NCBI RefSeq assembly: GCF_001908205.1
Contig: NZ_LGHL01000021.1
Location: 1-64,000, forward strand
Direction of reading: 5' to 3'
From: Bradyrhizobium sp. NAS80.1
GTDB taxonomy: Bacteria > Pseudomonadota > Alphaproteobacteria > Rhizobiales > Xanthobacteraceae
DNA length: 64,000 bases
Shown here piece by piece: positions 1 to 64,000 of the stretch (the stretch's first letter is position 1; every line of letters starts with the position of its first letter). The notes under the pieces are model-generated. The model was not told the DNA's origin. It was given only the letters and a program-made list of their open reading frames with translations, and did not search any database. The translations under genes were made by a program, and so were the position numbers.

Positions 1-153
1 CGAACTGCCTGGCGCGTTACCGCCAGCCACACCGTTGGCGCCCGTGCTTTGGGCCAGCGCCGGCAGCGTCGATACCAACGCCAAGGCCGTTGACACCAAA
101 AAGAGCGCCCGCAAGCGGTGCTTGCCGCCAAATTGATCCGCTGCCGCTGCCAC
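1..153 (-). CDS. N-terminus of an exported Gly/Ala-rich protein (partial, runs off left edge)
   Basis: Reading the minus strand from a GTG at 151-153 gives 51 codons open to the window edge. The product has a charged start (KHRLR near residues 11-15), a hydrophobic core of about 18 residues, and an ALAQ signal-peptidase-like site near residue 34. The mature part begins Gly/Ala/Asn-rich, as in autotransporters and other secreted repeat proteins, but too little is visible to name a family. A G-rich stretch about 8 bases before the GTG could serve as ribosome binding site. The gene is divergent from the regulator at 386. Start and function are inferred; the signal peptide is seen directly. Confidence 0.55.
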   Translation of the reverse strand, partial: MAAAADQFGGKHRLRALFLVSTALALVSTLPALAQSTGANGVAGGNAPGSS

Positions 154-385
154 CGTTGCGTTCCCCCCCGCCGCGCGGCACGGATCAGCCTGGCAGCTCG
201 TCCGTGCGCGATCATTCCCGCAGCCCGGAAAGTCGAGTCTGCCGCATCTTCATCTCACCGAGAGGGAAGCGGTGTCTTGATAAGGCGTTGGCAAGTTTCT
301 GAAGGTTTCTGAAATTTACAATTCAGACCCGTTTTTCGAGCAATTTTGGCGGACTTCCACTATATGGGCCGTCTGGAGAGACGCT

Positions 386-2131
386 TTGGGGGACAACGTG
401 CTTCGTTTCGCCGGCTTCGAGCTGGACCAGCAGCGCGCGGAGCTGCGGGGGGCCGATGGCGTTGCGATCAAGCTCCGGCCCAAGACCTTTGAGATGCTAC
501 GGCATTTCGCCACCAATGGCGGCCGGGTCCTGAGCAAGCAGGAGCTGATGGAGGCGGTCTGGCCGAACGTCCATGTCGGCGAGGACAGCCTGTTCCAATG
601 CATCCGCGAGCTTCGCACCGCGCTCGGCGACGAGCGGCGGCAGATGATCAAGCTCGCTTCCGGCGGCGGCTACTTGCTGACCGCGGAGGTGTCGGCTGAA
701 CCGGCCGCCAGCCCCGCTCATGCCGGGCCGCCCTCGGCCGACCCGGCCGGGGAGCTCCAGCCTGCGGCACCGGTCGAGCCTGTCCCGGCATCTGCGAGGC
801 CGCGTCGCACCATCCTGAGCCGGCGGGTCATGATCCCCGCCGTCACCGGCTTCTGCGCGATCCTCCTTGGGCTTGCGGTTGCCGCGCCGGTGTTGAAGCC
901 GGACCTCCTGTCCAAGCGAACGCCGCCCCGCATCGCCGTGGTGCCGATCGTTGACGCCAGCAGCGACCCGGGCGGCGCGGTGATGGCGACGGAGGTCACC
1001 GGGCGCCTCACGGATGGCTTTGCCAAGATCCAGAACATCAGCGTGGTCGCGCCGCGCTCGCCTGCGCTGGCGGCTGTCGAAAGCACCGGCGCGCTTGCCG
1101 CGCCGTCCGATTACGAAATCCGGGGCGAGCTGCAGCACAGCGAGCAGTCCTGGACGTTGCGGGCGCGCCTTATCAAGGCGGGCACCGGCGAGGTTCAGTC
1201 GGTCATCGCGGCTTCGGTCAACGCTGACGAGGCGGACGCGCAGCTCGCGCAGTCCCGACTTGCCGCGGGTGTCGGCCATGCGCTTGCGCGCCGCCTCAAC
1301 GAAATGCTGGAGCCGAGTGCGGCGCCCTCCCGCGCCCGTGGGGCGTCGGCGGGCGGTGACAGGGTCGCGATCGAGCAGGCCATCGCATCGATCAACCAGA
1401 CCACGCGCGAGCGTTTCGGCATGGCGCAGACCATGCTGCAAAAGGCGCTCACCGACGACCCCGATAATCTCGATATCGCGGTTGCGCTGTCTTCGCTGCA
1501 GCTCCGCGGCATCCAGATGGTCTGGTTCAGCCCGGACGAGGCGGTCGCGGTCGAGGCGAAGGCCAATGCGACGCTCGAGCAGGCGTTGCGGTCGAAGCCG
1601 AATTCTATACCGGTGCTGGAGGCCTATTGCCGCTTCCTCAGCGCGACCAACCATTTTGTGGAAAGTCTCGTCACCTGCGCCAAGGCATTGAGCTTCGATC
1701 CGTGGGACGGGTCTGCGCTCTATCTGATCGGCCTCGGGCAGATCTATCTCGGCCGCTTCGATGATGCGCTCGCGACATTCCGGCAAGCCGATCGCTACGA
1801 TACGCCGTCGGCCTCGCGCTGGACATGGCTGCTCGGCGCGGGCTTGGCGAATCTCTTGATTGGCCGCGACGAGGAGGCGCTGCCGTGGCTGCAGCGTTCG
1901 ATCGCCATCACGCCGGCGACCGGGCGCTCGCACATGCTGCTCGCGGTTGCCTACCAGAGATTAGGCCGGCTCGAGGAGGCGAGGGCGGCGATCGAGGAGG
2001 GGCTGAGGCTGCGGCCCGGCACGACCAGGCTCAACGTCTGGCCGCCGATGAAGAACGCAAGTCCGGTGTGTATCGCAGCGTTCGATCGGGTGGTTCAGGG
2101 AATGGTGGACGCAGGATTGCCGGAGCAGTAG
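386..2131 (+). CDS. CadC-like winged-helix regulator with membrane segment and TPR domain
   Basis: A 581-residue protein. Residues about 1-100 form an OmpR/PhoB-type winged helix DNA-binding domain (LRPKTFEML, VWPNV, SLFQCIRELR and a GGGY wing). A proline/alanine-rich linker and one hydrophobic segment (about 146-168) follow, then a TolB-like region (RIAVVPIVDASS). The C-terminal half has tetratricopeptide-like helices (LYLIGLGQIYLGRFDDALATF and similar). This architecture is that of CadC-like one-component regulators in which DNA-binding and sensing are joined through the membrane. The start is TTG at 386, with an in-frame GTG at 398 as alternative; the ATG at 364 is out of frame. The signal is unknown. 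The divergent exported-protein gene is a natural candidate target. Confidence 0.8.
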   Translation: MGDNVLRFAGFELDQQRAELRGADGVAIKLRPKTFEMLRHFATNGGRVLSKQELMEAVWPNVHVGEDSLFQCIRELRTALGDERRQMIKLASGGGYLLTAEVSAEPAASPAHAGPPSADPAGELQPAAPVEPVPASARPRRTILSRRVMIPAVTGFCAILLGLAVAAPVLKPDLLSKRTPPRIAVVPIVDASSDPGGAVMATEVTGRLTDGFAKIQNISVVAPRSPALAAVESTGALAAPSDYEIRGELQHSEQSWTLRARLIKAGTGEVQSVIAASVNADEADAQLAQSRLAAGVGHALARRLNEMLEPSAAPSRARGASAGGDRVAIEQAIASINQTTRERFGMAQTMLQKALTDDPDNLDIAVALSSLQLRGIQMVWFSPDEAVAVEAKANATLEQALRSKPNSIPVLEAYCRFLSATNHFVESLVTCAKALSFDPWDGSALYLIGLGQIYLGRFDDALATFRQADRYDTPSASRWTWLLGAGLANLLIGRDEEALPWLQRSIAITPATGRSHMLLAVAYQRLGRLEEARAAIEEGLRLRPGTTRLNVWPPMKNASPVCIAAFDRVVQGMVDAGLPEQ

Positions 2132-2153
2132 GGGGCGGTGCAGCGTGTTCGGT

Positions 2154-2240
2154 CGTCATGCCCGGGCTTATCCCGGGCATCCACGTCTTTGATCTCGTGT
2201 TTGGAGCGCGTGGATGGCCGGGACAAGCCTGGCCATGACG
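2154..2240. repeat. Intergenic palindromic repeat
   Basis: The ends are inverted copies (CGTCATG at 2154-2160 and CATGACG at 2234-2240). Inside, CCCGGGCTTATCCCGGGCATCCACG is mirrored imperfectly by CGTGGATGGCCGGGACAAGCC. The element fills the gap between the convergent regulator and lpxXL genes and can fold into a long hairpin on either strand, so it may end both transcripts. Repeats of this form are familiar in Bradyrhizobium intergenic DNA; that last point is from general knowledge. Confidence 0.6.
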
Positions 2241-2256
2241 GAGAAAGCTTTGCTGC

Positions 2257-3189
2257 CTACCGCCACCTGCGGTGCAACCAGAGCCACTGCTCGGGATTTT
2301 CCCGGACCCAACCTTCCACCACGCTCGTGATCGCCTGCGTCGTGCCCTGGATGTCGATCTTGCCCTCGGCGTCGCGCACCGGCTTGACCTCCTCGGTTAG
2401 CTCTCCGGCGAAGCGGCCACCGGGCTTGCGAATGATGCGCGCGCCGTGGATCGGGCATTCGACCTGGCGCAGCAGGCGCGCCAGCATCGGATTGGCGCGG
2501 GTCTTGCGGCCGAAGAAGGTGACCTCGACGCCGCCGGTCAGATACTGGTCGATCAGCATTCCAACGTGCTTGCCGTCCTTCAGCGCCTGCGCGAGCCGCA
2601 AAGGCGCATCACGGCCCGCAGGGATCAGCGTGCCCATGTTGACCTGGCGCAGTTCCTGGATGATGCGGTCCGCGGAGGCGATGTTCGGCCGGCGATAGAG
2701 GATCGCAGTGTCCAGCCCGTGCGCGACCGCGGCGAGCGCCGGCAATTCCCAATTGGCGAGATGCGAGGTGAAGATCAGCGCCGGCTTGCCGTCGTCGCGG
2801 ATCTGGTCGAACAGCTCGATGGTGCGCTGGGGTAATTCGATCCGGCTCTTTTCCGGATGGTCGCGGTCGTAGTCCCAGACGTGGTCCATATGGGCGAATT
2901 CGGCGCCGACGCGGCCGAGATTGTCCCAGACGCCCATCAGGATCTCCTCGATCTCCTCGGGCGACTTCTCCGGAAACGCGGCGGTGAGGTTGGCTCGGCC
3001 GATGCGGTGTTCGCGCAGGCGCGGGCCGATCATCTTCGTAACGCGTGCGAAAAAGTCCGAGGTCTTGACCGGATCGAAATAGCGCGTGGTGCGCAGCATG
3101 CCGACGGTGGCCGCACCGATCAGGCTTCCGCCGAGCGATTTGGCGGCCTGCCGCGCGCGGGCCTTCGTGCTCGCAGGAAGCAGTGCCAT
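2257..3189 (-). CDS. lpxXL: Very-long-chain lipid A acyltransferase LpxXL
   Basis: A 310-residue member of the LpxL/HtrB/MsbB acyltransferase family. The catalytic HX4(D/E) motif is visible as HLANWE (H143, E148), and a hydrophobic segment near the N-terminus fits inner-membrane attachment. In rhizobia LpxXL moves the (omega-1)-hydroxylated C26-C30 acyl chain from AcpXL to lipid A. The assignment to LpxXL rather than ordinary LpxL rests on its position as last gene of the acpXL operon. It begins 9 bases after the fabF1 stop codon, so it is co-transcribed. Confidence 0.9.
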   Translation of the reverse strand: MALLPASTKARARQAAKSLGGSLIGAATVGMLRTTRYFDPVKTSDFFARVTKMIGPRLREHRIGRANLTAAFPEKSPEEIEEILMGVWDNLGRVGAEFAHMDHVWDYDRDHPEKSRIELPQRTIELFDQIRDDGKPALIFTSHLANWELPALAAVAHGLDTAILYRRPNIASADRIIQELRQVNMGTLIPAGRDAPLRLAQALKDGKHVGMLIDQYLTGGVEVTFFGRKTRANPMLARLLRQVECPIHGARIIRKPGGRFAGELTEEVKPVRDAEGKIDIQGTTQAITSVVEGWVRENPEQWLWLHRRWR

Positions 3190-3198
3190 GCGTCCAGG

Positions 3199-4476
3199 TC
3201 AGGCCGGTTCGCGGGTCAGGATCAGCGAGGCGTTCTGGCCGCCGAAGCCGAACGAGTTCGACATCACCGCGCTGACGCGGGCGTCGCGCGCCTTGTTGCC
3301 GACGACGTCGAACAGGATCGTGGGGTCCGGAATGTCGTAGTTGATCGTCGGCGGAATGCGCTGATGCTCGAGCGTCAGCAGCGAGAAGATCGCCTCGACC
3401 GCACCGGCCGCAGAGATCGTGTGGCCGACCATCGACTTGTTGGAGGTGACCGGGATCTTCTGCACGAGCTCGCCGAACACGGCCGATGTCGTATTGTACT
3501 CCATCTTGTCGTTTTCGGGCGTCGAGGTGCCGTGGGCGTTGATGTGGTCGATCTGGTCCGGCTCCATGCCGGCATCGGCCAGTGTCTTCTTCATGCAACC
3601 GATGATCGGCTTGCCGTCGGGCGAAGAGCGGGTGCGATGGAAGGAGTCAGTAAGCTCGCCACAGCCGGCGATCACGCCAAGGATCTTTGCACCGCGCGCG
3701 GTTGCGGCTTCATAGCTTTCGAGCACGAGGGCACCGGCACCTTCGGCCATGACGAAGCCGTCGCGGTTCTTGGAGAAGGGACGGGAGGCCGCCTGCGGCG
3801 GATCGTTCTGGGTCGACAGCGCCGAGAGCAGCGAGAAGCGCACGAGGGCTTCCGGATTCACGGTGCCGTCGGTCGCCACGCAGAGCGCGGCATCGGTCTC
3901 GCCGCGGCGGATCGCCTCGACGCCGAGCTGGATCGAGGTCGCGCCCGAGGCGCAGGCCGTCGACAGCGAGATCGGCGAACCCTTGGTTCCGAAGGTCTCG
4001 GCGAGGTAGGCGGCGACCGAGCCGAACATGAAGCGGTGATGATAGGCGGCGAACTTGCCGCCGCCGGAGATACGCAGGAGATCGTCGTAGTTTACGTCAA
4101 GCTTGCCGGCGGCGCGGCCGAGCTCGCGGCGCTGCGGCCACTCGACCTCGACCGGCGCGACCGCCAGGAAGAGGGGACCCGGGAAATCGCCCTTGGCGCC
4201 GATGCCGGCCTGCTCGAGTGCTTCCTGAGTAACGAGATCAGCCATCCGCTCGGACAGGGCCGTGGAGGAGAACGGATCGACGCTGACGAAATCCACCGTG
4301 CCGGCCATGGTGGTCTTCAGGCCGTCGATCGGAAAGCGCGTGATGGTGCGGATGCCGGATTCGCCGGCGACCAGCTTTGCCCAATTGTCGGCCTTGCCAG
4401 CACCGAGCGAGGTCATGATTCCCATGCCGGTAACGACGACGACGGGACGCCCGAATTTGTCGCGTGGTGCAGTCAT
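3199..4476 (-). CDS. fabF1XL: Beta-ketoacyl-ACP synthase FabF1XL (active subunit)
   Basis: A 425-residue KAS II-type condensing enzyme. The complete Cys-His-His triad is visible: STACASG (Cys about 173), NAHGTST (His about 312) and VGHTIS (His about 350). It should elongate acyl chains on AcpXL toward C26-C28 for lipid A. It lies between fabF2 and lpxXL. In Rhizobium and Sinorhizobium an alcohol dehydrogenase gene (fabXL) usually sits between fabF1 and lpxXL, but here the two are only 9 bases apart. Confidence 0.9.
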   Translation of the reverse strand: MTAPRDKFGRPVVVVTGMGIMTSLGAGKADNWAKLVAGESGIRTITRFPIDGLKTTMAGTVDFVSVDPFSSTALSERMADLVTQEALEQAGIGAKGDFPGPLFLAVAPVEVEWPQRRELGRAAGKLDVNYDDLLRISGGGKFAAYHHRFMFGSVAAYLAETFGTKGSPISLSTACASGATSIQLGVEAIRRGETDAALCVATDGTVNPEALVRFSLLSALSTQNDPPQAASRPFSKNRDGFVMAEGAGALVLESYEAATARGAKILGVIAGCGELTDSFHRTRSSPDGKPIIGCMKKTLADAGMEPDQIDHINAHGTSTPENDKMEYNTTSAVFGELVQKIPVTSNKSMVGHTISAAGAVEAIFSLLTLEHQRIPPTINYDIPDPTILFDVVGNKARDARVSAVMSNSFGFGGQNASLILTREPA

Positions 4477-4491
4477 GTCGATTCCCCGCTA

Positions 4492-4539
4492 GAGCATGAT
4501 CCGGAAAAGTGGATGCGGTTTTCCGAAAAGATCATGCTC
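4492..4539. repeat. Palindromic GAGCATGATC repeat, copy 1
   Basis: Begins GAGCATGATC and ends GATCATGCTC. The inner arms CCGGAAAAG and TTCCGAAAAG are also near mirror images, so the unit is a hairpin of about 48 bases. It lies between fabF1 and fabF2 inside the lipid A operon. A second clear copy is at 42011-42060 and a decayed one at 22886-22935. Confidence 0.75.
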
Positions 4540-4550
4540 AAACAATAACC

Positions 4551-4575
4551 AACTAAAGCGCGACGCGCTTTAGTT
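4551..4575 (-). terminator. Perfect hairpin overlapping the fabF2XL stop codon
   Basis: AACTAAAGCGCG is followed at once by CGCGCTTTAGTT, making a stem of about 12 base pairs with almost no loop. The fabF2XL stop codon (4570-4572) lies inside the stem. In the minus direction the next bases are T-rich (GGTTATTGTTTG). It could attenuate or process the message between the upstream acpXL-fabZ-fabF2 part and the downstream fabF1-lpxXL part. The hairpin is seen directly; its function is inferred. Confidence 0.45.
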
Positions 4576-5775
4576 CACGGCCTCGACCAGCGCCATGCCT
4601 TCGCCGCGCCAGTGTCCGGCTCCCACCACAACAATTTGGGTGGGCGCTCCCTGCATTTCAATCTCGGTCCCCGTGGTGTCGTTCGGCGGGAACAGCGCGC
4701 CGCGCGAGATCGACAGCGCGGCGAGCGCAATCCCGAGCGGGAATTGCGTTTCCATGGTGTGGCCGAACATCGTGCCGGTCGCGCGCACCGGGAAATCAGC
4801 ATGGCTCTTCAGGAAGCCGCGCTCCTCTGAGGTCGCGGGCTCCGCGCCGGTCGCGCCTGATATGATCGCGCCCTTGCCCGCGTGCGTCGGCAGCTTGGCC
4901 CACAGCTTCTCCAGCGTCGCGGCCATGTCGCCGGGCTGCTTGCGCCGGGCGAGGTCGGCGACGACGCTCGACAGCTTTGCGAACGGCTTTGCGCCGCGTG
5001 CCTCGGCGTGCGCCCTGGACTCCAGCACCAGGAACGCACCGGCCGAGCCGAGCGCGAAGCCGGTGTGATCCTTGCGCGCCCACACGGGTGCGAACTTGTC
5101 CTTCAGGTTGAAGTCGCCGAATTCGTAGAGAACCAACAGGTCCTTGCGCTCGCCATTGTGCGAGCCGCCGACCAGCGCGATGTCACTCTCGCCCGAGGCG
5201 ATGCGCGACAGTGCGATGCGCGCGGCATCGGCGCCCGCAACCTCTTCGCCCATGAAGGTGCGCGAGGTACCGCCGAGACCATGCACGATGGCGATGTTGC
5301 CGGCGAGGAGGTTCGAGAGCTGCGCCAGGAACAGCGTCGGCCTGAGATCGCTCATCAGCCGCTCGTTGAGGAAGCCGGGCGCGTTGGCGCCCTTGGCCTC
5401 TGCCGTGAGCACGCCGCTGTCGACGTTGAGATCGCGCTCGCCGCCGCCGGCGGCGACCACCATGTCGATCTTCGACAGAATGTCCTTGTTGCCTTTGATC
5501 CCGGCGGAGTCGAGCGCCAGGCCCGCGGCATAGGTGCCGATGCGCTGCCAGGCTTCCATCTGGCGCTGGTCGCCCTTCTTCGGGATCTGGCTGTCGAAGC
5601 TGACCGGCATCAGGGGATGCACGATGCAGGGCGCAAAACCCTTCTCATCGACATTGACGCGCTTCTCCTGGAGCGCGGCCCAGTTGGCGTCCAGCCCTTC
5701 GCCGAGCGAGGTGGCGAGGCCAATGCCGGTGATCCAGACTTCCGTCTGGCCGGGCTTCGAAGCAGTCTCAGTCAT
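4570..5775 (-). CDS. fabF2XL: Condensing-enzyme-like FabF2XL lacking the active-site cysteine
   Basis: A 401-residue ketosynthase-fold protein. Where active synthases have the TACA(S/T) cysteine, this protein reads GGTSRTFMGEE (about residues 165-175), with no cysteine. The NAHGTST histidine motif is replaced by SGATGAEPATS. Only the second histidine motif (MFGHTME, about residue 337) remains. It is therefore unlikely to condense alone and more likely pairs with FabF1XL, as chain-length factors pair with KS-alpha subunits in type II polyketide synthases. Its stop overlaps the hairpin at 4551-4575, and its start overlaps the fabZ stop by four bases. Confidence 0.85.
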   Translation of the reverse strand: MTETASKPGQTEVWITGIGLATSLGEGLDANWAALQEKRVNVDEKGFAPCIVHPLMPVSFDSQIPKKGDQRQMEAWQRIGTYAAGLALDSAGIKGNKDILSKIDMVVAAGGGERDLNVDSGVLTAEAKGANAPGFLNERLMSDLRPTLFLAQLSNLLAGNIAIVHGLGGTSRTFMGEEVAGADAARIALSRIASGESDIALVGGSHNGERKDLLVLYEFGDFNLKDKFAPVWARKDHTGFALGSAGAFLVLESRAHAEARGAKPFAKLSSVVADLARRKQPGDMAATLEKLWAKLPTHAGKGAIISGATGAEPATSEERGFLKSHADFPVRATGTMFGHTMETQFPLGIALAALSISRGALFPPNDTTGTEIEMQGAPTQIVVVGAGHWRGEGMALVEAVN

Positions 5776-6242
5776 GACGATACGGCCTGTTGCGGAAAGC
5801 CGATGCGCTTGGCGAACGCGTCCATGTAGCCGCGCATATCCGCATTGGGGAAGGGAATCTGCGTGAAAGTAAGTGTCGAATTGGCGCGCAGCTTGCCGCC
5901 GACCCTGATTTTGGCCTCGGTCATGGCGTAGCCGGAGCCTTCATGGGTAAGGGTTGCCTCGATGCTCATGAGATCGCCGGGGAACACCGAGCCCCGGACC
6001 TTGGCCTCCTTCACGGCGGCCAGGATCGGCATGCGCTCGAACCTCAGGACGCCGAGCTGAAGCCAGCCCGAGGCCTGCGCCATCGATTCGATCAAGAGCA
6101 CGCCGGGCATCAAGGGATAGCCCGGGAAGTGCCCCTCGAAGATGGTGCTCTTGTTCGGGACCTGCGCCTCGACGACGATTCGCTTCTCGTCGACGTTGAG
6201 GTCGACGATGCGATCGATCATGTGGAAGTATTCGAGTTGCAT
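5772..6242 (-). CDS. fabZXL: 3-hydroxyacyl-ACP dehydratase FabZXL
   Basis: A hot-dog-fold dehydratase of 156 residues when started at the ATG at 6242 (MQLEYFHMIDRI). The FabZ signature HFPGYPLMPGVLLIESMAQ holds the catalytic His (about 37) and Glu (about 50). It removes water from 3-hydroxyacyl chains carried by AcpXL during very-long-chain synthesis. An upstream in-frame start at 6278 would overlap acpXL by 26 bases and adds only unconserved basic residues, so 6242 is preferred. The 3' end overlaps the fabF2 start. Confidence 0.88.
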   Translation of the reverse strand: MQLEYFHMIDRIVDLNVDEKRIVVEAQVPNKSTIFEGHFPGYPLMPGVLLIESMAQASGWLQLGVLRFERMPILAAVKEAKVRGSVFPGDLMSIEATLTHEGSGYAMTEAKIRVGGKLRANSTLTFTQIPFPNADMRGYMDAFAKRIGFPQQAVSS

Positions 6243-6252
6243 GACCGCGCGC

Positions 6253-6543
6253 TCAGGCGCTCGCGCCCTTGGCCGCAACCAGTTCGTCGATGCGGGCGCA
6301 CAGATTCTTCAGAACGAAGTATTGCTCGGTGGTCGCCTTGCCGTCGTTGACCTCCTGGGTCCACTTTTCCAGCGGCAGCTTGATACCGAACTGCTTGTCG
6401 ATTGCGAACGCGATGTCCAGGAAATCGAGACTGTCGATGCCGAGATCATCGATGGCGTGGCTATCCGGCGTGATCGTGTCGCGCGGGATGTCGCAGGTTT
6501 CAGCGATGATCGTAGCGACCTGATCGAATGTGGAGGACATCAC
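6253..6543 (-). CDS. acpXL: Acyl carrier protein AcpXL
   Basis: A 96-residue acidic carrier protein. [11 protein letters not shown] carries the phosphopantetheine-accepting Ser38. It is longer than the housekeeping ACP (about 78 residues), as expected of AcpXL, which carries the very long hydroxy-acyl chain for lipid A. It is the first gene of the operon; a second in-frame ATG follows directly (6540). The promoter presumably lies in 6544-6765, where I see no confident boxes. Confidence 0.92.
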
Positions 6544-6765
6544 TAAGCCTTTGATATATTGCGGATATTTTACAGGTTTTCCAGAGTGGCGCGGTGGGTG
6601 GGCATCGCGCCCCGAGTGACGCCCTCAACCCCCCTCTGGCCGGGTCGAAAGCCCGTATATCGGAGCGCCGCCCTGAGTTCAATGGAGCCGGGCAGGCGAG
6701 GAGACACCCGGCTGGGGATGCCCGCCAGAGTCCGTTCCACCTGAGGACCGGCGGCGAGGCCGGGC

Positions 6766-7107
6766 CTAGATATGCGGCGTCGTGATCTTGACGCAGTCGC
6801 GGCGGCCCATCAGCACGCAATCCTGGGTCCGGCGCAGGTCGGCGATGCTCACGGCGAGCCAGATCCCGATCGCGGTCAGCGCGATGGTGAAGGCAAGCGC
6901 GGCGACATTGGCGAGCATGCGGTGGCGGAAATCATCGGGCTCGGGGCGGGGCTGCTCGTAGCGCGACAGGTCGAGCGACTCGGGCGCGGCGCGGAGCGGC
7001 TGCACGGTGCCGCTACCCCGGTGAACCGTCGGGGAGGACGAGGTGCGCGGCCTGAACTGGAGCACCCGGTGCTCGTCATCCGAGCTTTTGGGCCGCTGGG
7101 TTTTCAT
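6766..7107 (-). CDS. Small single-pass membrane protein of unknown function
   Basis: With the start at the ATG at 7105-7107 (MKTQRPKSSDDEH) the protein has 113 residues. A polar, basic, proline-rich N-terminal half is followed by one hydrophobic helix (NVAALAFTIALTAIGIWLAV, about residues 68-87) and a short tail with two cysteines (TQDCVLMGRRDC). An upstream in-frame ATG would add 33 residues rich in Arg and look non-native. No family recognised. It lies upstream of acpXL on the same strand but is separated from it by about 220 bases. Confidence 0.65.
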   Translation of the reverse strand: MKTQRPKSSDDEHRVLQFRPRTSSSPTVHRGSGTVQPLRAAPESLDLSRYEQPRPEPDDFRHRMLANVAALAFTIALTAIGIWLAVSIADLRRTQDCVLMGRRDCVKITTPHI

Positions 7108-7431
7108 GGTGCGGGGATCACTCCGAAGCGCACTTTTTAGATAGCACACGTGATGAACGCGTTGCAGAAAATCTTCTCGGCGCGCCCGCGCATTGCGCTT
7201 TCTCACGCTCTTTCATGAACCTTGCGAACGATCGCGAAATTGGCGGTCAGACCGGTGTCAGGAAACGCCGGGTTGCATTGCAGCAAGAGCCATGGACCTT
7301 GCCTGACCCTGTCCCGTGAACATCGGCTTGTGATCCGTGTCCGGGCCGAGCGCATTTTGCAGCGCCAAGGCCCATGGCATAATCTGGGGAACTCAAACCA
7401 CAAGTTGCAACTATGTGAGAGGCCCTCGATC

Positions 7432-8061
7432 ATGATGACCACCCACGCGCGCGAACCCAGAGTGCATCCGGTGTCGATCCTGTCGCTTCGGCCGACGCAG
7501 ATGACGGTCGGCATGCGTGAGGTCAAGGAGAAGCGCAGGCGCTGGCGCGAGCACGCCAAGAAGAAGCAATCCGATCTGCTGGGCACCCACATGATCCCCG
7601 TCGTCTTCGGACCCGACGAGCGCTACTACGTGATCGACCATCATCATCTCGGCCGCGCGCTGCATGACGAGGGCATCAAGGAGGTGCTGGTGACCGTCGT
7701 CGGCGATCTCCGCATGGTCGAGCGCGAAGCGTTCTGGGGAGTGATGGATAACAAGCGCTGGGTCTATCCTTACGATGCCAAGGGCGAACGGCGGCCGTTC
7801 CGCGATTTGCCGAAATCGGTCGCCGATCTCAAGGATGATCCCTTCCGGAGCCTTGCCGGTGAGCTCCGCCGCATGGGCGGTTTTGCCAAGGATACGACGC
7901 CGTTCTCGGAATTCCTGTGGGCCGACTTTCTGCGCCGAAAACTGTCGCGCAAGGCGGTGGACGCCAATTTCGACAAGGCGCTCGAGAAGGCCCTGTCCGC
8001 GGCCAAGAGCAAGGATGCGATCTATCTGCCCGGCTGGTGCGGGCCGGCGGATGATGATTGA
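7432..8061 (+). CDS. ParB-like (ParBc_2 family) protein
   Basis: A 209-residue protein from the ATG at 7432 (MMTTHAREPRVH); an in-frame ATG far upstream at 7222 gives an atypical N-terminus. Features such as LRPTQMTVGMREV, VIDHHHLGRAL and VTVVGDLR match the putative ParB-like nuclease family (ParBc_2, Pfam PF08857). This family is distinct from chromosomal ParB and has no helix-turn-helix here. The cellular role is unknown. It is a monocistronic gene after a 324-base gap (7108-7431) in which I see nothing definite. Confidence 0.75.
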   Translation: MMTTHAREPRVHPVSILSLRPTQMTVGMREVKEKRRRWREHAKKKQSDLLGTHMIPVVFGPDERYYVIDHHHLGRALHDEGIKEVLVTVVGDLRMVEREAFWGVMDNKRWVYPYDAKGERRPFRDLPKSVADLKDDPFRSLAGELRRMGGFAKDTTPFSEFLWADFLRRKLSRKAVDANFDKALEKALSAAKSKDAIYLPGWCGPADDD

Positions 8062-8076
8062 GGCGCGATGCTCACG

Positions 8077-8346
8077 TCACTCGCGTAGGAAGATCTTGGC
8101 GCCAGGGTAGACGCGCCGGGCGTAAGTCACGACCAACTCGCGGTCCTGGGTTTCCAGGAACGGAGTTCGGATCTGACACGACCCGACAACGAGGTGCCAC
8201 AGGCCATTGAGCTTCTGAATGGCGACGTTCACTTGAGCGTTCCGCGAAGGCTCTTCATTCCAGCAAGGCTGCTTGTCGCGGCAGTCTTGCGATTCACGAT
8301 CGTGATGTCCGGCGCAAAATTCCCGGCTCGGCTCGCGCCGTTGCAA
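8077..8346 (-). CDS. Doubtful 89-residue ORF
   Basis: An open frame with a cysteine- and charge-rich N-terminus and a more protein-like C-terminal half (KLNGLWHLVVGSCQIRT, RVYPGAKIFLRE). No ribosome binding site of note and no recognised family. The stretch 8062-8627 is otherwise empty and somewhat less GC-rich than its surroundings. This could be a small gene, the tail of a decayed one, or chance. Confidence 0.25.
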   Translation of the reverse strand: MQRREPSREFCAGHHDRESQDCRDKQPCWNEEPSRNAQVNVAIQKLNGLWHLVVGSCQIRTPFLETQDRELVVTYARRVYPGAKIFLRE

Positions 8347-8627
8347 AACAACGATGACTATTGTTAGTCGCGCTTTTCGAGCGTGAAGTTCGCGCTGCCC
8401 ATGCGTCGCTTTGGACTAGTCTGACGCGCACGAGAATCTCTCGCTGTCGCTCGAGTGTACGAGCCCGGGCAGTGGGCCTTGGAAATGAGCGACCATACGG
8501 AGGTGGGTGCGGCCTCACGGACCTCATCACAGTCTCTTGAGCGAAATCATTTTCCGCGCGCACGAAAAGGTCCTGAAACAAAGCCGTTCCATTTTGACGC
8601 GCAATCAAGCCCACACAGGAGGCAGGA

Positions 8628-8783
8628 ATGCGCCGTCTGGTCTTCGCCGCTGCCTTGCTCGCGGTCGCCTCAGCAGGAATTTACACATTCTTCTCGGCCT
8701 CGTTTGCCGCAGCCTATCACGCAAAGACTTTGACATTTGCCGAGCGCTTTGCCCCGGCGCTCGAGTTGATGGAAAAGCGCTAG
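8628..8783 (+). CDS. 51-residue exported peptide
   Basis: A short frame (ATG at 8628, TAG at 8781-8783) preceded by a consensus ribosome binding site AGGAGG seven bases before the start. It begins MRRLVFAAALLAVASAG, a basic start plus hydrophobic core typical of a signal peptide, with possible cleavage after the alanines near residues 27-29. The remaining 20-odd residues are polar (HAKTLTFAERFAPALEL). It could instead stay in the membrane as a single-helix protein. It is 92 bases before the metzincin-like gene on the same strand and may share its transcript. Function unknown. Confidence 0.6.
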   Translation: MRRLVFAAALLAVASAGIYTFFSASFAAAYHAKTLTFAERFAPALELMEKR

Positions 8784-8875
8784 CGGCATAGCGCTTCGCA
8801 GCCGTAGGAAATGCAGCGGTAGTCGGGCCGGGCGTCGGTACCCACTGCGCTCGAAAACGCCCTATGGAGCGCCAG

Positions 8876-11170
8876 ATGAACGCCCAAGATGGTCCTGAAC
8901 TCGACGCACTCGTTGCGGCGGTCGCACGGCAATTTGCTGGCCTTTTTCGCGGCAAGCCAGTGCAGCCGGATCTCGAGCAACCACCGCTCCCCTGGGACCC
9001 GCAGAATCAGCTTCCGGACCTATTGTGGCCCAGGCGACACCTCGCGCTGGCCGGCCTCGAGTTGACGCAATCAATCCAGTACAACGGCGCCGTCGGCGTC
9101 AGCTACGGCGATGACAATTCGATCCCGCTCGTTGCGCTCAAGCCGCTGGTGGTGCGTGCCTATCCGTACGTGCAGCCCGGCGTTGCCGAGCCGGACACAC
9201 TCACTGGCGCACGCGTCACTGGTGAGCTGGTGCTTTCGGTTGGCGATCGAATCGTTTACCGGACCGGCCCTACGCGCGCCGACGGGGCCCGGCTCGGCGC
9301 GCGTAACGAGCTCTCGCGCGATCTGTGGGACAGCGAGTTGACGGTCCCAGTTGGTGGACCCGGCGCGCTTGCGGTGCACATCGTGCACGTCAATTCGTCG
9401 CTGAATTTCTTCGTGCCAGCATGGTATTGCCGGACCGGCCACTTTTATCTCTCCGTCCGGCTCTGGCGTGCTGGCAGCGACGGCGTTTCATCCGCGCCCC
9501 AGGATCGCGTCGCGACCGGGCGCTATATCGATTTCATCGATGTGCGGCCGCCGCGTGTCGCCGTAGTCAGGGTCAACTGGACCGACAGCGCCGGCAAGGT
9601 TACGAGCCCCACCGATGCGATTATGCTCAGCACGATGCGCACGGCCGAACGGATGCTGCCGTTCCCCTATTTTGAGACGACGATTCTTGGAACGTCGACG
9701 AACAGCTCGGCAGCGTTTGCGTCCGCCGCGACGGGTGGAGGTTGTAACACCGCGTGGACCGGCCTGCTCGCTGACCTGGCTGTCACGCGCATCTTCACCG
9801 CTCTGTTCCAGCTCGGCGATATCGTCTTCGCGTTTGTGCCGAGCGCAGCCATTCCCGCCGCTGCCGGCTCCTACAACACGGGGTGCGGTCTCGCTGAAGG
9901 CGTCGGCGCCGCCTTTGCAGGGGGCGACACAAGTTTTGCCTACGATTTCATTTTCGCCCACGAGATGGGACACGTCTTCACCTGCAACCACGTCGCGGTG
10001 CCAGGCGACAGCAGCGACGACCCAAACTATCCAAACTATGGTGGAAGCAAGACCTCCATCGGCGAAGTCGGCATCGATCCAGGAACGACGCCGCCGACGC
10101 TGTTCGGTCCGTCGGACACATCCGACATCATGTCCTACAAGCCGAAGCAGTGGATCTCGCCCTACACCTATCTGAAGATCCTTAATGCGCGCGATAATCA
10201 CCAAACCGCACCCGCCGATCCGCGTCGCGTTCGTTCGCTTCTGATCCTGGCAGTGCGAGTGCATCGCCCTGTCGGCGACGAGAACCGCATCGAGATTCGT
10301 AAGGCTTATCGGATCGAAGCCGCCGGCATGGTGTCGCGGCCGAGCGATGGCGCCATTTCGCCACTCTCGGTTGATCTGCTCGATGCGCATCGCCGGATCA
10401 TTGCGACTCATCATTGTCTCTACACGCGCGCGCAAGCGACCTGCGGCTGTTGTGGAGGAGGTGTAGCCGTTCCGCTCAACCGCGAGCCATTCTACGATCT
10501 GCATGAAGCGATTGAATGGCCGAGCGAGGAAGTCGCTGCCATCTCGTTGCATGATGGCCGCGAACCGTTCGCGACCTTCGAAGTGGGCGAACCGCCGCAG
10601 GTCGAGCTGAGCGGCCCCGAGCGGCGGGACCAATTCCTCGTACTGCGCGTGCACGCGCATCATCCGCGGGCCCGGCCGTCGATAGTCGTGCTGTTCAGCG
10701 GCGATGATCGCGCGACATGGCAACCGGTCGCGTTTGATCCTCCAGACGGCGAGGTGCTGGTGGAAAGCGAACGCTTGCCCGGCGGCGAACGCTGTTTCTT
10801 CCGCGCCATCGCAACCGCGGAATTTCGCAGCGCGAGCGCCGACAGCTCTCAATTCGAGCTGCAGCGCAGTCGTCGCCGGCTTTATCTGCGGCTGCCTGAT
10901 CCCCAGTGTCCGATAGCACCAGGCGCCGTGCCGTTGGGCGCGATGATCGATTGCCGCGGGCTCGGTGTTGTCCGGTCCGATGAAATTCGGTGGAATTCGG
11001 ATCTGGACGGCGACCTGGGCCTTGGGTACGAACTCGTCGCGCAATTGCGCGATGGACGGCACCTTATCACAGTAACCGCGCCGGACGGACGCGGCGGGTC
11101 ACTTGCCGAACGCGGCATTATCATCGTTGGCGGTCGCCCCGCTGGCGTTGTAAGCCAAGCCGAGTTCTAA
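8876..11170 (+). CDS. Large metzincin-like zinc protease of unknown family
   Basis: A 764-residue protein when started at the ATG at 8876, which has GGAG five bases upstream; an in-frame ATG at 8864 lacks this. The zinc site reads HEMGHVFTCNH (H362, H366, H372), that is HExxHxxxxxH as in metzincins but with Thr in place of the usual Gly. A Met-turn-like SDIMSY follows at about residue 419, and both features together support a metzincin fold. The region after about residue 450 looks beta-rich, like accessory Ig-like domains, and includes a CGCCGGG cluster near residue 525. No clear signal peptide is seen. Possibly an M6/M43-like or otherwise undescribed bacterial family. Confidence 0.75.
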   Translation: MNAQDGPELDALVAAVARQFAGLFRGKPVQPDLEQPPLPWDPQNQLPDLLWPRRHLALAGLELTQSIQYNGAVGVSYGDDNSIPLVALKPLVVRAYPYVQPGVAEPDTLTGARVTGELVLSVGDRIVYRTGPTRADGARLGARNELSRDLWDSELTVPVGGPGALAVHIVHVNSSLNFFVPAWYCRTGHFYLSVRLWRAGSDGVSSAPQDRVATGRYIDFIDVRPPRVAVVRVNWTDSAGKVTSPTDAIMLSTMRTAERMLPFPYFETTILGTSTNSSAAFASAATGGGCNTAWTGLLADLAVTRIFTALFQLGDIVFAFVPSAAIPAAAGSYNTGCGLAEGVGAAFAGGDTSFAYDFIFAHEMGHVFTCNHVAVPGDSSDDPNYPNYGGSKTSIGEVGIDPGTTPPTLFGPSDTSDIMSYKPKQWISPYTYLKILNARDNHQTAPADPRRVRSLLILAVRVHRPVGDENRIEIRKAYRIEAAGMVSRPSDGAISPLSVDLLDAHRRIIATHHCLYTRAQATCGCCGGGVAVPLNREPFYDLHEAIEWPSEEVAAISLHDGREPFATFEVGEPPQVELSGPERRDQFLVLRVHAHHPRARPSIVVLFSGDDRATWQPVAFDPPDGEVLVESERLPGGERCFFRAIATAEFRSASADSSQFELQRSRRRLYLRLPDPQCPIAPGAVPLGAMIDCRGLGVVRSDEIRWNSDLDGDLGLGYELVAQLRDGRHLITVTAPDGRGGSLAERGIIIVGGRPAGVVSQAEF

Positions 11171-11207
11171 CGCATACTCGTGCGCTGCGTCCTGGTACCG
11201 AACTCGC

Positions 11208-11690
11208 TCAATGCTCCGGCATTTTCGTCTCGTGCGCCTCGTCCTTGCCGCCGAGCATCCGGTGCAGCAGGCGCTCGATGCGTCGGCCGACCGTGAGCAG
11301 TACGAAGGCCAGAGCCAAAGCAACCGCGACGATCTTCCATTCTCCGGCGCCGCAGACGATACCGAGGCAGGCGGCGAGGAAGGTGCAGGCGGCGCTGGTC
11401 AGTCCGCGGACGCGAAATCTCGTACTTTGGTGCACGATGACACCGGCACCGAGGAATCCAATACCGGTGAGGATCCCCTGGATGACTCGGCTGGCAGCAT
11501 CGGTGACCTTGCCGGGCTCGGCGAACTGCACGGCGAGCAGCACGACGGTCGCGGTGGAGAGACCGACGATGCCGAGCGTCTTCAGCCCGATCGGCTTGCC
11601 GTGCAAATCCCGGTCCAGCCCGATCGCGCCGGCGGCGAGCGTCGCAACGCCAAGGCGAAGCAGGATTTCGGGCCAGTCCAGCGCTGTCAT
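11208..11690 (-). CDS. MgtC/SapB family membrane protein
   Basis: A 160-residue protein with about four to five hydrophobic helices and the MgtC signatures AAGAIGLDRDLHGKPIGLKT, GIGFLGAGVIVHQ and RGLTSAA. MgtC proteins are inner-membrane factors needed under low magnesium or acid, in some cases by acting on the F-type ATPase. This form lacks the long cytoplasmic C-terminal domain of Salmonella MgtC and ends in a short charged tail. It is convergent with the protease gene and 25 bases from the next minus-strand gene. Confidence 0.88.
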   Translation of the reverse strand: MTALDWPEILLRLGVATLAAGAIGLDRDLHGKPIGLKTLGIVGLSTATVVLLAVQFAEPGKVTDAASRVIQGILTGIGFLGAGVIVHQSTRFRVRGLTSAACTFLAACLGIVCGAGEWKIVAVALALAFVLLTVGRRIERLLHRMLGGKDEAHETKMPEH

Positions 11691-11714
11691 CGCGTGTCCA
11701 ACTTATTTCTTAAC

Positions 11715-12293
11715 CTATTTCTTGGGCAGGCGTCCCATCAGATAGAACTCTTCGTTCGGCCGCATGCCGGTGAAATTGGCGAGCCGATTGGACAGTGCGA
11801 AGAAGGCGGAGATCGCAGCGATGTCCCAGATGTCGTCGTCGCTGAAACCGTGGGGCGCAAGCGCGGCGAAATCCTCCTCGGAGACGCGCTGCGCATCGGC
11901 CGAGACCTTCATCGCGAAATCGAGCATTGCCTTCTGCCGCGGCGTGATGTCGGCCTTGCGGTAGTTCACCGCGACCTGGTCGGCGATCAGCGGGTTCTTG
12001 GCGCGAATGCGAAGGATCGCGCCATGCGCGATCACGCAATACTGGCACTGGTTGGCCGCCGAGGTCGCCACCACGATCATCTCACGCTCGGCCTTGGTGA
12101 GGCCGCCGTCCTTCTCCATCAGCGCGTCGTGATAGGCGAAGAACGCGCGGAACTCGTCGGGCCGGTAGGCCAGGGTCAGGAACACGTTCGGCACGAAACC
12201 GCTCTTCTCCTGTACGGCGAGGAGCCGCGTGCGGATGTCGTCGGGCAGGGTGTCGAGGGCGGGAGCGGGAAAGCGTTGCGCGGGCTTTGTCAT
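11715..12293 (-). CDS. AhpD-like peroxidase-related protein
   Basis: A 192-residue protein from the ATG at 12291-12293 (MTKPAQRF). The carboxymuconolactone-decarboxylase/AhpD fold is marked by the redox motif NQCQYCVIAHG (C83, C86, H90). This is the peroxidase-related subfamily, in which the CxxC pair is thought to reduce hydroperoxides with an unknown partner. It may be co-transcribed with mgtC, since 24 bases separate them. Upstream ATGs at 12299 and 12326 are possible. Confidence 0.8.
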   Translation of the reverse strand: MTKPAQRFPAPALDTLPDDIRTRLLAVQEKSGFVPNVFLTLAYRPDEFRAFFAYHDALMEKDGGLTKAEREMIVVATSAANQCQYCVIAHGAILRIRAKNPLIADQVAVNYRKADITPRQKAMLDFAMKVSADAQRVSEEDFAALAPHGFSDDDIWDIAAISAFFALSNRLANFTGMRPNEEFYLMGRLPKK

Positions 12294-12364
12294 GGGCATG
12301 GATTCCAGATCGGGGGCGGCAAACATAGTCGATGTATGAGAGACGCTCCAGAGGCGTCACAAGG

Positions 12365-12509
12365 TCTCGTGCCCCGGACGCAGCGCAGCGCCTCTTCGGC
12401 GGTGCGCTGCAGAGCCGGGGCCCATGTTTCCGAGAGTGCAGTGTGTGCGGCATGGGTCCCGGCTCTGCGCAGCAACGCCTGCGCGTTGCAGCGCGTCCGG
12501 GACACGAGA
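12365..12509. repeat. Long intergenic inverted repeat
   Basis: The outer arms TCTCGTGCCCCGGACGC and GCGTCCGGGACACGAGA mirror each other. An inner pair (GCAGAGCCGGGGCCCATG and CATGGGTCCCGGCTCTGC) is nested inside. The unit fills the gap between the AhpD-like gene and the HerA-like gene and can fold as a long two-tier hairpin. Confidence 0.6.
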
Positions 12510-12517
12510 GGTTGCTC

Positions 12518-14257
12518 TTACCGCAGCGGCTTCTTCAAGAGCGAGAAGCGATCGGGGTCCAGCCCCATCGACGGTTGCAGCATCGGGGCCTCGACGCTGG
12601 AGTGCGTCTTGGCGGGCGATGCCGAGAACACCGGGTCGTTCGGCACGTCGCGCTGCGAGGTTGCGCCGCGCCAGCGCTCGAGCACGGCGCTGACGAAATG
12701 CATGTCATGACCGGAGGTGACCGACGGCACGCTGCTGATGGTGGCCTCGCCGCGCGGCAGTTGATGTGGCGGCACCTCCTTGAAGCGCAGCCGGGTCGGC
12801 AGCGCCACGCCTTCGCCGAACGCCAGCACTTCGCGGGTGCCGAGCGAAGGCACGAAGGACAACAGGTTCGCGGCCGCATCCGACACCGCGGCGCGCAGCA
12901 GCGCCTGGTCGCGGTCGTTGGCAAGACGCATCGTGAACAGCGTGTTGCACTGGGAGATGATGGTGGCGTCGAGCTCGGCCGGACGCTGGGTGATGAGGCC
13001 GAGATAGACGCCGTATTTGCGGCCTTCCTTGGCGATGCGCGACACCGCCTTGCGGGTCGGGCCGAAGCCGACATTGCGGTCGGCGGACGCGTAACGGTGC
13101 GCTTCTTCGCAGACGAACAGCAGCGGCGAGACGCCGTCACTCCACAAGCCGAAGTCGAAGGCCATGCGGCACAGGACCGAGACGACGGAATCGATGACTT
13201 CCACCGGGAAGCCGGCGAGCTGCATCACCGTCATCGGCTTGCCGTTGGCGGGCAGGCGAAACAGATGGCTGATGACCTCGGCCATGGTGTCGCCGCCGAC
13301 ATTGGCGTTGTCGAACATGAAGGTGTAGCGCGGGTCGTTGCGCACGGCTTCGATGCGCGAGATCAGCTTGTGATAGATGATGCGCGAGGAGCGGTTTTCC
13401 AGCTTGCCCATGCGCTCGTCGATCAGCGAGATCAGGTCGACGAGCCGATAAGGCACCGGCGTATCGACGGTGTAGCCGACGTGCTTGGGGTCGACGCGCT
13501 TCAGGCCAATGCGGTCGGCGTTCTGGTACTGGGTGTAGACGCCTTTGGCGATCGGAATGACTTCGGCGAGAATGTCGAGTTCCTCCGGCACGCCAGGCCG
13601 CCCGGCGAACAGCACGTCGACGATTTCCTCGAAGTTGAACAGCCAGAACGGCAGCTTCAGGTTTCGCGGGTTGAGCACCAGCGCGCGGTCACCGAAGCAG
13701 CGGCCATATTCGTTATGCACGTCGAGCAGGAAGATGCGCAGGTTCGGTCGCGCCTTCAGGATCTCGTTGAGCAGGAGCGACACGCCGGTCGATTTGCCGA
13801 CGCCGGTCGATCCCAGCACGGCGAAATGCTTGGACAGCATTTCCTCGACGTCGACATAGGCAATGACAGAGCGGTCCTGCTGCAGGAAGCCGACATTGAT
13901 CTGGTCCGACCCGGTGGGCGCGTAGATCGTGCGCAGCTCCTGGCTCGTGATCAGCTCGACCGCATCGCCGATGGTCGGATAGTTGGTGACGCCGCGCTGG
14001 AATTTCGGCTTGTCGCTGGCGTTGAGGATTTCGCCGAGCAGGTCGACCGAAGCGATCGCAATATAGTTGTCGTTGTTCGACAGGTTTTCGCAGGAGACCT
14101 CGGTGATCATCGCGACGATGACCGAACTGTTGCAGCGGATGCTGACAAAGCGGCCGACGGTCGCCCTCACTTCCGCAATCGGCATCCGGCTTTCCGCCAG
14201 AAGACCGACCCGCGCGAGCGATCCGCGAACCGAAATCACGCGTCCAAAGGATGTCAC
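12518..14257 (-). CDS. HerA-type (DUF87) ATPase
   Basis: A 579-residue protein. An N-terminal beta-barrel (HAS-barrel-like, residues 1-120) precedes the RecA-fold motor. Walker A is GSTGVGKST (149-157), Walker B is LLFVCEEAH (about 376-384), and an arginine-bearing ITQRPAE segment follows. HerA ATPases form hexamers that translocate DNA, usually with the nuclease NurA for end resection, or in some defence systems with other partners. No NurA or other nuclease gene is adjacent here. The gene appears to be transcribed alone. Confidence 0.85.
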   Translation of the reverse strand: MTSFGRVISVRGSLARVGLLAESRMPIAEVRATVGRFVSIRCNSSVIVAMITEVSCENLSNNDNYIAIASVDLLGEILNASDKPKFQRGVTNYPTIGDAVELITSQELRTIYAPTGSDQINVGFLQQDRSVIAYVDVEEMLSKHFAVLGSTGVGKSTGVSLLLNEILKARPNLRIFLLDVHNEYGRCFGDRALVLNPRNLKLPFWLFNFEEIVDVLFAGRPGVPEELDILAEVIPIAKGVYTQYQNADRIGLKRVDPKHVGYTVDTPVPYRLVDLISLIDERMGKLENRSSRIIYHKLISRIEAVRNDPRYTFMFDNANVGGDTMAEVISHLFRLPANGKPMTVMQLAGFPVEVIDSVVSVLCRMAFDFGLWSDGVSPLLFVCEEAHRYASADRNVGFGPTRKAVSRIAKEGRKYGVYLGLITQRPAELDATIISQCNTLFTMRLANDRDQALLRAAVSDAAANLLSFVPSLGTREVLAFGEGVALPTRLRFKEVPPHQLPRGEATISSVPSVTSGHDMHFVSAVLERWRGATSQRDVPNDPVFSASPAKTHSSVEAPMLQPSMGLDPDRFSLLKKPLR

Positions 14258-14550
14258 GATGGATGAACCCGAGAAGCCAAAATGTTTCCCGGAACTATGC
14301 GCGGCCGTCGCTGGACAAACGGTTAAACGGCAGGCGCGGTCGCTTTGTTAAATCCGCGACAATTCGGTCATGAGGTTTGTACCCAATGCATGCTTGCGGG
14401 CAGAAGCCGCTGAAAATGCTGATTTTCCAAGCCTCGGGGTTCAGACGCAATTAAGGAAGATTTTACCATTCGGGCAGTCAGTCCGCCGTTCGGGGATGGC
14501 CGTTGTGGGAGGCGGGGCGGCATTCGTTGCGGAAGGGGCACGCCTTGGTT
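14258..14550. other. Intergenic gap without a supported gene
   Basis: About 290 bases between the start of the HerA-like gene and the conserved promoter of the dioxygenase gene. The open frames here have no ribosome binding site and no protein-like composition. I see no further structure. Confidence 0.5.
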
Positions 14551-14590
14551 TGTTGACGGGACCTAATCATTTGTACATTAGTACAAATGA
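14551..14590 (+). promoter_or_regulatory. Promoter with TetR-type operator for the extradiol dioxygenase gene
   Basis: A perfect inverted repeat CATTTGTAC / GTACAAATG separated by ATTA (14568-14589) follows a TTGACG box (14553-14558). The 40-base block matches 36568-36607, upstream of the tetR gene, at 34 of 40 positions. The dyad overlaps where the -10 element and start of transcription would lie, which fits repression. The messenger leader would be about 105 bases. The regulator is inferred to be the TetR protein at 36609. Confidence 0.75.
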
Positions 14591-14693
14591 GCCCGCGGCC
14601 GCAGCGCCACCCGGGCGCACCCATTGACATTGCGCCCCGCGCCCGGTTGCGCGATCCCGTGACAAGGATCGCAGCCACGCCTTGGAGGAAACC

Positions 14694-15659
14694 ATGCAGC
14701 CCGAACCGATCCTCGATCTCGCCCATCTTGGCCACATGGAACTGCTGACCCCGAAGCCCGACGAGAGCCTGAAATTCTTTGTCGACGTCATGGGCATGAC
14801 CGTGAGCGGGCAGAAGGGCGAGTCGGTCTATTTGCGCGGCTGGGACGATTACGAGCGCTATTCGCTCAAGCTCACGGCGTCGAAGACGTCAGGCATGGAG
14901 CATATGGCGCTGCGCGCGCGGAGCCAGCAGGCGCTGGAGCGCCGTGTCGCCGCGCTGAAGGGCTCCGGCTTCGACATCGGCTGGATCGACGGCGACATGG
15001 GGCAGGGACCGACCTTCCGCTGCCGCGATCCCGACGGCCACATCGTCGAGCTTTATTACGAGACCGAATGGTATCAGGCTCCGCCGGAGCTGAAGCCTGC
15101 GCTGAAGAACCAGGCGCAGCGCTTTCCCGCACGCGGCGTCAACGTTCGCCGCCTCGACCATCTCAACTGCCTCGCCGTCGACATCAAGGCCAACCGCGAG
15201 TTCTTCGAGAACTATCTCGGCTGCCGCCTCACCGAGCAGATCGTGCTCAACGACGGCCGGGAAGCGGCGATGTGGCTGACCATGTCGAACAAGAGCTACG
15301 ACTTCGCCTATTCGCTCGACCATTCCGGCGTGCCCGGCCGCTTCCATCACGTTACCTACGCGCTCGACAGCCGCGAAGAGATTCTTCGCGCCGCCGACAT
15401 TTTCCTGGAGAATGGCGTTCACATCGAGACCGGTCCGCACAAGCACGCGATCCAGCAGACCTTCTTCCTTTATGTCTACGAGCCCGGCGGCAACCGCGTC
15501 GAGGTCGCCAATGCCGGTGCGCGCCTCATCCTCGCGCCGGACTGGAAGCCGATCGTGTGGACCGAGGAGGAGCGCAAGAAGGGCCAGGCGTGGGGCCTGA
15601 AGACGATCGAGTCGTTCCACACCCACGGCACGCCCCCGGTGGAAGTGAAGCACGGTTGA
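14694..15659 (+). CDS. Catechol 2,3-dioxygenase-like extradiol ring-cleavage enzyme
   Basis: A 321-residue two-domain vicinal-oxygen-chelate protein, the usual length for type I extradiol dioxygenases. Likely Fe(II) ligands are H156 (LDHLNC), H218 or H219 (FHHVTY) and E270 (NRVEV), all in the C-terminal domain. It should cleave a catecholic ring next to the hydroxyls; the exact substrate cannot be read from sequence. The start at 14694 has GGAGGA six bases upstream. It stands alone between two minus-strand genes but carries the same promoter/operator as the tetR gene at 36609, so it probably belongs with the aromatic cluster at 35.5-43.9 kb. Confidence 0.85.
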   Translation: MQPEPILDLAHLGHMELLTPKPDESLKFFVDVMGMTVSGQKGESVYLRGWDDYERYSLKLTASKTSGMEHMALRARSQQALERRVAALKGSGFDIGWIDGDMGQGPTFRCRDPDGHIVELYYETEWYQAPPELKPALKNQAQRFPARGVNVRRLDHLNCLAVDIKANREFFENYLGCRLTEQIVLNDGREAAMWLTMSNKSYDFAYSLDHSGVPGRFHHVTYALDSREEILRAADIFLENGVHIETGPHKHAIQQTFFLYVYEPGGNRVEVANAGARLILAPDWKPIVWTEEERKKGQAWGLKTIESFHTHGTPPVEVKHG

Positions 15660-15660
15660 T

Positions 15661-18600
15661 TTAGTGCGGAGGCGATCGCACCCGCGCGATCGTCTCGCGG
15701 ACGCCGGTCCATGCGGGCTTGTCGGGCGCGAATTGCTTGCGCAGGAAGGTGACGAGCTCCTCGACCTGTGCGTCGCTCATGCTCGCCTGGAAGGCGGGCA
15801 TGTAGCCGAGATCGCTCGAGACGGGCTCGGCGATGCCGTGCAGGATGACCTGAACGAGATTGTCCGACGTTGCACTGTGCAGGTTGCTGTTGAGCGCGAG
15901 CGAGGGGCGGCTGCCGAACAGCGGCAGTCCGCCGACCTCGTGGCAGGCGGCGCAGGCGCCGAGATAAAGCCGCGCGCCGGTGGAAGAGGCGACGGTGACC
16001 TGCGTTGCGCTCTCGAGATTCGCGGCGAGTGCATCCGGCGCAGGTGCATCGGCTGTCGCGTCGTTGAACGAGTTGAGATAGGCGGCCATCGCGCGAATGT
16101 CTTGATCGGGCAGGGCGGCGAGATCCCTGACGATCGGCGCCATCGGGCCGGCGGCCACGCCGTGGTAGCGCGAATGGCCGGTGCGCAAATAGGCGTAGAG
16201 TTCGTTCTCACTCCACGGGATCGGCGCGTGCGAGAGCGAAGTCAGCGGCGGCGCCTCCCAGCCTTCAGCAAAGCCGCCGGCGAGATAGGCCTCGCGCTGC
16301 TCGGCGCCGAGCGCGTTGCGCGGTGAGTGGCAGGCGCTGCAATGGCCGAGACCCTCGACGAGATAGGCGCCGCGATTCCACAGCTCCGATTTTGCGGGAT
16401 CAGGTTTGAACTCGCGCGTCTGATGGAACAGCGCATTCCAGCCCGCGAGCAGCGGGCGGAGATTGAATGGGAAGGCGAGCGTGTTTGCCGGCGCGGTCGC
16501 GCGGACCGCGGGCTGCGCCATCAGATAAGCGTAGAGCGCCTGCATGTCGGCATCATCAGTCTTCGAAAAATGCGTGTAGGGGAAGGCGGGATAGAGCTGC
16601 CGTCCGTCGCGATGAAGCCCGTCCCGCATCGCGCGCTCGAAGGCGGGATAGGACCAGGCACCGATGCCGGTCTCGACGTCGGGCGTGATGTTGGTGGAGT
16701 AGATCGTTCCGAACGGCGTCTCCAGTGCGCGGCCGCCGGCGTTGAGTGCGCCTCGAAGCGTGGCGTGGCACTCCGCGCAATTGCCGAGCGCGGCGAGCTG
16801 CTGGCCGCGCGCGATCGTCGCCGCGGAATAGACCGAAGCGTCGGGCCGTGCGATCGGTGCGATCGCGCGCCCCGGCAGCAGCGCCGCGCCGATGCCGATC
16901 GCGGCGGTGCAGACGGCCGCAATCGTCGCGAAGATGCCGGCGCGCTTCGCGAACGGATTTTGCCAGATGCGAGACGGCGGCGACGCTGCAGGGGCGGGCA
17001 GGGCCTGCGGCGTGGCGGATGCATCGCCGTGTAACCCGTTGAGGATACGCTCGGGCGTAAATGGCGGCTCGCGAAAGCGCACGCCGGTGGCGTCGAAGAT
17101 CGCATTGGCGATCGCTGCCGCGCTCGGCACCGATGCGGACTCGCCGACGCCAAGCGGCGGCTGGTCCGGCCGCGGCAGCATCAACACGTCGATCTTGGGC
17201 ACGTCGGGGAAGGGAATGATCGGATAGGCGCCCCATTCGCGCGCCGCCACCGCGCCGCGCTCGAACGAGACCTCCTCCATCAGCGCGCGGCTGGTGGACT
17301 GGATGACGTTACCCTGGATCTGGTGCCGCACGCCGTCCGGATTGATCATCAATCCGGAGTCCTGCCCCGCGACCACGCGCGTCACACTGACGTCGCCGGT
17401 CGTCTTGTTCACCGCAACGTCGGCGACCCAGGCTGACCATGCCGCGCCATAGCCCGGAAACTTGCTGTGGACATAGAGTGCGTAGGCAAAGCCGCGCCCC
17501 TGCACGACCTCACCGTCCTTGGCTTGCCGTACCGGTCGCGGCGTCCAGCCCGCGCGCTCTGCCACCGCATTGACGAGATCGACGGCGCGCTGGTCCTTCA
17601 AATAGCGCAGGCGATATTCGATCGGATCGACGCCGGCCTCGGTCGCGGCTTCGTCGATATAGGATTCATGCGCAAACGTGTTCGGCAGCGCCGAGACGCC
17701 GCGAAACCAGGACGCACGCACGATCGGCGGCATGTCGTGGGCGACGACGCGCATGTGGTCGTAATCATAGGGCGGGATTGCGGTACGGTCGCCCATCTGG
17801 AGCACGGCAGGTTCGGGCGAAATCCGCCCGGTCAGCAGAAGCGCGAGCGTCGGTGCCGCATTCGACGGATAGCGCGTGGCGAGATCGTAAGCAGCGACGC
17901 CGCCGTCCGCGTCCAATCCGCCATTGACGTCGATCAGCTGCGCGGTGCCCTTGGGCTCCCAGGCGTGCTCCTGCTCACGCGTCAACTGCACGCGCACGGG
18001 CCGGCCGACCGCGCGCGACAGCAGCAGCGCATCGGCGGTGACGTCATCGGCGCAGTTGCGGCCATAGCAGCCGGCAGCCTCGAGCCTGATGACCTCGATC
18101 TCGCTTTCCGCCCGCTCGATCAGCAGGGCCAGATCGCAGCGCAGCACATGCGGGTTCTGCGTGCCGGACCAGACGCGGATATTGCCGTCCTGAAAGTCGG
18201 CGACGGCACAGGACGGGCCGATCGCGGCGTGCATCTGATACGGCCAGACATAGGTGCGCTGCATCGGCTTGGCCGCGCCGGCAATCGCCGCACTGACGTC
18301 GCCCTTGTCGATCAACGTGCGCGGCGTCGACGGATTGGCGCGCAGCGCGGTCTCGACATCGGCGAGGTCAGTCAGTGCCGGCGTCGGCTTCCAGCGCACC
18401 GCGAGCTGCTCCGCCGCGCGGATCGCGTTCTCCTCGCGCTCGGCGACGACGCCGACGAAGTCGCCAAGGCGCACGACGGCCACGAGGCCGGGAATGTCGC
18501 GTACCGAGGCCTCGTCGACCGCAATCAGGCTGGTGCCGACGAACGGACCGGCATCGACACCGGCGTAGGGCGGACGCACCACGCGGCCGTGCAGCATGCC

Positions 18601-19191
18601 GGGCAGGCGAATGTCGTGCACGAAGGTCAGCTCGCCCGTGGCCTTTGCCGGCAGATCGACGCGGGGCATCGACTGGCCGACGATGGCGTAATCGCCGACA
18701 GGCTTCACGGCGACGTCGTCAACAAGCTCGAGGCGGATCGTCTCGCCGCCGATCAGCTCGCCATAGCTGACGCTGCGATTGTCGTGCCCGCGAACAAGGC
18801 CGTCTTCGATCCGCAAGTTGGCGACCGGCAGCTCCAGCCGCTCGGCTGCGCGCGCGATCAAGAAGTGCCGCGCCTGCGCGGCGGCCTTGCGCAGGGGCAC
18901 TGCGGTGATCTGGATGGTTTCGCTGGCGATCGTCGCGCCCTGGTTCGGCACGATCGCGGTGTCGCCGAGCACGACGACGACGCGGGCAAAGGAGACGTCG
19001 AGCTCTTCGGCGACGATCTGGCCGAGCGCGGTGCGGATGCCGGTGCCGAGATCGACATGGCCGTTATAGGCGCTGACTGTTCCATCCCCGGTGATCCGCA
19101 GGAAGGTTTCGGATGTGCACTCGTCCACTGTGCGGACGACAACGAGTGAACCGGATTGCCGCTCGGCTCCGTTCGGATGCGGGGAGGCCAT
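15661..19191 (-). CDS. Nicotinate-dehydrogenase-like Mo subunit fused to tri-heme cytochrome c (NicB-like)
   Basis: A 1176-residue fusion. Residues about 1-740 are a xanthine-dehydrogenase-family molybdopterin subunit. A hydrophobic helix (about 750-770, IFATIAAVCTAAIGIGA) joins it to a cytochrome domain with three heme sites, CAECH (about 805), CSACH (about 952) and CAACH (about 1080). Length and order match NicB of Pseudomonas putida, which with NicA hydroxylates nicotinate at C6 and passes electrons to cytochromes. The start at 19191 overlaps the stop of the iron-sulfur subunit gene (ATGA). A related substrate such as isoquinoline cannot be excluded from the protein alone, but the neighbouring 6-hydroxynicotinate reductase and enamidase favour nicotinate. 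Confidence 0.85.
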   Translation of the reverse strand: MASPHPNGAERQSGSLVVVRTVDECTSETFLRITGDGTVSAYNGHVDLGTGIRTALGQIVAEELDVSFARVVVVLGDTAIVPNQGATIASETIQITAVPLRKAAAQARHFLIARAAERLELPVANLRIEDGLVRGHDNRSVSYGELIGGETIRLELVDDVAVKPVGDYAIVGQSMPRVDLPAKATGELTFVHDIRLPGMLHGRVVRPPYAGVDAGPFVGTSLIAVDEASVRDIPGLVAVVRLGDFVGVVAEREENAIRAAEQLAVRWKPTPALTDLADVETALRANPSTPRTLIDKGDVSAAIAGAAKPMQRTYVWPYQMHAAIGPSCAVADFQDGNIRVWSGTQNPHVLRCDLALLIERAESEIEVIRLEAAGCYGRNCADDVTADALLLSRAVGRPVRVQLTREQEHAWEPKGTAQLIDVNGGLDADGGVAAYDLATRYPSNAAPTLALLLTGRISPEPAVLQMGDRTAIPPYDYDHMRVVAHDMPPIVRASWFRGVSALPNTFAHESYIDEAATEAGVDPIEYRLRYLKDQRAVDLVNAVAERAGWTPRPVRQAKDGEVVQGRGFAYALYVHSKFPGYGAAWSAWVADVAVNKTTGDVSVTRVVAGQDSGLMINPDGVRHQIQGNVIQSTSRALMEEVSFERGAVAAREWGAYPIIPFPDVPKIDVLMLPRPDQPPLGVGESASVPSAAAIANAIFDATGVRFREPPFTPERILNGLHGDASATPQALPAPAASPPSRIWQNPFAKRAGIFATIAAVCTAAIGIGAALLPGRAIAPIARPDASVYSAATIARGQQLAALGNCAECHATLRGALNAGGRALETPFGTIYSTNITPDVETGIGAWSYPAFERAMRDGLHRDGRQLYPAFPYTHFSKTDDADMQALYAYLMAQPAVRATAPANTLAFPFNLRPLLAGWNALFHQTREFKPDPAKSELWNRGAYLVEGLGHCSACHSPRNALGAEQREAYLAGGFAEGWEAPPLTSLSHAPIPWSENELYAYLRTGHSRYHGVAAGPMAPIVRDLAALPDQDIRAMAAYLNSFNDATADAPAPDALAANLESATQVTVASSTGARLYLGACAACHEVGGLPLFGSRPSLALNSNLHSATSDNLVQVILHGIAEPVSSDLGYMPAFQASMSDAQVEELVTFLRKQFAPDKPAWTGVRETIARVRSPPH

Positions 19192-19673
19192 CAATCCGTG
19201 GCCTCGGTGAGCTGGCCCGATGCGCGCATCACCGCGCGCAGAATTTCGACATGCGTGCCGCAACGGCAGAGATTGTAGCGCAGCGCCGCCAGCGCCTCCT
19301 GCTCGGTCGGCTGCGGGTTGATCGCAAGCAGCGCCTTGGTGGTCATGATCATGCCGTTGAGGCAATAGCCGCATTGCGCGGCCTGCTCGTCAATGAAGGC
19401 CTGCTGCACCACATCCGGCTTGTCGCGTGTGCCGAGCCCTTCGAGCGTCACGATGTCGCGGCCGGCGCAGCCGCTGATCGGAATGACGCAGGAGCGCGCC
19501 GCCGCGCCGTCGATCAGGACAGTGCAGGTGCCGCACTCGCCGAGGCCACAACCATATTTCGGGCCGTTGAGCGCGAGGTCGTTACGCAGCACGTAGAGCA
19601 GCGGCGTTTCTCGCGCCGCAGTGACCTCGTGGATCCTGCCGTTCACGGTGAGGCGGATCGGTGTTTGCGTCAT
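19191..19673 (-). CDS. [2Fe-2S] subunit of the nicotinate-dehydrogenase-like enzyme (NicA-like)
   Basis: A 160-residue iron-sulfur subunit of the xanthine dehydrogenase family. The N-terminal plant-type cluster motif is CGLGECGTCTV plus a downstream Cys, and the C-terminal cluster motifs are CGYC and CRCGTH. It relays electrons from the Mo site to the cytochrome part of its partner. The ATG at 19671-19673 is preferred; a TTG four codons upstream (19685) is also in frame. An inverted repeat at 19727-19742 lies 54 bases upstream. Confidence 0.88.
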   Translation of the reverse strand: MTQTPIRLTVNGRIHEVTAARETPLLYVLRNDLALNGPKYGCGLGECGTCTVLIDGAAARSCVIPISGCAGRDIVTLEGLGTRDKPDVVQQAFIDEQAAQCGYCLNGMIMTTKALLAINPQPTEQEALAALRYNLCRCGTHVEILRAVMRASGQLTEATD

Positions 19674-19726
19674 CCTCGTTCCCAAGCCCGCGGCGAAGTG
19701 CTGCTGAATCTATGGCGCGACGATAC

Positions 19727-19742
19727 CGTTTGTACACAAACG
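19727..19742. promoter_or_regulatory. Inverted repeat operator, motif 1 (nicAB-like promoter)
   Basis: CGTTTGT and ACAAACG are perfect inverted arms around a central AC. On the other strand the right part reads GTGTACAAACG, which recurs exactly at 29681-29691 between the enamidase and ferredoxin-NADP reductase genes. The probable ligand is the MarR protein encoded at 27815 (inference). Confidence 0.65.
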
Positions 19743-19877
19743 TGCAAGCCGTGCATGCCGCACTGCAGCGCGACTGCCTTGTTTGTGGACAGAGCGGATA
19801 GGCAAATGAGGTTTTATGCGGCAGTCGCATCTTTTGCGCCGCACTGCCGCTTGACAGCTATCGGGAGCGCGCGCACC

Positions 19878-19897
19878 ATCGTTCGTATACGAATGAT
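19878..19897. promoter_or_regulatory. Inverted repeat operator, motif 2 (6-hydroxynicotinate reductase promoter)
   Basis: ATCGTTCGTA is mirrored by TACGAATGAT with one mismatch, and the inner TTCGTATACGAA is perfect. A consensus TTGACA box lies at 19851-19856. The same motif, with one mismatch, lies at 29661-29678. It ends 24 bases before the reductase start codon, a fitting place for a repressor. Confidence 0.7.
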
Positions 19898-19921
19898 AAA
19901 TGCAAGTCCGCTGGCTTTGAC

Positions 19922-21379
19922 ATGGTGATGGAAATAACGAGCGCCGCGATCGACAAGATCCGCTGCGATGCCTGTCCGGTGATGTGCTACATCAAGCCGG
20001 GCGCGGCGGGCGCCTGCGACCGCTATGCCAATCATGATGGCAAGCTCGTTCGCGTTGATCCGCACGTGATCCTGGAGCGCACTGTCTCGCATGGCGGCAA
20101 GCTCGTCCCGTTCAGCCGAACCGAAGATTGGGACGGCAAGATCGTCCACGAGCCCTCGACGTTCGTGACCGCGATCGGCGCGGGCACGACCTATCCCGAC
20201 TACAAGCCGGCGCCGTTCATCGTCTCCGCGGAGGTCGACGGGGTCGACATGGTGACTGTGGTCACTGAAGGCATATTCTCCTATTGCGGCATCAAGGTGA
20301 AGATCGACACCGACCGCTATCTCGGCCCCGAAACTGCGACCGTCCGCGCGCAGGGCGAGGCGGTCGGCCACGTCACGACCAGCGAATACGGCTCGCAGAT
20401 GCTGTCGCTCGGCGGCGTGCATCATCTCACCGGCGGCTCCAAGAAGGAGGGCCGCGTCACCTGCGACACGCTGATGGATCTCGCCAATTGCAAGGCGGTG
20501 GAGCTCACCATCGACGGCGGCGCAAGCGTGGTGGTGCAGGCCGGCCAGCCGCCGATCGTCAACGGTGTCAGGGAAGAGCGCATGCGTGTCGGCTGCGGCT
20601 CGGCGACGATCGGGATGTTTGCGAAGCAGTGGCACGGCAAGGTCGATGAGGTCGTGGTGGTCGACGATCACATCACCGGCGTGCTGAGCGAGCACCAGGC
20701 CGGCAAGCTGCTCGATATCGCCGACACCGGCATCAAGATGAAGGGCCGGCGGTCGACGCCCGGCCGCTATTTCCAGGTCGCCGATCCCGGCACGGGGTGG
20801 GGCGGCACCAACATCTCCGATCCGCTCTCGATTCTCGGTCCCTTCGACGCCAAGGAAGCCAGGGCCGGCCTCTCGATGCTGATGGTCTCCACGACCGGCG
20901 AGCATTCATCATACTATGTGCTCGACGAGGCCTTGAAGCCGGTCGAGATCGAGATGCCTGATGACCTGAAGTTCTCGGTCGAGCGCATCCAGGAGAATTG
21001 CGAGCCGGCGCTGTGCACGGTGCTGTTCATGGCTGGTGCCGGCGGCTCGCTGCGCGCGGGCGTCACCGACAATCCGGTGCGGCTGACGCGCTCGGTGAAG
21101 GACGCGCTGACGCGCGTCACCAGCGGCGGTGCGCCTGTTTATGTCTGGCCGGGCGGCGGCATCACCTACATGGTCGATGTGACGCAGATGCCCGCCGGCG
21201 CGTTCGGCTATGTGCCGACGCCGGCGCTGGTCGCGCCGATCGAATTCACGATGAAGCTGTCCGACTATGCCGCGCTCGGCGGGCACATGGATTATGTGAA
21301 GCCGCTGTCCGAAGTGAAGGGTGGCGATGATGTGCGCCAGCTGCCCTGGCAGAATCCGATTCCGGGACCCCGGGCATGA
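19922..21379 (+). CDS. 6-hydroxynicotinate reductase-like iron-sulfur flavoprotein
   Basis: A 485-residue protein that I recognise as the 6-hydroxynicotinate reductase family. In Eubacterium barkeri this enzyme reduces 6-hydroxynicotinate to 1,4,5,6-tetrahydro-6-oxonicotinate with reduced ferredoxin and carries iron-sulfur clusters and covalent flavin. Here a cysteine set C15, C18, C22, C32 near the N-terminus could bind [4Fe-4S]; more cysteines lie at about 122, 181, 190 and 225. An LTGGS segment (169-173) faintly resembles flavin attachment sites. The gene is divergent from the hydroxylase genes, and its 3' end overlaps the next gene (ATGA). The start at 19922 has little ribosome binding site; an in-frame ATG at 19928 is possible. 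Confidence 0.8.
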   Translation: MVMEITSAAIDKIRCDACPVMCYIKPGAAGACDRYANHDGKLVRVDPHVILERTVSHGGKLVPFSRTEDWDGKIVHEPSTFVTAIGAGTTYPDYKPAPFIVSAEVDGVDMVTVVTEGIFSYCGIKVKIDTDRYLGPETATVRAQGEAVGHVTTSEYGSQMLSLGGVHHLTGGSKKEGRVTCDTLMDLANCKAVELTIDGGASVVVQAGQPPIVNGVREERMRVGCGSATIGMFAKQWHGKVDEVVVVDDHITGVLSEHQAGKLLDIADTGIKMKGRRSTPGRYFQVADPGTGWGGTNISDPLSILGPFDAKEARAGLSMLMVSTTGEHSSYYVLDEALKPVEIEMPDDLKFSVERIQENCEPALCTVLFMAGAGGSLRAGVTDNPVRLTRSVKDALTRVTSGGAPVYVWPGGGITYMVDVTQMPAGAFGYVPTPALVAPIEFTMKLSDYAALGGHMDYVKPLSEVKGGDDVRQLPWQNPIPGPRA

Positions 21380-22275
21380 CGAGGCTCCCGCAAATCGCAT
21401 TGCTGTCTGATGGCCGGCGGCTGCATTTGCAGGATGGGCCGATTGATCTGATCGTGGAGGCGAGGGGGCGCACCCACGACGTGCGTGCGGCCTATGAGGC
21501 GGCAGCGGGTCGCTTCACCGGGCTGCTCGACGAGCTCTGCGCGGAACTGTCCGAACTGCGCAAGGCGGTGGCCCCCGCCAAGTGCATGCTGAATGGCGTT
21601 GTCGCACGCCGCATGTATGCTGCGGTGGCGCCCTATGCCACCGACTGCTTCATCACGCCGATGGCTGCCGTGGCCGGCAGCGTGGCGGAGGAGATTCTCC
21701 GGGCGATGTTGGACGCTGCGACGCTTGATCAGGCCTATGTCAACAATGGCGGCGACATCGCCCTTCATCTTGGCCGGGGTGAGCATTTTTCAATAGGCCT
21801 GATGGACCGGCCCGACCGCGCCGGCGTGATGCGGACGATGAAGGTCGATGCGGATGACGCTGCGCGCGGCATCGCGACCAGCGGTCGGCATGGCCGCAGC
21901 TTTTCCCTGGGGATTGCCGACGCGGTGACGGTGCTGGCCGCAACTGCGTCGCAGGCCGATGCGGCGGCCACCATCATAGCCAATGCCGTGGATCTGCCGG
22001 GACATTCCGCGATCATACGGCGCCCTGCGAATGAGCTTCAGCCTGATAGCGATCTCGGCGCGCGCCTCGTCACCCTCGAAGTCGGTGAATTGTCGCAGAA
22101 CGAGATCGCGGCAGCGCTCGAAGCTGGCGCGGATTGTGCACGGCAACTATTCGATCGAGGACTGATCGAGGGTGCCGTGTTGCAGCTTTGTGGTGATTTG
22201 CTTGTCATCGGAACAAAGGATATTGAACGGCAACGATCGCGCCCGCCAGTGCTGGAGAACGCGGTTCATGCCTGA
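21376..22275 (+). CDS. UPF0280 (ApbE-like) family protein
   Basis: A 299-residue protein of the UPF0280 family, which is related in fold to ApbE flavin transferases. Visible features include NNGGDIALHL (about residues 117-126), similar to the ApbE NxGGD motif, and ATSGRHGRSFSLGIADAVTV (about 173-192), similar to the ApbE region that ends in a metal-binding aspartate. Its start overlaps the reductase stop (ATGA), so the two are translationally coupled. That coupling suggests it matures the reductase, for example by attaching flavin. The attachment role is inference; the family is recognised with fair confidence. Confidence 0.75.
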   Translation: MTRLPQIALLSDGRRLHLQDGPIDLIVEARGRTHDVRAAYEAAAGRFTGLLDELCAELSELRKAVAPAKCMLNGVVARRMYAAVAPYATDCFITPMAAVAGSVAEEILRAMLDAATLDQAYVNNGGDIALHLGRGEHFSIGLMDRPDRAGVMRTMKVDADDAARGIATSGRHGRSFSLGIADAVTVLAATASQADAAATIIANAVDLPGHSAIIRRPANELQPDSDLGARLVTLEVGELSQNEIAAALEAGADCARQLFDRGLIEGAVLQLCGDLLVIGTKDIERQRSRPPVLENAVHA

Positions 22276-22301
22276 ACAGGGAAGAGCCTAAGGAAACAAA
22301 T

Positions 22302-22886
22302 ATGAGCGCGATCATCCGCAAGATCGTCACCGTCGTCGAAGAGACGCAGATGGAGATGGGCCGGCAGGTGTCGCCGCCGACCCGGCGCGCGGCCGCAATT
22401 GCCGTCATCGAAAATCCCTTTGCCGGAAAATATGTCGAAGACCTTTCGCCGCTGATCGCAATCGGTGAGGAGCTCGGCGAGCTCCTGTCGAAGCGCGCGG
22501 TCGCGGCGCTCGGCATCGATGGCGCGAAGGCCCAGAGCTACGGCAAGGCTGCGGCCGTCGGCGAGAACGGCGAGCTCGAACATGCCGCCGCCATCCTCCA
22601 CCCAAAGATGGGCGCGCCGGTTCGCAAGGTGCTGAGCAAGGGCGCTGCGCTGATTCCGTCGTCGAAGAAGCGCAGCGGTCCCGGCACGACGCTCGACATT
22701 CCCCTCGGCCACAAGGACGCGGCCTTCGTGCGCAGTCATTTCGACGGCATGGAGGTGCAGATCAACGACGCACCCCGCGCCAACGAGATCATGGTCGCAG
22801 TCGCCGTCACCGATAGTGGCCGTCCGTTGCCGCGCGTCGGCGGGCTGACGGTTGCGGAGATCAAGGGCGAAGACGGCTTGAGATAG
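22302..22886 (+). CDS. DUF1185 (amino acid synthesis family) protein
   Basis: A 194-residue protein of the DUF1185 family (Pfam AA_synth, PF06684), recognised by features such as AAAIAVIENPFAGKYVEDL, HAAAILHPKMGAPVRK and GTTLDIPLGHKDA. No biochemical activity is firmly known for the family. It follows the reductase and UPF0280 genes by 26 bases, so it probably shares their transcript and acts in the same pathway. AAGGAAAC precedes the ATG at 22302. Confidence 0.75.
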   Translation: MSAIIRKIVTVVEETQMEMGRQVSPPTRRAAAIAVIENPFAGKYVEDLSPLIAIGEELGELLSKRAVAALGIDGAKAQSYGKAAAVGENGELEHAAAILHPKMGAPVRKVLSKGAALIPSSKKRSGPGTTLDIPLGHKDAAFVRSHFDGMEVQINDAPRANEIMVAVAVTDSGRPLPRVGGLTVAEIKGEDGLR

Positions 22887-22935
22887 GGCATGATCTGGAG
22901 AAATGGGCACAAGTTCTCCGATCAAGATCGTGCTT
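22886..22935. repeat. Decayed copy of the GCATGATC palindromic repeat
   Basis: The order GCATGATC, GGAGAAATGGGCAC, TTCTCCG, GATCGTGCTT follows the copies at 4492 and 42011 but with many substitutions. It fills most of the gap between the DUF1185 gene and the binding-protein gene. Confidence 0.5.
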
Positions 22936-22966
22936 GAGACGTAGAGAGTCAAAACTGGAGGTTGGG

Positions 22967-24169
22967 ATGCGAGCAAGAAACTATTTTGTCGGCGCGGCCT
23001 TTGCGCTTCTGGCTGGCGGCATGGCCCATTCGGCCCTGGCGCAGGACATCAAGATCGGCGAGATCAACAGCTACTCGCTGCTGCCGTCCTTCACCGAGCC
23101 CTATCGCAAGGGCTGGCAGCTCGCTGTCGAAGAGATCAACGCGGCGGGCGGCATCAACGGCAAGAAGCTCGTCGTCATCTCCAAGGACGACGGCGGCAAG
23201 CCGGCGGATGCGCAGACCGCGGCCAACGAGCTCGTCTCCAGCGAGGGCGTTGCCATGCTGACGGGCACGTTCCTGTCGAACATTGGCCTCGCCGTCAGCG
23301 ACTTCGCGAACCAGAAGAAGGTGTTTTTCCTCGCGGCCGAGCCGCTGACGGACGCCGTGACCTGGTCGAAGGGCAACAAGTACACCTTCCGCCTGCGGCC
23401 CTCCAACTATATGCAGGCCGCGATGCTGGTGGAAGCTGCCGCCAAGCTGCCGGCTAAACGCTGGGCGACGATCGCGCCGAACTATGAATACGGCCAGTCC
23501 GCGGTGGCGGTGTTCAAGAAGCTGATGTCGGAGAAGCGCCCCGACATCCAGTGGGTCGACGAGCAGTGGCCGCCGCAGGGCAAGATCGACGCAGGCCCGG
23601 TGGTGCAGGCGGTGGCCGCGGCCAATCCCGAAGCGATCCTCAACGTCACCTTCGGTCCGGATCTCGTCAAGCTCGTGCGCGAAGGCAACACCCGCGGCCT
23701 GTTCAAGGGGCGTGAGGTCGTGTCGTTCCTGACTGGCGAGCCCGAATATCTCGATCCGCTCAAGGACGAGACGCCCGAGGGCTGGATCGTCACCGGTTAC
23801 CCCTGGTACTCGATCAAGACGCCCGAACATGAGGCGTTCCTGAAGGCCTACCAGGCCAAGTACAACGACTATCCGCGCCTCGGCTCGATCGTCGGGTACC
23901 AGACCATCAAGGCGGCAGCGGCGATCATCGCCAAGGCCGGCTCGACCGATACCGACAAGATGATCGCGGCGGCCGAAGGTCTCTCGATGCCATCGCCGTT
24001 CGGCGAGATCACCTTCCGAAAGATCGACCATCAGTCGACGCTCGGCGCCTATCTTGGCAAGACCGCGCAGAAGGACGGCAAGGGCGTGATGGTGGACTCC
24101 ACCTACAAGAAGGGCTCGGACTATCTGCCAAGCGACGCGGAAGTCGAAAAGCTGCGTCCGAGGGACTGA
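22967..24169 (+). CDS. Liv-type ABC transporter substrate-binding protein
   Basis: A 400-residue periplasmic binding protein of the leucine-binding (PBP type 1) fold. It has a signal peptide ending ALAQD near residue 26 and the usual start of the mature part (IKIGEINSYS). ATG 22967 is preceded by GGAGG. It is the first gene of a transporter set that continues with a fused permease and two ATPases. Liv-type systems carry many substrates besides amino acids, including aromatic acids; here nicotinate or a related compound is inferred from the neighbours. Confidence 0.85.
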   Translation: MRARNYFVGAAFALLAGGMAHSALAQDIKIGEINSYSLLPSFTEPYRKGWQLAVEEINAAGGINGKKLVVISKDDGGKPADAQTAANELVSSEGVAMLTGTFLSNIGLAVSDFANQKKVFFLAAEPLTDAVTWSKGNKYTFRLRPSNYMQAAMLVEAAAKLPAKRWATIAPNYEYGQSAVAVFKKLMSEKRPDIQWVDEQWPPQGKIDAGPVVQAVAAANPEAILNVTFGPDLVKLVREGNTRGLFKGREVVSFLTGEPEYLDPLKDETPEGWIVTGYPWYSIKTPEHEAFLKAYQAKYNDYPRLGSIVGYQTIKAAAAIIAKAGSTDTDKMIAAAEGLSMPSPFGEITFRKIDHQSTLGAYLGKTAQKDGKGVMVDSTYKKGSDYLPSDAEVEKLRPRD

Positions 24170-24173
24170 TCTG

Positions 24174-24367
24174 CCTTCTCCCTCGCCCCGCTTGCGGGGA
24201 GAGGGCATAGGCGGCCTCTGTCCGCCGTCCTGAAGAATGCCGATGCGCAGCATCGGCTTTGGTGAGGGGGAGTCTCCGCGAGGGAGGTGACCACCGAGTT
24301 CGCGGAGACTCCCCCTCACCCGAATTGCTTCGCAATTCGACCTCTCCCCGCAAGCGGGGCGAGGTGA
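24174..24367. repeat. Composite inverted repeat inside the transporter operon
   Basis: CTCGCCCCGCTTGCGGGGAGAGG near 24181 is mirrored by CCTCTCCCCGCAAGCGGGGCGAG near 24340. Between them are paired blocks GGGGGAGTCTCCGCG and CGCGGAGACTCCCCC, and a small hairpin CGAATTGCTTCGCAATTCG. The element can fold into a large branched structure between the binding-protein and permease genes and may lower downstream expression, as often seen in such operons. A related element lies at 58841-59020. Confidence 0.6.
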
Positions 24368-24421
24368 ACCGAGACCTGACGTGCCGCACGATCTGGCGCG
24401 CACTTCCAACCCGGACCGCCG

Positions 24422-26311
24422 ATGGCCTTTTACGTCGTACAGTTTCTGACCGGTCTCGCCAGCGCAGCGTCGCTGTTCCTGGTCGCATCGGGCCTGTCGA
24501 TCATTTTTGGCGTGACGCGGATCGTGAACTTCGCGCATGGCGCCTTCTACATGATCGGCGCTTACATCGCCTTCACGCTGACGGAGCGTTTCTCCGGCGC
24601 GTTCGGCTTCTGGGGCGGGGTCGTTATGGCCGCGCTTGCGGTGGCGCTGATCGGCGTAATCGTCGAGATGGTGCTGCTCCGGCGCATCTACCACGCGCCC
24701 GAACTGTTCCAGCTGCTCGGCACGTTCGGCCTGACCTTGATGGTCGAGGATCTCGTGGTTCTGATCTGGGGTCCCGACGATCTCGTCGGCCGCCGCGCGC
24801 CGGGCTTCAAGGGCGCGGTCGATTTCTTCGGCCAGAACATTCCGAGCTATGATTTGTTCCTGATCGTGCTCGGGCCGGTCGTGCTCGGCATTCTCTGGCT
24901 GCTGTTCCAGCGCACGCGCTGGGGCGTCCTGGTGCGCGCAGCGACGCAGGACCGCGACATGGTCGCGGCGCTCGGCGTCAATCAGAAATGGCTATTCACG
25001 TCTGTGTTCGCCGTCGGCGTCTTCCTCGCCGCACTCGGCGGCGCGCTCCAGATCCCGCGCGATGCCGTGCACCATGCCATGGACCTGCGCATCATCGTCG
25101 AAGTCTTCGTCGTGGTCGTGATCGGCGGCCTCGGCAGCATCGTCGGTGCCTTCGTCGCGGCGGTGCTGGTGTCCGAGCTGAACGCCTTCGGCATCCTGAT
25201 CTTTCCGAAGATCTCCATCATCCTGGTCTTCCTGGTGATGGCGGTGGTGCTGATCGTGCGGCCCTGGGGCCTGTTCGGCAAGCCGGAGGCGGCCGCGCGC
25301 AAGACGCCCGGTCTCACCGTCAACCCCTGGCGGCCGCTGACGTCGAACGAGCGACTGGCCGCGCTCGCAGCGCTGATCGTCGCGGCGATGCTGCCGCTGT
25401 TCGCCGGCAATTACGCGCTGACCGTCGGCTCGGAGATCGCGATTTTCGTGATCTTTGCCGTCAGCCTGCACTTCCTGATGTCGGTCGGCGGACTGGCGTC
25501 CTTCGGCCACGCCGCCTATTTCGGCCTCGGTGCCTACGGTGTCGCCTTCCTCGCCAAGATGGCGGGGCTGCCGATGATCGTCTGCCTTCTGCTCGGACCA
25601 CTGCTGGGCTGCATGGGCGCGGCCGTGTTCGGCTTCTTCGCCGTGCAGCTCTCGGGTGTCTATTTTGCGATGCTGACGCTCGCCTTTGCGCAAATCGTCT
25701 GGTCGATCGCGTTCCAATGGGTGAGCGTGACCGGCGGCGACAACGGCATTCTCGGCATCTGGCCGGAAAAATGGGCGGCGAGCCCGTCACATTTCTATTG
25801 GCTGGCGCTCGGCGTTACGGCTCTGGTGACGATCGCGCTGCGGGTCGCGGTGTTCTCGCCGTTCGGTTACGCGCTCCGGGCGACACGTGACTCCGTCTTG
25901 CGCAGCGAGGCGGTTGGCATCAACGCCAAGCGCATCCAGTGGACCGCCTTCGTGATCGCAGGGACGACGGCCGGTATCGGCGGTGCGCTGTTCGCCTATC
26001 TCAAGGGCAGCGTCTTCCCGGACAATCTCGGCATCTCGCTCTCGGTCGATGCGCTGGTCATGGTGCTGCTCGGCGGTGTCGAGACGGTGTCGGGCGGGGT
26101 GGTCGGCGCCATCGTCTACAAGGCGCTCAACATCTGGCTGGTCAGCCAGACCGATCTGTCGAAACTCGTGCTCGGCGGCTTCATCGTTCTGATCGTCGTC
26201 GTCCTTCCCAAGGGCATCGTCGGCATGCTGGAGATGCTGGCGCAGCGCCGCAGGAAGGCATCGCCGCCGGGATCCTCCCTGCTTGCCAAGCCGATCGAGT
26301 CCGCCGAATGA
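24422..26311 (+). CDS. Fused LivH-LivM ABC transporter permease
   Basis: A 629-residue membrane protein made of two permease domains normally encoded separately. Residues about 1-290 are LivH-like (GLSIIFGVTRIVNFAHGAFY) and residues about 300-625 are LivM-like (GGLASFGHAAYFGLGAYG). The C-terminal domain also has the EAVGINAKRIQ coupling-type loop. Many hydrophobic helices are evident in both halves. The 3' end overlaps the start of the ATPase gene (ATGA). Confidence 0.88.
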   Translation: MAFYVVQFLTGLASAASLFLVASGLSIIFGVTRIVNFAHGAFYMIGAYIAFTLTERFSGAFGFWGGVVMAALAVALIGVIVEMVLLRRIYHAPELFQLLGTFGLTLMVEDLVVLIWGPDDLVGRRAPGFKGAVDFFGQNIPSYDLFLIVLGPVVLGILWLLFQRTRWGVLVRAATQDRDMVAALGVNQKWLFTSVFAVGVFLAALGGALQIPRDAVHHAMDLRIIVEVFVVVVIGGLGSIVGAFVAAVLVSELNAFGILIFPKISIILVFLVMAVVLIVRPWGLFGKPEAAARKTPGLTVNPWRPLTSNERLAALAALIVAAMLPLFAGNYALTVGSEIAIFVIFAVSLHFLMSVGGLASFGHAAYFGLGAYGVAFLAKMAGLPMIVCLLLGPLLGCMGAAVFGFFAVQLSGVYFAMLTLAFAQIVWSIAFQWVSVTGGDNGILGIWPEKWAASPSHFYWLALGVTALVTIALRVAVFSPFGYALRATRDSVLRSEAVGINAKRIQWTAFVIAGTTAGIGGALFAYLKGSVFPDNLGISLSVDALVMVLLGGVETVSGGVVGAIVYKALNIWLVSQTDLSKLVLGGFIVLIVVVLPKGIVGMLEMLAQRRRKASPPGSSLLAKPIESAE

Positions 26312-27099
26312 GCGTTGCAACCCCACTTCTCGCGGTCGAAGGCCTGACCAAATCCTATGGCGGCATTCATGCCGTGCGCGGCGTCTCGTTCTCGCTGCGC
26401 GCCGGAGAGATCCTGGCGCTGATCGGCCCGAATGGCGCCGGCAAGAGCACCTGCTTCGACATGCTCAACGGCCAGAACCGGCCGGACTCCGGCCACGTCC
26501 GTCTGCTCGGCGAGGCGACCACCGGCAAGAAGCCGCGTGAGATCTGGCGGCTCGGGGTCGGACGCACTTTCCAGATCACCGCGACGTTCGCCACCATGAC
26601 CGTGCGCGAGAACGTGCAGGTCGCGCTGATCTCCCATGAGAAGCAGCTGTTCAGTCTCTGGGGCTCGGCTCCGAACTTCGATCGTGGCGAGGCGGGGCGG
26701 CTGCTCGAGCTCGTCGGCATGGGCGGCTACGCGGATCGCCCCTGCGGCGAGCTTGCCTATGGCGACCTGAAGCGGCTCGAGCTCGCCGTGGCGCTCGCCA
26801 ACGAGCCAAAGCTGCTGCTGATGGACGAGCCGACCGCCGGCATGGCGCCGCGCGAGCGCGTCGATCTGATGCGGCTCACCGCGAGAATCGCGCGGGAGAA
26901 GTCGATCGGCGTGCTCTTCACCGAGCACGATATGGATGTCGTGTTCGAGCATGCCGACCGCATCATTGTGCTCAACCGCGGCACGCTGATCGCCGAGGGC
27001 TCGCCGGCCGAGGTGCGCGGCAATCCGCAGGTGCAGGCGGTCTATCTCGGCGAAGGCCTCGTCTACGATGCCCGCCACCGCGAGGGAGCCTCGTCATGA
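26308..27099 (+). CDS. Liv-type ABC transporter ATPase (LivG-like)
   Basis: A 263-residue ATPase with Walker A GPNGAGKS, Walker B LLLMDEPTAGM and the H-loop region FTEHDMDVVF. The signature is ELAYGDLKRLE in place of the usual LSxGQ, a common LivG variant. The ATG at 26308 overlaps the permease stop, which rejects the longer in-frame reading that starts inside the permease gene. It powers uptake together with the next gene. Confidence 0.9.
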   Translation: MSVATPLLAVEGLTKSYGGIHAVRGVSFSLRAGEILALIGPNGAGKSTCFDMLNGQNRPDSGHVRLLGEATTGKKPREIWRLGVGRTFQITATFATMTVRENVQVALISHEKQLFSLWGSAPNFDRGEAGRLLELVGMGGYADRPCGELAYGDLKRLELAVALANEPKLLLMDEPTAGMAPRERVDLMRLTARIAREKSIGVLFTEHDMDVVFEHADRIIVLNRGTLIAEGSPAEVRGNPQVQAVYLGEGLVYDARHREGASS

Positions 27100-27800
27100 A
27101 GCTGACGGTCGAGGGGCTCAACAGCCATTATGGCCCCGCGCATATCCTGTTCGACATCGGTTTCGAGGTCGGCGAAGGCGAAGTGGTAGCGCTGTTGGGG
27201 CGCAACGGCGCCGGCAAATCGACGACGTTCCGCTCGATCGTCGGCCTCGTCGCGCAGCGCTCGGGCCGGATCATGTTCGAGGGCAAGGACGTCTCGCTGC
27301 GGCCGACGCACGAGATCGTGCGGGAAGGGCTCGGCTATGTGCCGGAGGAAAGGCGCATCTTCACCGACCTGACCGTTGAGGAGAATCTTGAAGTCGGCCG
27401 CCAGCCGAAGCGTCCGAACGCGCCATACTGGACGCGCGAAAAACTGTTCGCGCTGTTTCCGAACCTGGGCGAGATGAAAAACCGTCCGGGTGGGCGCATG
27501 AGCGGCGGCGAGCAGCAGATGCTGACGATCGCGCGCACGCTGATGGGCAATCCGTCACTGGTGCTGCTGGACGAGCCCTCGGAAGGGCTGTCGCCTAAGA
27601 TCGTGGAACAGATGGTCGATGCCATCCTGACCATGAAGAAGGAAGGCGTCAGCATCGTCGTCTCCGAGCAGAATTTGCACTTCGCGCGGCTGATCTCCGA
27701 TCGCGCCTACATCATCGAACGCGGCCGCATCTGCTTTGGCGGGACGATGGCCGAGCTCGATGCGCGCCCGGACATCCGCGACGCGCATCTGTCGTTGTGA
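27096..27800 (+). CDS. Liv-type ABC transporter ATPase (LivF-like)
   Basis: A 234-residue ATPase with Walker A GRNGAGKST, signature MSGGEQQML, Walker B LVLLDEPSEGL and H-loop SEQN, the last being typical of LivF. It overlaps the LivG-like gene by four bases. The marR gene begins 14 bases after its stop. Confidence 0.9.
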   Translation: MKLTVEGLNSHYGPAHILFDIGFEVGEGEVVALLGRNGAGKSTTFRSIVGLVAQRSGRIMFEGKDVSLRPTHEIVREGLGYVPEERRIFTDLTVEENLEVGRQPKRPNAPYWTREKLFALFPNLGEMKNRPGGRMSGGEQQMLTIARTLMGNPSLVLLDEPSEGLSPKIVEQMVDAILTMKKEGVSIVVSEQNLHFARLISDRAYIIERGRICFGGTMAELDARPDIRDAHLSL

Positions 27801-27814
27801 GGGGCGGGGAGCAG

Positions 27815-28270
27815 ATGGCGAGAACTGTCGCGGTGAAGAAGGGCGTCAAGCCGGTCAAGTCGTCCTACGTGCTCGACGAGCAGGTCGGATTCATCCTGCG
27901 CCAGGTCTGGCAGCGCCACAGTTCGATCTTCTCGCGCGATATCGGCATCAACCTGACGCCGACCCAATGGGCGGCGCTGTCAAAGCTCGCCGAGACCGGG
28001 CCGTGCTCGCAGAACCAGCTCGGACGGCTCACGGCGATGGACGTCGCTACCATCAAGGGCGTGATCGACCGGCTGACGGCGCGCGGCCTGACCGAGACGA
28101 GCCAGGACCCAGAGGACGGACGACGCCTGCTGGTGAGTCTCACGCGTGCCGGTCAGCAGCTTGCGGAAAAGCTGGCGCCGAATGCGCTCGCGATCACCCG
28201 CGAAACACTTGCGCCGCTCGACGCCAAGGAGCGCGAGATGCTGATGGCGCTGTTGAACAAGTTGCGGTGA
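27815..28270 (+). CDS. MarR family regulator of the nicotinate region
   Basis: A 151-residue winged-helix regulator with GINLTPTQWAALSKL, the recognition helix region NQLGRLTAMDVATIKGVIDRL and the wing SQDPEDGRRLLVSLT. The ATG at 27815 has GGGGAG upstream; a GTG at 27797 overlapping the livF stop is the alternative. Position at the end of the importer operon and between the two shared operator regions makes it the likely local repressor, released by a pyridine acid. In Pseudomonas putida a MarR-type protein, NicR, has this role. DNA targets here are inferred. Confidence 0.85.
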   Translation: MARTVAVKKGVKPVKSSYVLDEQVGFILRQVWQRHSSIFSRDIGINLTPTQWAALSKLAETGPCSQNQLGRLTAMDVATIKGVIDRLTARGLTETSQDPEDGRRLLVSLTRAGQQLAEKLAPNALAITRETLAPLDAKEREMLMALLNKLR

Positions 28271-28271
28271 A

Positions 28272-28373
28272 CGTCATTCCGGGGCGCGACGAAGTCGCGA
28301 GCCCGGAATCCATAACCACGAGCGGGGGTTATGGATTCCGGGCCTGCGCCTAACGGCGCATCCCGGAATGACG
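28272..28373. repeat. Intergenic inverted repeat between marR and the enamidase gene
   Basis: Outer arms CGTCATTCCGGGGCGCG and CGCATCCCGGAATGACG, and inner arms GCCCGGAATCCATAACC and GGTTATGGATTCCGGGC around a short loop. It lies between convergent genes and could end both transcripts. Confidence 0.65.
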
Positions 28374-28389
28374 ACTGTGTATATGGCGT

Positions 28390-29586
28390 CTACTTCCCTA
28401 CTACCTCCGGCACTTTCCCTGCCGGTGGCGTGTTGCGGCTGCGCTGGGTGCGCACGATGCCGTCGATGATGGTCATGCCGATGCCGGGGAGGTCGCCGAG
28501 CTGGACGCTCTCCAAAATGTTCTTGCCGGGCGAGTGCTGAGCCTGGTCCATGATGACGAAATCGGCGGAGCGGCCGACCTCGATCAGGCCGCAGTCGAGC
28601 TGCCGCATCCGCGCGGTGTTGCCGGTGGCAAGGCAGAACGCAATCTCGGCCGGTAGCTCGCCGAGCGAGGACAGCATCGAGACCATGCGCAGGATACCGA
28701 GCGGTTGCACGCCGGAGCCGGCGGGCGCGTCGGTGCCGAGGATGACGCGGTGCAAATCGCCCATCTCGCGTGCGGTGCGCAGGGTGAACAGGGCCGAGCG
28801 CTCATTGCCGTTGTGCACGAGCTCGAGGCCGCGTTTGCAGCCCTCGCAGATGCAACGGATCTGGTCGTCGGGGAGCGCGGTGTGGCCGCCATTGATGTGA
28901 CCGACCACGTCGGTGTCGGCCTCGAGCACCACGTCCTTGTCGATCAGGCCGGAGCCGGGGATCGACGGGCCGCCGGTGTGAATCGTGCTCTGGATGCCAT
29001 ATTTGCGGGCCCAGCCGACCATCTTCCGCGCGGTCGGACCGTCCTTGACGCCGCCGAGGCCGACTTCGCCGAGCAGCTTGACGCCGTTGGCGGCCATCTC
29101 CTTGAAGTCCTCTTCGACCATCTCGCATTCGATCACCGGCGCGCCGGCGTGAACCTTCACGCCGCCCGGACGCAAGGTCCAGAACGCGCGCTGGGCGAAC
29201 ACCGCCATTGCCTTCAGGCCGACGACGTCGCGGGGACGGCCGGGCATGTGGACTTCGCCGGCGGAGATCATGGTGGTGACGCCGCCATGGAGGTAGCTGT
29301 CGATCCAGTTGATCTGGTTCTGCCGCGGCGTCCAGTCGCCGGCGACAGGGTGGACGTGGCTGTCGATCAGGCCCGGTGCCACCGTGGTGCCGTGAGCATC
29401 CACGATGGTGGTCGCGCCTTCCGTGTTGACGTCCTTGAAGCGGCCGATCGCGGTGATCTTGCCGTTCTCTGCGACGATGGTGTCGCCGTCCAGGATCGGC
29501 TTTTCCAGGGCGCCGGACAGGATCAGGCCGATATTGCGGATCACGAGCTTCGAAGGTCCGGTGGCCTGGGGTGCGTCATTCGCCAT
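28390..29586 (-). CDS. Enamidase-like amidohydrolase
   Basis: A 398-residue amidohydrolase from the ATG at 29584-29586, which has AAGGAG eight bases upstream. Likely metal ligands are H77 and H79 (DSHVHP), E173 (GEVGLGG), H202 (IHTGG), H229 (GHINGG) and D285 (GTDAPAG). Stretches such as SYLHGGVTTMISAGEVHMPG and the SRNTPPA tail closely recall enamidase of Eubacterium barkeri, an Fe/Zn enzyme that opens 1,4,5,6-tetrahydro-6-oxonicotinate to 2-formylglutarate and ammonia. The gene is convergent with the importer operon and shares an operator region with the divergent ferredoxin-NADP reductase gene. Confidence 0.85.
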   Translation of the reverse strand: MANDAPQATGPSKLVIRNIGLILSGALEKPILDGDTIVAENGKITAIGRFKDVNTEGATTIVDAHGTTVAPGLIDSHVHPVAGDWTPRQNQINWIDSYLHGGVTTMISAGEVHMPGRPRDVVGLKAMAVFAQRAFWTLRPGGVKVHAGAPVIECEMVEEDFKEMAANGVKLLGEVGLGGVKDGPTARKMVGWARKYGIQSTIHTGGPSIPGSGLIDKDVVLEADTDVVGHINGGHTALPDDQIRCICEGCKRGLELVHNGNERSALFTLRTAREMGDLHRVILGTDAPAGSGVQPLGILRMVSMLSSLGELPAEIAFCLATGNTARMRQLDCGLIEVGRSADFVIMDQAQHSPGKNILESVQLGDLPGIGMTIIDGIVRTQRSRNTPPAGKVPEVVGK

Positions 29587-29634
29587 GGAAGGGCTCCTTA
29601 TTCCTAACTGCAACGCTCGCGATCTTGGGCAGCC

Positions 29635-29691
29635 TTGACCGCGGGATCAAGCAGGATTATTCATTAGTATACGAATGATCGTGTACAAACG
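29635..29691. promoter_or_regulatory. Shared divergent operator region (enamidase / ferredoxin-NADP reductase)
   Basis: On the plus strand TTGACC (29635-29640) and TATTCA (29658-29663) are 17 bases apart and could form the reductase promoter. Directly downstream, TCATTAGTA and TACGAATGA (29661-29678) form a dyad with one mismatch that matches motif 2 at 19878-19897. GTGTACAAACG (29681-29691) repeats motif 1 of 19727-19742. Both motifs of the hydroxylase/reductase promoter are thus present here, pointing to one regulator set. Confidence 0.7.
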
Positions 29692-29742
29692 ACGCATAGC
29701 TGACCGCCTCAGAACCGCTAACGACGCGACAAGGAAGGTGAG

Positions 29743-30516
29743 ATGAGCAATTTCAATCAGGAAAGCGTTTTGAGCGTCCACCACTGGACCGACACGCTGT
29801 TCTCTTTCAAGACCACGCGCAGCCCGACCTTCCGCTTCCGCAACGGCGAATTCACCATGATCGGGCTCAAGGTCGGCGAGAAGCCCTTGCTGCGGGCCTA
29901 CAGCGTCGCCAGCGCCAACTACGAGGACACGCTGGAGTTCTTCTCGATCAAGGTGCCGGACGGCCCGCTGACCTCGCGCCTGCAGCACCTGAAGGAAGGC
30001 GACGAGATCATCGTCAGCCGCAAGGCCACCGGTACGCTGGTCATCGACAACCTGGAAGAGGGGCGCAACCTCTACCTCATCGGTACCGGCACGGGCCTCG
30101 CGCCGTTCCTGAGCGTGATCAAGGACCCCGAAACCTACGAGCGCTTCGAGAAGGTCGTGCTGCTGCACGGCTGCCGTCACGTCAAGGAGCTCGCCTATGG
30201 CGAGATGATCACCGAGACGCTGCCGAAAGACGAACTGATCGGCGACTACATCCGCAATCAGCTCATCTACTATCCGACGGTGACCCGCGATCCCTTCCGC
30301 AACCGCGGCCGCATCACCGACCTCATCACCTCCGGGAAGCTGTTTGCCGATATCGGCCTGCCGGCGCTGGAAGCAGCCCACGACCGCGTCATGATCTGCG
30401 GCAGCCCGGCGCTGGTTACGGACACCCGTGTGCTCCTGACCGAGCGCGGCTTCGTCGAGGGCAGCCATGGTGAGCCGGCCCAGTTCGTGGTCGAAAAGGC
30501 CTTTGCCGAGCGCTAA
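29743..30516 (+). CDS. fpr: Ferredoxin-NADP(+) reductase (Fpr-like)
   Basis: A 257-residue two-domain flavoenzyme. RAYSVAS is the FAD-binding motif, YLIGTGTGLAPFLS and GSPALV belong to the NADP domain, and the protein ends VVEKAFAER as in bacterial Fpr proteins. AAGGAAGGTGAG lies before the ATG at 29743. It moves electrons between NADPH and ferredoxin. Because its promoter carries the operators of the nicotinate genes, it may supply reduced ferredoxin to the 6-hydroxynicotinate reductase; this is inference. It could equally serve oxidative stress, the usual Fpr role. Confidence 0.9.
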   Translation: MSNFNQESVLSVHHWTDTLFSFKTTRSPTFRFRNGEFTMIGLKVGEKPLLRAYSVASANYEDTLEFFSIKVPDGPLTSRLQHLKEGDEIIVSRKATGTLVIDNLEEGRNLYLIGTGTGLAPFLSVIKDPETYERFEKVVLLHGCRHVKELAYGEMITETLPKDELIGDYIRNQLIYYPTVTRDPFRNRGRITDLITSGKLFADIGLPALEAAHDRVMICGSPALVTDTRVLLTERGFVEGSHGEPAQFVVEKAFAER

Positions 30517-30622
30517 GTCAGGAACTTTCGCGCAATAAGGCCGCATTTTTGCCGCCGCGCGGGCGTTGCGACGCCGATTCGGTGCTTGATACTATATGGG
30601 AACGAATCAACGGAGTTCCCAC

Positions 30623-30949
30623 ATGGTTGCGGACAGCGACAGCAACATCGCCTGGCACCGGGTCCAGTTGAAGAAGAACCGCGCCGAGTTGAAGGCGCTC
30701 GAGACCGCGCGCTTCACGATGGGCGAGATTGCCTCATCGAAGCGGAACGGCGACACCCAGAAGACGATTGCGGAACTCAAGCACAAGATCGCGCAGTCCG
30801 AGCGCGCGATCGCCGATTACGACAAGCGCACGCGCCGTCCGCTCGCCACCGATCTGCAAAGCCTCAGCAATGGCAGCTGGAGTCATTGGGACGCCTATAC
30901 CAACCAGCAGCAGCGCAAGACCGGCCAACGCTCGCCGGGACGCGGGTAG
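30623..30949 (+). CDS. Small basic coiled-coil-like hypothetical protein
   Basis: A 108-residue protein from the ATG at 30623 (MVADSDSNIAWHR), with GGAG eight bases upstream. Residues about 10-75 are rich in Lys, Glu, Ala and Leu in a heptad-like pattern (KKNRAELKALETARF, ELKHKIAQSERAIADYD), suggesting a helical hairpin or coiled coil. The C-terminus is polar. No family named. It appears monocistronic. Confidence 0.6.
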   Translation: MVADSDSNIAWHRVQLKKNRAELKALETARFTMGEIASSKRNGDTQKTIAELKHKIAQSERAIADYDKRTRRPLATDLQSLSNGSWSHWDAYTNQQQRKTGQRSPGRG

Positions 30950-31029
30950 ACTCGTCGCGCTCGGCCCCCTTGCGCGGGCCGCGTCGAGCACCATCTGCGT
31001 GAGACGCCAACAACCACTCCGGTGATCCC

Positions 31030-31898
31030 ATGACACCGCGCCTCGATTTCACCAGCGAGGCCTTCTTTCGCGATCCGCCCAAGGCGATCGCGACGTTGCG
31101 CATGTCCGGCCCCGTCGTTGCGACGCGATTTCCTCTCGTCGGCGACGTCTGGGTTACAACGACCCATGACGCGACAGCAGAGGTCCTGAAAGACAGCACC
31201 ACCTTCACGCTGCGCAAGGAGGATGGCGACGTCGCGGGTCTGCGCTGGTGGATGCCGAGATACGTCAAAACCATCGCCAACAACATGCTGACGATGGACG
31301 AGCCGGATCACACGAGGCTGCGCAGCATCGTGGACGAGGCCTTTCGTCGCCGTGCGATCGTCGCGATGGAGCCCCGCATCCGGGCCATCGCCGACGATCT
31401 CGCTGACGAGCTTTTTGCGAGCGGAAGCCCGGCCGATCTGGTCGAGCGCTACGCGCGCATCCTGCCGCTCGCGGTGATCTCCGAGCTCCTGGGCCTGCCT
31501 CAGGCCGATCGTCCGAGGTTCATCGCCTGGGCCAACACGATGTCGTGCAGCTGAAGAAGGGTGATCGCGTCATGGTGATGCTTGCCGCCGCGAACATGGA
31601 TCCGGCGATGCATGATCGTCCCGGGAGCCTCGATCTCGAACGCAAGCCGAACCGTCACATGTCCTTCGGGACGGGTATCCATTTCTGCCTCGGCCATCAG
31701 CTCGCGCGCATCGAGGAAGCCTGCGCGCTGGAAGCGCTGTTCGTGCGATGGCCGCGGCTTGGTCTCGCCGTCGATCCATCGCAGGTTCACTGGCGCAAGC
31801 GGCCGGGCCTTCGCGCGATCGAGAAACTCCCTGTCACGGCCGATGCCGGCGAAAGGCGCCAGACGAGTTCCGAGGTCGAGCAGTTGCTGGTCAGTTAG
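31030..31898 (+). pseudogene. Cytochrome P450 gene with internal deletion and frame change
   Basis: The first frame (31030-31554) encodes the P450 N-terminal part up to about helix E/F, ending FIAWANTMS. The second frame resumes near 31545 with VQLKKGDRVMVML and contains the heme-binding loop FGTGIHFCLGHQLAR with the cysteine ligand. Together they give about 290 residues, against some 400-420 for bacterial P450s. The I-helix and the K-helix ExxR motif are absent, so roughly 110 residues have been lost at about 31540-31546. The product cannot be a working P450. The remaining sequence is otherwise well preserved, which suggests a recent event or an assembly gap. Confidence 0.8.
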
Positions 31899-31991
31899 GC
31901 GAACGTGGCAGGCGTTCCCTCGTGCAACCGCGAAACAAATCCGTCGGTGCAAGCGTTGGCCGAATGCGGACAACAAGCGATGGAGGGATCC

Positions 31992-32225
31992 ATGCCCCAT
32001 GGAGGCAAGACGCATATCGGTTCAGGCGCGCACGGCAAGGGCGCAGGGAGCGGAGCGCTGACGGACATTCCCAAGGACAAGATCGGCGATAACATGATCC
32101 TGTCGAACCGCGACAAGGCCCAGCATTCCGACATTCGCGGCATGGACGGAAAATTCATCCAGACCGAGCAGTATCAGGATCATTCGGCCAACAGGCTGAC
32201 CGACGATGAGGAAGCCGAGGAATAA
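31992..32225 (+). CDS. Small hydrophilic hypothetical protein
   Basis: A 77-residue, strongly polar protein from the ATG at 31992, with GGAGGG five bases upstream. It is rich in Gly, His, Lys and Asp at the start (HGGKTHIGSGAHGKGAG) and acidic at the end (LTDDEEAEE), with no hydrophobic core. Probably disordered, similar in flavour to small stress-linked hydrophilic proteins of rhizobia. No family recognised. Confidence 0.55.
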   Translation: MPHGGKTHIGSGAHGKGAGSGALTDIPKDKIGDNMILSNRDKAQHSDIRGMDGKFIQTEQYQDHSANRLTDDEEAEE

Positions 32226-32247
32226 GCGATTGCGCTAAGCAACGGCC

Positions 32248-33513
32248 TCAGGAGCCGGTCGACTTCCTGGAAGCGACGAGGTCGCGCTCCCAGCCGAACA
32301 CGGAGCGGCCGTCGAGATCCGGTGACGCAGCACGCTCGGTCGCGATGAAGGCGTCGACAGATGGCCCGCGCGCGCTCCGTTCCAGCCGCCGCGCCTGATC
32401 ATCGAGCCGCTTGAGTGCCTGCATTTCTTCCTCGCGCCCGAGTTTTGCATTCTGGACCGCGCCCTTCAGGACGCGAATGGTTTCATCATAGACCTTGATC
32501 GGAACGGGGTAGGGATGCCGGTCCTTGCCGCCATGGGCGAGCGAGAAGCGCGCCGGATCCCTGAAGCGATAGGGCGCACCGTGCACGACCTCGGCCACCA
32601 TTGCGAGCGAGCGCACGGTGCGCGCGCCGACGCCCGGCGTCAGCAACAGCTCCGGGAAGTCGACCGGGCCACGCTCGGCCGCGGCGGCCAGCGTGCCATG
32701 CAGGCGGCGCGCGAACACGTCCTTGGGCCTGACATCATGATGCGCAGGCATGATCAGATGCGGCAGCAAGCCTTGTGCCGGTTCTTGCGCGGGTTCGGGG
32801 GCAGTCCCGGTGAGCCGCTCGAATTCAGAGACGATGCGATCGGGGCCAAGATCGCTCAAGAGCTCGAGCTGCGCGGTGCGCGAGACGTCGGCGCGATGGT
32901 CCGTGAGATTGACGATCTCGCCTTGCTGCGGGCCGTCGATGGCACTGTGCGGCGCATCGACAAAACTCTTCAGCGCCTCTGAATGCCAGTGATAGCGGCG
33001 CGCCTGCCTTTTGTCGCCATTCATGCCTTGTTGCACCACGGTCCATTTCCCGTCCGCGGTGACGAAGAAGCCGTGCAGATAAAGATCAAACCCGTCCTGG
33101 ACCGCGGCACTGTCGACCTTTGCCACCAGGCGGCTGGCGCGGGTGAGCTTTGCGCCGTCAAATCCGACGCGGTCGCCAAGCTGAAACAGCTCGTCCGGCG
33201 TCTTGCGCGAATGCTGACCGCGTCCGCCGCAGACATAGATGCCGAGTTCGTCCTGCAGCGGTCCGAGCCCGCGCTTCAACGCCCCGATCACGGAGGTCGT
33301 GATGCCCGAGGAGTGCCAGTCCATGCCCATCACGGCGCCGAACGACTGGAACCAGAACGGATGAGAGAGACGCTGGAGGAATGCGTCGCGCCCGTAATGA
33401 TGCACGATCGCCTGCGTGACGATCGCGCCGAGCGAGGCCATGCGGCTCGCAAGCCATGGCGGAACCCGCCCGGTGTGGAGAGGAAGATCGGCGCTGCCGG
33501 TACGTCGAGTCAT
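32248..33513 (-). CDS. DUF763 domain protein
   Basis: A 421-residue protein of the DUF763 family, recognised by LPLHTGRVPPWLASRM at the N-terminus, FWFQSFGAVMGMDWHSSGITTSV and the LLLTPGVGARTVRSLAMV segment near residue 265. The last resembles a helix-hairpin-helix DNA-binding element. Members occur in archaea, thermophiles and some rhizobia; their function is unknown, though a DNA-related role seems plausible. It is convergent with the small gene before it and is not in an obvious operon. Confidence 0.8.
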   Translation of the reverse strand: MTRRTGSADLPLHTGRVPPWLASRMASLGAIVTQAIVHHYGRDAFLQRLSHPFWFQSFGAVMGMDWHSSGITTSVIGALKRGLGPLQDELGIYVCGGRGQHSRKTPDELFQLGDRVGFDGAKLTRASRLVAKVDSAAVQDGFDLYLHGFFVTADGKWTVVQQGMNGDKRQARRYHWHSEALKSFVDAPHSAIDGPQQGEIVNLTDHRADVSRTAQLELLSDLGPDRIVSEFERLTGTAPEPAQEPAQGLLPHLIMPAHHDVRPKDVFARRLHGTLAAAAERGPVDFPELLLTPGVGARTVRSLAMVAEVVHGAPYRFRDPARFSLAHGGKDRHPYPVPIKVYDETIRVLKGAVQNAKLGREEEMQALKRLDDQARRLERSARGPSVDAFIATERAASPDLDGRSVFGWERDLVASRKSTGS

Positions 33514-33586
33514 GACCGCTTCAAATTAGCGCAGTCGGGCGACGGTTGCATCAGTCGAGTGCCGCCGTGCACGGCGCGGGACGCGA

Positions 33587-34510
33587 TCAGCCGGCGGTGA
33601 CCACGGCCGCACCGATTTGCCGATCGGGGCGCGATCGCGGCTTGCGCAGCTTTCGCCGCGCCCAGATCAGGAGACCGGTCGACAGCAACGTCAGGAGTGC
33701 GATTGACGTCACGACGTTAAGCGGCGAGGCGATCACGGCCGACCAGTTTCCTTCGTGGACCAGGCGCGGCCAGTTGCGCGGCAGCGGTGCGACGCCCGAT
33801 GAATTGACGGCGTAGGCGCGCAGTTCTCCGCCTTCGTAAATCCGCGCCATCATGCGGCCGCCCCGCGCGCCGATCGAAATCACGTGCGACAGGTCATGGG
33901 AGGCCGCGACCATGCGAACCGCGTCGGGTAGGGGGAGAGGACGCCCGCCGCCGGCTGGAGCGGCCCCGCCCTGGAATGTCAGGCCGAACGCCATGCACAG
34001 TCCGGTCAGCGGGCAGAGGAGGATCAGCGGCAGCGCAAACCATGCGGTGCCCTTGTGCCATCCTGAGAGCGAGTTGCGCAGCCGGGGCAGCCCCATGAGA
34101 ATGCCGAGCACCATCAGAGATACCATGGCGATGGTCGAGCTCGTCACCAGCCAGGCCTGGCCGAGCAACCGTTCATGCGTGAACCGCGCCCACAGGAAGA
34201 GATCAGGGAGGCGGGAGCTGGCGGCGGCGGGTTCGCCTGATGCGAGGTCGATCGCCGGGGTGCCGGCGCCTTGCAGCGTCATCCGCTGCTCACCGGCATT
34301 GATCGCAAGCCCGCGCGCCTTGCCGTCCGGATCATACCGTTTCACCAGATCGACGATGCGTCCGGAGTCGATCGCCGGACCGCCAATGCCGCTGACCTGC
34401 ACCAGGGGCTCAAAGGAAAGAATCAATCCAGTGGCGATGATCGCGAGTAGGGGCAGGGCGAAGGCCAGCGTGATCCAACGATGAAGTGTCAACAAGACGG
34501 GCTTGCTCAT
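33587..34510 (-). CDS. PepSY-associated membrane protein
   Basis: A 307-residue protein with an N-terminal helix (LHRWITLAFALPLLAIIATGLIL), a periplasmic PepSY-like region, two middle helices (about 125-180) and a C-terminal helix ending in a basic tail (WARRKLRKPRSR). The PepSY_TM family is often found beside TonB receptors and thought to act in siderophore or heme iron reduction. None of those genes is adjacent here. A dyad at 34630-34648 lies about 120 bases upstream. Confidence 0.75.
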   Translation of the reverse strand: MSKPVLLTLHRWITLAFALPLLAIIATGLILSFEPLVQVSGIGGPAIDSGRIVDLVKRYDPDGKARGLAINAGEQRMTLQGAGTPAIDLASGEPAAASSRLPDLFLWARFTHERLLGQAWLVTSSTIAMVSLMVLGILMGLPRLRNSLSGWHKGTAWFALPLILLCPLTGLCMAFGLTFQGGAAPAGGGRPLPLPDAVRMVAASHDLSHVISIGARGGRMMARIYEGGELRAYAVNSSGVAPLPRNWPRLVHEGNWSAVIASPLNVVTSIALLTLLSTGLLIWARRKLRKPRSRPDRQIGAAVVTAG

Positions 34511-34629
34511 TCTCGGTCTCCGGCAATCTCAGGCTTTGGTTGCCCAACGCAACGCCGAAGACAAATGACGCTTTGTCCATGTTGCCCGCATTGACTTGCA
34601 GCAAATGGAGTCAGTTCGCAGCGATGCTA

Positions 34630-34648
34630 GCGAATGCTAATCGTTCGC
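34630..34648. promoter_or_regulatory. Dyad upstream of the PepSY gene
   Basis: GCGAA and TTCGC flank a TGCTAATCG core, giving a near-symmetrical 19-base site. In the minus direction the core reads CGATTAGCA, loosely like Fur-type boxes. Iron control is a guess based on the PepSY family. Confidence 0.3.
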
Positions 34649-34701
34649 ACCTTCGCCGGAGATCGTCTGGCGGACCCGCGGAGCAGGCGGCGAGTTGAGC
34701 G

Positions 34702-35508
34702 TCATTCGCGCGTCGGCTTGGTCGCGCCGCGCAGGCCCGCCTGCTGCTGGATCGTGTCCAGTGCGCCGGAGGACTGCTCTTCCGTCACGAAGCGGTTGAG
34801 CAGGGGAAGCGCATCCTCGCGTCCCTTGGGGATGGCAATGGCCATGTGCTCGGCGCCCCAATTTCCGTCGAGGATTTTTGCGCCCGGCATCTGGTCGGAC
34901 ATCTCGAACAGCGTTGGCTTGTTGGTGGCGTAAAGATCGATCTCGCCGCGGCCGAACATGCCGATGGCGACCTTGACGCTTTCGGCGGGAACGATGGTCG
35001 CGTTCTTGAATTTTGTTGGCAGCGTGCGTTCGGAGGTCGAGCCTTTGGTGACACCGATCTTCACGCCGGGCTTGTCGATATCCTCGGCCTTGCCGATCGG
35101 CGAGTTCGCCGGAACGAGATAGCCGAGCTCGATCGTCAGCACGGGCTGGCTGAAGCTGACCTCGTTCGCGCGAGCCGGCGTGGCATTGGTCACGGTGAAG
35201 TCGACCTGGCCGTCGTGGATCGCGCTGACGATGTCGGCAACACGCTGAAACCTGACATAGTCGACGCCGACGCCGAGCCGTTTTGCCAGCTCGGCGCCGA
35301 GATCGTAGCTCAGGCCGTGCGGCTTGCCGGCCGCGTCTGATACCATCGAGGTCGGGCTGCCTGGATAGATGCCGACGCGCAAGCTGCCGCTCGGCGCCAG
35401 AAGCTTTGCTTCGCCGTCGGCTCGCGCCGGCGCGCCGAGCAGGCTGACGACTGCAATCGCGAGCAGGGCGGTAAGCGCAAGGCGCCCGCGATGAGAAAAG
35501 GTCCTCAT
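34702..35508 (-). CDS. Family 3 (polar amino acid type) solute-binding protein
   Basis: A 268-residue protein with a signal peptide (to about residue 30, ending APARAD), then the SBP family 3 fold: GSLRVGIYPGSPTSMV, YDLGAELAKRLGV, GQVDFTVTNATPARANEVSFSQPV. No permease or ATPase gene lies nearby, so it is an orphan binding protein or works with a distant transporter. It directly follows the TctC-like gene (7 bases) and so is probably co-transcribed with it. Confidence 0.82.
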   Translation of the reverse strand: MRTFSHRGRLALTALLAIAVVSLLGAPARADGEAKLLAPSGSLRVGIYPGSPTSMVSDAAGKPHGLSYDLGAELAKRLGVGVDYVRFQRVADIVSAIHDGQVDFTVTNATPARANEVSFSQPVLTIELGYLVPANSPIGKAEDIDKPGVKIGVTKGSTSERTLPTKFKNATIVPAESVKVAIGMFGRGEIDLYATNKPTLFEMSDQMPGAKILDGNWGAEHMAIAIPKGREDALPLLNRFVTEEQSSGALDTIQQQAGLRGATKPTRE

Positions 35509-35515
35509 GTGAGCC

Positions 35516-36493
35516 TCACTGCGCGCGGATGTCGGCGGCCTTCAGCACCGGCTCCCACTTGGTTGCCTCGGCATGCATGTAGGCGTCAAAATCCTTCGCG
35601 GAGGAGCCGACCGGGGCTGCGCCGATCTTGCCGAGCGTCGACAGCACTCCCGGGTCCTGCAGCGCCGCCTTCAAATCGGCTTCGAGCTTCGCCACGATCT
35701 CTGGCGGCATCTTGGCCGGACCAAGCACGCCCCACCAGACCGAGACGTCATAGCCTGATACACCGGACTCGGCGACCGTCGGGACATTGGGCAGCGCCTT
35801 GGAGCGTTCGGCCGAGGTTACCGCGAGCGCGCGCACCGGACCGCCCTCGAGCTGGCCGATCGCTTCCGCGAGCGGATTGATGCTCAGCGGGATCTCGCCG
35901 GCGATCACGGCGGTCAGCGCCGGTGCGCCGCCCTTGTAGGGGATCGCGACGATCTTGGTGCCGGACATGTGTTTCAACAACTCGCCGGCGAGATGCGCCG
36001 AGGTGCCGTTGCCGGACATGCCGTAGGAGAGCTTGTCCGGCTCTTTCTTTGCTGCTGCCAAGAGGTCGCCGAGCGTCTTGTAGGGACTGTCCTTCGCCAC
36101 CACGATCGCGAGCGGAGAGGAGGCGACCTCTGATATCGCGGTGAAATCCTTGAACGTGTCATAGGGCACGCTCGGATAGATGAACTGATTGAGCGGGTGG
36201 CCGCTCGCGACCAGGATCAGCGTGTAGCCGTCCGGCGCGGCCTGCGTCAGCGCCTGCGAGGCAACGATGCCGCCGGCGCCGGGACGGTTATCGATCACGG
36301 GCTGCTGCCCCCAGGTCTTCGCCAGCGCCTGGCCCAGTGTGCGCGCCAGCACGTCGACCGCGCCGCCGGCCGCATAGGGCACGAGGATGTGGACCGGCTT
36401 GCTGGGGTAGTTGTCAGCCTGCGCGGCGCCGCCCGCCAGCAGCAGGCCGGCGCCGAGCACGAGACGCCCGATCTTCTTGTTCAAACCCAGCAT
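35516..36493 (-). CDS. TctC/Bug-family solute-binding protein
   Basis: A 325-residue periplasmic receptor of the Bug (tripartite tricarboxylate transporter) family with signal peptide ending AAQADNYPSKPV, and family signatures VPYAAGGAVDVLARTLGQ, DNRPGAGGIVASQAL and GMSGNGTSAHLAGELLK. Bug proteins bind small carboxylates, including aromatic acids. The membrane partners TctA and TctB are not in the window. It is divergent from tetR, with the operator at 36568-36607 between them, so its expression probably tracks the aromatic cluster. Confidence 0.85.
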   Translation of the reverse strand: MLGLNKKIGRLVLGAGLLLAGGAAQADNYPSKPVHILVPYAAGGAVDVLARTLGQALAKTWGQQPVIDNRPGAGGIVASQALTQAAPDGYTLILVASGHPLNQFIYPSVPYDTFKDFTAISEVASSPLAIVVAKDSPYKTLGDLLAAAKKEPDKLSYGMSGNGTSAHLAGELLKHMSGTKIVAIPYKGGAPALTAVIAGEIPLSINPLAEAIGQLEGGPVRALAVTSAERSKALPNVPTVAESGVSGYDVSVWWGVLGPAKMPPEIVAKLEADLKAALQDPGVLSTLGKIGAAPVGSSAKDFDAYMHAEATKWEPVLKAADIRAQ

Positions 36494-36567
36494 TTTCCAG
36501 CACTCCTTCAGGGCATTTGCGCGCCGGCAGCTGTCTCTGAGCCGCCCCGTACGTTGCCCATGGTTTT

Positions 36568-36607
36568 TGTTGACGAGACCTGATCTTTTGTACGATAGTA
36601 CAAATCA
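36568..36607. promoter_or_regulatory. Promoter with operator for tetR and possibly tctC
   Basis: TTGACG (36570-36575) is followed by the inverted repeat TTTGTAC / GTACAAA around GATA (36587-36604). The 40-base block matches 14551-14590 at 34 positions. The dyad ends only four bases before the tetR ATG at 36609, so any transcript started from this promoter would have almost no leader. The divergent tctC-like gene begins 75 bases to the left. Confidence 0.75.
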
Positions 36608-36608
36608 C

Positions 36609-37319
36609 ATGGTACGCAAGCCCACCAGCAAGGAAACGGCCCGCAAGCCGAACATGCGCGAGGCGATCCTCGCCGCGGCCGAGGAGTTATTCGCCACCAA
36701 CGGTTTCAATGCCGTGTCGGTGCGCGATATCGCGCAGGCGGCCGGGGCCAATCCGGGCAGTGTGACCTATCATTTCAAGACCAAGGACGGCCTGCTGCTG
36801 GAGATCTACCGGCGCCATTGCGGGCCCATGAACCTGCGGCGTTCCGAGCTGCTCGCGGCCGCCAGGCGCGTGCGCGATCTGCAGGACCGGCTGGAAGCGA
36901 TCGTGCGGGCCTATATCGTGCCGGCCTTCACCTCGGGCAGTGATCTCACTGGTGGCGGGGCGCGCTTCACGCGGCTGCGCGCCGTGATGTCGGCGGAGGG
37001 CAACGAGGTCGCGCGTCGCATCATCGCGCAGACCTTCGACGACACCAGCCACGCCTTCATCGATGCGGTCCACGAGAGCCTGCCGCACATTCCCCGCACC
37101 GACATCGTCTGGCGCAGCCACTTCCTGCTCGGCGCGCTCTATTACTCGCTGGTGACGCCGGATCGCGTCTCGCGCCTGTCGCGCGGTGAGGCCGACGGCA
37201 ACGATGCCGCCAGCGCCATCGAGCAGTTGGTGCAGGCCACCGTCGCAGCGTTCCAGGCTCCGGCGCTGGATCAGGCCGCGCCGGCACGGCGGCGGGCTGT
37301 TGCAAGCAGCAAGACTTGA
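36609..37319 (+). CDS. TetR family regulator of the aromatic cluster
   Basis: A 236-residue regulator. The helix-turn-helix is in VSVRDIAQAAGANPGSVTYHF (about residues 37-57), after NMREAILAAAEELFATNGF. The rest is a ligand-binding domain with no recognised subclass. It begins at the ATG at 36609 right after the operator; an upstream in-frame start at 36411 would run through the divergent gene and the operator and is rejected. It probably represses itself, the tctC-like gene and the dioxygenase gene at 14694. The inducer is likely an aromatic acid or pathway intermediate (inference). Confidence 0.85.
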   Translation: MVRKPTSKETARKPNMREAILAAAEELFATNGFNAVSVRDIAQAAGANPGSVTYHFKTKDGLLLEIYRRHCGPMNLRRSELLAAARRVRDLQDRLEAIVRAYIVPAFTSGSDLTGGGARFTRLRAVMSAEGNEVARRIIAQTFDDTSHAFIDAVHESLPHIPRTDIVWRSHFLLGALYYSLVTPDRVSRLSRGEADGNDAASAIEQLVQATVAAFQAPALDQAAPARRRAVASSKT

Positions 37320-37393
37320 AAGAAACTGCCCGAGAGAAGACGCGACCTCGCGCTTCCGCTCGCAAGCGGGCCATGTGACTGGGTGACGAGGAA

Positions 37394-38353
37394 ATGAACA
37401 GGCGCGAGTGCTTGCATCTTTTGACCGGACTGGCCGGCGCGGCGCTCGCGGGCGAAGCGCGCGCGCAAGGAGCCGAGCCGAAGGCGATACCGACGATCGC
37501 GCCGCCGGACGCAAATCCAAAGCCGCCGTCGTTCAAGCTGCCGCCGAAGTCCTGCGACAGCCATACCCACATCTTCGGGCCGGCGTCCCGCTATCCCTTC
37601 GCCGAGAAGCGGCCCTACAACACGGCTGATGCGCCGCTGGAGACGTTCCGCAGCCTGCATGAGAAGATCGGCGTCGAACGCTGCGTGATCGTCAATGCCA
37701 CCGTGCACGGCACCGACAATCGTGTCGTCACCGATGCCATCGCCCAGAGCGAGGGCGCCTATAAGGGTATCGCCAACGTCAGTGACGAGATGACCGAGAA
37801 GGAGCTGGCGGCGCTCGACAAGGGCGGCATCTGCGGCTGCCGCTTCGCCTTTCTCAAGCGCCTCGGCGGCGTCGGCGACATGACCAAGTTCCAGCGCATC
37901 GTGCACCGTGTCGCCGAACTCGGCTGGCATATCGACGTCTATTTCGAGCCGGGCACGATCGCCGAATTCGCGCCCATCCTGACCGCGCTGCCGACGCCCT
38001 ACGTGATCGACCACATGGGCACGGTGCAAGCGAGGAAGGGGCTCGACGATCCCGGCTTCACCGCCTTGCTCGACCTGCAGAAGAAGGACGAGAAGTGCTG
38101 GGTCAAGATCACCGGCCTGGAGCGCGCTTCTGCCGGCGGTAAGCCGTTCCACGACGCCGTGCCGTTTGCGAAAGCGCTGATCGACAATGCGCCCGACCGT
38201 GTCATCTGGGGTACCGATTGGCCGCATCCCAACGTCAAGATCATGCCTAATGACGGCGAGATCGTCGACCTGATCCCCCTCTACGCGGCAGATAGCGCGG
38301 TTCGGCAGAAGCTGCTGGTCGACAATCCGGCGCGGCTGTTCAAGTTCACCTGA
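37394..38353 (+). CDS. LigI-like amidohydrolase with export signal
   Basis: A 319-residue amidohydrolase-2 family protein. After an N-terminal signal (MNRRECLHLLTGLAGAAL, with a twin arginine at residues 3-4) come CDSHTHIFG (metal-binding HxH), VIDHMG and the GTDWPHPN aspartate motif. Closest known function is 2-pyrone-4,6-dicarboxylate lactonase (LigI) or related lactone hydrolases. It overlaps the next gene by one base, and the two are clear paralogs, but only this copy has an export signal. A periplasmic lactonase would be unusual for the pathway. Confidence 0.78.
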   Translation: MNRRECLHLLTGLAGAALAGEARAQGAEPKAIPTIAPPDANPKPPSFKLPPKSCDSHTHIFGPASRYPFAEKRPYNTADAPLETFRSLHEKIGVERCVIVNATVHGTDNRVVTDAIAQSEGAYKGIANVSDEMTEKELAALDKGGICGCRFAFLKRLGGVGDMTKFQRIVHRVAELGWHIDVYFEPGTIAEFAPILTALPTPYVIDHMGTVQARKGLDDPGFTALLDLQKKDEKCWVKITGLERASAGGKPFHDAVPFAKALIDNAPDRVIWGTDWPHPNVKIMPNDGEIVDLIPLYAADSAVRQKLLVDNPARLFKFT

Positions 38354-39237
38354 TGACAATGATGTACACGCCGACCATTCCGCCGCCCGATCCGAACACG
38401 CGCACGCCGAAATTCAAGCTGCCAAAACGGTCCTGCGACGCGCATTGCCATATCTTCGGGCCCGGCGCGAAATACCCTTACGCGCCTGATCGCTCCTATA
38501 CGCCGCCGGACGCGCCGCTCGAGGATTTCCGCGCACTGCATGCCAAGCTCGGTGTCGAGCGTGCCGTCATCGTCAATGCCAGCGTGCACGGCATCGACAA
38601 CACGGTGGCGCTCGATGCCATCGCGCAGAGTAACGGCACCTACCGTGCGGTTGCCAATATCGACGACACCATCACTGAACGTGAGCTTCGCGTGCTGCAT
38701 GAGGGCGGCTTCCGCGGCTGCCGTTTCAATTTCGTCCGCCATCTCGGCGGCGTCCCTGACAAGAGCGTGTTCAATCGCGTCATTGCGATGGTCGCTCCGC
38801 TCGGCTGGCACATCGACCTGCATTTCGATGCGATCGACCTGCCGGAATATGCCGACATGCTGGCAAGACTGCCGCTGAGCTACACCATCGACCATATGGG
38901 ACGGGTGAAGGCTTCCGACGGGCTCGATCAGCTTCCATTCAGGATACTGATCGAGCTGATGCAGCGCGACGAGAAGTGCTGGGTCAAGATCTGCGGCTCG
39001 GAGCGGGTGTCTTCTAGCGGCCCGCCCTTCACCGATGCGGTGCCATTCGCGCGAAAGATCGTCGAGACCGCGGTCGACCGCGTCATCTGGGGCACCGACT
39101 GGCCGCATCCCAACGTCAAGGTGATGCCGAACGACGGCGACCTCGTCGACCTGATCCCGCTGTTCGCGCCGGAGGTGGAATTCCAGCAGAAGATTCTCGT
39201 CGACAATCCCGCGCGCCTGTTTGGGTTCGACGTATGA
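38353..39237 (+). CDS. LigI-like amidohydrolase, cytoplasmic paralog
   Basis: A 294-residue amidohydrolase-2 protein with CDAHCHIFG, TIDHMG and GTDWPHPN motifs, plus the family stretch GVERAVIVNASVHG. It is similar along its whole length to the gene just upstream but without signal sequence. Likely hydrolyses a pyrone or muconolactone-type lactone in a 4,5-cleavage pathway. It overlaps the upstream gene by one base and dctA by four bases. Confidence 0.82.
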   Translation: MTMMYTPTIPPPDPNTRTPKFKLPKRSCDAHCHIFGPGAKYPYAPDRSYTPPDAPLEDFRALHAKLGVERAVIVNASVHGIDNTVALDAIAQSNGTYRAVANIDDTITERELRVLHEGGFRGCRFNFVRHLGGVPDKSVFNRVIAMVAPLGWHIDLHFDAIDLPEYADMLARLPLSYTIDHMGRVKASDGLDQLPFRILIELMQRDEKCWVKICGSERVSSSGPPFTDAVPFARKIVETAVDRVIWGTDWPHPNVKVMPNDGDLVDLIPLFAPEVEFQQKILVDNPARLFGFDV

Positions 39238-40532
39238 CAGCGCTTGCGATCGACAAGCCGCGCGGCCGCGCCTGGTGGAAGGAGCTCTGGATCCAGGTGC
39301 TCATCGCCATGGCGGCCGGCATCGCGCTTGGGATCGCTAGTCCCGAGGCTGGCGCCAAGATGCAGCCGCTCGGGGATGCCTTCATCAAGGCGATCCGGAT
39401 GTTGATCGCGCCGATCATCTTCTGCACCGTCGTCCATGGCATCGCCCATATGGCCGACATGGCGCGTGTCGGGCGCGTCGCGGTGAAGGCGATCGTCTAT
39501 TTCGAGATCATGACCACGATCGCGCTGATCATCGGTCTCATCGCGGTGAATGTGCTCAAGCCCGGGGTGGGCATGAACATCGATCCTGCCAGCATCAATG
39601 CCAGCGCAGTTGAGCCCTATGTCAAGCAGACCGGCGCCATCGGCTTCGTGCCGTTCCTGATGAACATCGTGCCCGCGACGTTCATCGGCGCCTTTGCCGA
39701 AGGCAACATCCTGCAGGTGCTGTTCATTTCGGTGCTGTGCGGCTTTGCACTGGTGCAGCTCGGTGAGCGCGCGGCGCCGCTGGTTAATCTGATCGACATC
39801 GCCGCCAAGATGGTGTTCGCCGTTGTCGGCTTCGTGATGTGGGCGGCACCAATCGGCGCATTCGGCGCCATCGCGTTTACGGTCGGCAAGTTCGGCGTGG
39901 GCTCGCTGGCCTCGCTCGGCAAGCTTCTGGGCGGCTTCTATCTGACCTGTGTGATCTTCATCATCGTCGCGCTCGGTCCGGTGGCGCGGCTGTGCGGCTT
40001 CTCGCTGGTCAAGCTGATCCGCTACATCTGGGAAGAGCTGTTGATCTGCATCGCCACGACGTCGTCCGAGACGGTGTTGCCGCGGATGCTGACCAAGCTG
40101 GAGAAGGCGGGCTGCGAGCGCAGCGTGGTTGGGCTCGTGATCCCGACCGGCTATTCCTTCAATCTCGATGGCACCTGCCTTTACCTGGCAGCTGCCTCGG
40201 TGTTCCTGGCGCAGGCGACCAACACGCCGTTCGGGCTTGCCGAGCAGATCGAGCTGCTGCTGATCCTGCTCGTGACCTCCAAGGGCGCGGCGGGAATCGC
40301 GGGCGCTGCCTTCGTTGTGCTGGCGGCAACGCTGTCGGCCACCGGATCCATTCCGGTGACGAGCGTCGCGCTCGTGCTCGGCATCCACCGCCTGATGTCG
40401 CAGGGGCTGACGCCAACAAATCTGATCGGGAACGCGGTGGCGACCATCGCGATTACCAAATGGGAAGGTGCGCTCGATAGCGAGCGCCTGAAGCGCGTGC
40501 TCGACGGCGAGGAACCCGCCGCCGCGGCTTGA
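39234..40532 (+). CDS. dctA: DctA-type dicarboxylate/cation symporter
   Basis: A 432-residue secondary transporter of the DAACS family with about eight helices. Signatures include MLIAPIIFCTVVHGIAHM, a serine-rich re-entrant loop ATTSSETVLPRML and GYSFNLDGTCLYL. DctA imports succinate, malate and related dicarboxylates with protons or sodium. Its place inside an aromatic operon suggests import of a di- or tricarboxylic pathway substrate. The start overlaps the previous stop (ATGA). Confidence 0.88.
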   Translation: MTALAIDKPRGRAWWKELWIQVLIAMAAGIALGIASPEAGAKMQPLGDAFIKAIRMLIAPIIFCTVVHGIAHMADMARVGRVAVKAIVYFEIMTTIALIIGLIAVNVLKPGVGMNIDPASINASAVEPYVKQTGAIGFVPFLMNIVPATFIGAFAEGNILQVLFISVLCGFALVQLGERAAPLVNLIDIAAKMVFAVVGFVMWAAPIGAFGAIAFTVGKFGVGSLASLGKLLGGFYLTCVIFIIVALGPVARLCGFSLVKLIRYIWEELLICIATTSSETVLPRMLTKLEKAGCERSVVGLVIPTGYSFNLDGTCLYLAAASVFLAQATNTPFGLAEQIELLLILLVTSKGAAGIAGAAFVVLAATLSATGSIPVTSVALVLGIHRLMSQGLTPTNLIGNAVATIAITKWEGALDSERLKRVLDGEEPAAAA

Positions 40533-40600
40533 ATGAACCGGCTTCCTGCATGACGCAGGCAGCCGATGATGCTTACGAATGAAAGAGGGGAGTTTGTCCC

Positions 40601-41315
40601 ATGAAAACAGGTCTCGTGATTACCGCCCATCCGGGCGATTTCGTCTGGCGCGCCGGCGGCGCCATCGCGCTGCATGCGAAGAAGGGTTTTCGCATGAAGA
40701 TCGTCTGCATGTCTTTCGGCGAGCGCGGCGAGAGCCAGTTCGCCTGGAAGGAAAAGGGCGCGACGCTGGAATCGGTCAAGGCCGGCCGCAAGGACGAGGC
40801 GGAGCGGGCCGCAAAGCTGCTGGGGGGCGGAGATCGAGTTCTTCGACTGCGGCGACTATCCACTGAAGCTCAACGAGGCGCATTTCGATCGCATGGTCGA
40901 TATCTACCGCGAGCTCAATCCGAGCTTCGTGCTGACGCACGCGCTGGAAGACCCCTATAATTTCGACCATCCCAACGCGGCGCATTTCGCGCAGGAGACC
41001 CGCGTCGTCGCGCAGGCCATGGGCCACAAGCCCGGCGCGCAGTACAAATACTCCGCGCCGCCGGTGTTCCTGTTCGAGCCGCACCAGCCGGAGCAATGCA
41101 ACTACAAGCCCAACCTGATCCTTAATATCGACGAGGTGTGGAAGGAGAAGTACGAGGCGTTCCAGATCCTCGCCGCGCAGAAGCATCTATGGGGCTATTA
41201 CGAGCGCGTCGCGCTCAACCGCGGCATTCAGGGCAGCCGCAATACCGGCGTGCCCATGACCTATGGCGAAGCCTATCAGCGCTTGTTCCCGACGGTTGAG
41301 GAGGTGCTCGCATGA
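40601..41315 (+). pseudogene. GalB-like PIG-L family hydratase gene with +1 frameshift
   Basis: The frame from ATG 40601 (MKTGLVITAHPGDFVWRAGG, with the AHPGD metal motif) runs well until KLLG, then shifts in a run of six G (40822-40827). Removing one G restores EIEFFDCGDYPL and joins the second frame, which carries FDHPNAAHFAQ and ends at 41315. The repaired protein would have 237 residues, about the size of PIG-L family 4-oxalomesaconate hydratase GalB. Context with the LigK-like aldolase supports that role. The insertion may be real or a homopolymer sequencing error. The stop overlaps the next start (ATGA). Confidence 0.8.
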
Positions 41316-41995
41316 AGCCGGTCGTCGTTCGCAACATCAAGCGTGCCGATCCCGCCGGGATGGCGGAGTATGGCGTGTCGACGGTTCACGAGGCCTATGG
41401 CCGCGTCGGCCTGATGAAGCCGTATTTGCGGCCGGTGTGGCCGGGCGCGGCGATTGCCGGTCCCGCCGTCACCGTGCTGGCGCAGCCCGGCGACAACTGG
41501 ATGATCCATGTCGCCGTCGAGCAGTGCAAGAAGGGCGACATTCTCGTCGTCGGCTGCACGACCGACAACACCGACGGCATGTTCGGCGAGCTGCTCGCGA
41601 CCTCGCTCCAGGCCCGCGGCGTGCAGGGGCTGATCATCGATGCCGGCTGCCGCGACGTCAAAGCGTTGCACGAGATGAACTTCCCGGTGTGGTCGCGCGC
41701 GGTCTCGGCCAAGGGCACGGTCAAGGCCACGCTCGGCTCGGTCAACGTCCCCGTCGTTTGCGCCGGCGTCAACGTCGATCCCGGCGACATCGTCGTGGCC
41801 GATGATGACGGTGTGGTCGTGGTGCCGAAGCGCTACGCCGCGGAAGTCGCCGAGAAGGCGAAGAAGCGCAACGCGGATGAAGGTGGCAAGCGCAAGCGGC
41901 TGGCCTCGGGCGAACTGGGCCTCGACATGTACAGCATGCGCGAAGCGCTGGCGAAGGCCGGGCTCGTCTACGTCGACAATCCCGAGGATGTCTAA
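41312..41995 (+). CDS. ligK: 4-carboxy-4-hydroxy-2-oxoadipate aldolase-like protein (LigK/GalC type)
   Basis: A 227-residue RraA-fold protein. The aldolase active-site pattern GELLAT followed about 20 residues later by GCRD (Arg-Asp) is visible, which separates these metal-dependent aldolases from RraA proper. It would split 4-carboxy-4-hydroxy-2-oxoadipate to pyruvate and oxaloacetate, the last step of protocatechuate or gallate 4,5-cleavage. It overlaps the GalB-like gene by four bases. Confidence 0.83.
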
Positions 41996-42010
41996 AGCGA
42001 AATGTTGTTT

Positions 42011-42060
42011 GAGCATGATCTCTTTCGGAAAACCGCAGTGCACTTTTCCGGATCATGCTC
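42011..42060. repeat. Palindromic GAGCATGATC repeat, copy 2
   Basis: Begins GAGCATGATCTCTTTCGG and ends CCGGATCATGCTC, with inner mirrored TTTCGGAAAACCG and CTTTTCCGG. It is the same family as 4492-4539, in the opposite orientation, and sits inside the aromatic operon between ligK and the decarboxylase-like gene. Confidence 0.75.
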
Positions 42061-42080
42061 GTGAGAAGCGGAGCGGGCGG

Positions 42081-42950
42081 ATGGATCGTCTGAAGCTTAA
42101 GGCCGTGCTCGGCAGTCACCCCCATGTCCAGGCTGTGAAGAGCGGCGAGCTCCGCTCCGACCGCTTCGACCTGGACTTCATCGAGTACGCGCCGACCAAC
42201 ACCGCGTTCAAGCCGATGGTGCGCGAACAGGCCTTCGACGTCTGCGAGATGGCGATCGTCACCTATTTGATGGCGAAGGCGCACGGTAAGCCGCTGGTGC
42301 TGCTGCCGGCGACCATGCTCGGCCGCTTCCAGCATTCCTATGCGCTCTACAATCCCCAGAGTGGAACGCTTGGGCCGTCCGATCTCGAAGGTAGGCGCGT
42401 CGGCATCCGTTCGTTCACGACGACCACGGGGGCCTGGATCAGGGGCATTCTCGCCAACGACTATGGCGTCAATCTCGACAAGATCCGTTGGGTCACCTTC
42501 GAGGATCCGCACGTCGCCGAATATGTCGACACCACCGAGCGCGCGCCGAAGGACAAGAAGATCCAGCAGATGCTGCTCGATGGCGAGCTCGACGCCGTCC
42601 TCGGCGAGACCTCGAACGATGCGCGGCTGAAGCCGCTACTCCCTGATCCGGCCGCGGAAGCCGCGAAATGGTATGCGCGTCGCGGTGTCGTGCCCGTCAA
42701 TCATCTCGTGGTCGTGACCGAGAAGCTCGCGAAATCGCATCCCGACGTGGTTGCGGGCATCTATGATCTCCTCAAGCGAAACAAGTCGCAGGCTGGACCT
42801 GCGGCAACGCCGGACCTCGTCCCGTTCGGGATCGAGGCGAACAGGAAACCTTTGGAGTTGATTATCGACTACGCATTCCAGCAGGCGCTGATCCCGCGCC
42901 GCTATGCGGTCGAGGAGCTGTTCGATGAGACGACGCGAGGACTGAACTGA
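42081..42950 (+). CDS. 4,5-dihydroxyphthalate decarboxylase-like protein
   Basis: A 289-residue periplasmic-binding-protein-fold protein without a signal peptide. LKAVLGSHPHVQAVKSGEL and FDVCEMAIVTYLMAKAHGKPLVLLPATM resemble 4,5-dihydroxyphthalate decarboxylase (Pht5-like), which makes protocatechuate. Related orphan proteins of the same fold bind ligands only. The lack of a signal peptide and the pathway context favour an enzyme. GGAG precedes the ATG at 42081. Its stop overlaps the next start by one base. Confidence 0.7.
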   Translation: MDRLKLKAVLGSHPHVQAVKSGELRSDRFDLDFIEYAPTNTAFKPMVREQAFDVCEMAIVTYLMAKAHGKPLVLLPATMLGRFQHSYALYNPQSGTLGPSDLEGRRVGIRSFTTTTGAWIRGILANDYGVNLDKIRWVTFEDPHVAEYVDTTERAPKDKKIQQMLLDGELDAVLGETSNDARLKPLLPDPAAEAAKWYARRGVVPVNHLVVVTEKLAKSHPDVVAGIYDLLKRNKSQAGPAATPDLVPFGIEANRKPLELIIDYAFQQALIPRRYAVEELFDETTRGLN

Positions 42951-43864
42951 TGTCGGATCCGAAACGGTGGCAGATCGGGTTGATTGGCTATGGCGAGGTC
43001 GGCAGGATTTTGGCCGGGGACCTGCGCCAGCAGGACATCAAGGTCGCCGCTTTTGACATCAAGCTCGGAACCGAGCAGGGCGCGCCGCTGAAGGAGCATG
43101 TGGCGAAATTCGGCGTCGGCCTTGCAGCCTCCCACGCCGAGCTGACCGCGAAGTCCGATTTCATCGTCTCCGCGGTCACGGCGAGCCAGGCCGTGCCGGT
43201 GGCAAAAGCCTGCGCCGCGGCGGTGAACCAGGGTACCTGGTTCCTGGATTTCAACTCGGCATCGCCTGGTGCCAAGCAGCGCGCCGCCGCGCTGATCGAC
43301 GGGGCCGGCGGACGTTATGTCGAGGGTGCGGTGATGACCTCGGTGCCGCCTTATCGCATCAAGGTGCCGCTGCTGCTCGGCGGTCCCGGCGCGAAGGAGT
43401 TGGAGCCGCTTCTGAACGCAATCGGATTTGCGGCGAAGGTTGCGAGCGACAAGCTCGGTGTGTCCTCCGCGGTGAAGATGTGCCGCAGCATCATGATCAA
43501 GGGCCTGGAAGCCATGGTCATCGAGAGCTTCACCACAGCGCGCGCCTATGGCGTCGAGGATGCCGTGCTGGCCTCACTTGCGGAGACGTTCCCGGGCATC
43601 AACTGGGAGAAGCAGGGCGCCTATTTCTTCCAGCGCGTGATCGAGCACGGCCGCCGCCGTGCCGAAGAGGTACGCGAGGTCGCCGAGACCGTGCGCGAGG
43701 CAGGGCTGACGCCGTGGTCCGCGCAAGGCACGGCCGAGCGTCAGGCCTGGGTGGCCGATCTCGCCGACGAAGGCCTGTTCGGCACCAAAGGAACGAAGGA
43801 GTTCGCCCGCAGCGCCGACTGGCGCACCGAGGCGGACCGTATCCTGGCGAAGATCAAGCGGTGA
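42950..43864 (+). CDS. DUF1932 NAD(P)-binding dehydrogenase
   Basis: A 304-residue protein of the 6-phosphogluconate / 3-hydroxyisobutyrate dehydrogenase superfamily. The Rossmann motif GLIGYGEVGRILAGDL is at residues 10-25 and the C-terminal helical DUF1932 domain follows (VKMCRSIMIKGLEAMVIES). The substrate is unknown. As the last gene of the aromatic operon it may oxidise or reduce a ring-cleavage product. Its 3' end overlaps the convergent small gene by 11 bases. Confidence 0.75.
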   Translation: MSDPKRWQIGLIGYGEVGRILAGDLRQQDIKVAAFDIKLGTEQGAPLKEHVAKFGVGLAASHAELTAKSDFIVSAVTASQAVPVAKACAAAVNQGTWFLDFNSASPGAKQRAAALIDGAGGRYVEGAVMTSVPPYRIKVPLLLGGPGAKELEPLLNAIGFAAKVASDKLGVSSAVKMCRSIMIKGLEAMVIESFTTARAYGVEDAVLASLAETFPGINWEKQGAYFFQRVIEHGRRRAEEVREVAETVREAGLTPWSAQGTAERQAWVADLADEGLFGTKGTKEFARSADWRTEADRILAKIKR

Positions 43865-44186
43865 GGTTGAACGTGCTGTCGTCTCGATAACCCGAGATCT
43901 CGTCGCGGGCGAGCGCGATCAAGTCGATCAGGCGTTTTGCCTCGCGGACGACCTGGTCCTTGGCGCGCTCGGTGCGGAATTCGGTGAGGATCATGCGGAT
44001 GCACTTGTCGGCGGTATCGAGCGTCCAGAGCGCGCGGGCCATGTCGTGCTGAGTGTGGATCGCCGATATATCGAGGCCTGACAAAACTTCGCCGATGCCG
44101 TTCAGTCGCTTGACCGCCGTCTCGGCGGGCGTCTTGGCCCGAATGGAGTGGTAATCAATGCTGCTGAATGCGCTGAACATATCCAT
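43854..44186 (-). CDS. Small helical hypothetical protein
   Basis: A 110-residue, mostly alpha-helical soluble protein (MDMFSAFSSIDYHSI, then ALWTLDTADKCIRMILTEFR). No signal peptide or membrane segment and no recognised family. Its stop lies inside the 3' end of the convergent DUF1932 gene. The start codon context is ordinary. Confidence comes from protein-like composition over the whole length. Confidence 0.55.
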   Translation of the reverse strand: MDMFSAFSSIDYHSIRAKTPAETAVKRLNGIGEVLSGLDISAIHTQHDMARALWTLDTADKCIRMILTEFRTERAKDQVVREAKRLIDLIALARDEISGYRDDSTFNLTA

Positions 44187-44337
44187 ACTTCCCCAATTGA
44201 ACGCAGATGGTCAGAGCGCCTCCCAGTATGACCCGGGTGGTCGGTCGTGCAATGCGCACCGCTACGGTCCGGGATTCTACCGGACTCGGAACGTGGGGAA
44301 GGAACAGCGGTAAAATCGGAGGGGAGCGGCCCAATGA

Positions 44338-45543
44338 TTAGCCGCGTCTCCCGACAATCTTACCGTTGGAAGCGACGAGCTTGCCGTTCTTATAGACGGA
44401 ACGCCCCTGCGGGACCGCGACGACGGCCTCAGGAACATGTTCCGCGTTCAGCGTCACGAAATCGGCCTTGGCGCCGACGCGCAGGCCGTAGCCTTCGAGC
44501 CGCAGCGCCTTTGCGCCGGCCTCTGTAACGACATCGAACGCGACACGCAGTTCTTCGTCGATATTGAAGCCCGAGCGATAGCCGAGCGTCGTTGCCCGGC
44601 GCAGCATGTCGCCGTCGCCATAGGGCCACCAGGAATCGCGGATGTTGTCGTTGCCGCTGAAGACGGTGACGCCGGCGTTGCGCAGAACCAGGATCGGCGG
44701 AAAGGGCCGGGCGCCCGGCGCATTCGTCATGATCGCGACGCCGGAGCGGGCCAGGATGTCGGCGATCGTCTTGAGCTGATCCATGGAGATATCGCCGAGC
44801 CCGTAGGCATGGCTGACGGCGACATGGCCCTCCATGCCGAGCGCGCGCGTGCGTGCCGCGATCTGCTCGATCTCGAAGGCGCCCAGCGTGCCCATGTCGT
44901 GCAGATGGATGTCGACGTCGACGCCGTGCCTGCCGGCCACTCCGAACACGACGTCGAGGTGCTTTTCGACGTCGCGGTCGAAGCTCGCGGGATCGAGCCC
45001 GCCGACGAGATCGGCGCCAAGGCCGATGGCCTCGTCCAGCAATTGCGGCGTACCCGGGCTCGACAGGATGCCGCTCTGGGGAAAGGCGACGAGCTGGATG
45101 TCGATCAGCCCCTTGTATTCCTCGCGCACGCGCAAAATCGTCTCGAGCGATTTCAGCCCGACCGAGCCGTCCACCATGACATGGCTGCGCATCTGCGTGC
45201 TGCCACGGCCGATGCAGAGATCGAGCTGATTGCGCGCACGGACATCCATCGGCGCGGCCTCGGCCATGTTCTGGGCCTGGAAGGCGACGCGTTCATGCAC
45301 GTTGAACCCGTTCGTGCATGGCTTGTGCGGACGCCAGGCGTCGCCATAAAAGCTGGTGTCGAGATGGATGTGGCCTTCGACGAAACCGGGCACGACGAGC
45401 GCGTCGCCGAGGTCGATCGTCTCGGCGCCGCTGGGCGGCTGGTCAGCGGGCGGGATCGCGGCAATGCGGCCGTCCTTGACCGCGATGTGATGGCGAGCCC
45501 CGCCGTCGAAGCGCGCGTTCAGGAAGATCGTGTCGAGCGCCAT
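44338..45543 (-). CDS. Cytosine-deaminase-like amidohydrolase (copy 2)
   Basis: A 401-residue amidohydrolase with the metal sites GHIHLD, RSHVMVD, DIHLHDMG and a SHAYGLG histidine, plus SGNDNIRDSWWPYG near residue 305 as in cytosine deaminase-like enzymes. It is related to the next gene upstream (45625-46863), separated from it by 81 bases, and probably co-transcribed. The substrate is likely a cyclic nitrogen compound, but cytosine itself is not established. Confidence 0.8.
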   Translation of the reverse strand: MALDTIFLNARFDGGARHHIAVKDGRIAAIPPADQPPSGAETIDLGDALVVPGFVEGHIHLDTSFYGDAWRPHKPCTNGFNVHERVAFQAQNMAEAAPMDVRARNQLDLCIGRGSTQMRSHVMVDGSVGLKSLETILRVREEYKGLIDIQLVAFPQSGILSSPGTPQLLDEAIGLGADLVGGLDPASFDRDVEKHLDVVFGVAGRHGVDVDIHLHDMGTLGAFEIEQIAARTRALGMEGHVAVSHAYGLGDISMDQLKTIADILARSGVAIMTNAPGARPFPPILVLRNAGVTVFSGNDNIRDSWWPYGDGDMLRRATTLGYRSGFNIDEELRVAFDVVTEAGAKALRLEGYGLRVGAKADFVTLNAEHVPEAVVAVPQGRSVYKNGKLVASNGKIVGRRG

Positions 45544-45624
45544 CTGGTTCCTCCGTCGGTTGATTTGCGGTGATAGTTGCGCAGGACGCGGCTTTGGCGC
45601 AATGCGCGGGAAGGCAAGAGCCGT

Positions 45625-46863
45625 TCAGCGTCCGGGGGTAAAGAGAGTGGGCCGCTGCCGCTCAAACGTCTGCCGGCCGCTCTTGAAGCCCATCACGGTG
45701 TCCGGCAGCTCGGCGATGGCAAAGCGGCTGTCCTTTGTGTCGAGCACGACCAGATCGGCGGGATTGCCGACCTTGATGCCGTAATCGCCAAGATTCATCA
45801 GCCGCGCCGGCAGTTCGGTCACGAGATCGAGGCAGGTGTCGAATTCGTTGACCGAGGCGTGTGCGACGTTGGCATAGAAGTTCGCCATTCGCAGCAGCGA
45901 GGCGTCGCCGAACGGCGTGAAGGGATTGAGCACGTTGTTGGTCGCCACCGAGCACAGCACGCCATCACCCGCGAGCTTGTGGGCGAGCGTCAGCCCTCGC
46001 GGTGCGTTGTGGGTGGCTTCGCGCCCCATCAAATAGAGATCGGTCGCGGGCAGCACGGTGACAGCAACGCCGGCTTTCGCGAGCTGTGCGGTGGCGGCCT
46101 TCATCCGCTCCGGCGGCAGCGCGGAAAGCTTTGTGGCATGGCCGATCGCGACGCGTCCCCCGTAGTTGCGCCGCTCGGTCTGCCGGCAGACCTCGTCGAG
46201 GTGCCACCAGGACGGATCGAGATCGAAGTCGAGATGAAGATCGACGTCGACGTCGAATTCCTGCGCGAGATCGAAGATGCGTTCGAGATGGGCGTTCGGG
46301 TCGGTGTCCATATAGGGACAGCCGCCGATGGCTTCGCCACCATCACGCAGCGCCTGAATCAGCAGTTCCTCGCTGCCGGGGTCGTTGGTCAGGCCTTCCT
46401 GCGGGAAGACGCAGAGCGACAGGTCGAGCGCCCAGGCATAGTCGTGCTTGAGCGCCTTGACCGCTTCGAAGCCACGCAAGGCGATGCGCGGGTCGATCTC
46501 GACATGGGTGCGCATCCGCGTCGTGCCGTGCACGATCGCACGTTCAAGCACCTTGGCCCCGCGCGCGTAGACGTCCTCGACCGTGAAATCCTTTTTCATC
46601 CCGGCAACGGCGCGGATCGCCTCCGAGACGCTGCCGTGATCGTGCCCGCAGCGGCCGAGCAGGCAGGCCTTGTCGAGATGGATGTGGGTGTCGACGAAGC
46701 CGGGCAGGGCCAGGTGCCCGCCGACGTCGATCTCGACGGCTTCGCAGGCGAGCCGCGGCTCGATCGCAGCGATCCGGCCGCCCTTCACGCCGATATCGAC
46801 GGGTGCGGCGGATGATCGCAACAGCGCGTTGCGGAAGATCAGGTCGAGGGCGGGCTGGGTCAT
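45625..46863 (-). CDS. Cytosine-deaminase-like amidohydrolase (copy 1)
   Basis: A 412-residue amidohydrolase with DTHIHLDKA, RTHVEIDP, DLHLDFD, IGHATKLS and a VATNNVLNPFTPFGDASLL segment, all typical of the CodA branch. It is first of a two-gene unit, with a candidate GntR operator at 46957-46967 about 95 bases upstream. Together with the neighbouring Liv-type importer it suggests uptake and hydrolysis of an N-heterocycle. Confidence 0.8.
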   Translation of the reverse strand: MTQPALDLIFRNALLRSSAAPVDIGVKGGRIAAIEPRLACEAVEIDVGGHLALPGFVDTHIHLDKACLLGRCGHDHGSVSEAIRAVAGMKKDFTVEDVYARGAKVLERAIVHGTTRMRTHVEIDPRIALRGFEAVKALKHDYAWALDLSLCVFPQEGLTNDPGSEELLIQALRDGGEAIGGCPYMDTDPNAHLERIFDLAQEFDVDVDLHLDFDLDPSWWHLDEVCRQTERRNYGGRVAIGHATKLSALPPERMKAATAQLAKAGVAVTVLPATDLYLMGREATHNAPRGLTLAHKLAGDGVLCSVATNNVLNPFTPFGDASLLRMANFYANVAHASVNEFDTCLDLVTELPARLMNLGDYGIKVGNPADLVVLDTKDSRFAIAELPDTVMGFKSGRQTFERQRPTLFTPGR

Positions 46864-46956
46864 GGCGTGGGTTCAGCTGTAACAGCCTAGTGGATGCGGC
46901 GAGAGTTGGCAGCACCAAATTGTGTGCAGATCAATCACAAAATTGTTCAAACAAAA

Positions 46957-46967
46957 TGCATGCACTT
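46957..46967. promoter_or_regulatory. Candidate GntR operator, site 1
   Basis: TGCATGCACTT occurs here and again at 47917-47927. The core TGCATGCA is palindromic, the usual form for FCD-type GntR operators. It lies upstream of the minus-strand amidohydrolase pair. Confidence 0.55.
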
Positions 46968-47086
46968 CCAAGGAGGAATTGTAGGATATCCAGGCCCCAG
47001 AGAACCCGCTCTGTCCGCCCCCACCTTGTCCGCCCCCGCGAAAGCCGAAGCCCCGATGACCGACGCAGAGATCGTGGAGGCCTATC

Positions 47087-47848
47087 TCACGGCCTCGATC
47101 GCCCGACTTTCGGCAGCTTGACGACGCGATCGCCCGTTACCTCGTCGGCATAAGGCGCCAGGATATCGAGGAGATCGCGGCCGCGCTGCGGGACAGGGGC
47201 CACCAGTGCGCGATTGGCCACGGAATCCAGGTGATGGCGCATCAATTCCATCACCTTGGCCTCGTCGCCCTTGGCGAGCGCGGCGATGATGGCGCGGTGC
47301 TCGCTGATGGCGCATTCGCTCGAATGCGGCCGGCTGTAGAGCGACAGCGTCAGGCAGCATCGATAGGCGACCTCGCTGACATAGCGCACAAGGATCGGGC
47401 TGTTGGTCATCTGCGCGAGCAGGATGTGGAATTCGGTAGCGAGGCGGATCGAGACCGCATCCGTGCCGCCGCGCGCGCGGTCCTCGGCGTCGACATGGGC
47501 GTTCAGCTCGGCGATCTGGCTCTTGGTCAGCTTGCCCGCGAGCTGACGGACCACGAGCCGCTCGAGCTCGATGCGGATGTCGAAGGCGTCGCGCGCCTCC
47601 TGCCAGCTTGGCGTCGCCACGACAGCGATCCGGTTGCGGCGGAGCTCGACCAGGCCTTCCCCTGCCAATTGCCCCAGCGCGTGGCGCGCAATGGTGCGAC
47701 TGACGCCGAAACGTTCGCCCAGCGCATCCTCAGGCAGCTTTGCGCCGGGCTCGAGCGCCTGCTCGATGATCGCGCGCCGCAGCGCGCGGCAGATCACGCC
47801 GACCTTGTCTGACGATTTGGAAGTCTTTCTGGTGGGGCGCGCCGCCAT
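47087..47848 (-). CDS. GntR family regulator (FCD subfamily)
   Basis: A 253-residue regulator from the ATG at 47846-47848, which has GAGGA eight bases upstream; a GTG at 47890 would add 14 residues. The winged helix (LEPGAKLPEDALGERFGVSRTIARHAL) is followed by an FCD ligand domain with metal-type residues (DAEDRA, ATEFHILLA, SEHRAIIAAL, MRHHLD). It lies between the amidohydrolase genes and the importer, all on the minus strand. Its own promoter holds one of the two TGCATGCACTT sites, suggesting self-control. Confidence 0.85.
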   Translation of the reverse strand: MAARPTRKTSKSSDKVGVICRALRRAIIEQALEPGAKLPEDALGERFGVSRTIARHALGQLAGEGLVELRRNRIAVVATPSWQEARDAFDIRIELERLVVRQLAGKLTKSQIAELNAHVDAEDRARGGTDAVSIRLATEFHILLAQMTNSPILVRYVSEVAYRCCLTLSLYSRPHSSECAISEHRAIIAALAKGDEAKVMELMRHHLDSVANRALVAPVPQRGRDLLDILAPYADEVTGDRVVKLPKVGRSRP

Positions 47849-47916
47849 CGGCGAATCCTCAGAATGGGTCGAAGCCTCTCTCTCTAGCACAGCCCTTTGC
47901 GATCGAATACTCCAAT

Positions 47917-47927
47917 TGCATGCACTT
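47917..47927. promoter_or_regulatory. Candidate GntR operator, site 2
   Basis: The same TGCATGCACTT as at 46957, here about 70 bases upstream of the gntR start codon. Confidence 0.55.
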
Positions 47928-48010
47928 TCAGCGGATGTGGCAGCCGCTGTCGGAGCGCCTTACGGGTTGGGTCGAGTACCAGGTCGCTTGCGAATAGGGC
48001 GAGATATGAA

Positions 48011-48043
48011 AGAGCGCCCGTCTGCAGAACAGGCGAGCGCTCT
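48011..48043 (-). terminator. Hairpin after the second Liv operon
   Basis: AGAGCGC and GCGCTCT enclose further pairing (GCCCGTCTGC with ACAGGC). It begins about 34 bases after the binding-protein stop codon in the minus direction and is followed by a weak T-containing stretch. A terminator or message-stabilising stem is likely. Confidence 0.45.
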
Positions 48044-48076
48044 CCAAGCGAGAGGCTTTGAGAGAGTTGGCGACCG

Positions 48077-49217
48077 CTACTGCAGCGCCTCAAGTTTGGC
48101 ATTCTTGCCGTCGACCACCCTAAAGACGACGTAGCGCGGCTGCATCTGTCCGTTCGGCAGGAACTGGACATCCCCGAACACCGTGCCTTTGACGGCCTTG
48201 CCGCGGATCGCTTCCGCCACCGTCTTGCGATCGAGCGACTTGGTCGCTTCGACCGCCTGCGCCCAGACCTGCACGGCAGCCGCGCCAAGCGCTGCGCTCT
48301 TGTCGGGATCGGCGCCGTAGGCCTTCTTGTAGGCGGCCACGAACGAAGTGCTTTCCGGCTGGGTCGTGAACGGGGGCAGGTCGGGGGAAAAAGATGTCGG
48401 CCGAGATCACGCCGTTATTGGCATCGCCGGCCACCTTGAACACCGTGCTGAGCATGATGCCGACGGCGCCGACGAAGGTCGACTTGATGTCGGCCTGGCG
48501 ATACTGCTCGACCATCGCCGGGAGCCCTGAGGAGTTCGACGAGTTGGTGACGATGATGGCGTCGGCGTTGGCGCCCTTGAGATTGGTGAGCTGCACCCGG
48601 AAATCGGTGTCCTTGAATGCGAACTTCTCGGTCATGACGACTTCGCCGGGGAAATTCAGCTTCTTGAACTCGGCTTCGACCGCCGTCTGGAAGCCGTTGC
48701 CGTAGACGTCGTTCTGGGTGAGGAAGGCAACCTTCTTCGCCTTCATTGTCTCCACGACATATTTGGCGATCACGCCAGCGTCAAAGCCGTTCGAGCTGTT
48801 GATGCGGATCGCGTAAGGGTTTGTCTCGCCGCTCAGGATCAGGTCCGATTTCGAGACCGCGGTGATGTCCAGAACGCCGCCGCGCGCCAGGATCGGCTGC
48901 ATGGCGAGCGTGACCGGGGAGTTCCAGCCTTCGATCACGACGTCGGCCTTCTCGGCGATCATCTCGTTGGCGCGGCTGACACCGACCGCGGGCGTGCTTT
49001 CGTCGTCCTTGGAGATCAACGTGAGCTTGCGGCCAAGCAGGCCGCCCTTGTCGTTGATCTGCTGGACGATGAGCTTGACGGCATTGGTGACGGTCTGGCC
49101 GTCGGGACCGGCGCCGCCGCTCAGCGGAAAGATAGTACCGACCTTGATGTCCTGTGCCATGGCCGGCGCTGATGCGAGACCCAACAGCAGCGCGAGAGCC
49201 AGTTTCGTCTTGTGCAT
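48077..49217 (-). pseudogene. Liv-type binding-protein gene with +1 frameshift
   Basis: From the ATG at 49217 the frame reads a signal peptide (LLLGLASAPAMAQD) and a normal PBP type 1 protein up to SADIFFP. It then shifts within a run of five G (48383-48387). Removing one base restores PDLPPFTTQPEST and leads into YKKAYGADPDKSA and the proper C-terminus ending KLEALQ at 48077. The repaired length would be 379 residues, normal for the family. As printed, the last quarter of the protein is garbled. A real mutation would silence this importer's receptor; a homopolymer error is also possible. Confidence 0.82.
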
Positions 49218-49239
49218 GCTCTTCCTCCCAATATGTGTC

Positions 49240-50217
49240 TTACGTTTTCTTGGTGATACGGCGGTACAGACCCACGAGTCCGGCGGGCCAGAAGATCAGG
49301 ACCAGCGCCAGAACCGATCCGAGCACGATCTTGTTCCAGTCGCCGCCAAGCGACAGCAGGTTCTGCTGGGCGATCAGGAGGGCTGTGCCGATCAACGGTC
49401 CAAGCAGGACGCGGCGTCCGACCAGCACGATGGCCGTGAGCATCATCACCAGGAAGTAGGACTCGAACATATCAGGGCCGACATAGGCGCGCTGATAGGC
49501 GTAGAGCCAGCCGGCAAGGCCGGTGATCGGTGCCGAGATCACGAACACGGCGAGCCTGATCCGGCGCGGATCGACGCCGAGGCTCGCGGCCAGCGCCGGG
49601 TTCATCTGCACCATCAGCGCGGTGGTCCCGAGCCGGGAGCGGCGGAAGCGCGCGATGAAGGCGAGCGTCAGCAAGAGCAGGGCGAACGCGATCGGCCAGA
49701 GGTCCTCCTGCATCGCCCCGGAGAACGTGGTGACGAGCAAGGGGAGCTTCAGCGGAGGAATGCCGACTACCCCGTCGGAGCCGCCGACGGCGTCCCAGTT
49801 GAAGGCGATCTCATAGGCAACGACGGCGGCAGCATAGGTCACGAGCGAGAACACGAACTCGCGGGTCCGCAAGGTGACGGCGCCGAGAAAGGCCGCCGCG
49901 GCAAGGCACAGCGCAATCGTTGCGGCCGCCGTCATCCAGCCGTTCAGGCCGTATTTGACCGAGAGGTTCGCAGCCGCATAGCCGCCGATCGCCCAGAACA
50001 CGGTGTGCCCGAGGCTAACCTCGCCCAGATAGGAGAGCACGATATCCGCGCCGTAGCACATCACGGCGAAGATCGCGATCGTGGTCAGTGTCGAATAGGC
50101 CACCGATGTGCCGCCGAGCAGGCGCGGCAGCATGAAGCCGATGACGACAAAGGCCGCGACCGCCGCGATGCGGAGGAAAGGGATTGAGCTCGGTCGTTGG
50201 GATTCGATCGCGGTCAT
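49240..50217 (-). CDS. Liv-type permease (LivM-like)
   Basis: A 325-residue membrane protein from the ATG at 50215-50217, overlapping the stop of the LivH-like gene; a longer in-frame reading from 50484 would run inside that gene. LivM features are LSYLGEVSLGHTVFWAIGGYAAANL and the loop ALAASLGVDPRRIRLAVFV. Around eight to ten helices are evident. Confidence 0.87.
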   Translation of the reverse strand: MTAIESQRPSSIPFLRIAAVAAFVVIGFMLPRLLGGTSVAYSTLTTIAIFAVMCYGADIVLSYLGEVSLGHTVFWAIGGYAAANLSVKYGLNGWMTAAATIALCLAAAAFLGAVTLRTREFVFSLVTYAAAVVAYEIAFNWDAVGGSDGVVGIPPLKLPLLVTTFSGAMQEDLWPIAFALLLLTLAFIARFRRSRLGTTALMVQMNPALAASLGVDPRRIRLAVFVISAPITGLAGWLYAYQRAYVGPDMFESYFLVMMLTAIVLVGRRVLLGPLIGTALLIAQQNLLSLGGDWNKIVLGSVLALVLIFWPAGLVGLYRRITKKT

Positions 50218-51068
50218 TTGGTCGCGAGCCCCGCCGGACGGATAACCAATAGCGCCAGCAGCAGCGCAAAGGCCGCCGCCGTCGTATAAGCCTGCGCGAC
50301 GAACGCGCCGAAGAAGGCCGTGAATAGCCCGAGCCCGAGGCCCGCGACGAGCGCACCTCCGATCGAGCCGATGCCGCCGAGCACGACCACGACGAAGGTC
50401 ATGATGACCTCGTTGAAGCCCATACTGGTCAGGATCGGCGAACGGGGCGCAACCAGCGCCGCTCCGAGCGCGACCGCCGAGCATTCGAACATGAAGACGA
50501 GTAAGTAGACGATTTTGGCGTTGATGCCGAAGAGCTCTGCAAGCTTCGGGTCCTCGGCCACGGCGCGAATGACCGAGCCGAACCGGGTGCGCTGTGTGAA
50601 CAGCCAGACGGCGGCGTAGAGGGCGAGCGTGACTGCTAGCACCAGCACGTCCTGCCAGGTGAACCAGAGCGGACCGATGTCCACCTTGGCCCTCGCCAAG
50701 GTTCCAGGCAGCGTTTGCGGATTGCCGCCGAAGATCAGCGCGCTGCCGCCTTGCAGGACATAGCCGAGGCCGAGCGTCACGATCATGAGGCTAGTCAGGT
50801 TCTGCGTCATGACCAGGCGCATCATCGCGCTCTGCATCACGAGGCCGATGGCGCCCAGCACGATGATCGCCACGACGATGGCAAGCGGATAGGGCAGGCC
50901 GACCCTAGTGATGGCGTACCAGGTCACGAACGCGCCGAGCATGTAGAGTTGGCCGTGAGCGAAATTCACCAGGCGAGCGACGCCGAGCAGGATGGTCCAT
51001 CCGAGGGCGATGCAGGCATAGCCGGAGCCAAGCACGATGCCGTTGATGATCTGCTGGGCGATGTTCAC
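50214..51068 (-). CDS. Liv-type permease (LivH-like)
   Basis: A 284-residue membrane protein with the LivH start (GIVLGSGYACIALGWTILLG, then VARLVNFAHGQLYMLGAF) and the AVAEDPKLAELFGIN loop. It overlaps the LivF-like gene upstream by four bases and the LivM-like gene downstream by four. Confidence 0.88.
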   Translation of the reverse strand: MNIAQQIINGIVLGSGYACIALGWTILLGVARLVNFAHGQLYMLGAFVTWYAITRVGLPYPLAIVVAIIVLGAIGLVMQSAMMRLVMTQNLTSLMIVTLGLGYVLQGGSALIFGGNPQTLPGTLARAKVDIGPLWFTWQDVLVLAVTLALYAAVWLFTQRTRFGSVIRAVAEDPKLAELFGINAKIVYLLVFMFECSAVALGAALVAPRSPILTSMGFNEVIMTFVVVVLGGIGSIGGALVAGLGLGLFTAFFGAFVAQAYTTAAAFALLLALLVIRPAGLATK

Positions 51069-51808
51069 GACGGCGCTCCATCCGCGATGGTGCCGAGATA
51101 GGCCTCGATGATGCGGTGGTCGGCGGCCATGATGTCGGCCGGCCCTTCGCCGACGATACGGCCGCGTTCAAGCAGATAGAGATGGTCGACGACCTTGAGC
51201 GCCGCCTTCACGTTCTGCTCGACGAGCAGCACCGGCAGGCCGCGATCGACCAGCAGACGGATCCGCGACAGAAGATCGGTGATCAGGCGGGGCGCGAGGC
51301 CCGCGGAGGGTTCGTCGAGCATCAGCACGCGCGGGCCGGCGAGCAGGGCGCGCCCGACCGCGAGCATCTGCCGTTCGCCGCCTGACAGCGCCGCGCCCTT
51401 GTGCGAGCGGCGCTCGGCAAGCCGTGGAAAGAAGTCGAAGACCTCAGGCATGGTGAAGGTGTGCCGCCCGGTCGTGTCCGCAGGCGGCCGCACCAGCGCC
51501 AGGTTCTCATCGACAGTCAGTTCGGCGAAGATGTTCTTGCCTTCGGGCACCAGCGTGAGACCGCGTGCCACCCGTTCATGGGCGGCGAGCTTCTCGATGC
51601 TGCGTCCCTCGAGCTGAACGGAGCCGGTGACGACGGCGCGGCCGCGCGACCAGCCGGCAAGCGCGTTGACGAGCGTGGTCTTGCCTGCGCCGTTGGCGCC
51701 GACCAGGCCGACCATCCGGCCCGCGGGCACGGCAATATTGACGCCTGATACCGCGACATTGCCGGCATAGCGCACGGAGAGATTGTCGCTTTTGAGCACG
51801 CCGCTCAT
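51065..51808 (-). CDS. Liv-type ABC ATPase (LivF-like)
   Basis: A 247-residue ATPase with Walker A GANGAGKTT, signature LSGGERQMLAVG, Walker B VLMLDEPSAGL and H-loop VEQN. It is coupled by four-base overlaps to the ATPase gene before it and the permease gene after it. Confidence 0.88.
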   Translation of the reverse strand: MSGVLKSDNLSVRYAGNVAVSGVNIAVPAGRMVGLVGANGAGKTTLVNALAGWSRGRAVVTGSVQLEGRSIEKLAAHERVARGLTLVPEGKNIFAELTVDENLALVRPPADTTGRHTFTMPEVFDFFPRLAERRSHKGAALSGGERQMLAVGRALLAGPRVLMLDEPSAGLAPRLITDLLSRIRLLVDRGLPVLLVEQNVKAALKVVDHLYLLERGRIVGEGPADIMAADHRIIEAYLGTIADGAPS

Positions 51809-52611
51809 TCGTCGCGCCCCAGATAGGCTTCACGCACGCGGGGATCGCGCTGGATGTCGGCCGGCGTTCCCGTCGCCAGCATCGCGCCCTGGTCGATCAT
51901 CACGATGCGGTCGGCAATCGACATGATGAGGTCCATGTGATGCTCGATGACGACCAGAGCGAGATTGCGCCTGCGCAGGCCGATCAGGACATCGGCGAGC
52001 TGCTTCATGTCGCCGCCGCTGAGCCCGGCCGCGGGTTCATCGAGCAGGAGCACTTTTGCGCCGGTCCCATAGGCCAGCGCGACAGACAGCAGGCGTTGTA
52101 CGCCGTAGGGAATGTCGCCCGGGAGCTGGTCGTGATACTGCCGGGCGATCCCGAAGAAATCGAGCAACTGTGCAGCCGCCGTCTCGGCGGCGCGGCGAGT
52201 GGTAGCCTCTCGCCAGGGCGCGAACAGCGACGTCGCCAGATTGGTCGAGAAGTCGCGGAAGATGGCTGAAACCGCGTTTTGCAGAACGGTCAGCTCGCCG
52301 AAGAACGAGTTCTGCTGAAAGGTGCGGCGCAGGCCGCGGCCAGCCAGGTCGAACGTCCTCAGCGTCGAGACGTCGCTGTTGTCGAGGAAGGTCCGGCCGC
52401 GATGGGTGACGGCGTTGGTGACCGCGGCGAAGCAACTGCTCTTGCCGGCGCCGTTCGGGCCGATGATGCCGAGGATCTCGTCGCTGTGGACGGACCAGCT
52501 CACGTCGCGCAGGGCGACGAGCGCGCCATACTGCACGGTTAGCCCTTGGACGCGCAGGACCTCGCTCGCGCCGCGACCCGTTTCCCCGGAACTTGCCACC
52601 CGGCCGTCCAT
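51805..52611 (-). CDS. Liv-type ABC ATPase (LivG-like)
   Basis: A 268-residue ATPase when started at the ATG at 52609-52611; a TTG at 52641 would add ten residues. Walker A is GPNGAGKSS, Walker B VLLLDEPAAGL, and the H-loop IEHHMD. The signature is DIPYGVQRLLS. It is the first gene of the second importer operon, whose order is livG-livF-livH-livM-binding protein. Confidence 0.85.
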   Translation of the reverse strand: MDGRVASSGETGRGASEVLRVQGLTVQYGALVALRDVSWSVHSDEILGIIGPNGAGKSSCFAAVTNAVTHRGRTFLDNSDVSTLRTFDLAGRGLRRTFQQNSFFGELTVLQNAVSAIFRDFSTNLATSLFAPWREATTRRAAETAAAQLLDFFGIARQYHDQLPGDIPYGVQRLLSVALAYGTGAKVLLLDEPAAGLSGGDMKQLADVLIGLRRRNLALVVIEHHMDLIMSIADRIVMIDQGAMLATGTPADIQRDPRVREAYLGRDE

Positions 52612-52641
52612 CCCTTGTTGTCCCGGTCGCACTTGCGGCAA

Positions 52642-52962
52642 ACGGTACTTTTTGGCGGGGCAGCACTCGCGGCAATTGATTTGGAATCAAATCGCAAGAG
52701 GCAGGCGGCCTCGCAAGGCGAGGGTATGGCGGGCCCGATGTGAAAACTTGTGCTGACTGGTCGTTTGCCCTGAGGTGTTCAGACCGCGACGCCCTCAACC
52801 CTGACGGCTCCGCATGATATCGCCTCCCGCAGCGGTACATATAAAAGCGCGATAGCTGATAGACGGAACCTCGTCTGGCGATCGTTCCGGCGCTGGGCTA
52901 TCAACTTCCATGGCCCCGCCCCGACATTCGGTGCGGCCGATGACCCCCTTGAGGAGCTGCCG
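52642..52962. promoter_or_regulatory. Divergent promoter region with a small dyad
   Basis: A 320-base gap between the importer operon and the amino-acid-binding-protein gene. GATTTG and CAAATC flank GAAT at 52678-52693, a perfect six-base dyad 67 bases upstream of the livG start. It is a candidate operator for the importer. No copy of the GntR motif TGCATGCA is present, so the GntR protein may not control this promoter directly. Otherwise no clear elements. Confidence 0.35.
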
Positions 52963-53871
52963 ATGCGTCTTCCCACCGTTATCCTTGCCCTGACATGTCT
53001 TGCGGGCGCAGCGTCTGCCGAAGACCTCTCGGGCACGCTCCAGAAGGTCAAGGAGACCAAGAAGATCACGCTGGGTTATCAGGAGGCGTCCGTTCCCTTC
53101 AGCTATCTGGACGGCAACCAGAAGCCGGTCGGCTTTGCCATGGACATCTGCCTCAAGATCGTGGACGCCGTGAAGAAGCAGCTCGGCATGCCCGACATCG
53201 CCGTCGACTATGTCGCCGTGACCTCGTCGAACCGGATTCCGCTGATGGTCAACGGCACACTCGATTTGCACTGTTCGGCGACGACAAACAGTGCCGACCG
53301 CCAGAAGCAGGTCGCCTTCACCAACACGCACTTCCTCAGCGCGACGCGATTTGCAGCCAAGAAGGCCGCAAAGATCAACACCATCGACGATCTCAAGGGC
53401 AAGGCGGTCACCGCGGTGGCGGGGTCGGTCAACCTGACACAGCTCGCCAAGGTCAACACCGAGCGCAATCTCGGCATCAATGTGATGCCGGCCAAGGACC
53501 AAGCTGAGGCCTTCCTGTTGCTGGAAACCGACCGAGCCCAGGCCTACGCGCTCGACGACGTCCAGCTCGCGGTCGCGATCGCGCGCTCGAAGGAGCCGCA
53601 GGTTTTCATGATCAGCGAGGAAACGTTCTCCAAGCCGGAGCCCTACGGGATCATGTTGCGCAGGGAGGACGCGCCGTTCAAGGCGCTGGCCGATCGCGCG
53701 ACGACGGAGCTCTACGCGAGCCCGGAGATCGACGTCCTCTACAGGAAGTGGCTGGAGTCGCCGACGCCGCCAAACGGCCTCAACTACAACGTCCCGATGT
53801 CGGCGGCCTTGCGCAACGCCTTCAAGAAGCCGAGCTCGAGCGCCGATCCTGATGTCTACGTGGTGAACTGA
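52963..53871 (+). CDS. Glutamate/aspartate-type (GltI-like) binding protein, orphan
   Basis: A 302-residue SBP family 3 protein. The signal peptide ends ASAED (about residue 20). Then come LGYQEASVPFSYLDGNQKPVGF, NGTLDLHCSATTNSADRQKQV and LLRREDAPFKALADR, as in GltI-like receptors of acidic amino acids. No permease or ATPase gene is next to it. The ATG at 52963 has GAGGAG eight bases before it. Confidence 0.85.
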   Translation: MRLPTVILALTCLAGAASAEDLSGTLQKVKETKKITLGYQEASVPFSYLDGNQKPVGFAMDICLKIVDAVKKQLGMPDIAVDYVAVTSSNRIPLMVNGTLDLHCSATTNSADRQKQVAFTNTHFLSATRFAAKKAAKINTIDDLKGKAVTAVAGSVNLTQLAKVNTERNLGINVMPAKDQAEAFLLLETDRAQAYALDDVQLAVAIARSKEPQVFMISEETFSKPEPYGIMLRREDAPFKALADRATTELYASPEIDVLYRKWLESPTPPNGLNYNVPMSAALRNAFKKPSSSADPDVYVVN

Positions 53872-53881
53872 GGCGAGGGCG

Positions 53882-55108
53882 CTAGCGCATTCGTGGCGTG
53901 TCGAGCAGCTGGCCGGCCAGCGCCGCGCCGATTGCCGCGATCGCAGCCATCGCCAGCGCCCATGGGACGAACAGCCGATGACCGATCAGCGCGCCGCTCA
54001 CCAGCGGGGCGCTGATATTCGCGCCTGACATCAGCGACTGGTTGAGCCCCATGATCATGCCCTGGCGGTTGATCGCGGTGCTGCGCGACAGCTCCGCCGT
54101 CAGCGTGCTGCGCGCGAACATGGTGCCGGCGATGATCAGCGTCAGATTGACCGCGAGCAGGCCGATGTTGTTGCCAGACGCAAGGCCGGCGAACCCGAGA
54201 CCCATGCAGGCGAACGCCGCCACGACGATGCTTCGGTCGGACGCAATGAGACTCGCGCGCGTGATCAGCAGCCCCTGGACCAGCATGTTGATGAAGCCGG
54301 CATAGGCGAACATCCAGCCGAGCTCGCGTGCGCCGAAGGGATGGCCGTCCCACGAGAACCGCGCCGACAGGAACAGGCCGATCTGCGACAGGAACATCGA
54401 GTTGACGAAGAAGAACACGACGAGCAGGCCGAGCAGGCGCCAGGCGTAGCGCATGCTGAGCAGGCTGCGGGCCTGCGTCGGCTCGGGCACGCGATGCTGG
54501 TAGAGCTGCTCGGACGCCGGATGGTCCGGCGGGAGCAGGGCGATCGTCGCCAAAATGCTGATCAGCGAGAGCGCGGCCGCGGCCCATACCGGTGCGGTCT
54601 GGCCATAATGCACAAGGAAGCTCGATAGCGCCGGGCCGAGCAGCAGTCCGGTTCCGATCGCGCCACTGGTCATGCCGAGCGCCTGCTTGCGCGTCGCCGG
54701 CGCGCTGTGCTCGGCGGCGTAGGCGTGAGCGACCGAGATGTTGCCGGAGGTCAGACCGTCGATGATGCGTGCCAGAAACACCAGCGTCAGGTTGCCGGCG
54801 AGTGCAAGCAGGACAAATCCGACGAGCGTCCCGATCTGGCTGACCACCAGCACCTTCCGCCGGCCATAACGGTCCGAGAGCATGCCTACCGCAGGGCCGG
54901 CGATGAGCTGGCAGACGGCATAGGCCGAGATCAGCGCGCCGAGAAGGAACGGCGTGGCGCCGAGCCGCTGCGAGTAGAAGGGCAGGAGCGGCAGGATGAT
55001 CCCCATGCCGGTTGCGTCCACGGCCACGACGACGAAGGTCGGGATCAGCGTTAGCGTGCTCTCGCCTGCCATCGCCGCCCGCACGTCTGTCGCGGAACCC
55101 GGTCCCAT
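53882..55108 (-). CDS. MFS efflux transporter (TetA-like)
   Basis: A 408-residue transporter with twelve likely helices. MLSDRYGRRKVLVVSQ is the MFS motif A between helices 2 and 3, and the RIIDGLTSGNISVAHAYAAE stretch resembles TetA-type drug/proton antiporters. It is divergent from a marR gene with repeated half-sites between them (55162-55180), so it is probably induced by a drug or phenolic compound through that regulator. Tetracycline as substrate is not implied. Confidence 0.83.
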   Translation of the reverse strand: MGPGSATDVRAAMAGESTLTLIPTFVVVAVDATGMGIILPLLPFYSQRLGATPFLLGALISAYAVCQLIAGPAVGMLSDRYGRRKVLVVSQIGTLVGFVLLALAGNLTLVFLARIIDGLTSGNISVAHAYAAEHSAPATRKQALGMTSGAIGTGLLLGPALSSFLVHYGQTAPVWAAAALSLISILATIALLPPDHPASEQLYQHRVPEPTQARSLLSMRYAWRLLGLLVVFFFVNSMFLSQIGLFLSARFSWDGHPFGARELGWMFAYAGFINMLVQGLLITRASLIASDRSIVVAAFACMGLGFAGLASGNNIGLLAVNLTLIIAGTMFARSTLTAELSRSTAINRQGMIMGLNQSLMSGANISAPLVSGALIGHRLFVPWALAMAAIAAIGAALAGQLLDTPRMR

Positions 55109-55161
55109 CGTGAATTGTCCTCGTTCGCTTTTGCGTGATCAGCCTGAAGATGCCGGCTATA

Positions 55162-55180
55162 TAGTTGCAAACTAATAGTT
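55162..55180. promoter_or_regulatory. Overlapping MarR-type half-sites
   Basis: Three five-base half-sites alternate in orientation: TAGTT (55162), AACTA (55170) and TAGTT (55176). They form two overlapping dyads in the 91-base gap between the MFS gene and the marR gene, where a regulator could control both. Confidence 0.5.
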
Positions 55181-55199
55181 CGTGTCCTATCTAATTTGC

Positions 55200-55685
55200 A
55201 TGGCTCCTTCGCAGGCTCATATCCATGGCGAAATCGGCCGGCTGGTCACGCGGCTTGGCCGAATCTGGCGGCGCGAGTCCGATCAGGCGCTGTCCGAGCA
55301 CGGCCTGTCCTACGCAACCGCGATTCCGCTCCTGGTGCTGTCGCGCCAGGGCGAGAACGTCCGTCAGGGTGTGCTCGCCGACGAACTCGGCATCGAGGGG
55401 CCGTCGCTGGTCCGGTTAATCGACCTGCTGCAGGCCGAGGGGTTCGTAGAGCGTCGCGAAGATCCGACTGACCGCCGTGCCAAAACGCTGCATCTGACCA
55501 AAGCGGGCGCGGCCAAGGTCGAGGAAACCAACCGGGTGTTGCGCCGGGTACGGGCAAGCCTGCTGAGGGATATCGGCACTGAGGAACTTGCGATAACCTT
55601 CGAGACGCTCCAGCGCATCGAGCAGCGGGCCAATCGCCTGCATGAAGCCAAGTCACTGCCAAGGCCTTTTGCAGAGGCGAAATAG
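55200..55685 (+). CDS. MarR family regulator of the efflux genes
   Basis: A 161-residue regulator from the ATG at 55200; an in-frame GTG lies at 55182. Winged helix features are GVLADELGIEGPSLVRLIDLLQ and the wing REDPTDRRAKTLHLT. It is followed after two bases by the FUSC-type efflux gene, so it forms an operon marR-aaeB-aaeX-aaeA. Half-sites just upstream suggest self-repression, relieved by an aromatic acid or drug. The start has no strong ribosome binding site. Confidence 0.85.
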   Translation: MAPSQAHIHGEIGRLVTRLGRIWRRESDQALSEHGLSYATAIPLLVLSRQGENVRQGVLADELGIEGPSLVRLIDLLQAEGFVERREDPTDRRAKTLHLTKAGAAKVEETNRVLRRVRASLLRDIGTEELAITFETLQRIEQRANRLHEAKSLPRPFAEAK

Positions 55686-55687
55686 TC

Positions 55688-57739
55688 ATGCGTGCGGAAG
55701 AGCCGTTCCTGGTCCGCCACGCGGACCTCATTTTTGCTTTGAAGACGTTCGCCGCGTCGATCCTGGCGCTTGTCATCGCACTGGCCATGGATTTGCCGCG
55801 ACCCTATTGGGCGATGGCGACGGTCTACATCACCTCGCAGCCGCTCGCAGGGGCGACCAGCTCCAAGGCCTTCTTCCGGGTGATGGGCACCCTGGTCGGT
55901 GCGACCATGACGGTGGTGCTGGTGCCGAATCTGATCAATGCGCCGGAATTGCTCTGCCTCGCGATCGCGCTCTGGGTCGGGCTCTGCCTCTACCTTTCAC
56001 TGCTCGACGGCACGCCGCGCAGTTACGTCTTCATGCTGGCCGGATACACGGTCGCCTTGATCGGCTTCCCCGCGGTGTCGGAGCCCGGCGCCATCTTCGA
56101 TACCGCGATTTCGCGGGTGGAGGAGATCTGCCTCGGCATCATCTGCGCGAGCCTCGTCTCCACCGTCGTTTTCCCTCGCAGCGTCGCGCCGGCCGTTGGC
56201 AATCGCGTCGACAGCTGGATGTCTGATGCGCGTCGCCTCAGCCAGGTGGTGCTGCTGCGTGAAGGAACCAGCGAAACGCGCCGCGGCAGGCGCCTCAAGC
56301 TCGCGACCGACATCGTCGAGATCGACACGCTTTCCACTCATCTTGCCTATGACCGGTTGACTGACACCAACGCCGTTCGCGGTCTCAGCGAGATCCGGCT
56401 GCGCATGCTGATGCTGCTGCCGGTGATAGCGTCGCTGGAAGATCGGCTGGCTGCGCTGGGCGAGGAGGCTCTGAGCCGGCAGCCCGCGCTGAAGCGGCTG
56501 CTGGAGGATCTTGCGCAGTGGATCACGAGCGACGTCAGCGCACGGCAGCCGGCCGAGCGGATCCGCGCGATGATCGCGGAGCGGCAGGCGGTGCTCGACG
56601 ACAGCGCGACCTGGGAGCGGATCATCACCACCAGCCTGCTGTCGCGGCTGCGCGAACTGGTTGACCTCTCGCGCGACTGCCGCGCGCTGAGCGAGGCGAT
56701 CGCAGAGAGCCGGAATGTTTCGACGCTCGATCTGACGTTCCATTCGGAGGCTGGCGCTGCGTCCGTGCGCCACAGGGATCGCGGCCTCGCATTGTGGTCG
56801 GCGGCCGGCGCGGCATTGGCCATCCTGATCTGCTGCGTGTTCTGGATCGGGACCGGCTGGCCGGATGGTGCGTCGGCGCCGATGATGGCGGCCGTCGCGT
56901 GCTCGTTTTTCGCTGCGCAGGACGAACCGGCGCGCTTCATCCGCAGTTTTGGTTTGTGGTCGCTGGTCTCCATCGTCGTCGTCGCGATCTATCTGTTCGC
57001 GCTGGTGCCTGCGATTTCTCACCTCGAGGTTCTGGTCTTTGCGCTGGCGCCGACCTTCCTGCTCTACGGCCTCCTGATCGCGCGGCCGGCAACGGCGGGC
57101 ACCGGCATGGCGCTCGCGGCCAACACCGCCACGCTGCTGGCGCTGCAAACGACCTACAATGCGGACTTTGCGTCCTACGCCAATTCTGCCGTCGCCTTCT
57201 TCGTCGGCGTCGTCATCGCCGAGCTCGTCACGCGGATCGCGCGCGGCGTGGGTGCGGAGTGGGTCGCCAATCGGCTGGTTCTGTCGAACTGGAAGACGCT
57301 TGCGGTCGCTGCCGAGCGCCGTGGCAAGCGCGATCGGGCGGAGTTCGCAGGTCTCATGCTGCACCGGCTGGGTCTTCTGGTGCAGCGCATCGCCTTCCTT
57401 TCCGAGAGCGATCGCCGCGACACTGACAGCCTGGTCCAGCTTCGCATCGGCTTGAACATCATCGATCTGCGCCGGGCCCGCTATGGACTTGCAGCAAAGA
57501 CCATTTCCGTCATCGACGACATGCTCGACGAGCTGGCTGCGGCCTGCCGCAACTATGCGGGCGTCGGAATGCCGGCCGAGCTGTTGCGCCATGTCGATCT
57601 GGCACTGGCCCAGGCCGTCAAGGATCCCAACGAAAGCGCGCGCGAAGACGCCTTGATCGGCCTCGTCGGTATAAGGCGCGGCCTGTTTCCGGATGCACCG
57701 GCCTATCGGGCGCGCGTAAGCGAGAGTGTTGCGGCATGA
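55688..57739 (+). CDS. FUSC family efflux protein (AaeB-like)
   Basis: A 683-residue membrane protein with two helical bundles (about residues 20-165 and 365-520) separated by a long soluble region, the FUSC/AaeB plan. YWAMATVYITSQPLAGATSSKAFFR near residue 40 is characteristic. With the next two genes it forms a pump resembling AaeXAB, which exports p-hydroxybenzoate and related acids in E. coli. The stop overlaps the next gene by four bases. Confidence 0.87.
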   Translation: MRAEEPFLVRHADLIFALKTFAASILALVIALAMDLPRPYWAMATVYITSQPLAGATSSKAFFRVMGTLVGATMTVVLVPNLINAPELLCLAIALWVGLCLYLSLLDGTPRSYVFMLAGYTVALIGFPAVSEPGAIFDTAISRVEEICLGIICASLVSTVVFPRSVAPAVGNRVDSWMSDARRLSQVVLLREGTSETRRGRRLKLATDIVEIDTLSTHLAYDRLTDTNAVRGLSEIRLRMLMLLPVIASLEDRLAALGEEALSRQPALKRLLEDLAQWITSDVSARQPAERIRAMIAERQAVLDDSATWERIITTSLLSRLRELVDLSRDCRALSEAIAESRNVSTLDLTFHSEAGAASVRHRDRGLALWSAAGAALAILICCVFWIGTGWPDGASAPMMAAVACSFFAAQDEPARFIRSFGLWSLVSIVVVAIYLFALVPAISHLEVLVFALAPTFLLYGLLIARPATAGTGMALAANTATLLALQTTYNADFASYANSAVAFFVGVVIAELVTRIARGVGAEWVANRLVLSNWKTLAVAAERRGKRDRAEFAGLMLHRLGLLVQRIAFLSESDRRDTDSLVQLRIGLNIIDLRRARYGLAAKTISVIDDMLDELAAACRNYAGVGMPAELLRHVDLALAQAVKDPNESAREDALIGLVGIRRGLFPDAPAYRARVSESVAA

Positions 57740-57942
57740 GATATCAGATCGACATCTACGGCGTTCTCGTGCCGGCGCTGCTGTTGTGGATCATCGTCGC
57801 TTATTTCTTGAGCGCGCTTCTGCGCCGCCTCATGCAGCGTTTCGACCTTTACCGGCTGGTCTGGCATCGCGCGCTGTTCGATTTCGCGATCTTCGTCTGC
57901 ATTCTCGGCGGCGTCGTCTATCTCTCGGAGTATCTCTCATGA
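57736..57942 (+). CDS. DUF1656 small membrane protein (AaeX-like)
   Basis: A 68-residue protein with two hydrophobic helices (VLVPALLLWIIVAYFLSALL and FAIFVCILGGVVYLSEYL) and the basic loop RRLMQRF between them. DUF1656 proteins accompany FUSC/HlyD pumps, as AaeX does with AaeAB. It overlaps both neighbours by four bases. Confidence 0.85.
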   Translation: MRYQIDIYGVLVPALLLWIIVAYFLSALLRRLMQRFDLYRLVWHRALFDFAIFVCILGGVVYLSEYLS

Positions 57943-58805
57943 AGGGGAATTTTGGCTGGCTTGGCCGCCTCGCGCTGACCGTGCTTGCGGTCGTCGCCGC
58001 GCTCGCCGTCGGCCGCGAGCTTTGGGTCTATTACATGGATTCGCCCTGGACACGCGATGGCCGCGTCCGCGCCGACGTGGTGCAGGTTGCGCCCGATGTG
58101 TCCGGATTCGTGACCGAAGTGCTGGTGAAGGACAACCAGAAGGTCCACCGCGGCGACGTGTTGTTCCGGATCGACCGCGAACGTTTTGCGTTGGCGCTGC
58201 GGCAGGCCGATGCATCTGTGGCCGGCCATCAGGCAACGCTCGACCAGGCCAATGCCGATTTGAAGCGCTATAGCGCGCTGACGACCGACGCCGTGTCACA
58301 GCAGAAGCAGGAGCAGGTGTTGGCCACCCAGCTCCAGGCCAAGTCGGCCTTCGATCAGGCTGTCGCCGACCGCGCGGTCGCCCAGCTCAACCTTGATCGC
58401 AGCGAGGTCCGCGCCTCCGTGAACGGTGTGATTACCAACATGGATCTGCGTCCCGGTGCTTACGTCACGGCCGGGAAGGGCGTGATGGCCCTCGTCGACG
58501 CTGATACGCTGCATGTGGAAGGCTATTTCGAAGAGACCAAGCTTGCGCGCATCCGCGTCGGCGACAAGGTGCAGGTCCGCCTGATGGGCGAGAAGGTCAC
58601 GCTGACAGGCCATGTCGAGAGCATCGCCGCCGGCATCGAGGACCGCGACCGCGCCGCGGGGGCGAACCTGCTCGCCAACGTCAATCCGACCTTCAGCTGG
58701 GTGCGCCTCGCCCAGCGCGTGCCAGTGCGCATCGCGCTGGATCCTGTGCCTGATACGATGTCGCTCGTGGCCGGACGGTCGGCAACGGTAGAGGTTCTGG
58801 ACTAA
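57939..58805 (+). CDS. HlyD/AaeA-type periplasmic adaptor
   Basis: A 288-residue membrane fusion protein from the ATG at 57939. It has one N-terminal helix, then the lipoyl half-motif PDVSGFVTEVLVKDNQKVHRGDVLF, a helical hairpin (about 90-145) and the second half-motif RSEVRASVNGVITNM, followed by a beta-barrel domain. It bridges the FUSC pump to an outer membrane channel, which is not encoded nearby. Confidence 0.87.
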   Translation: MKGNFGWLGRLALTVLAVVAALAVGRELWVYYMDSPWTRDGRVRADVVQVAPDVSGFVTEVLVKDNQKVHRGDVLFRIDRERFALALRQADASVAGHQATLDQANADLKRYSALTTDAVSQQKQEQVLATQLQAKSAFDQAVADRAVAQLNLDRSEVRASVNGVITNMDLRPGAYVTAGKGVMALVDADTLHVEGYFEETKLARIRVGDKVQVRLMGEKVTLTGHVESIAAGIEDRDRAAGANLLANVNPTFSWVRLAQRVPVRIALDPVPDTMSLVAGRSATVEVLD

Positions 58806-58840
58806 GCTGAAGCGAGTCGAGTTGCGCGTTATTGTGCCCT

Positions 58841-59020
58841 CTCCCCTTGCGGGAGAGGGCAGCTCCGCTGGTTGATAGGAACTCACATGGGTGAGGGGTC
58901 TGTCTCCGCGGATAGAGGCCCCTCATCCGGCGCCATAGCCGAAGCTTCGCATCGGCGTTCTTTAGAACGGCGGCCAAAGGCCGCCTATGCCACCTTCTCC
59001 CACACGGGGAGAAGGGAAGG
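58841..59020. repeat. Composite inverted repeat after the efflux operon
   Basis: GCCCTCTCCCCTTGCGGGAGAGGGC is a strong hairpin at the left end. GATAGAGGCCCCTCATCC, GCGGCCAAAGGCCGC and CTTCTCCCACACGGGGAGAAGG follow. The element is of the same kind as 24174-24367 and lies between convergent genes, so it may end both transcripts. Confidence 0.6.
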
Positions 59021-59050
59021 GGAGCGCCGCGCTGTCAGGCGCGCGCTCGT

Positions 59051-60262
59051 CTACGCGTTCGAGTACTTCTTCAGCTCCAACCGCGCGATCTGGTTTCTGT
59101 GCACCTCGTCCGGTCCGTCGGCAAGACGTAGCAGGCGCGCGGTGGCATAGGCCTGCGTCAAACCGAAATCGTTCGAAGTGCCGCCGCCGCCATGGGCCTG
59201 GATCGCCCAGTCGATGATCTGGCAGGCCATGTTGGGCACGGCGACCTTGATCATCGCGATTTCGGCTTTCGCCACCTTGTTGCCGACCGTATCCATCGCA
59301 TAGGCGGCGTTGAGCGTCAGCAGCCGCGCCTGCTCGATCATGATGCGCGCTTCGGCGATGCGCTCCTGCGTCACCGTCTGTTCCGAGACCGGCTTGCCGA
59401 AGGCGACCCGACTGCGGACGCGCCGGCACATCTTCTCCAGTGTCCGTTCGGCAAGACCGATCAGCCGCATGCAGTGGTGGATGCGGCCGGGGCCGAGGCG
59501 CCCCTGCGCGATCTCGAAGCCGCGGCCTTCGCCAAGCAGCATGTTCTCTTTGGGCACGCGCACATTGGTGAATACGACTTCGGATGCGCGGTCGGGCACG
59601 CCGTAGAAGCCGAACACGGGGAGGGGGCGCTTCACCTCGATGCCTGATGTCTCCATCGGCACCAGGATCATTGATTGCTGCTTGTGGCGGTCCGGATTGT
59701 CCGGATCGGTCTTGCCCATGAAGATGCAGATCTTGCAACGCGGGTCGGTCGCGTTGGTCGTGTACCATTTGCGGCCGTTGATGACGTAATGGTCGCCGTC
59801 GCGCACGATCGAGCTTTCGATATTAGTCGCGTCGGACGATGCGACCGCGGGCTCGGTCATGGCGAAGCAGGAGCGGATTTCGCCAGCGAGCAGCGGCTTT
59901 AGCCAGCGCTCCTTGTCCTTCTCGGTGCCATAGCGCTCCAGCACCTCCATGTTGCCGGTATCGGGCGCCGAGCAGTTGAACACTTCGGGCGCGAGATGCG
60001 AGCGCCCCATCACCTCGCACAGCGGGGCATATTCGAGATTGGTGAGGCCCGCACCGCGGCTCGACTCCGGCAGGAACAGATTCCAGAGGCCCTCGGCGCG
60101 GGCGAGCGGCTTCAGCTCCTCGACGACAGGATAGACTTTCCACGGCCCGAGCTCCTCCGCCTCGCGATAGAAGCGTTCCTCGTTTGGATAGATGTGCCGG
60201 TCCATAAAACTTTCGAGCTTGCGCTTGAGCTCGACGACTTTTGGCGACATCGGGTAGAGCAT
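59051..60262 (-). CDS. Acyl-CoA dehydrogenase family protein
   Basis: A 403-residue flavoprotein dehydrogenase. [17 protein letters not shown] is the first ACAD signature, MTEPxVASSDA being typical of ACAD10/11-like enzymes, and [19 protein letters not shown] the second. The ATG at 60262 has AAGGAGA eight bases upstream. It introduces a double bond into an acyl-CoA or a related thioester. It is followed upstream by the CoA ligase gene on the same strand, 98 bases away, suggesting joint action. Confidence 0.87.
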
Positions 60263-60360
60263 CTTTCGTCTCCTTGATCTATGGACGGCAGCCGGATCGC
60301 GCCGATCTCCAGATAGTCCGGGCTGGGGAAGGCGCCGCCGGCGCGCGATCGGCTAACGGC

Positions 60361-61986
60361 TCAGGCGACGCGATAGTCCCTAAACTTCTCGCGCAGTGCA
60401 GATTTGAGCACCTTGCCGGTCCCGGTCATCGGGAATTCGTCCAGGAATTCGACGGCGTCCGGCATCCACCAGCTCGCGATCTTCGGGCGCATGTGGTCGA
60501 GCAGCGCCTTGCTGTCGACGGTCGCGCCCTTCTTGCGGACGACGAGGAGCAGGGGGCGCTCCTGCCACTTCTCATGCGAAATCGCGACCACGGCAGCTTG
60601 CAGAACGTCGGGATGAGACAAGGCGATGTCCTCGAGCTGGATCGAGGAGATCCATTCGCCGCCGGACTTGATCACGTCCTTGGAGCGGTCCGTGAGCGTG
60701 ACGTGGCCTTGCGGATCGATCACGGCCATGTCGCCGGTGATCAGCCAGCCGTCGCGGTCGAGGCCCTCGTCGAGCTTCATGTAGCCGGAGGCGACCCACG
60801 GACCACGGGCGCGCAGATGGCCGACGGTCTTGCCATCACGCGGCAGCTCGTTGCCGCCGTCGTCGACGATGCGCAAGGCGGTGCCGAAACAGGCGCGGCC
60901 GGACACCTGGCGCCGATCGAATTTCTCCTTGTCGCCGAGATGCTCCGAGCCAGGCCGCAAGCCCGGCATCGAGCAGCCGAGTGCCTCGGTCATCCCCCAG
61001 GCCTGGATATAGTCGATGTTGTAGTCGCGCTTGAGCTTCTCGACCATCGCGCGCGGCGGCGCGGAGCCCGATGACAGCGTTGCGCGCAGGGTGGAGAATT
61101 TATTGCCGGTCCGCCCCAGCCAGTCGAGCAGGATCAGCCAGAAGCTCGGCACGCCTGCGGAGAGCGTTACTTTCTCGCCTTCGAGCAATTCGTAGAGCTT
61201 GTCGGGTTCGTAGTTGCGGCCGGGCAGCACCAGCTTCGAGCCGGTATAGGGCGCGGTGAACGGCATGTTCCAGCCATTGCCATGGAACAGCGGCGCCATC
61301 GGCATCATCACCTCGCGCACGCCTTCGACATGTCCGGGCAGGAAGTCGAAATTGCAGCATGTCATGGTCTGCAGGATCGCGGCGCGGTGCGAATAAATCA
61401 CGCCCTTCGGGTTGCCCGTCGTGCCCGAGGTGTAGCAGATGGTGGATGCGGATTTTTCGTCGAACTCCGGCCAGGTGAAGCCGGTATCGTTCTCCTTCTC
61501 CAGAAGTTCCTCGTAGCAATGCACGTTCGCAAGCTTCGTCTCCGGCATCCGCTCGCGCGAGGACATCACGACGAAGGCCTCGATCGTGTTCAGCTGCGGC
61601 GCGATCGCCTCGACGATCGGCCGCGTGGCGCGATCGATGAACAGCAGGCGGTCTTCGGCGTGGTTGATGATGTAGACGAGCTGCTCGGGAAACAGCCGCG
61701 GGTTGATGGTGTGCAACACGTAGCCCATGCCCGGCGCGGCGTAGAACATCTCGAAATGACGGTGGGTATTCCAGGCCAGCGTGCCGACGCGGTCGCCGGG
61801 CTTCATGCCGAGCCGCTTCAAGGCGAGCGCCATGCGCTTGATGCGCGGATGGGCGTCCGCATAGGTGTAGCGATGGATATCGCCCTCGATCTCGCGCGCG
61901 ACGATCTCGGCTTCGCCGTGATAGTCGGCAGCATACTGGATCAGGCCGCTGATCAGGAGCGGCATGTCCATCATCAATCCCTGCAT
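60361..61986 (-). CDS. Fatty-acid/carboxylic-acid CoA ligase
   Basis: A 541-residue AMP-forming ligase from the ATG at 61984-61986, which has GGAGGAG upstream; longer starts to 62073 lack this. Visible motifs are the P-loop [13 protein letters not shown], the [10 protein letters not shown] segment, the adenylation motif GWLITGDMA, and the catalytic lysine region near the C-terminus ([13 protein letters not shown]). The class includes medium-chain and 3-methylmercaptopropionyl-CoA ligases. It would activate the substrate for the neighbouring acyl-CoA dehydrogenase. Confidence 0.87.
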
Positions 61987-62163
61987 GGTCTCCTCCAGAC
62001 CGCCATGTCGTTGCATGGCGTACGCTCGTGATTTGCGCGCACGGTAGCGGAACGCCACGTGACGTTCACGCAAAAAACGGCAGACGTGATTGCATGCGTC
62101 ACTTTTTCAGGGCTAACTGCTGCGCGCTGCCTCGCGAAGCAGCGTCCGCCGTGGAGGAAATGG

Positions 62164-63871
62164 ATGTCAGCGGAAAGACACAAGACCGGTGCAGCCGGCG
62201 AATCTACGGTTGATATTGCGGCGCTCCGTGCGCGTTATCGCGACGAGCGCGACCGCCGTCTGCGCGCCGAAGGCAAGGCGCAATATGTCGAGGTAACAGG
62301 CAATTTCGGCCGCTACCTCGACGATCCCTGGGCCGATCCCGGATTCGCGCGCGAGGCTGTCAGCGAACAGACCGAAGTGCTGATCGTAGGTGGCGGCTTC
62401 GGCGGTCTGCTCTGCGGCGCGCGTTTGCGCGAAGCCGGCATCGATGACTTCCGCATCGTGGAAAAGGCTGCCGATTTCGGCGGTACCTGGTACTGGAATC
62501 GCTACCCCGGCGCGGCCTGCGATACCGAGAGCTACATCTACCTGCCGCTGCTGGAAGAGACCGGCTACATGCCGGTGCGCAAATATGCGCGGGCTCCGGA
62601 GATCTACGAGCACTCCCGCCGCATCGGCCGTCATTTCGGCCTCTACGAGCGCACGCTGTTTCAGACCGTCATCTCGCGCATGGAATGGCAGGAGCAGGAA
62701 GGGCGCTGGCTGGTGGAGACCGATCGCGGCGATCGCATCCGCGCGCGCTTCGTCATCCTGGCCGGCGGGCCACTCAGCCGTCCGAAGCTGCCGGGCATTC
62801 CCGGCATTGAGAGCTTTGAGGGACACAGCTTTCACACCAGCCGTTGGGACTATGGCTACACCGGCGGCAGCGCGGATGGTGGTCTCACCGGCCTTGCCGA
62901 CAAACGCGTCGGCATCATCGGCACCGGTGCGACCGCCGTGCAATGCGTGCCGTATCTCGGCCGGTCCGCGACGGGATCTGGTGCAGGACGGCTGGACCGG
63001 ATTGCTCGGCGAGATCCTGCTGGCGCCGCGGCGCCAGGCCCAGCCTGTGACCTCGATGGAGGAGGCGCTGAAGGTCATCGAGCGGGCCGACTACCGCAAG
63101 ATGGATGAGATCCGCGCCCGCGTCGACGCTATCGTAAAGGACGAGGCGGCCGCGGCTGCGCTGAAGCCCTGGTACAAGGCGTTCTGCAAGCGGCCGTGCT
63201 TCCATGACGAATATCTCGACACGTTCAATCGTCCCAACGTGCATCTGGTCGATACCAAAGGGCAGGGCGTCGAGCGCATCACCGAGAACGCTGTCGTGAT
63301 CGATGGCAAGGCCTATGAGCTCGACTGCCTGATCTATGCCAGCGGTTTCGAGGTCGGCACTGACTACGCCCGCCGCATGGGCTTCGAGGTCTACGGCCGC
63401 GGCGGCATGAGCCTGTCCGAGCGTTGGCGGGACGGCGTCAAGACGCTGCACGGCTCTTACAGCCGCGGCTTCCCGAACTGCTTCCTGATCGTCACGGTGC
63501 AGGCCGGCCAGAGCGCCAACTTCCCGCACATCATCGACGAGCAATCGCAGCACATCGCCTATGTGATCGATCAGGTGCGAAAGCGCGGCGCCCGGACATT
63601 GGAGCCGACGCTCGCCGCCGAGAGCGCCTGGGTGGAGGAGGTCGTGAAAGCCGCGCTCGGCCGCCAGACCTATCTCGCCGAATGCACGCCCGGCTACTAC
63701 AATAACGAGGGCGTGTTCGATCCGATCGCGGCAAGAAACAGCCAATATTGGCGCGGGCCGGTGACGTTCCTGCGGCTGCTCGACAAGTGGCGCAAGGAAG
63801 GCGATCTGGATGGCCTGGAAATGACCTACGGATCCGCGGCGGAGGCGGGCGGCACCCCGGTTCCCGCTTGA
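62164..63871 (+). pseudogene. Baeyer-Villiger-type flavin monooxygenase gene with internal deletion
   Basis: The first frame (from ATG 62164, with GGAGGA upstream) has the FAD motif [20 protein letters not shown], the [18 protein letters not shown] stretch typical of cyclohexanone-monooxygenase-like enzymes, and the NADP motif [11 protein letters not shown]. It breaks after PYLGRSA (about 62970) and the next frame resumes at RDLVQDGW and runs to 63871. The usual segment between these points (with the FQRTPS motif) is missing. The two parts sum to about 565 residues against roughly 600 expected, so some 40-50 residues plus the frame were lost. The enzyme is probably inactive. Confidence 0.8.
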
Positions 63872-63876
63872 GCGGC

Positions 63877-64000
63877 ATGATCCCGGCGCCATCAGGCGCT
63901 ACGCGGCTCTACGTCATCGTCGGAGATCCCACCGCGCAGGTGCGCTCGCCCGCAGGCGTGACGGCCGCCTTTGCGGCACGGGGGCATGATGGCATTCTCG
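63877..64000 (+). CDS. Shikimate dehydrogenase-like protein (N-terminus, cut by right edge)
   Basis: Forty-one residues are visible from the ATG at 63877. RLYVIVGDPTAQVRSPAGV matches the substrate-binding start of the AroE family (GxPxxxSxSP-like). It begins 3 bases after the monooxygenase stop. Such AroE paralogs in catabolic clusters often act on quinate or other compounds rather than in aromatic amino acid synthesis. Family call rests on the N-terminus only. Confidence 0.65.
   Translation, partial: MIPAPSGATRLYVIVGDPTAQVRSPAGVTAAFAARGHDGIL

Follow-up and report, generated by a model that had tools for sequence, protein, structure and literature searches.

A UPF0280 protein with a predicted ApbE fold as a probable maturation enzyme, and possible flavin transferase, of 6-hydroxynicotinate reductase in Bradyrhizobium sp. 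NAS80.1

The 6-hydroxynicotinate reductase (Hnr) of E. barkeri is said to carry covalently bound flavin, reportedly described by Alhapel et al. in 2006, and, to our knowledge, covalent flavin has been reported for no alphaproteobacterial Hnr. In Bradyrhizobium sp. NAS80.1, the hnr gene overlaps a downstream gene of the UPF0280 family, which raises the question of what the product of this second gene does for the reductase. A preliminary description of this DNA had proposed that it attaches flavin. The present analysis, starting from the whole stretch of 64,000 nucleotides (the window), points to the UPF0280 protein as a dedicated maturation enzyme of Hnr, with a probability of about 0.8. Covalent flavinylation would be the best single chemistry for this role, at slightly under even odds. 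The features concerned are the following.

15661-19374, minus strand: molybdopterin-binding subunit with C-terminal cytochrome c domains, probably of nicotinate dehydrogenase (Pfam, NCBIfam)
19191-19685, minus strand: 2Fe-2S subunit of a molybdenum hydroxylase, probably nicotinate dehydrogenase (Pfam, NCBIfam)
19922-21379, plus strand: hnr, 6-hydroxynicotinate reductase, 485 aa, proposed client (open reading frame, annotated plasmid matches)
20429-20440, plus strand: Hnr T170-G-G-S173, attachment region proposed earlier (conservation count)
21376-22275, plus strand: UPF0280/COG2122 protein, 299 aa, predicted ApbE fold, proposed Hnr maturation enzyme (NF003322, PF02424, AlphaFold2, VIA)
21376-21379, plus strand: ATGA, shared by the stop of hnr and the start of UPF0280 (sequence; likewise in L001-L022)
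21742-21756, plus strand: NNGGD motif, UPF0280 residues 123-127
21880-21897, plus strand: stretch from UPF0280 S169 through R174; S169 is the aligned counterpart of the catalytic Ser of ApbE (PMC8906456), and R174 is His in COG1900-linked homologues
21958-21972, plus strand: UPF0280 DAAAT, residues 195-199; D195 and T199 match ApbE metal ligands (PMC4767422, PMC8906456)
22302-22886, plus strand: gene of the PF06684 'amino acid synthesis' family, next gene of the cluster
28390-29613, minus strand: amidohydrolase, probably the enamidase of the pathway (Pfam; cluster description in PMC3511419)

The UPF0280 open reading frame begins with an ATG lying within the ATGA of the hnr stop, which bears out the observation of coupled genes in the preliminary description. 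The same -4 overlap is found in 22 of 22 loci of this genus (L001-L022, from 20 distinct genomes); outside the genus, the UPF0280 start position is variable, with a gap to hnr of up to about 0.5 kb. On the plus strand, hnr and UPF0280 are followed by the PF06684 gene and a solute-binding protein gene, and reading of the open reading frames gives further plus-strand genes for a branched-chain-type ABC transporter and a MarR regulator. The molybdenum hydroxylase lies upstream of hnr and the probable enamidase downstream, on the opposite strand. Judged by similarity to annotated Hnr, the hnr neighbour is a 6-hydroxynicotinate reductase in a nicotinate cluster: among the best 80 of 586 relatives, identity to named Bradyrhizobium Hnr reaches 98%, and '6-hydroxynicotinate reductase' is the annotation at 17 of the 26 plasmid places that match Hnr (the remainder being hypothetical or unannotated). 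For Bradyrhizobiaceae strain SG-6C, a published account of such a cluster gives the Hnr homologue 42% identity to the E. barkeri enzyme (PMC3511419); two genes of that account probably correspond to the UPF0280 and PF06684 genes.

Membership of the UPF0280 protein in its family is clear from the NCBIfam model NF003322 (PRK04334 family), which scores 423.5 bits against a cut-off of 290. This family, which we take to be the same as COG2122, had been called uncharacterised. The term holds as far as a biochemical function is concerned, since the family is known mainly from genetics, but genetic data do place COG2122 in homocysteine synthesis (PMC5764234). A literature search, most subscription journals lying outside it, found no paper on UPF0280 by name and, among the matches listed, none treating hydroxynicotinate together with ApbE, COG2122, COG1900 or flavinylation.

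The co-occurrence of UPF0280 with hnr is strict. NF003322 scored over its cut-off in 32 of 398 sampled Pseudomonadota genomes (weak matches of 20-22 bits in two further genomes were not counted), and an Hnr profile found the same 32 genomes and none of the other 366; by genus, Hnr occurs in 15 of 212. Among 60 relatives, both proteins were found in the same 39, although the two sets of counts are not independent, because some genomes are in both samples and many are related. One genome of the same genus (G015) has neither gene, and another genus member combines two Hnr genes with a single UPF0280 gene. In a survey of Hnr loci (the best 80 named loci of 586 relatives), UPF0280 is next downstream of Hnr on the same strand in 76, with a gap of -200 to 400 bases, and in L119 it lies about 1.5 kb further downstream. 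It is absent from the Hnr locus in L079, L092 and L100 but present elsewhere in all three genomes. Two unlinked copies (L124, L126) still stand beside genes resembling those of nicotinate clusters (by eye).

Plasmids gave a similar picture. Among 72,556 plasmid records, UPF0280 is found in 27 and Hnr in 26, in the same records but one. The exception, pBPS33-1 of Hydrogenophaga sp. BPS33, has four UPF0280 places; at the two that were read, a C-terminal remnant of Hnr (by eye) precedes UPF0280, and IS1071 copies lie nearby, so that this plasmid seems to carry a truncated hnr/UPF0280 pair and to be no true exception. Viral contigs yielded 50 pattern matches but no UPF0280 relative. Since UPF0280 is present in every Hnr genome searched, it probably finishes Hnr, perhaps by attaching flavin.

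A second partner appears in Acidobacteriota, the phylum to which the Acidobacteriaceae record L085 belongs and from which 149 genomes were sampled. COG1900 (PF01837), which belongs to homocysteine synthesis, occurs in six of these genomes and Hnr in one, a 20-bit stretch in G471 not being counted. A profile of both UPF0280 types gave eight matches; once that of G569 (30.6 bits, short, degenerate and with stops) was dropped, the seven UPF0280 genomes were exactly the six with COG1900 and the one with Hnr. The UPF0280 and COG1900 genes adjoin in all six, five pairs being codirectional and the sixth convergent or facing. In the sampled genomes, UPF0280 accompanies one of two enzymes, Hnr or COG1900. 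The pairing does not hold in reverse for every COG1900-type protein, since Synechococcus elongatus, one of 14 control genomes, has a PF01837 match without an NF003322 match. No PF01837 match was found in the Bradyrhizobium sp. NAS80.1 genome, hence the homocysteine role does not apply there.

Homology between the two partners was considered and rejected. The hhalign probability was under 2%; a pairwise comparison of 13 of 52 Hnr with 6 COG1900 sequences scored 59.4, against 57.8 +/- 2.9 for shuffled and 63.6 for reversed sequences; and a profile comparison, at 14.1 against 13.4 +/- 1.7 and 16.9, respectively, was no better than its controls. A 'VD.VT' stretch ahead of a conserved Cys can be seen by eye in both proteins. 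Among the best 60 of 206 PDB matches, no solved COG1900 core was found; in every case the best stretch begins at profile position 336 or beyond, in or near the ferredoxin part.

The chemistry can be approached through the fold. The Pfam ApbE family PF02424 matches the UPF0280 protein at 28.9 bits, over the gathering score of 25.6, and an AlphaFold2 model (pLDDT 92.1, pTM 0.90) is predicted to adopt the ApbE fold over nearly its whole length, in keeping with the relationship to ApbE asserted at the outset. The best Foldseek match is DVU1097 (2o34; E 1.1e-10), below which only ApbE, FmnB and Ftp structures appear through rank 41. VIA-align gave Z 20.0 for 2o34, Z 14.1-16.1 over 204-221 aligned residues for the ApbE structures, and Z 7.6 for the next unrelated fold. 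A profile of 27 ApbE proteins gave 82.5% over 93 columns, with the NNGGD, TSG and AD..AT motifs aligned to their ApbE counterparts, although this profile is biased, because canonical motifs were required in keeping 27 of the 32 ApbE loci; profiles from only 2 and 1 of these loci gave 35.2% and 12.1%.

The ApbE active site offers a detailed basis for comparison. The Ftp of E. coli binds metal 1 through D280, T284, the T166 carbonyl and, in some structures, D283, and metal 2 through E169; its R240 contacts a phosphate (PMC4767422). In FmnB, contacts to FAD, nucleotide or metal are described for D301, S304/T305, A187, K190, N216, S257, R262 and H273; the K190A, R262A and H273A variants are inactive, and S257A is only reduced (PMC8906456). 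The Lys190 equivalent is naturally Glu in E. coli (PMC4767422). The corresponding residues were mapped by alignment of 40 UPF0280 sequences, 34 from Hnr genomes and six linked to COG1900.

Judged from this alignment, UPF0280 keeps the ligands of ApbE metal site 1, that is, the Asp and Thr four residues apart and the backbone carbonyl three residues before the Lys/Glu position (A97 and D195 each in 39/40, T199 in 40/40). S169 is invariant (40/40) and GGD is kept; the NNGGD-like motif of the preliminary description is indeed an exact NNGGD at residues 123-127. Elsewhere, the pocket differs. The position of FmnB Lys190, the placement of which the ApbE profile alignment supports, is occupied by Ala100 in all 40 sequences, and the ribose-Asp position of ApbE is Thr. 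In place of the catalytic His (H257 in V. cholerae, H273 in FmnB), an alignment by motif order, partly ambiguous, puts Arg174, which is Arg in 34/34 proteins from Hnr genomes and His in 6/6 COG1900-linked ones. The ambiguity arises because the stretch from S169 to D195 is shorter than in ApbE, and residue 174 might correspond either to the catalytic His or to the phosphate-binding Arg. Residue 123 likewise follows the partner, being Asn in 34/34 proteins from Hnr genomes and either Asp or Glu in those linked to COG1900. Common to both types are PMA.VAG, GGD, S169, GxSxSxG and AD..AT. UPF0280 is best described as an ApbE-fold protein with one metal site kept and a changed pocket, and is not filed here as a canonical ApbE flavin transferase; compared with ApbE, Ftp and FmnB, it is also shorter, and no signal peptide was seen by eye.

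These altered pocket residues would suit a protein that helps Hnr noncovalently, as a flavin-loading or folding chaperone, as an FAD pyrophosphatase supplying FMN or as a subunit. The one-to-one, often overlapping gene pairing fits such a role, and T. pallidum Ftp shows that the ApbE fold can hydrolyse FAD (PMC4767422). However, a pure chaperone would not need the metal-site residues kept in nearly all UPF0280 proteins, and the three genomes in which UPF0280 lies apart from hnr are less expected of a subunit. The genus member with a duplicated Hnr gene and a single UPF0280 also counts against this explanation. Noncovalent help is, on balance, unlikely.

The COG2122 proteins of homocysteine synthesis (MA1715, DvMF_0044 and DVU1097, the last being 2o34) share the fold of 2o34 and, presumably, the family with the NAS80.1 protein, but their partner is COG1900 instead of Hnr. 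They suggest maturation of Hnr through sulfur, by delivery of sulfide or persulfide or by building of an Fe-S cluster, as proposed for the methanogen protein MA1715. Homocysteine synthesis in D. vulgaris requires COG2122, the fitness pattern of which correlates there with that of DUF39 at r = 0.98 and the mutants of which are rescued by methionine, and Rauch et al. are cited as suggesting a role in persulfide modification (PMC5764234). MA1715, the M. acetivorans homologue, is termed a sulfur trafficking protein (PMC12068725), a cluster of cysteines is described at the C-terminus of the M. voltae homologue (PMC9431491), and Hnr itself has conserved cysteines (C15, C18, C22, C32 and others). On the side of UPF0280, no Cys column is conserved among the 40 aligned sequences (the best reaches 17/40), so that a carrier role is disfavoured for the proteins linked to Hnr. 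A Cys beside the SS motif is found in 5/6 COG1900-linked sequences but in 0/34 from Hnr genomes, and the fold and metal-site residues are typical of nucleotide-using enzymes. Sulfur handling is therefore considered quite unlikely for the Hnr-linked type.

If UPF0280 does not supply the flavin, Hnr could acquire it by itself, as some covalent flavoproteins self-flavinylate, or receive it from another ApbE, with UPF0280 serving a different step of nicotinate breakdown. The Bradyrhizobium sp. NAS80.1 genome does encode two ApbE proteins besides UPF0280, of which the first lies within a nos-like cluster and the second (L138) lacks an obvious signal peptide (both by eye), and the unlinked UPF0280 copies beside nicotinate-cluster-like genes would fit another step. 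PF02424 matches 291 of the 398 Pseudomonadota genomes and, clearly, 20 of the 32 with Hnr. Yet 11 of these 32 have no match (G021, G223, G227, G250, G253, G256, G263, G273, G391, G421 and G439; G263 is counted by its absence from the match list, and three of the 11 genomes each consist of one contig), and a twelfth, G215, matches only at E 7.6e-4. Canonical ApbE is consequently unlikely to be the general flavinylator of Hnr, although a very divergent ApbE could be missed, as UPF0280 itself was missing from the matches of this genome search in Bradyrhizobium sp. NAS80.1. Service to another nicotinate step is also at odds with the Acidobacteriota, in which UPF0280 pairs with COG1900 outside nicotinate breakdown. 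This explanation appears very unlikely. Should flavinylation of Hnr always depend on an enzyme with the ApbE fold, the sole one found in every Hnr genome is UPF0280.

For the client, the canonical rule of ApbE does not apply. The ApbE target motif D-x-x-[ST]-G-A-[ST] (PMC12052999) is absent from all 123 Hnr copies extracted, a set with some repeats between loci, and looser forms, present in 17/123, are not conserved. The preliminary description had singled out the LTGGS region as a place to test for attachment, which fails as a specific site: of 121 readable copies, 111 have Ser at position 173, 8 have Gly or Ala and 2 have Thr, which rules out S173 as an ApbE-like site. T170, kept in 121/121, owes its remaining candidacy to this invariance alone. 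Hnr matched no Pfam or NCBIfam family at 0.001, and its structure model is of moderate confidence (pLDDT 75.6). Searches of the PDB with this model found no known fold and no known flavin fold, the best matches being E 1.1 in Foldseek and, in VIA, Z 3.9 over 64 residues to glycine cleavage T-protein, the C-terminal barrel of which also gives a sub-threshold Pfam match in 12/13 Hnr (best E 0.0023). The flavin site is hence unreadable from a known fold, and, the model being only moderately confident, the absent match does not show a new one.

Another close parallel comes from Klebsiella, where a cytosolic ApbE serves a soluble fumarate reductase (PMC12052999). The likeness lies in an ApbE-type enzyme and a reductase that are both cytosolic; the Klebsiella ApbE is canonical and its client has the canonical motif, and UPF0280 and Hnr differ in both respects. 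Price et al. further state that COG2122 homology seems not to reach the flavin-binding region of ApbE (PMC5764234). The flavinylation role proposed at the outset thus survives in part. It is favoured by the ApbE fold, the metal-site signature, the strict co-occurrence with hnr and the Hnr genomes without a detected canonical ApbE; the LTGGS site finds no support, the missing target motif and the changed Lys and His positions speak against it, and flavin transfer itself is what we infer.

On the favoured explanation, UPF0280 is a maturation enzyme dedicated to Hnr and, with no signal peptide seen, probably located in the cytosol. Its chemistry would most likely be ApbE-like: it would bind metal and a flavin nucleotide and pass the flavin phosphate to a conserved Hnr side chain, leaving covalent flavin on Hnr. 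From canonical ApbE it would depart in its nucleotide pocket, in the position of the catalytic His and in its target sequence.

A wider reading, which we regard as doubtful, is that UPF0280/COG2122 forms a second class of protein flavin transferases, cytosolic and with its own target rule, the clients of which would be Hnr and the COG1900 sulfurtransferases of homocysteine (perhaps coenzyme M) synthesis. The covalent flavin of COG1900 would then relay ferredoxin electrons to the substrate, and the sulfide phenotype of COG2122 would be a by-product of an unflavinylated sulfurtransferase. A broad flavinylation survey retained only proteins for which a secretion or lipidation signal was predicted (PMC8238504), so that a cytosolic class could have been missed. 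If true, a family studied chiefly through genetics would gain a biochemical function, the flavin of the poorly understood Fe-S reductase Hnr would have an explained origin, and a cofactor would be predicted for the COG1900 enzymes, the mechanism of which is described as still open (PMC12068725).

Directly downstream of the UPF0280 gene, which encodes the ApbE-fold protein proposed to mature 6-hydroxynicotinate reductase (Hnr), lies another gene:

22302-22886, plus strand: PF06684 gene, directly after the UPF0280 gene

At two loci where UPF0280 is unlinked from hnr (L124 and L126), it is accompanied by two consecutive PF06684-like genes, the family having been assigned by eye.

In a one-contig genome (G075, locus L042), Hnr is split over two frames and UPF0280 is intact; the broken Hnr is either a pseudogene or a sequencing error. 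Another genome (G031), of the same genus as the window, carries two Hnr and a single UPF0280, the second Hnr being 76% identical to the query. The Hydrogenophaga sp. BPS33 plasmid pBPS33-1 (NZ_CP044550.1) has repeated blocks in which a UPF0280 gene occurs together with Rieske oxygenase genes and IS1071; at the two UPF0280 places examined there, Hnr is reduced, as judged by eye, to a C-terminal remnant.

Within Hnr, residues 122-158 (20285-20395) show a sub-threshold sequence likeness to the glycine cleavage T-protein barrel in 12 of the 13 Hnr, and the Hnr model gives a weak structural match to this protein (Z 3.9).

The control genome of Synechococcus elongatus has a PF01837 match and no NF003322 match; judged by these family matches, it has a predicted COG1900-type protein without a UPF0280 partner.

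Further redox genes occur in the window. A gene for the 2Fe-2S subunit of a molybdenum hydroxylase adjoins the gene for that enzyme's large subunit:

15661-19374, minus strand: molybdenum hydroxylase large subunit with C-terminal cytochrome c domains, in one fused gene

The gene at 29743-30516 (plus strand), adjoining a probable enamidase gene, resembles ferredoxin--NADP(+) reductase, with an NF008178 score of 164 bits, under the family cut-off of 390; its product may supply Hnr with electrons.
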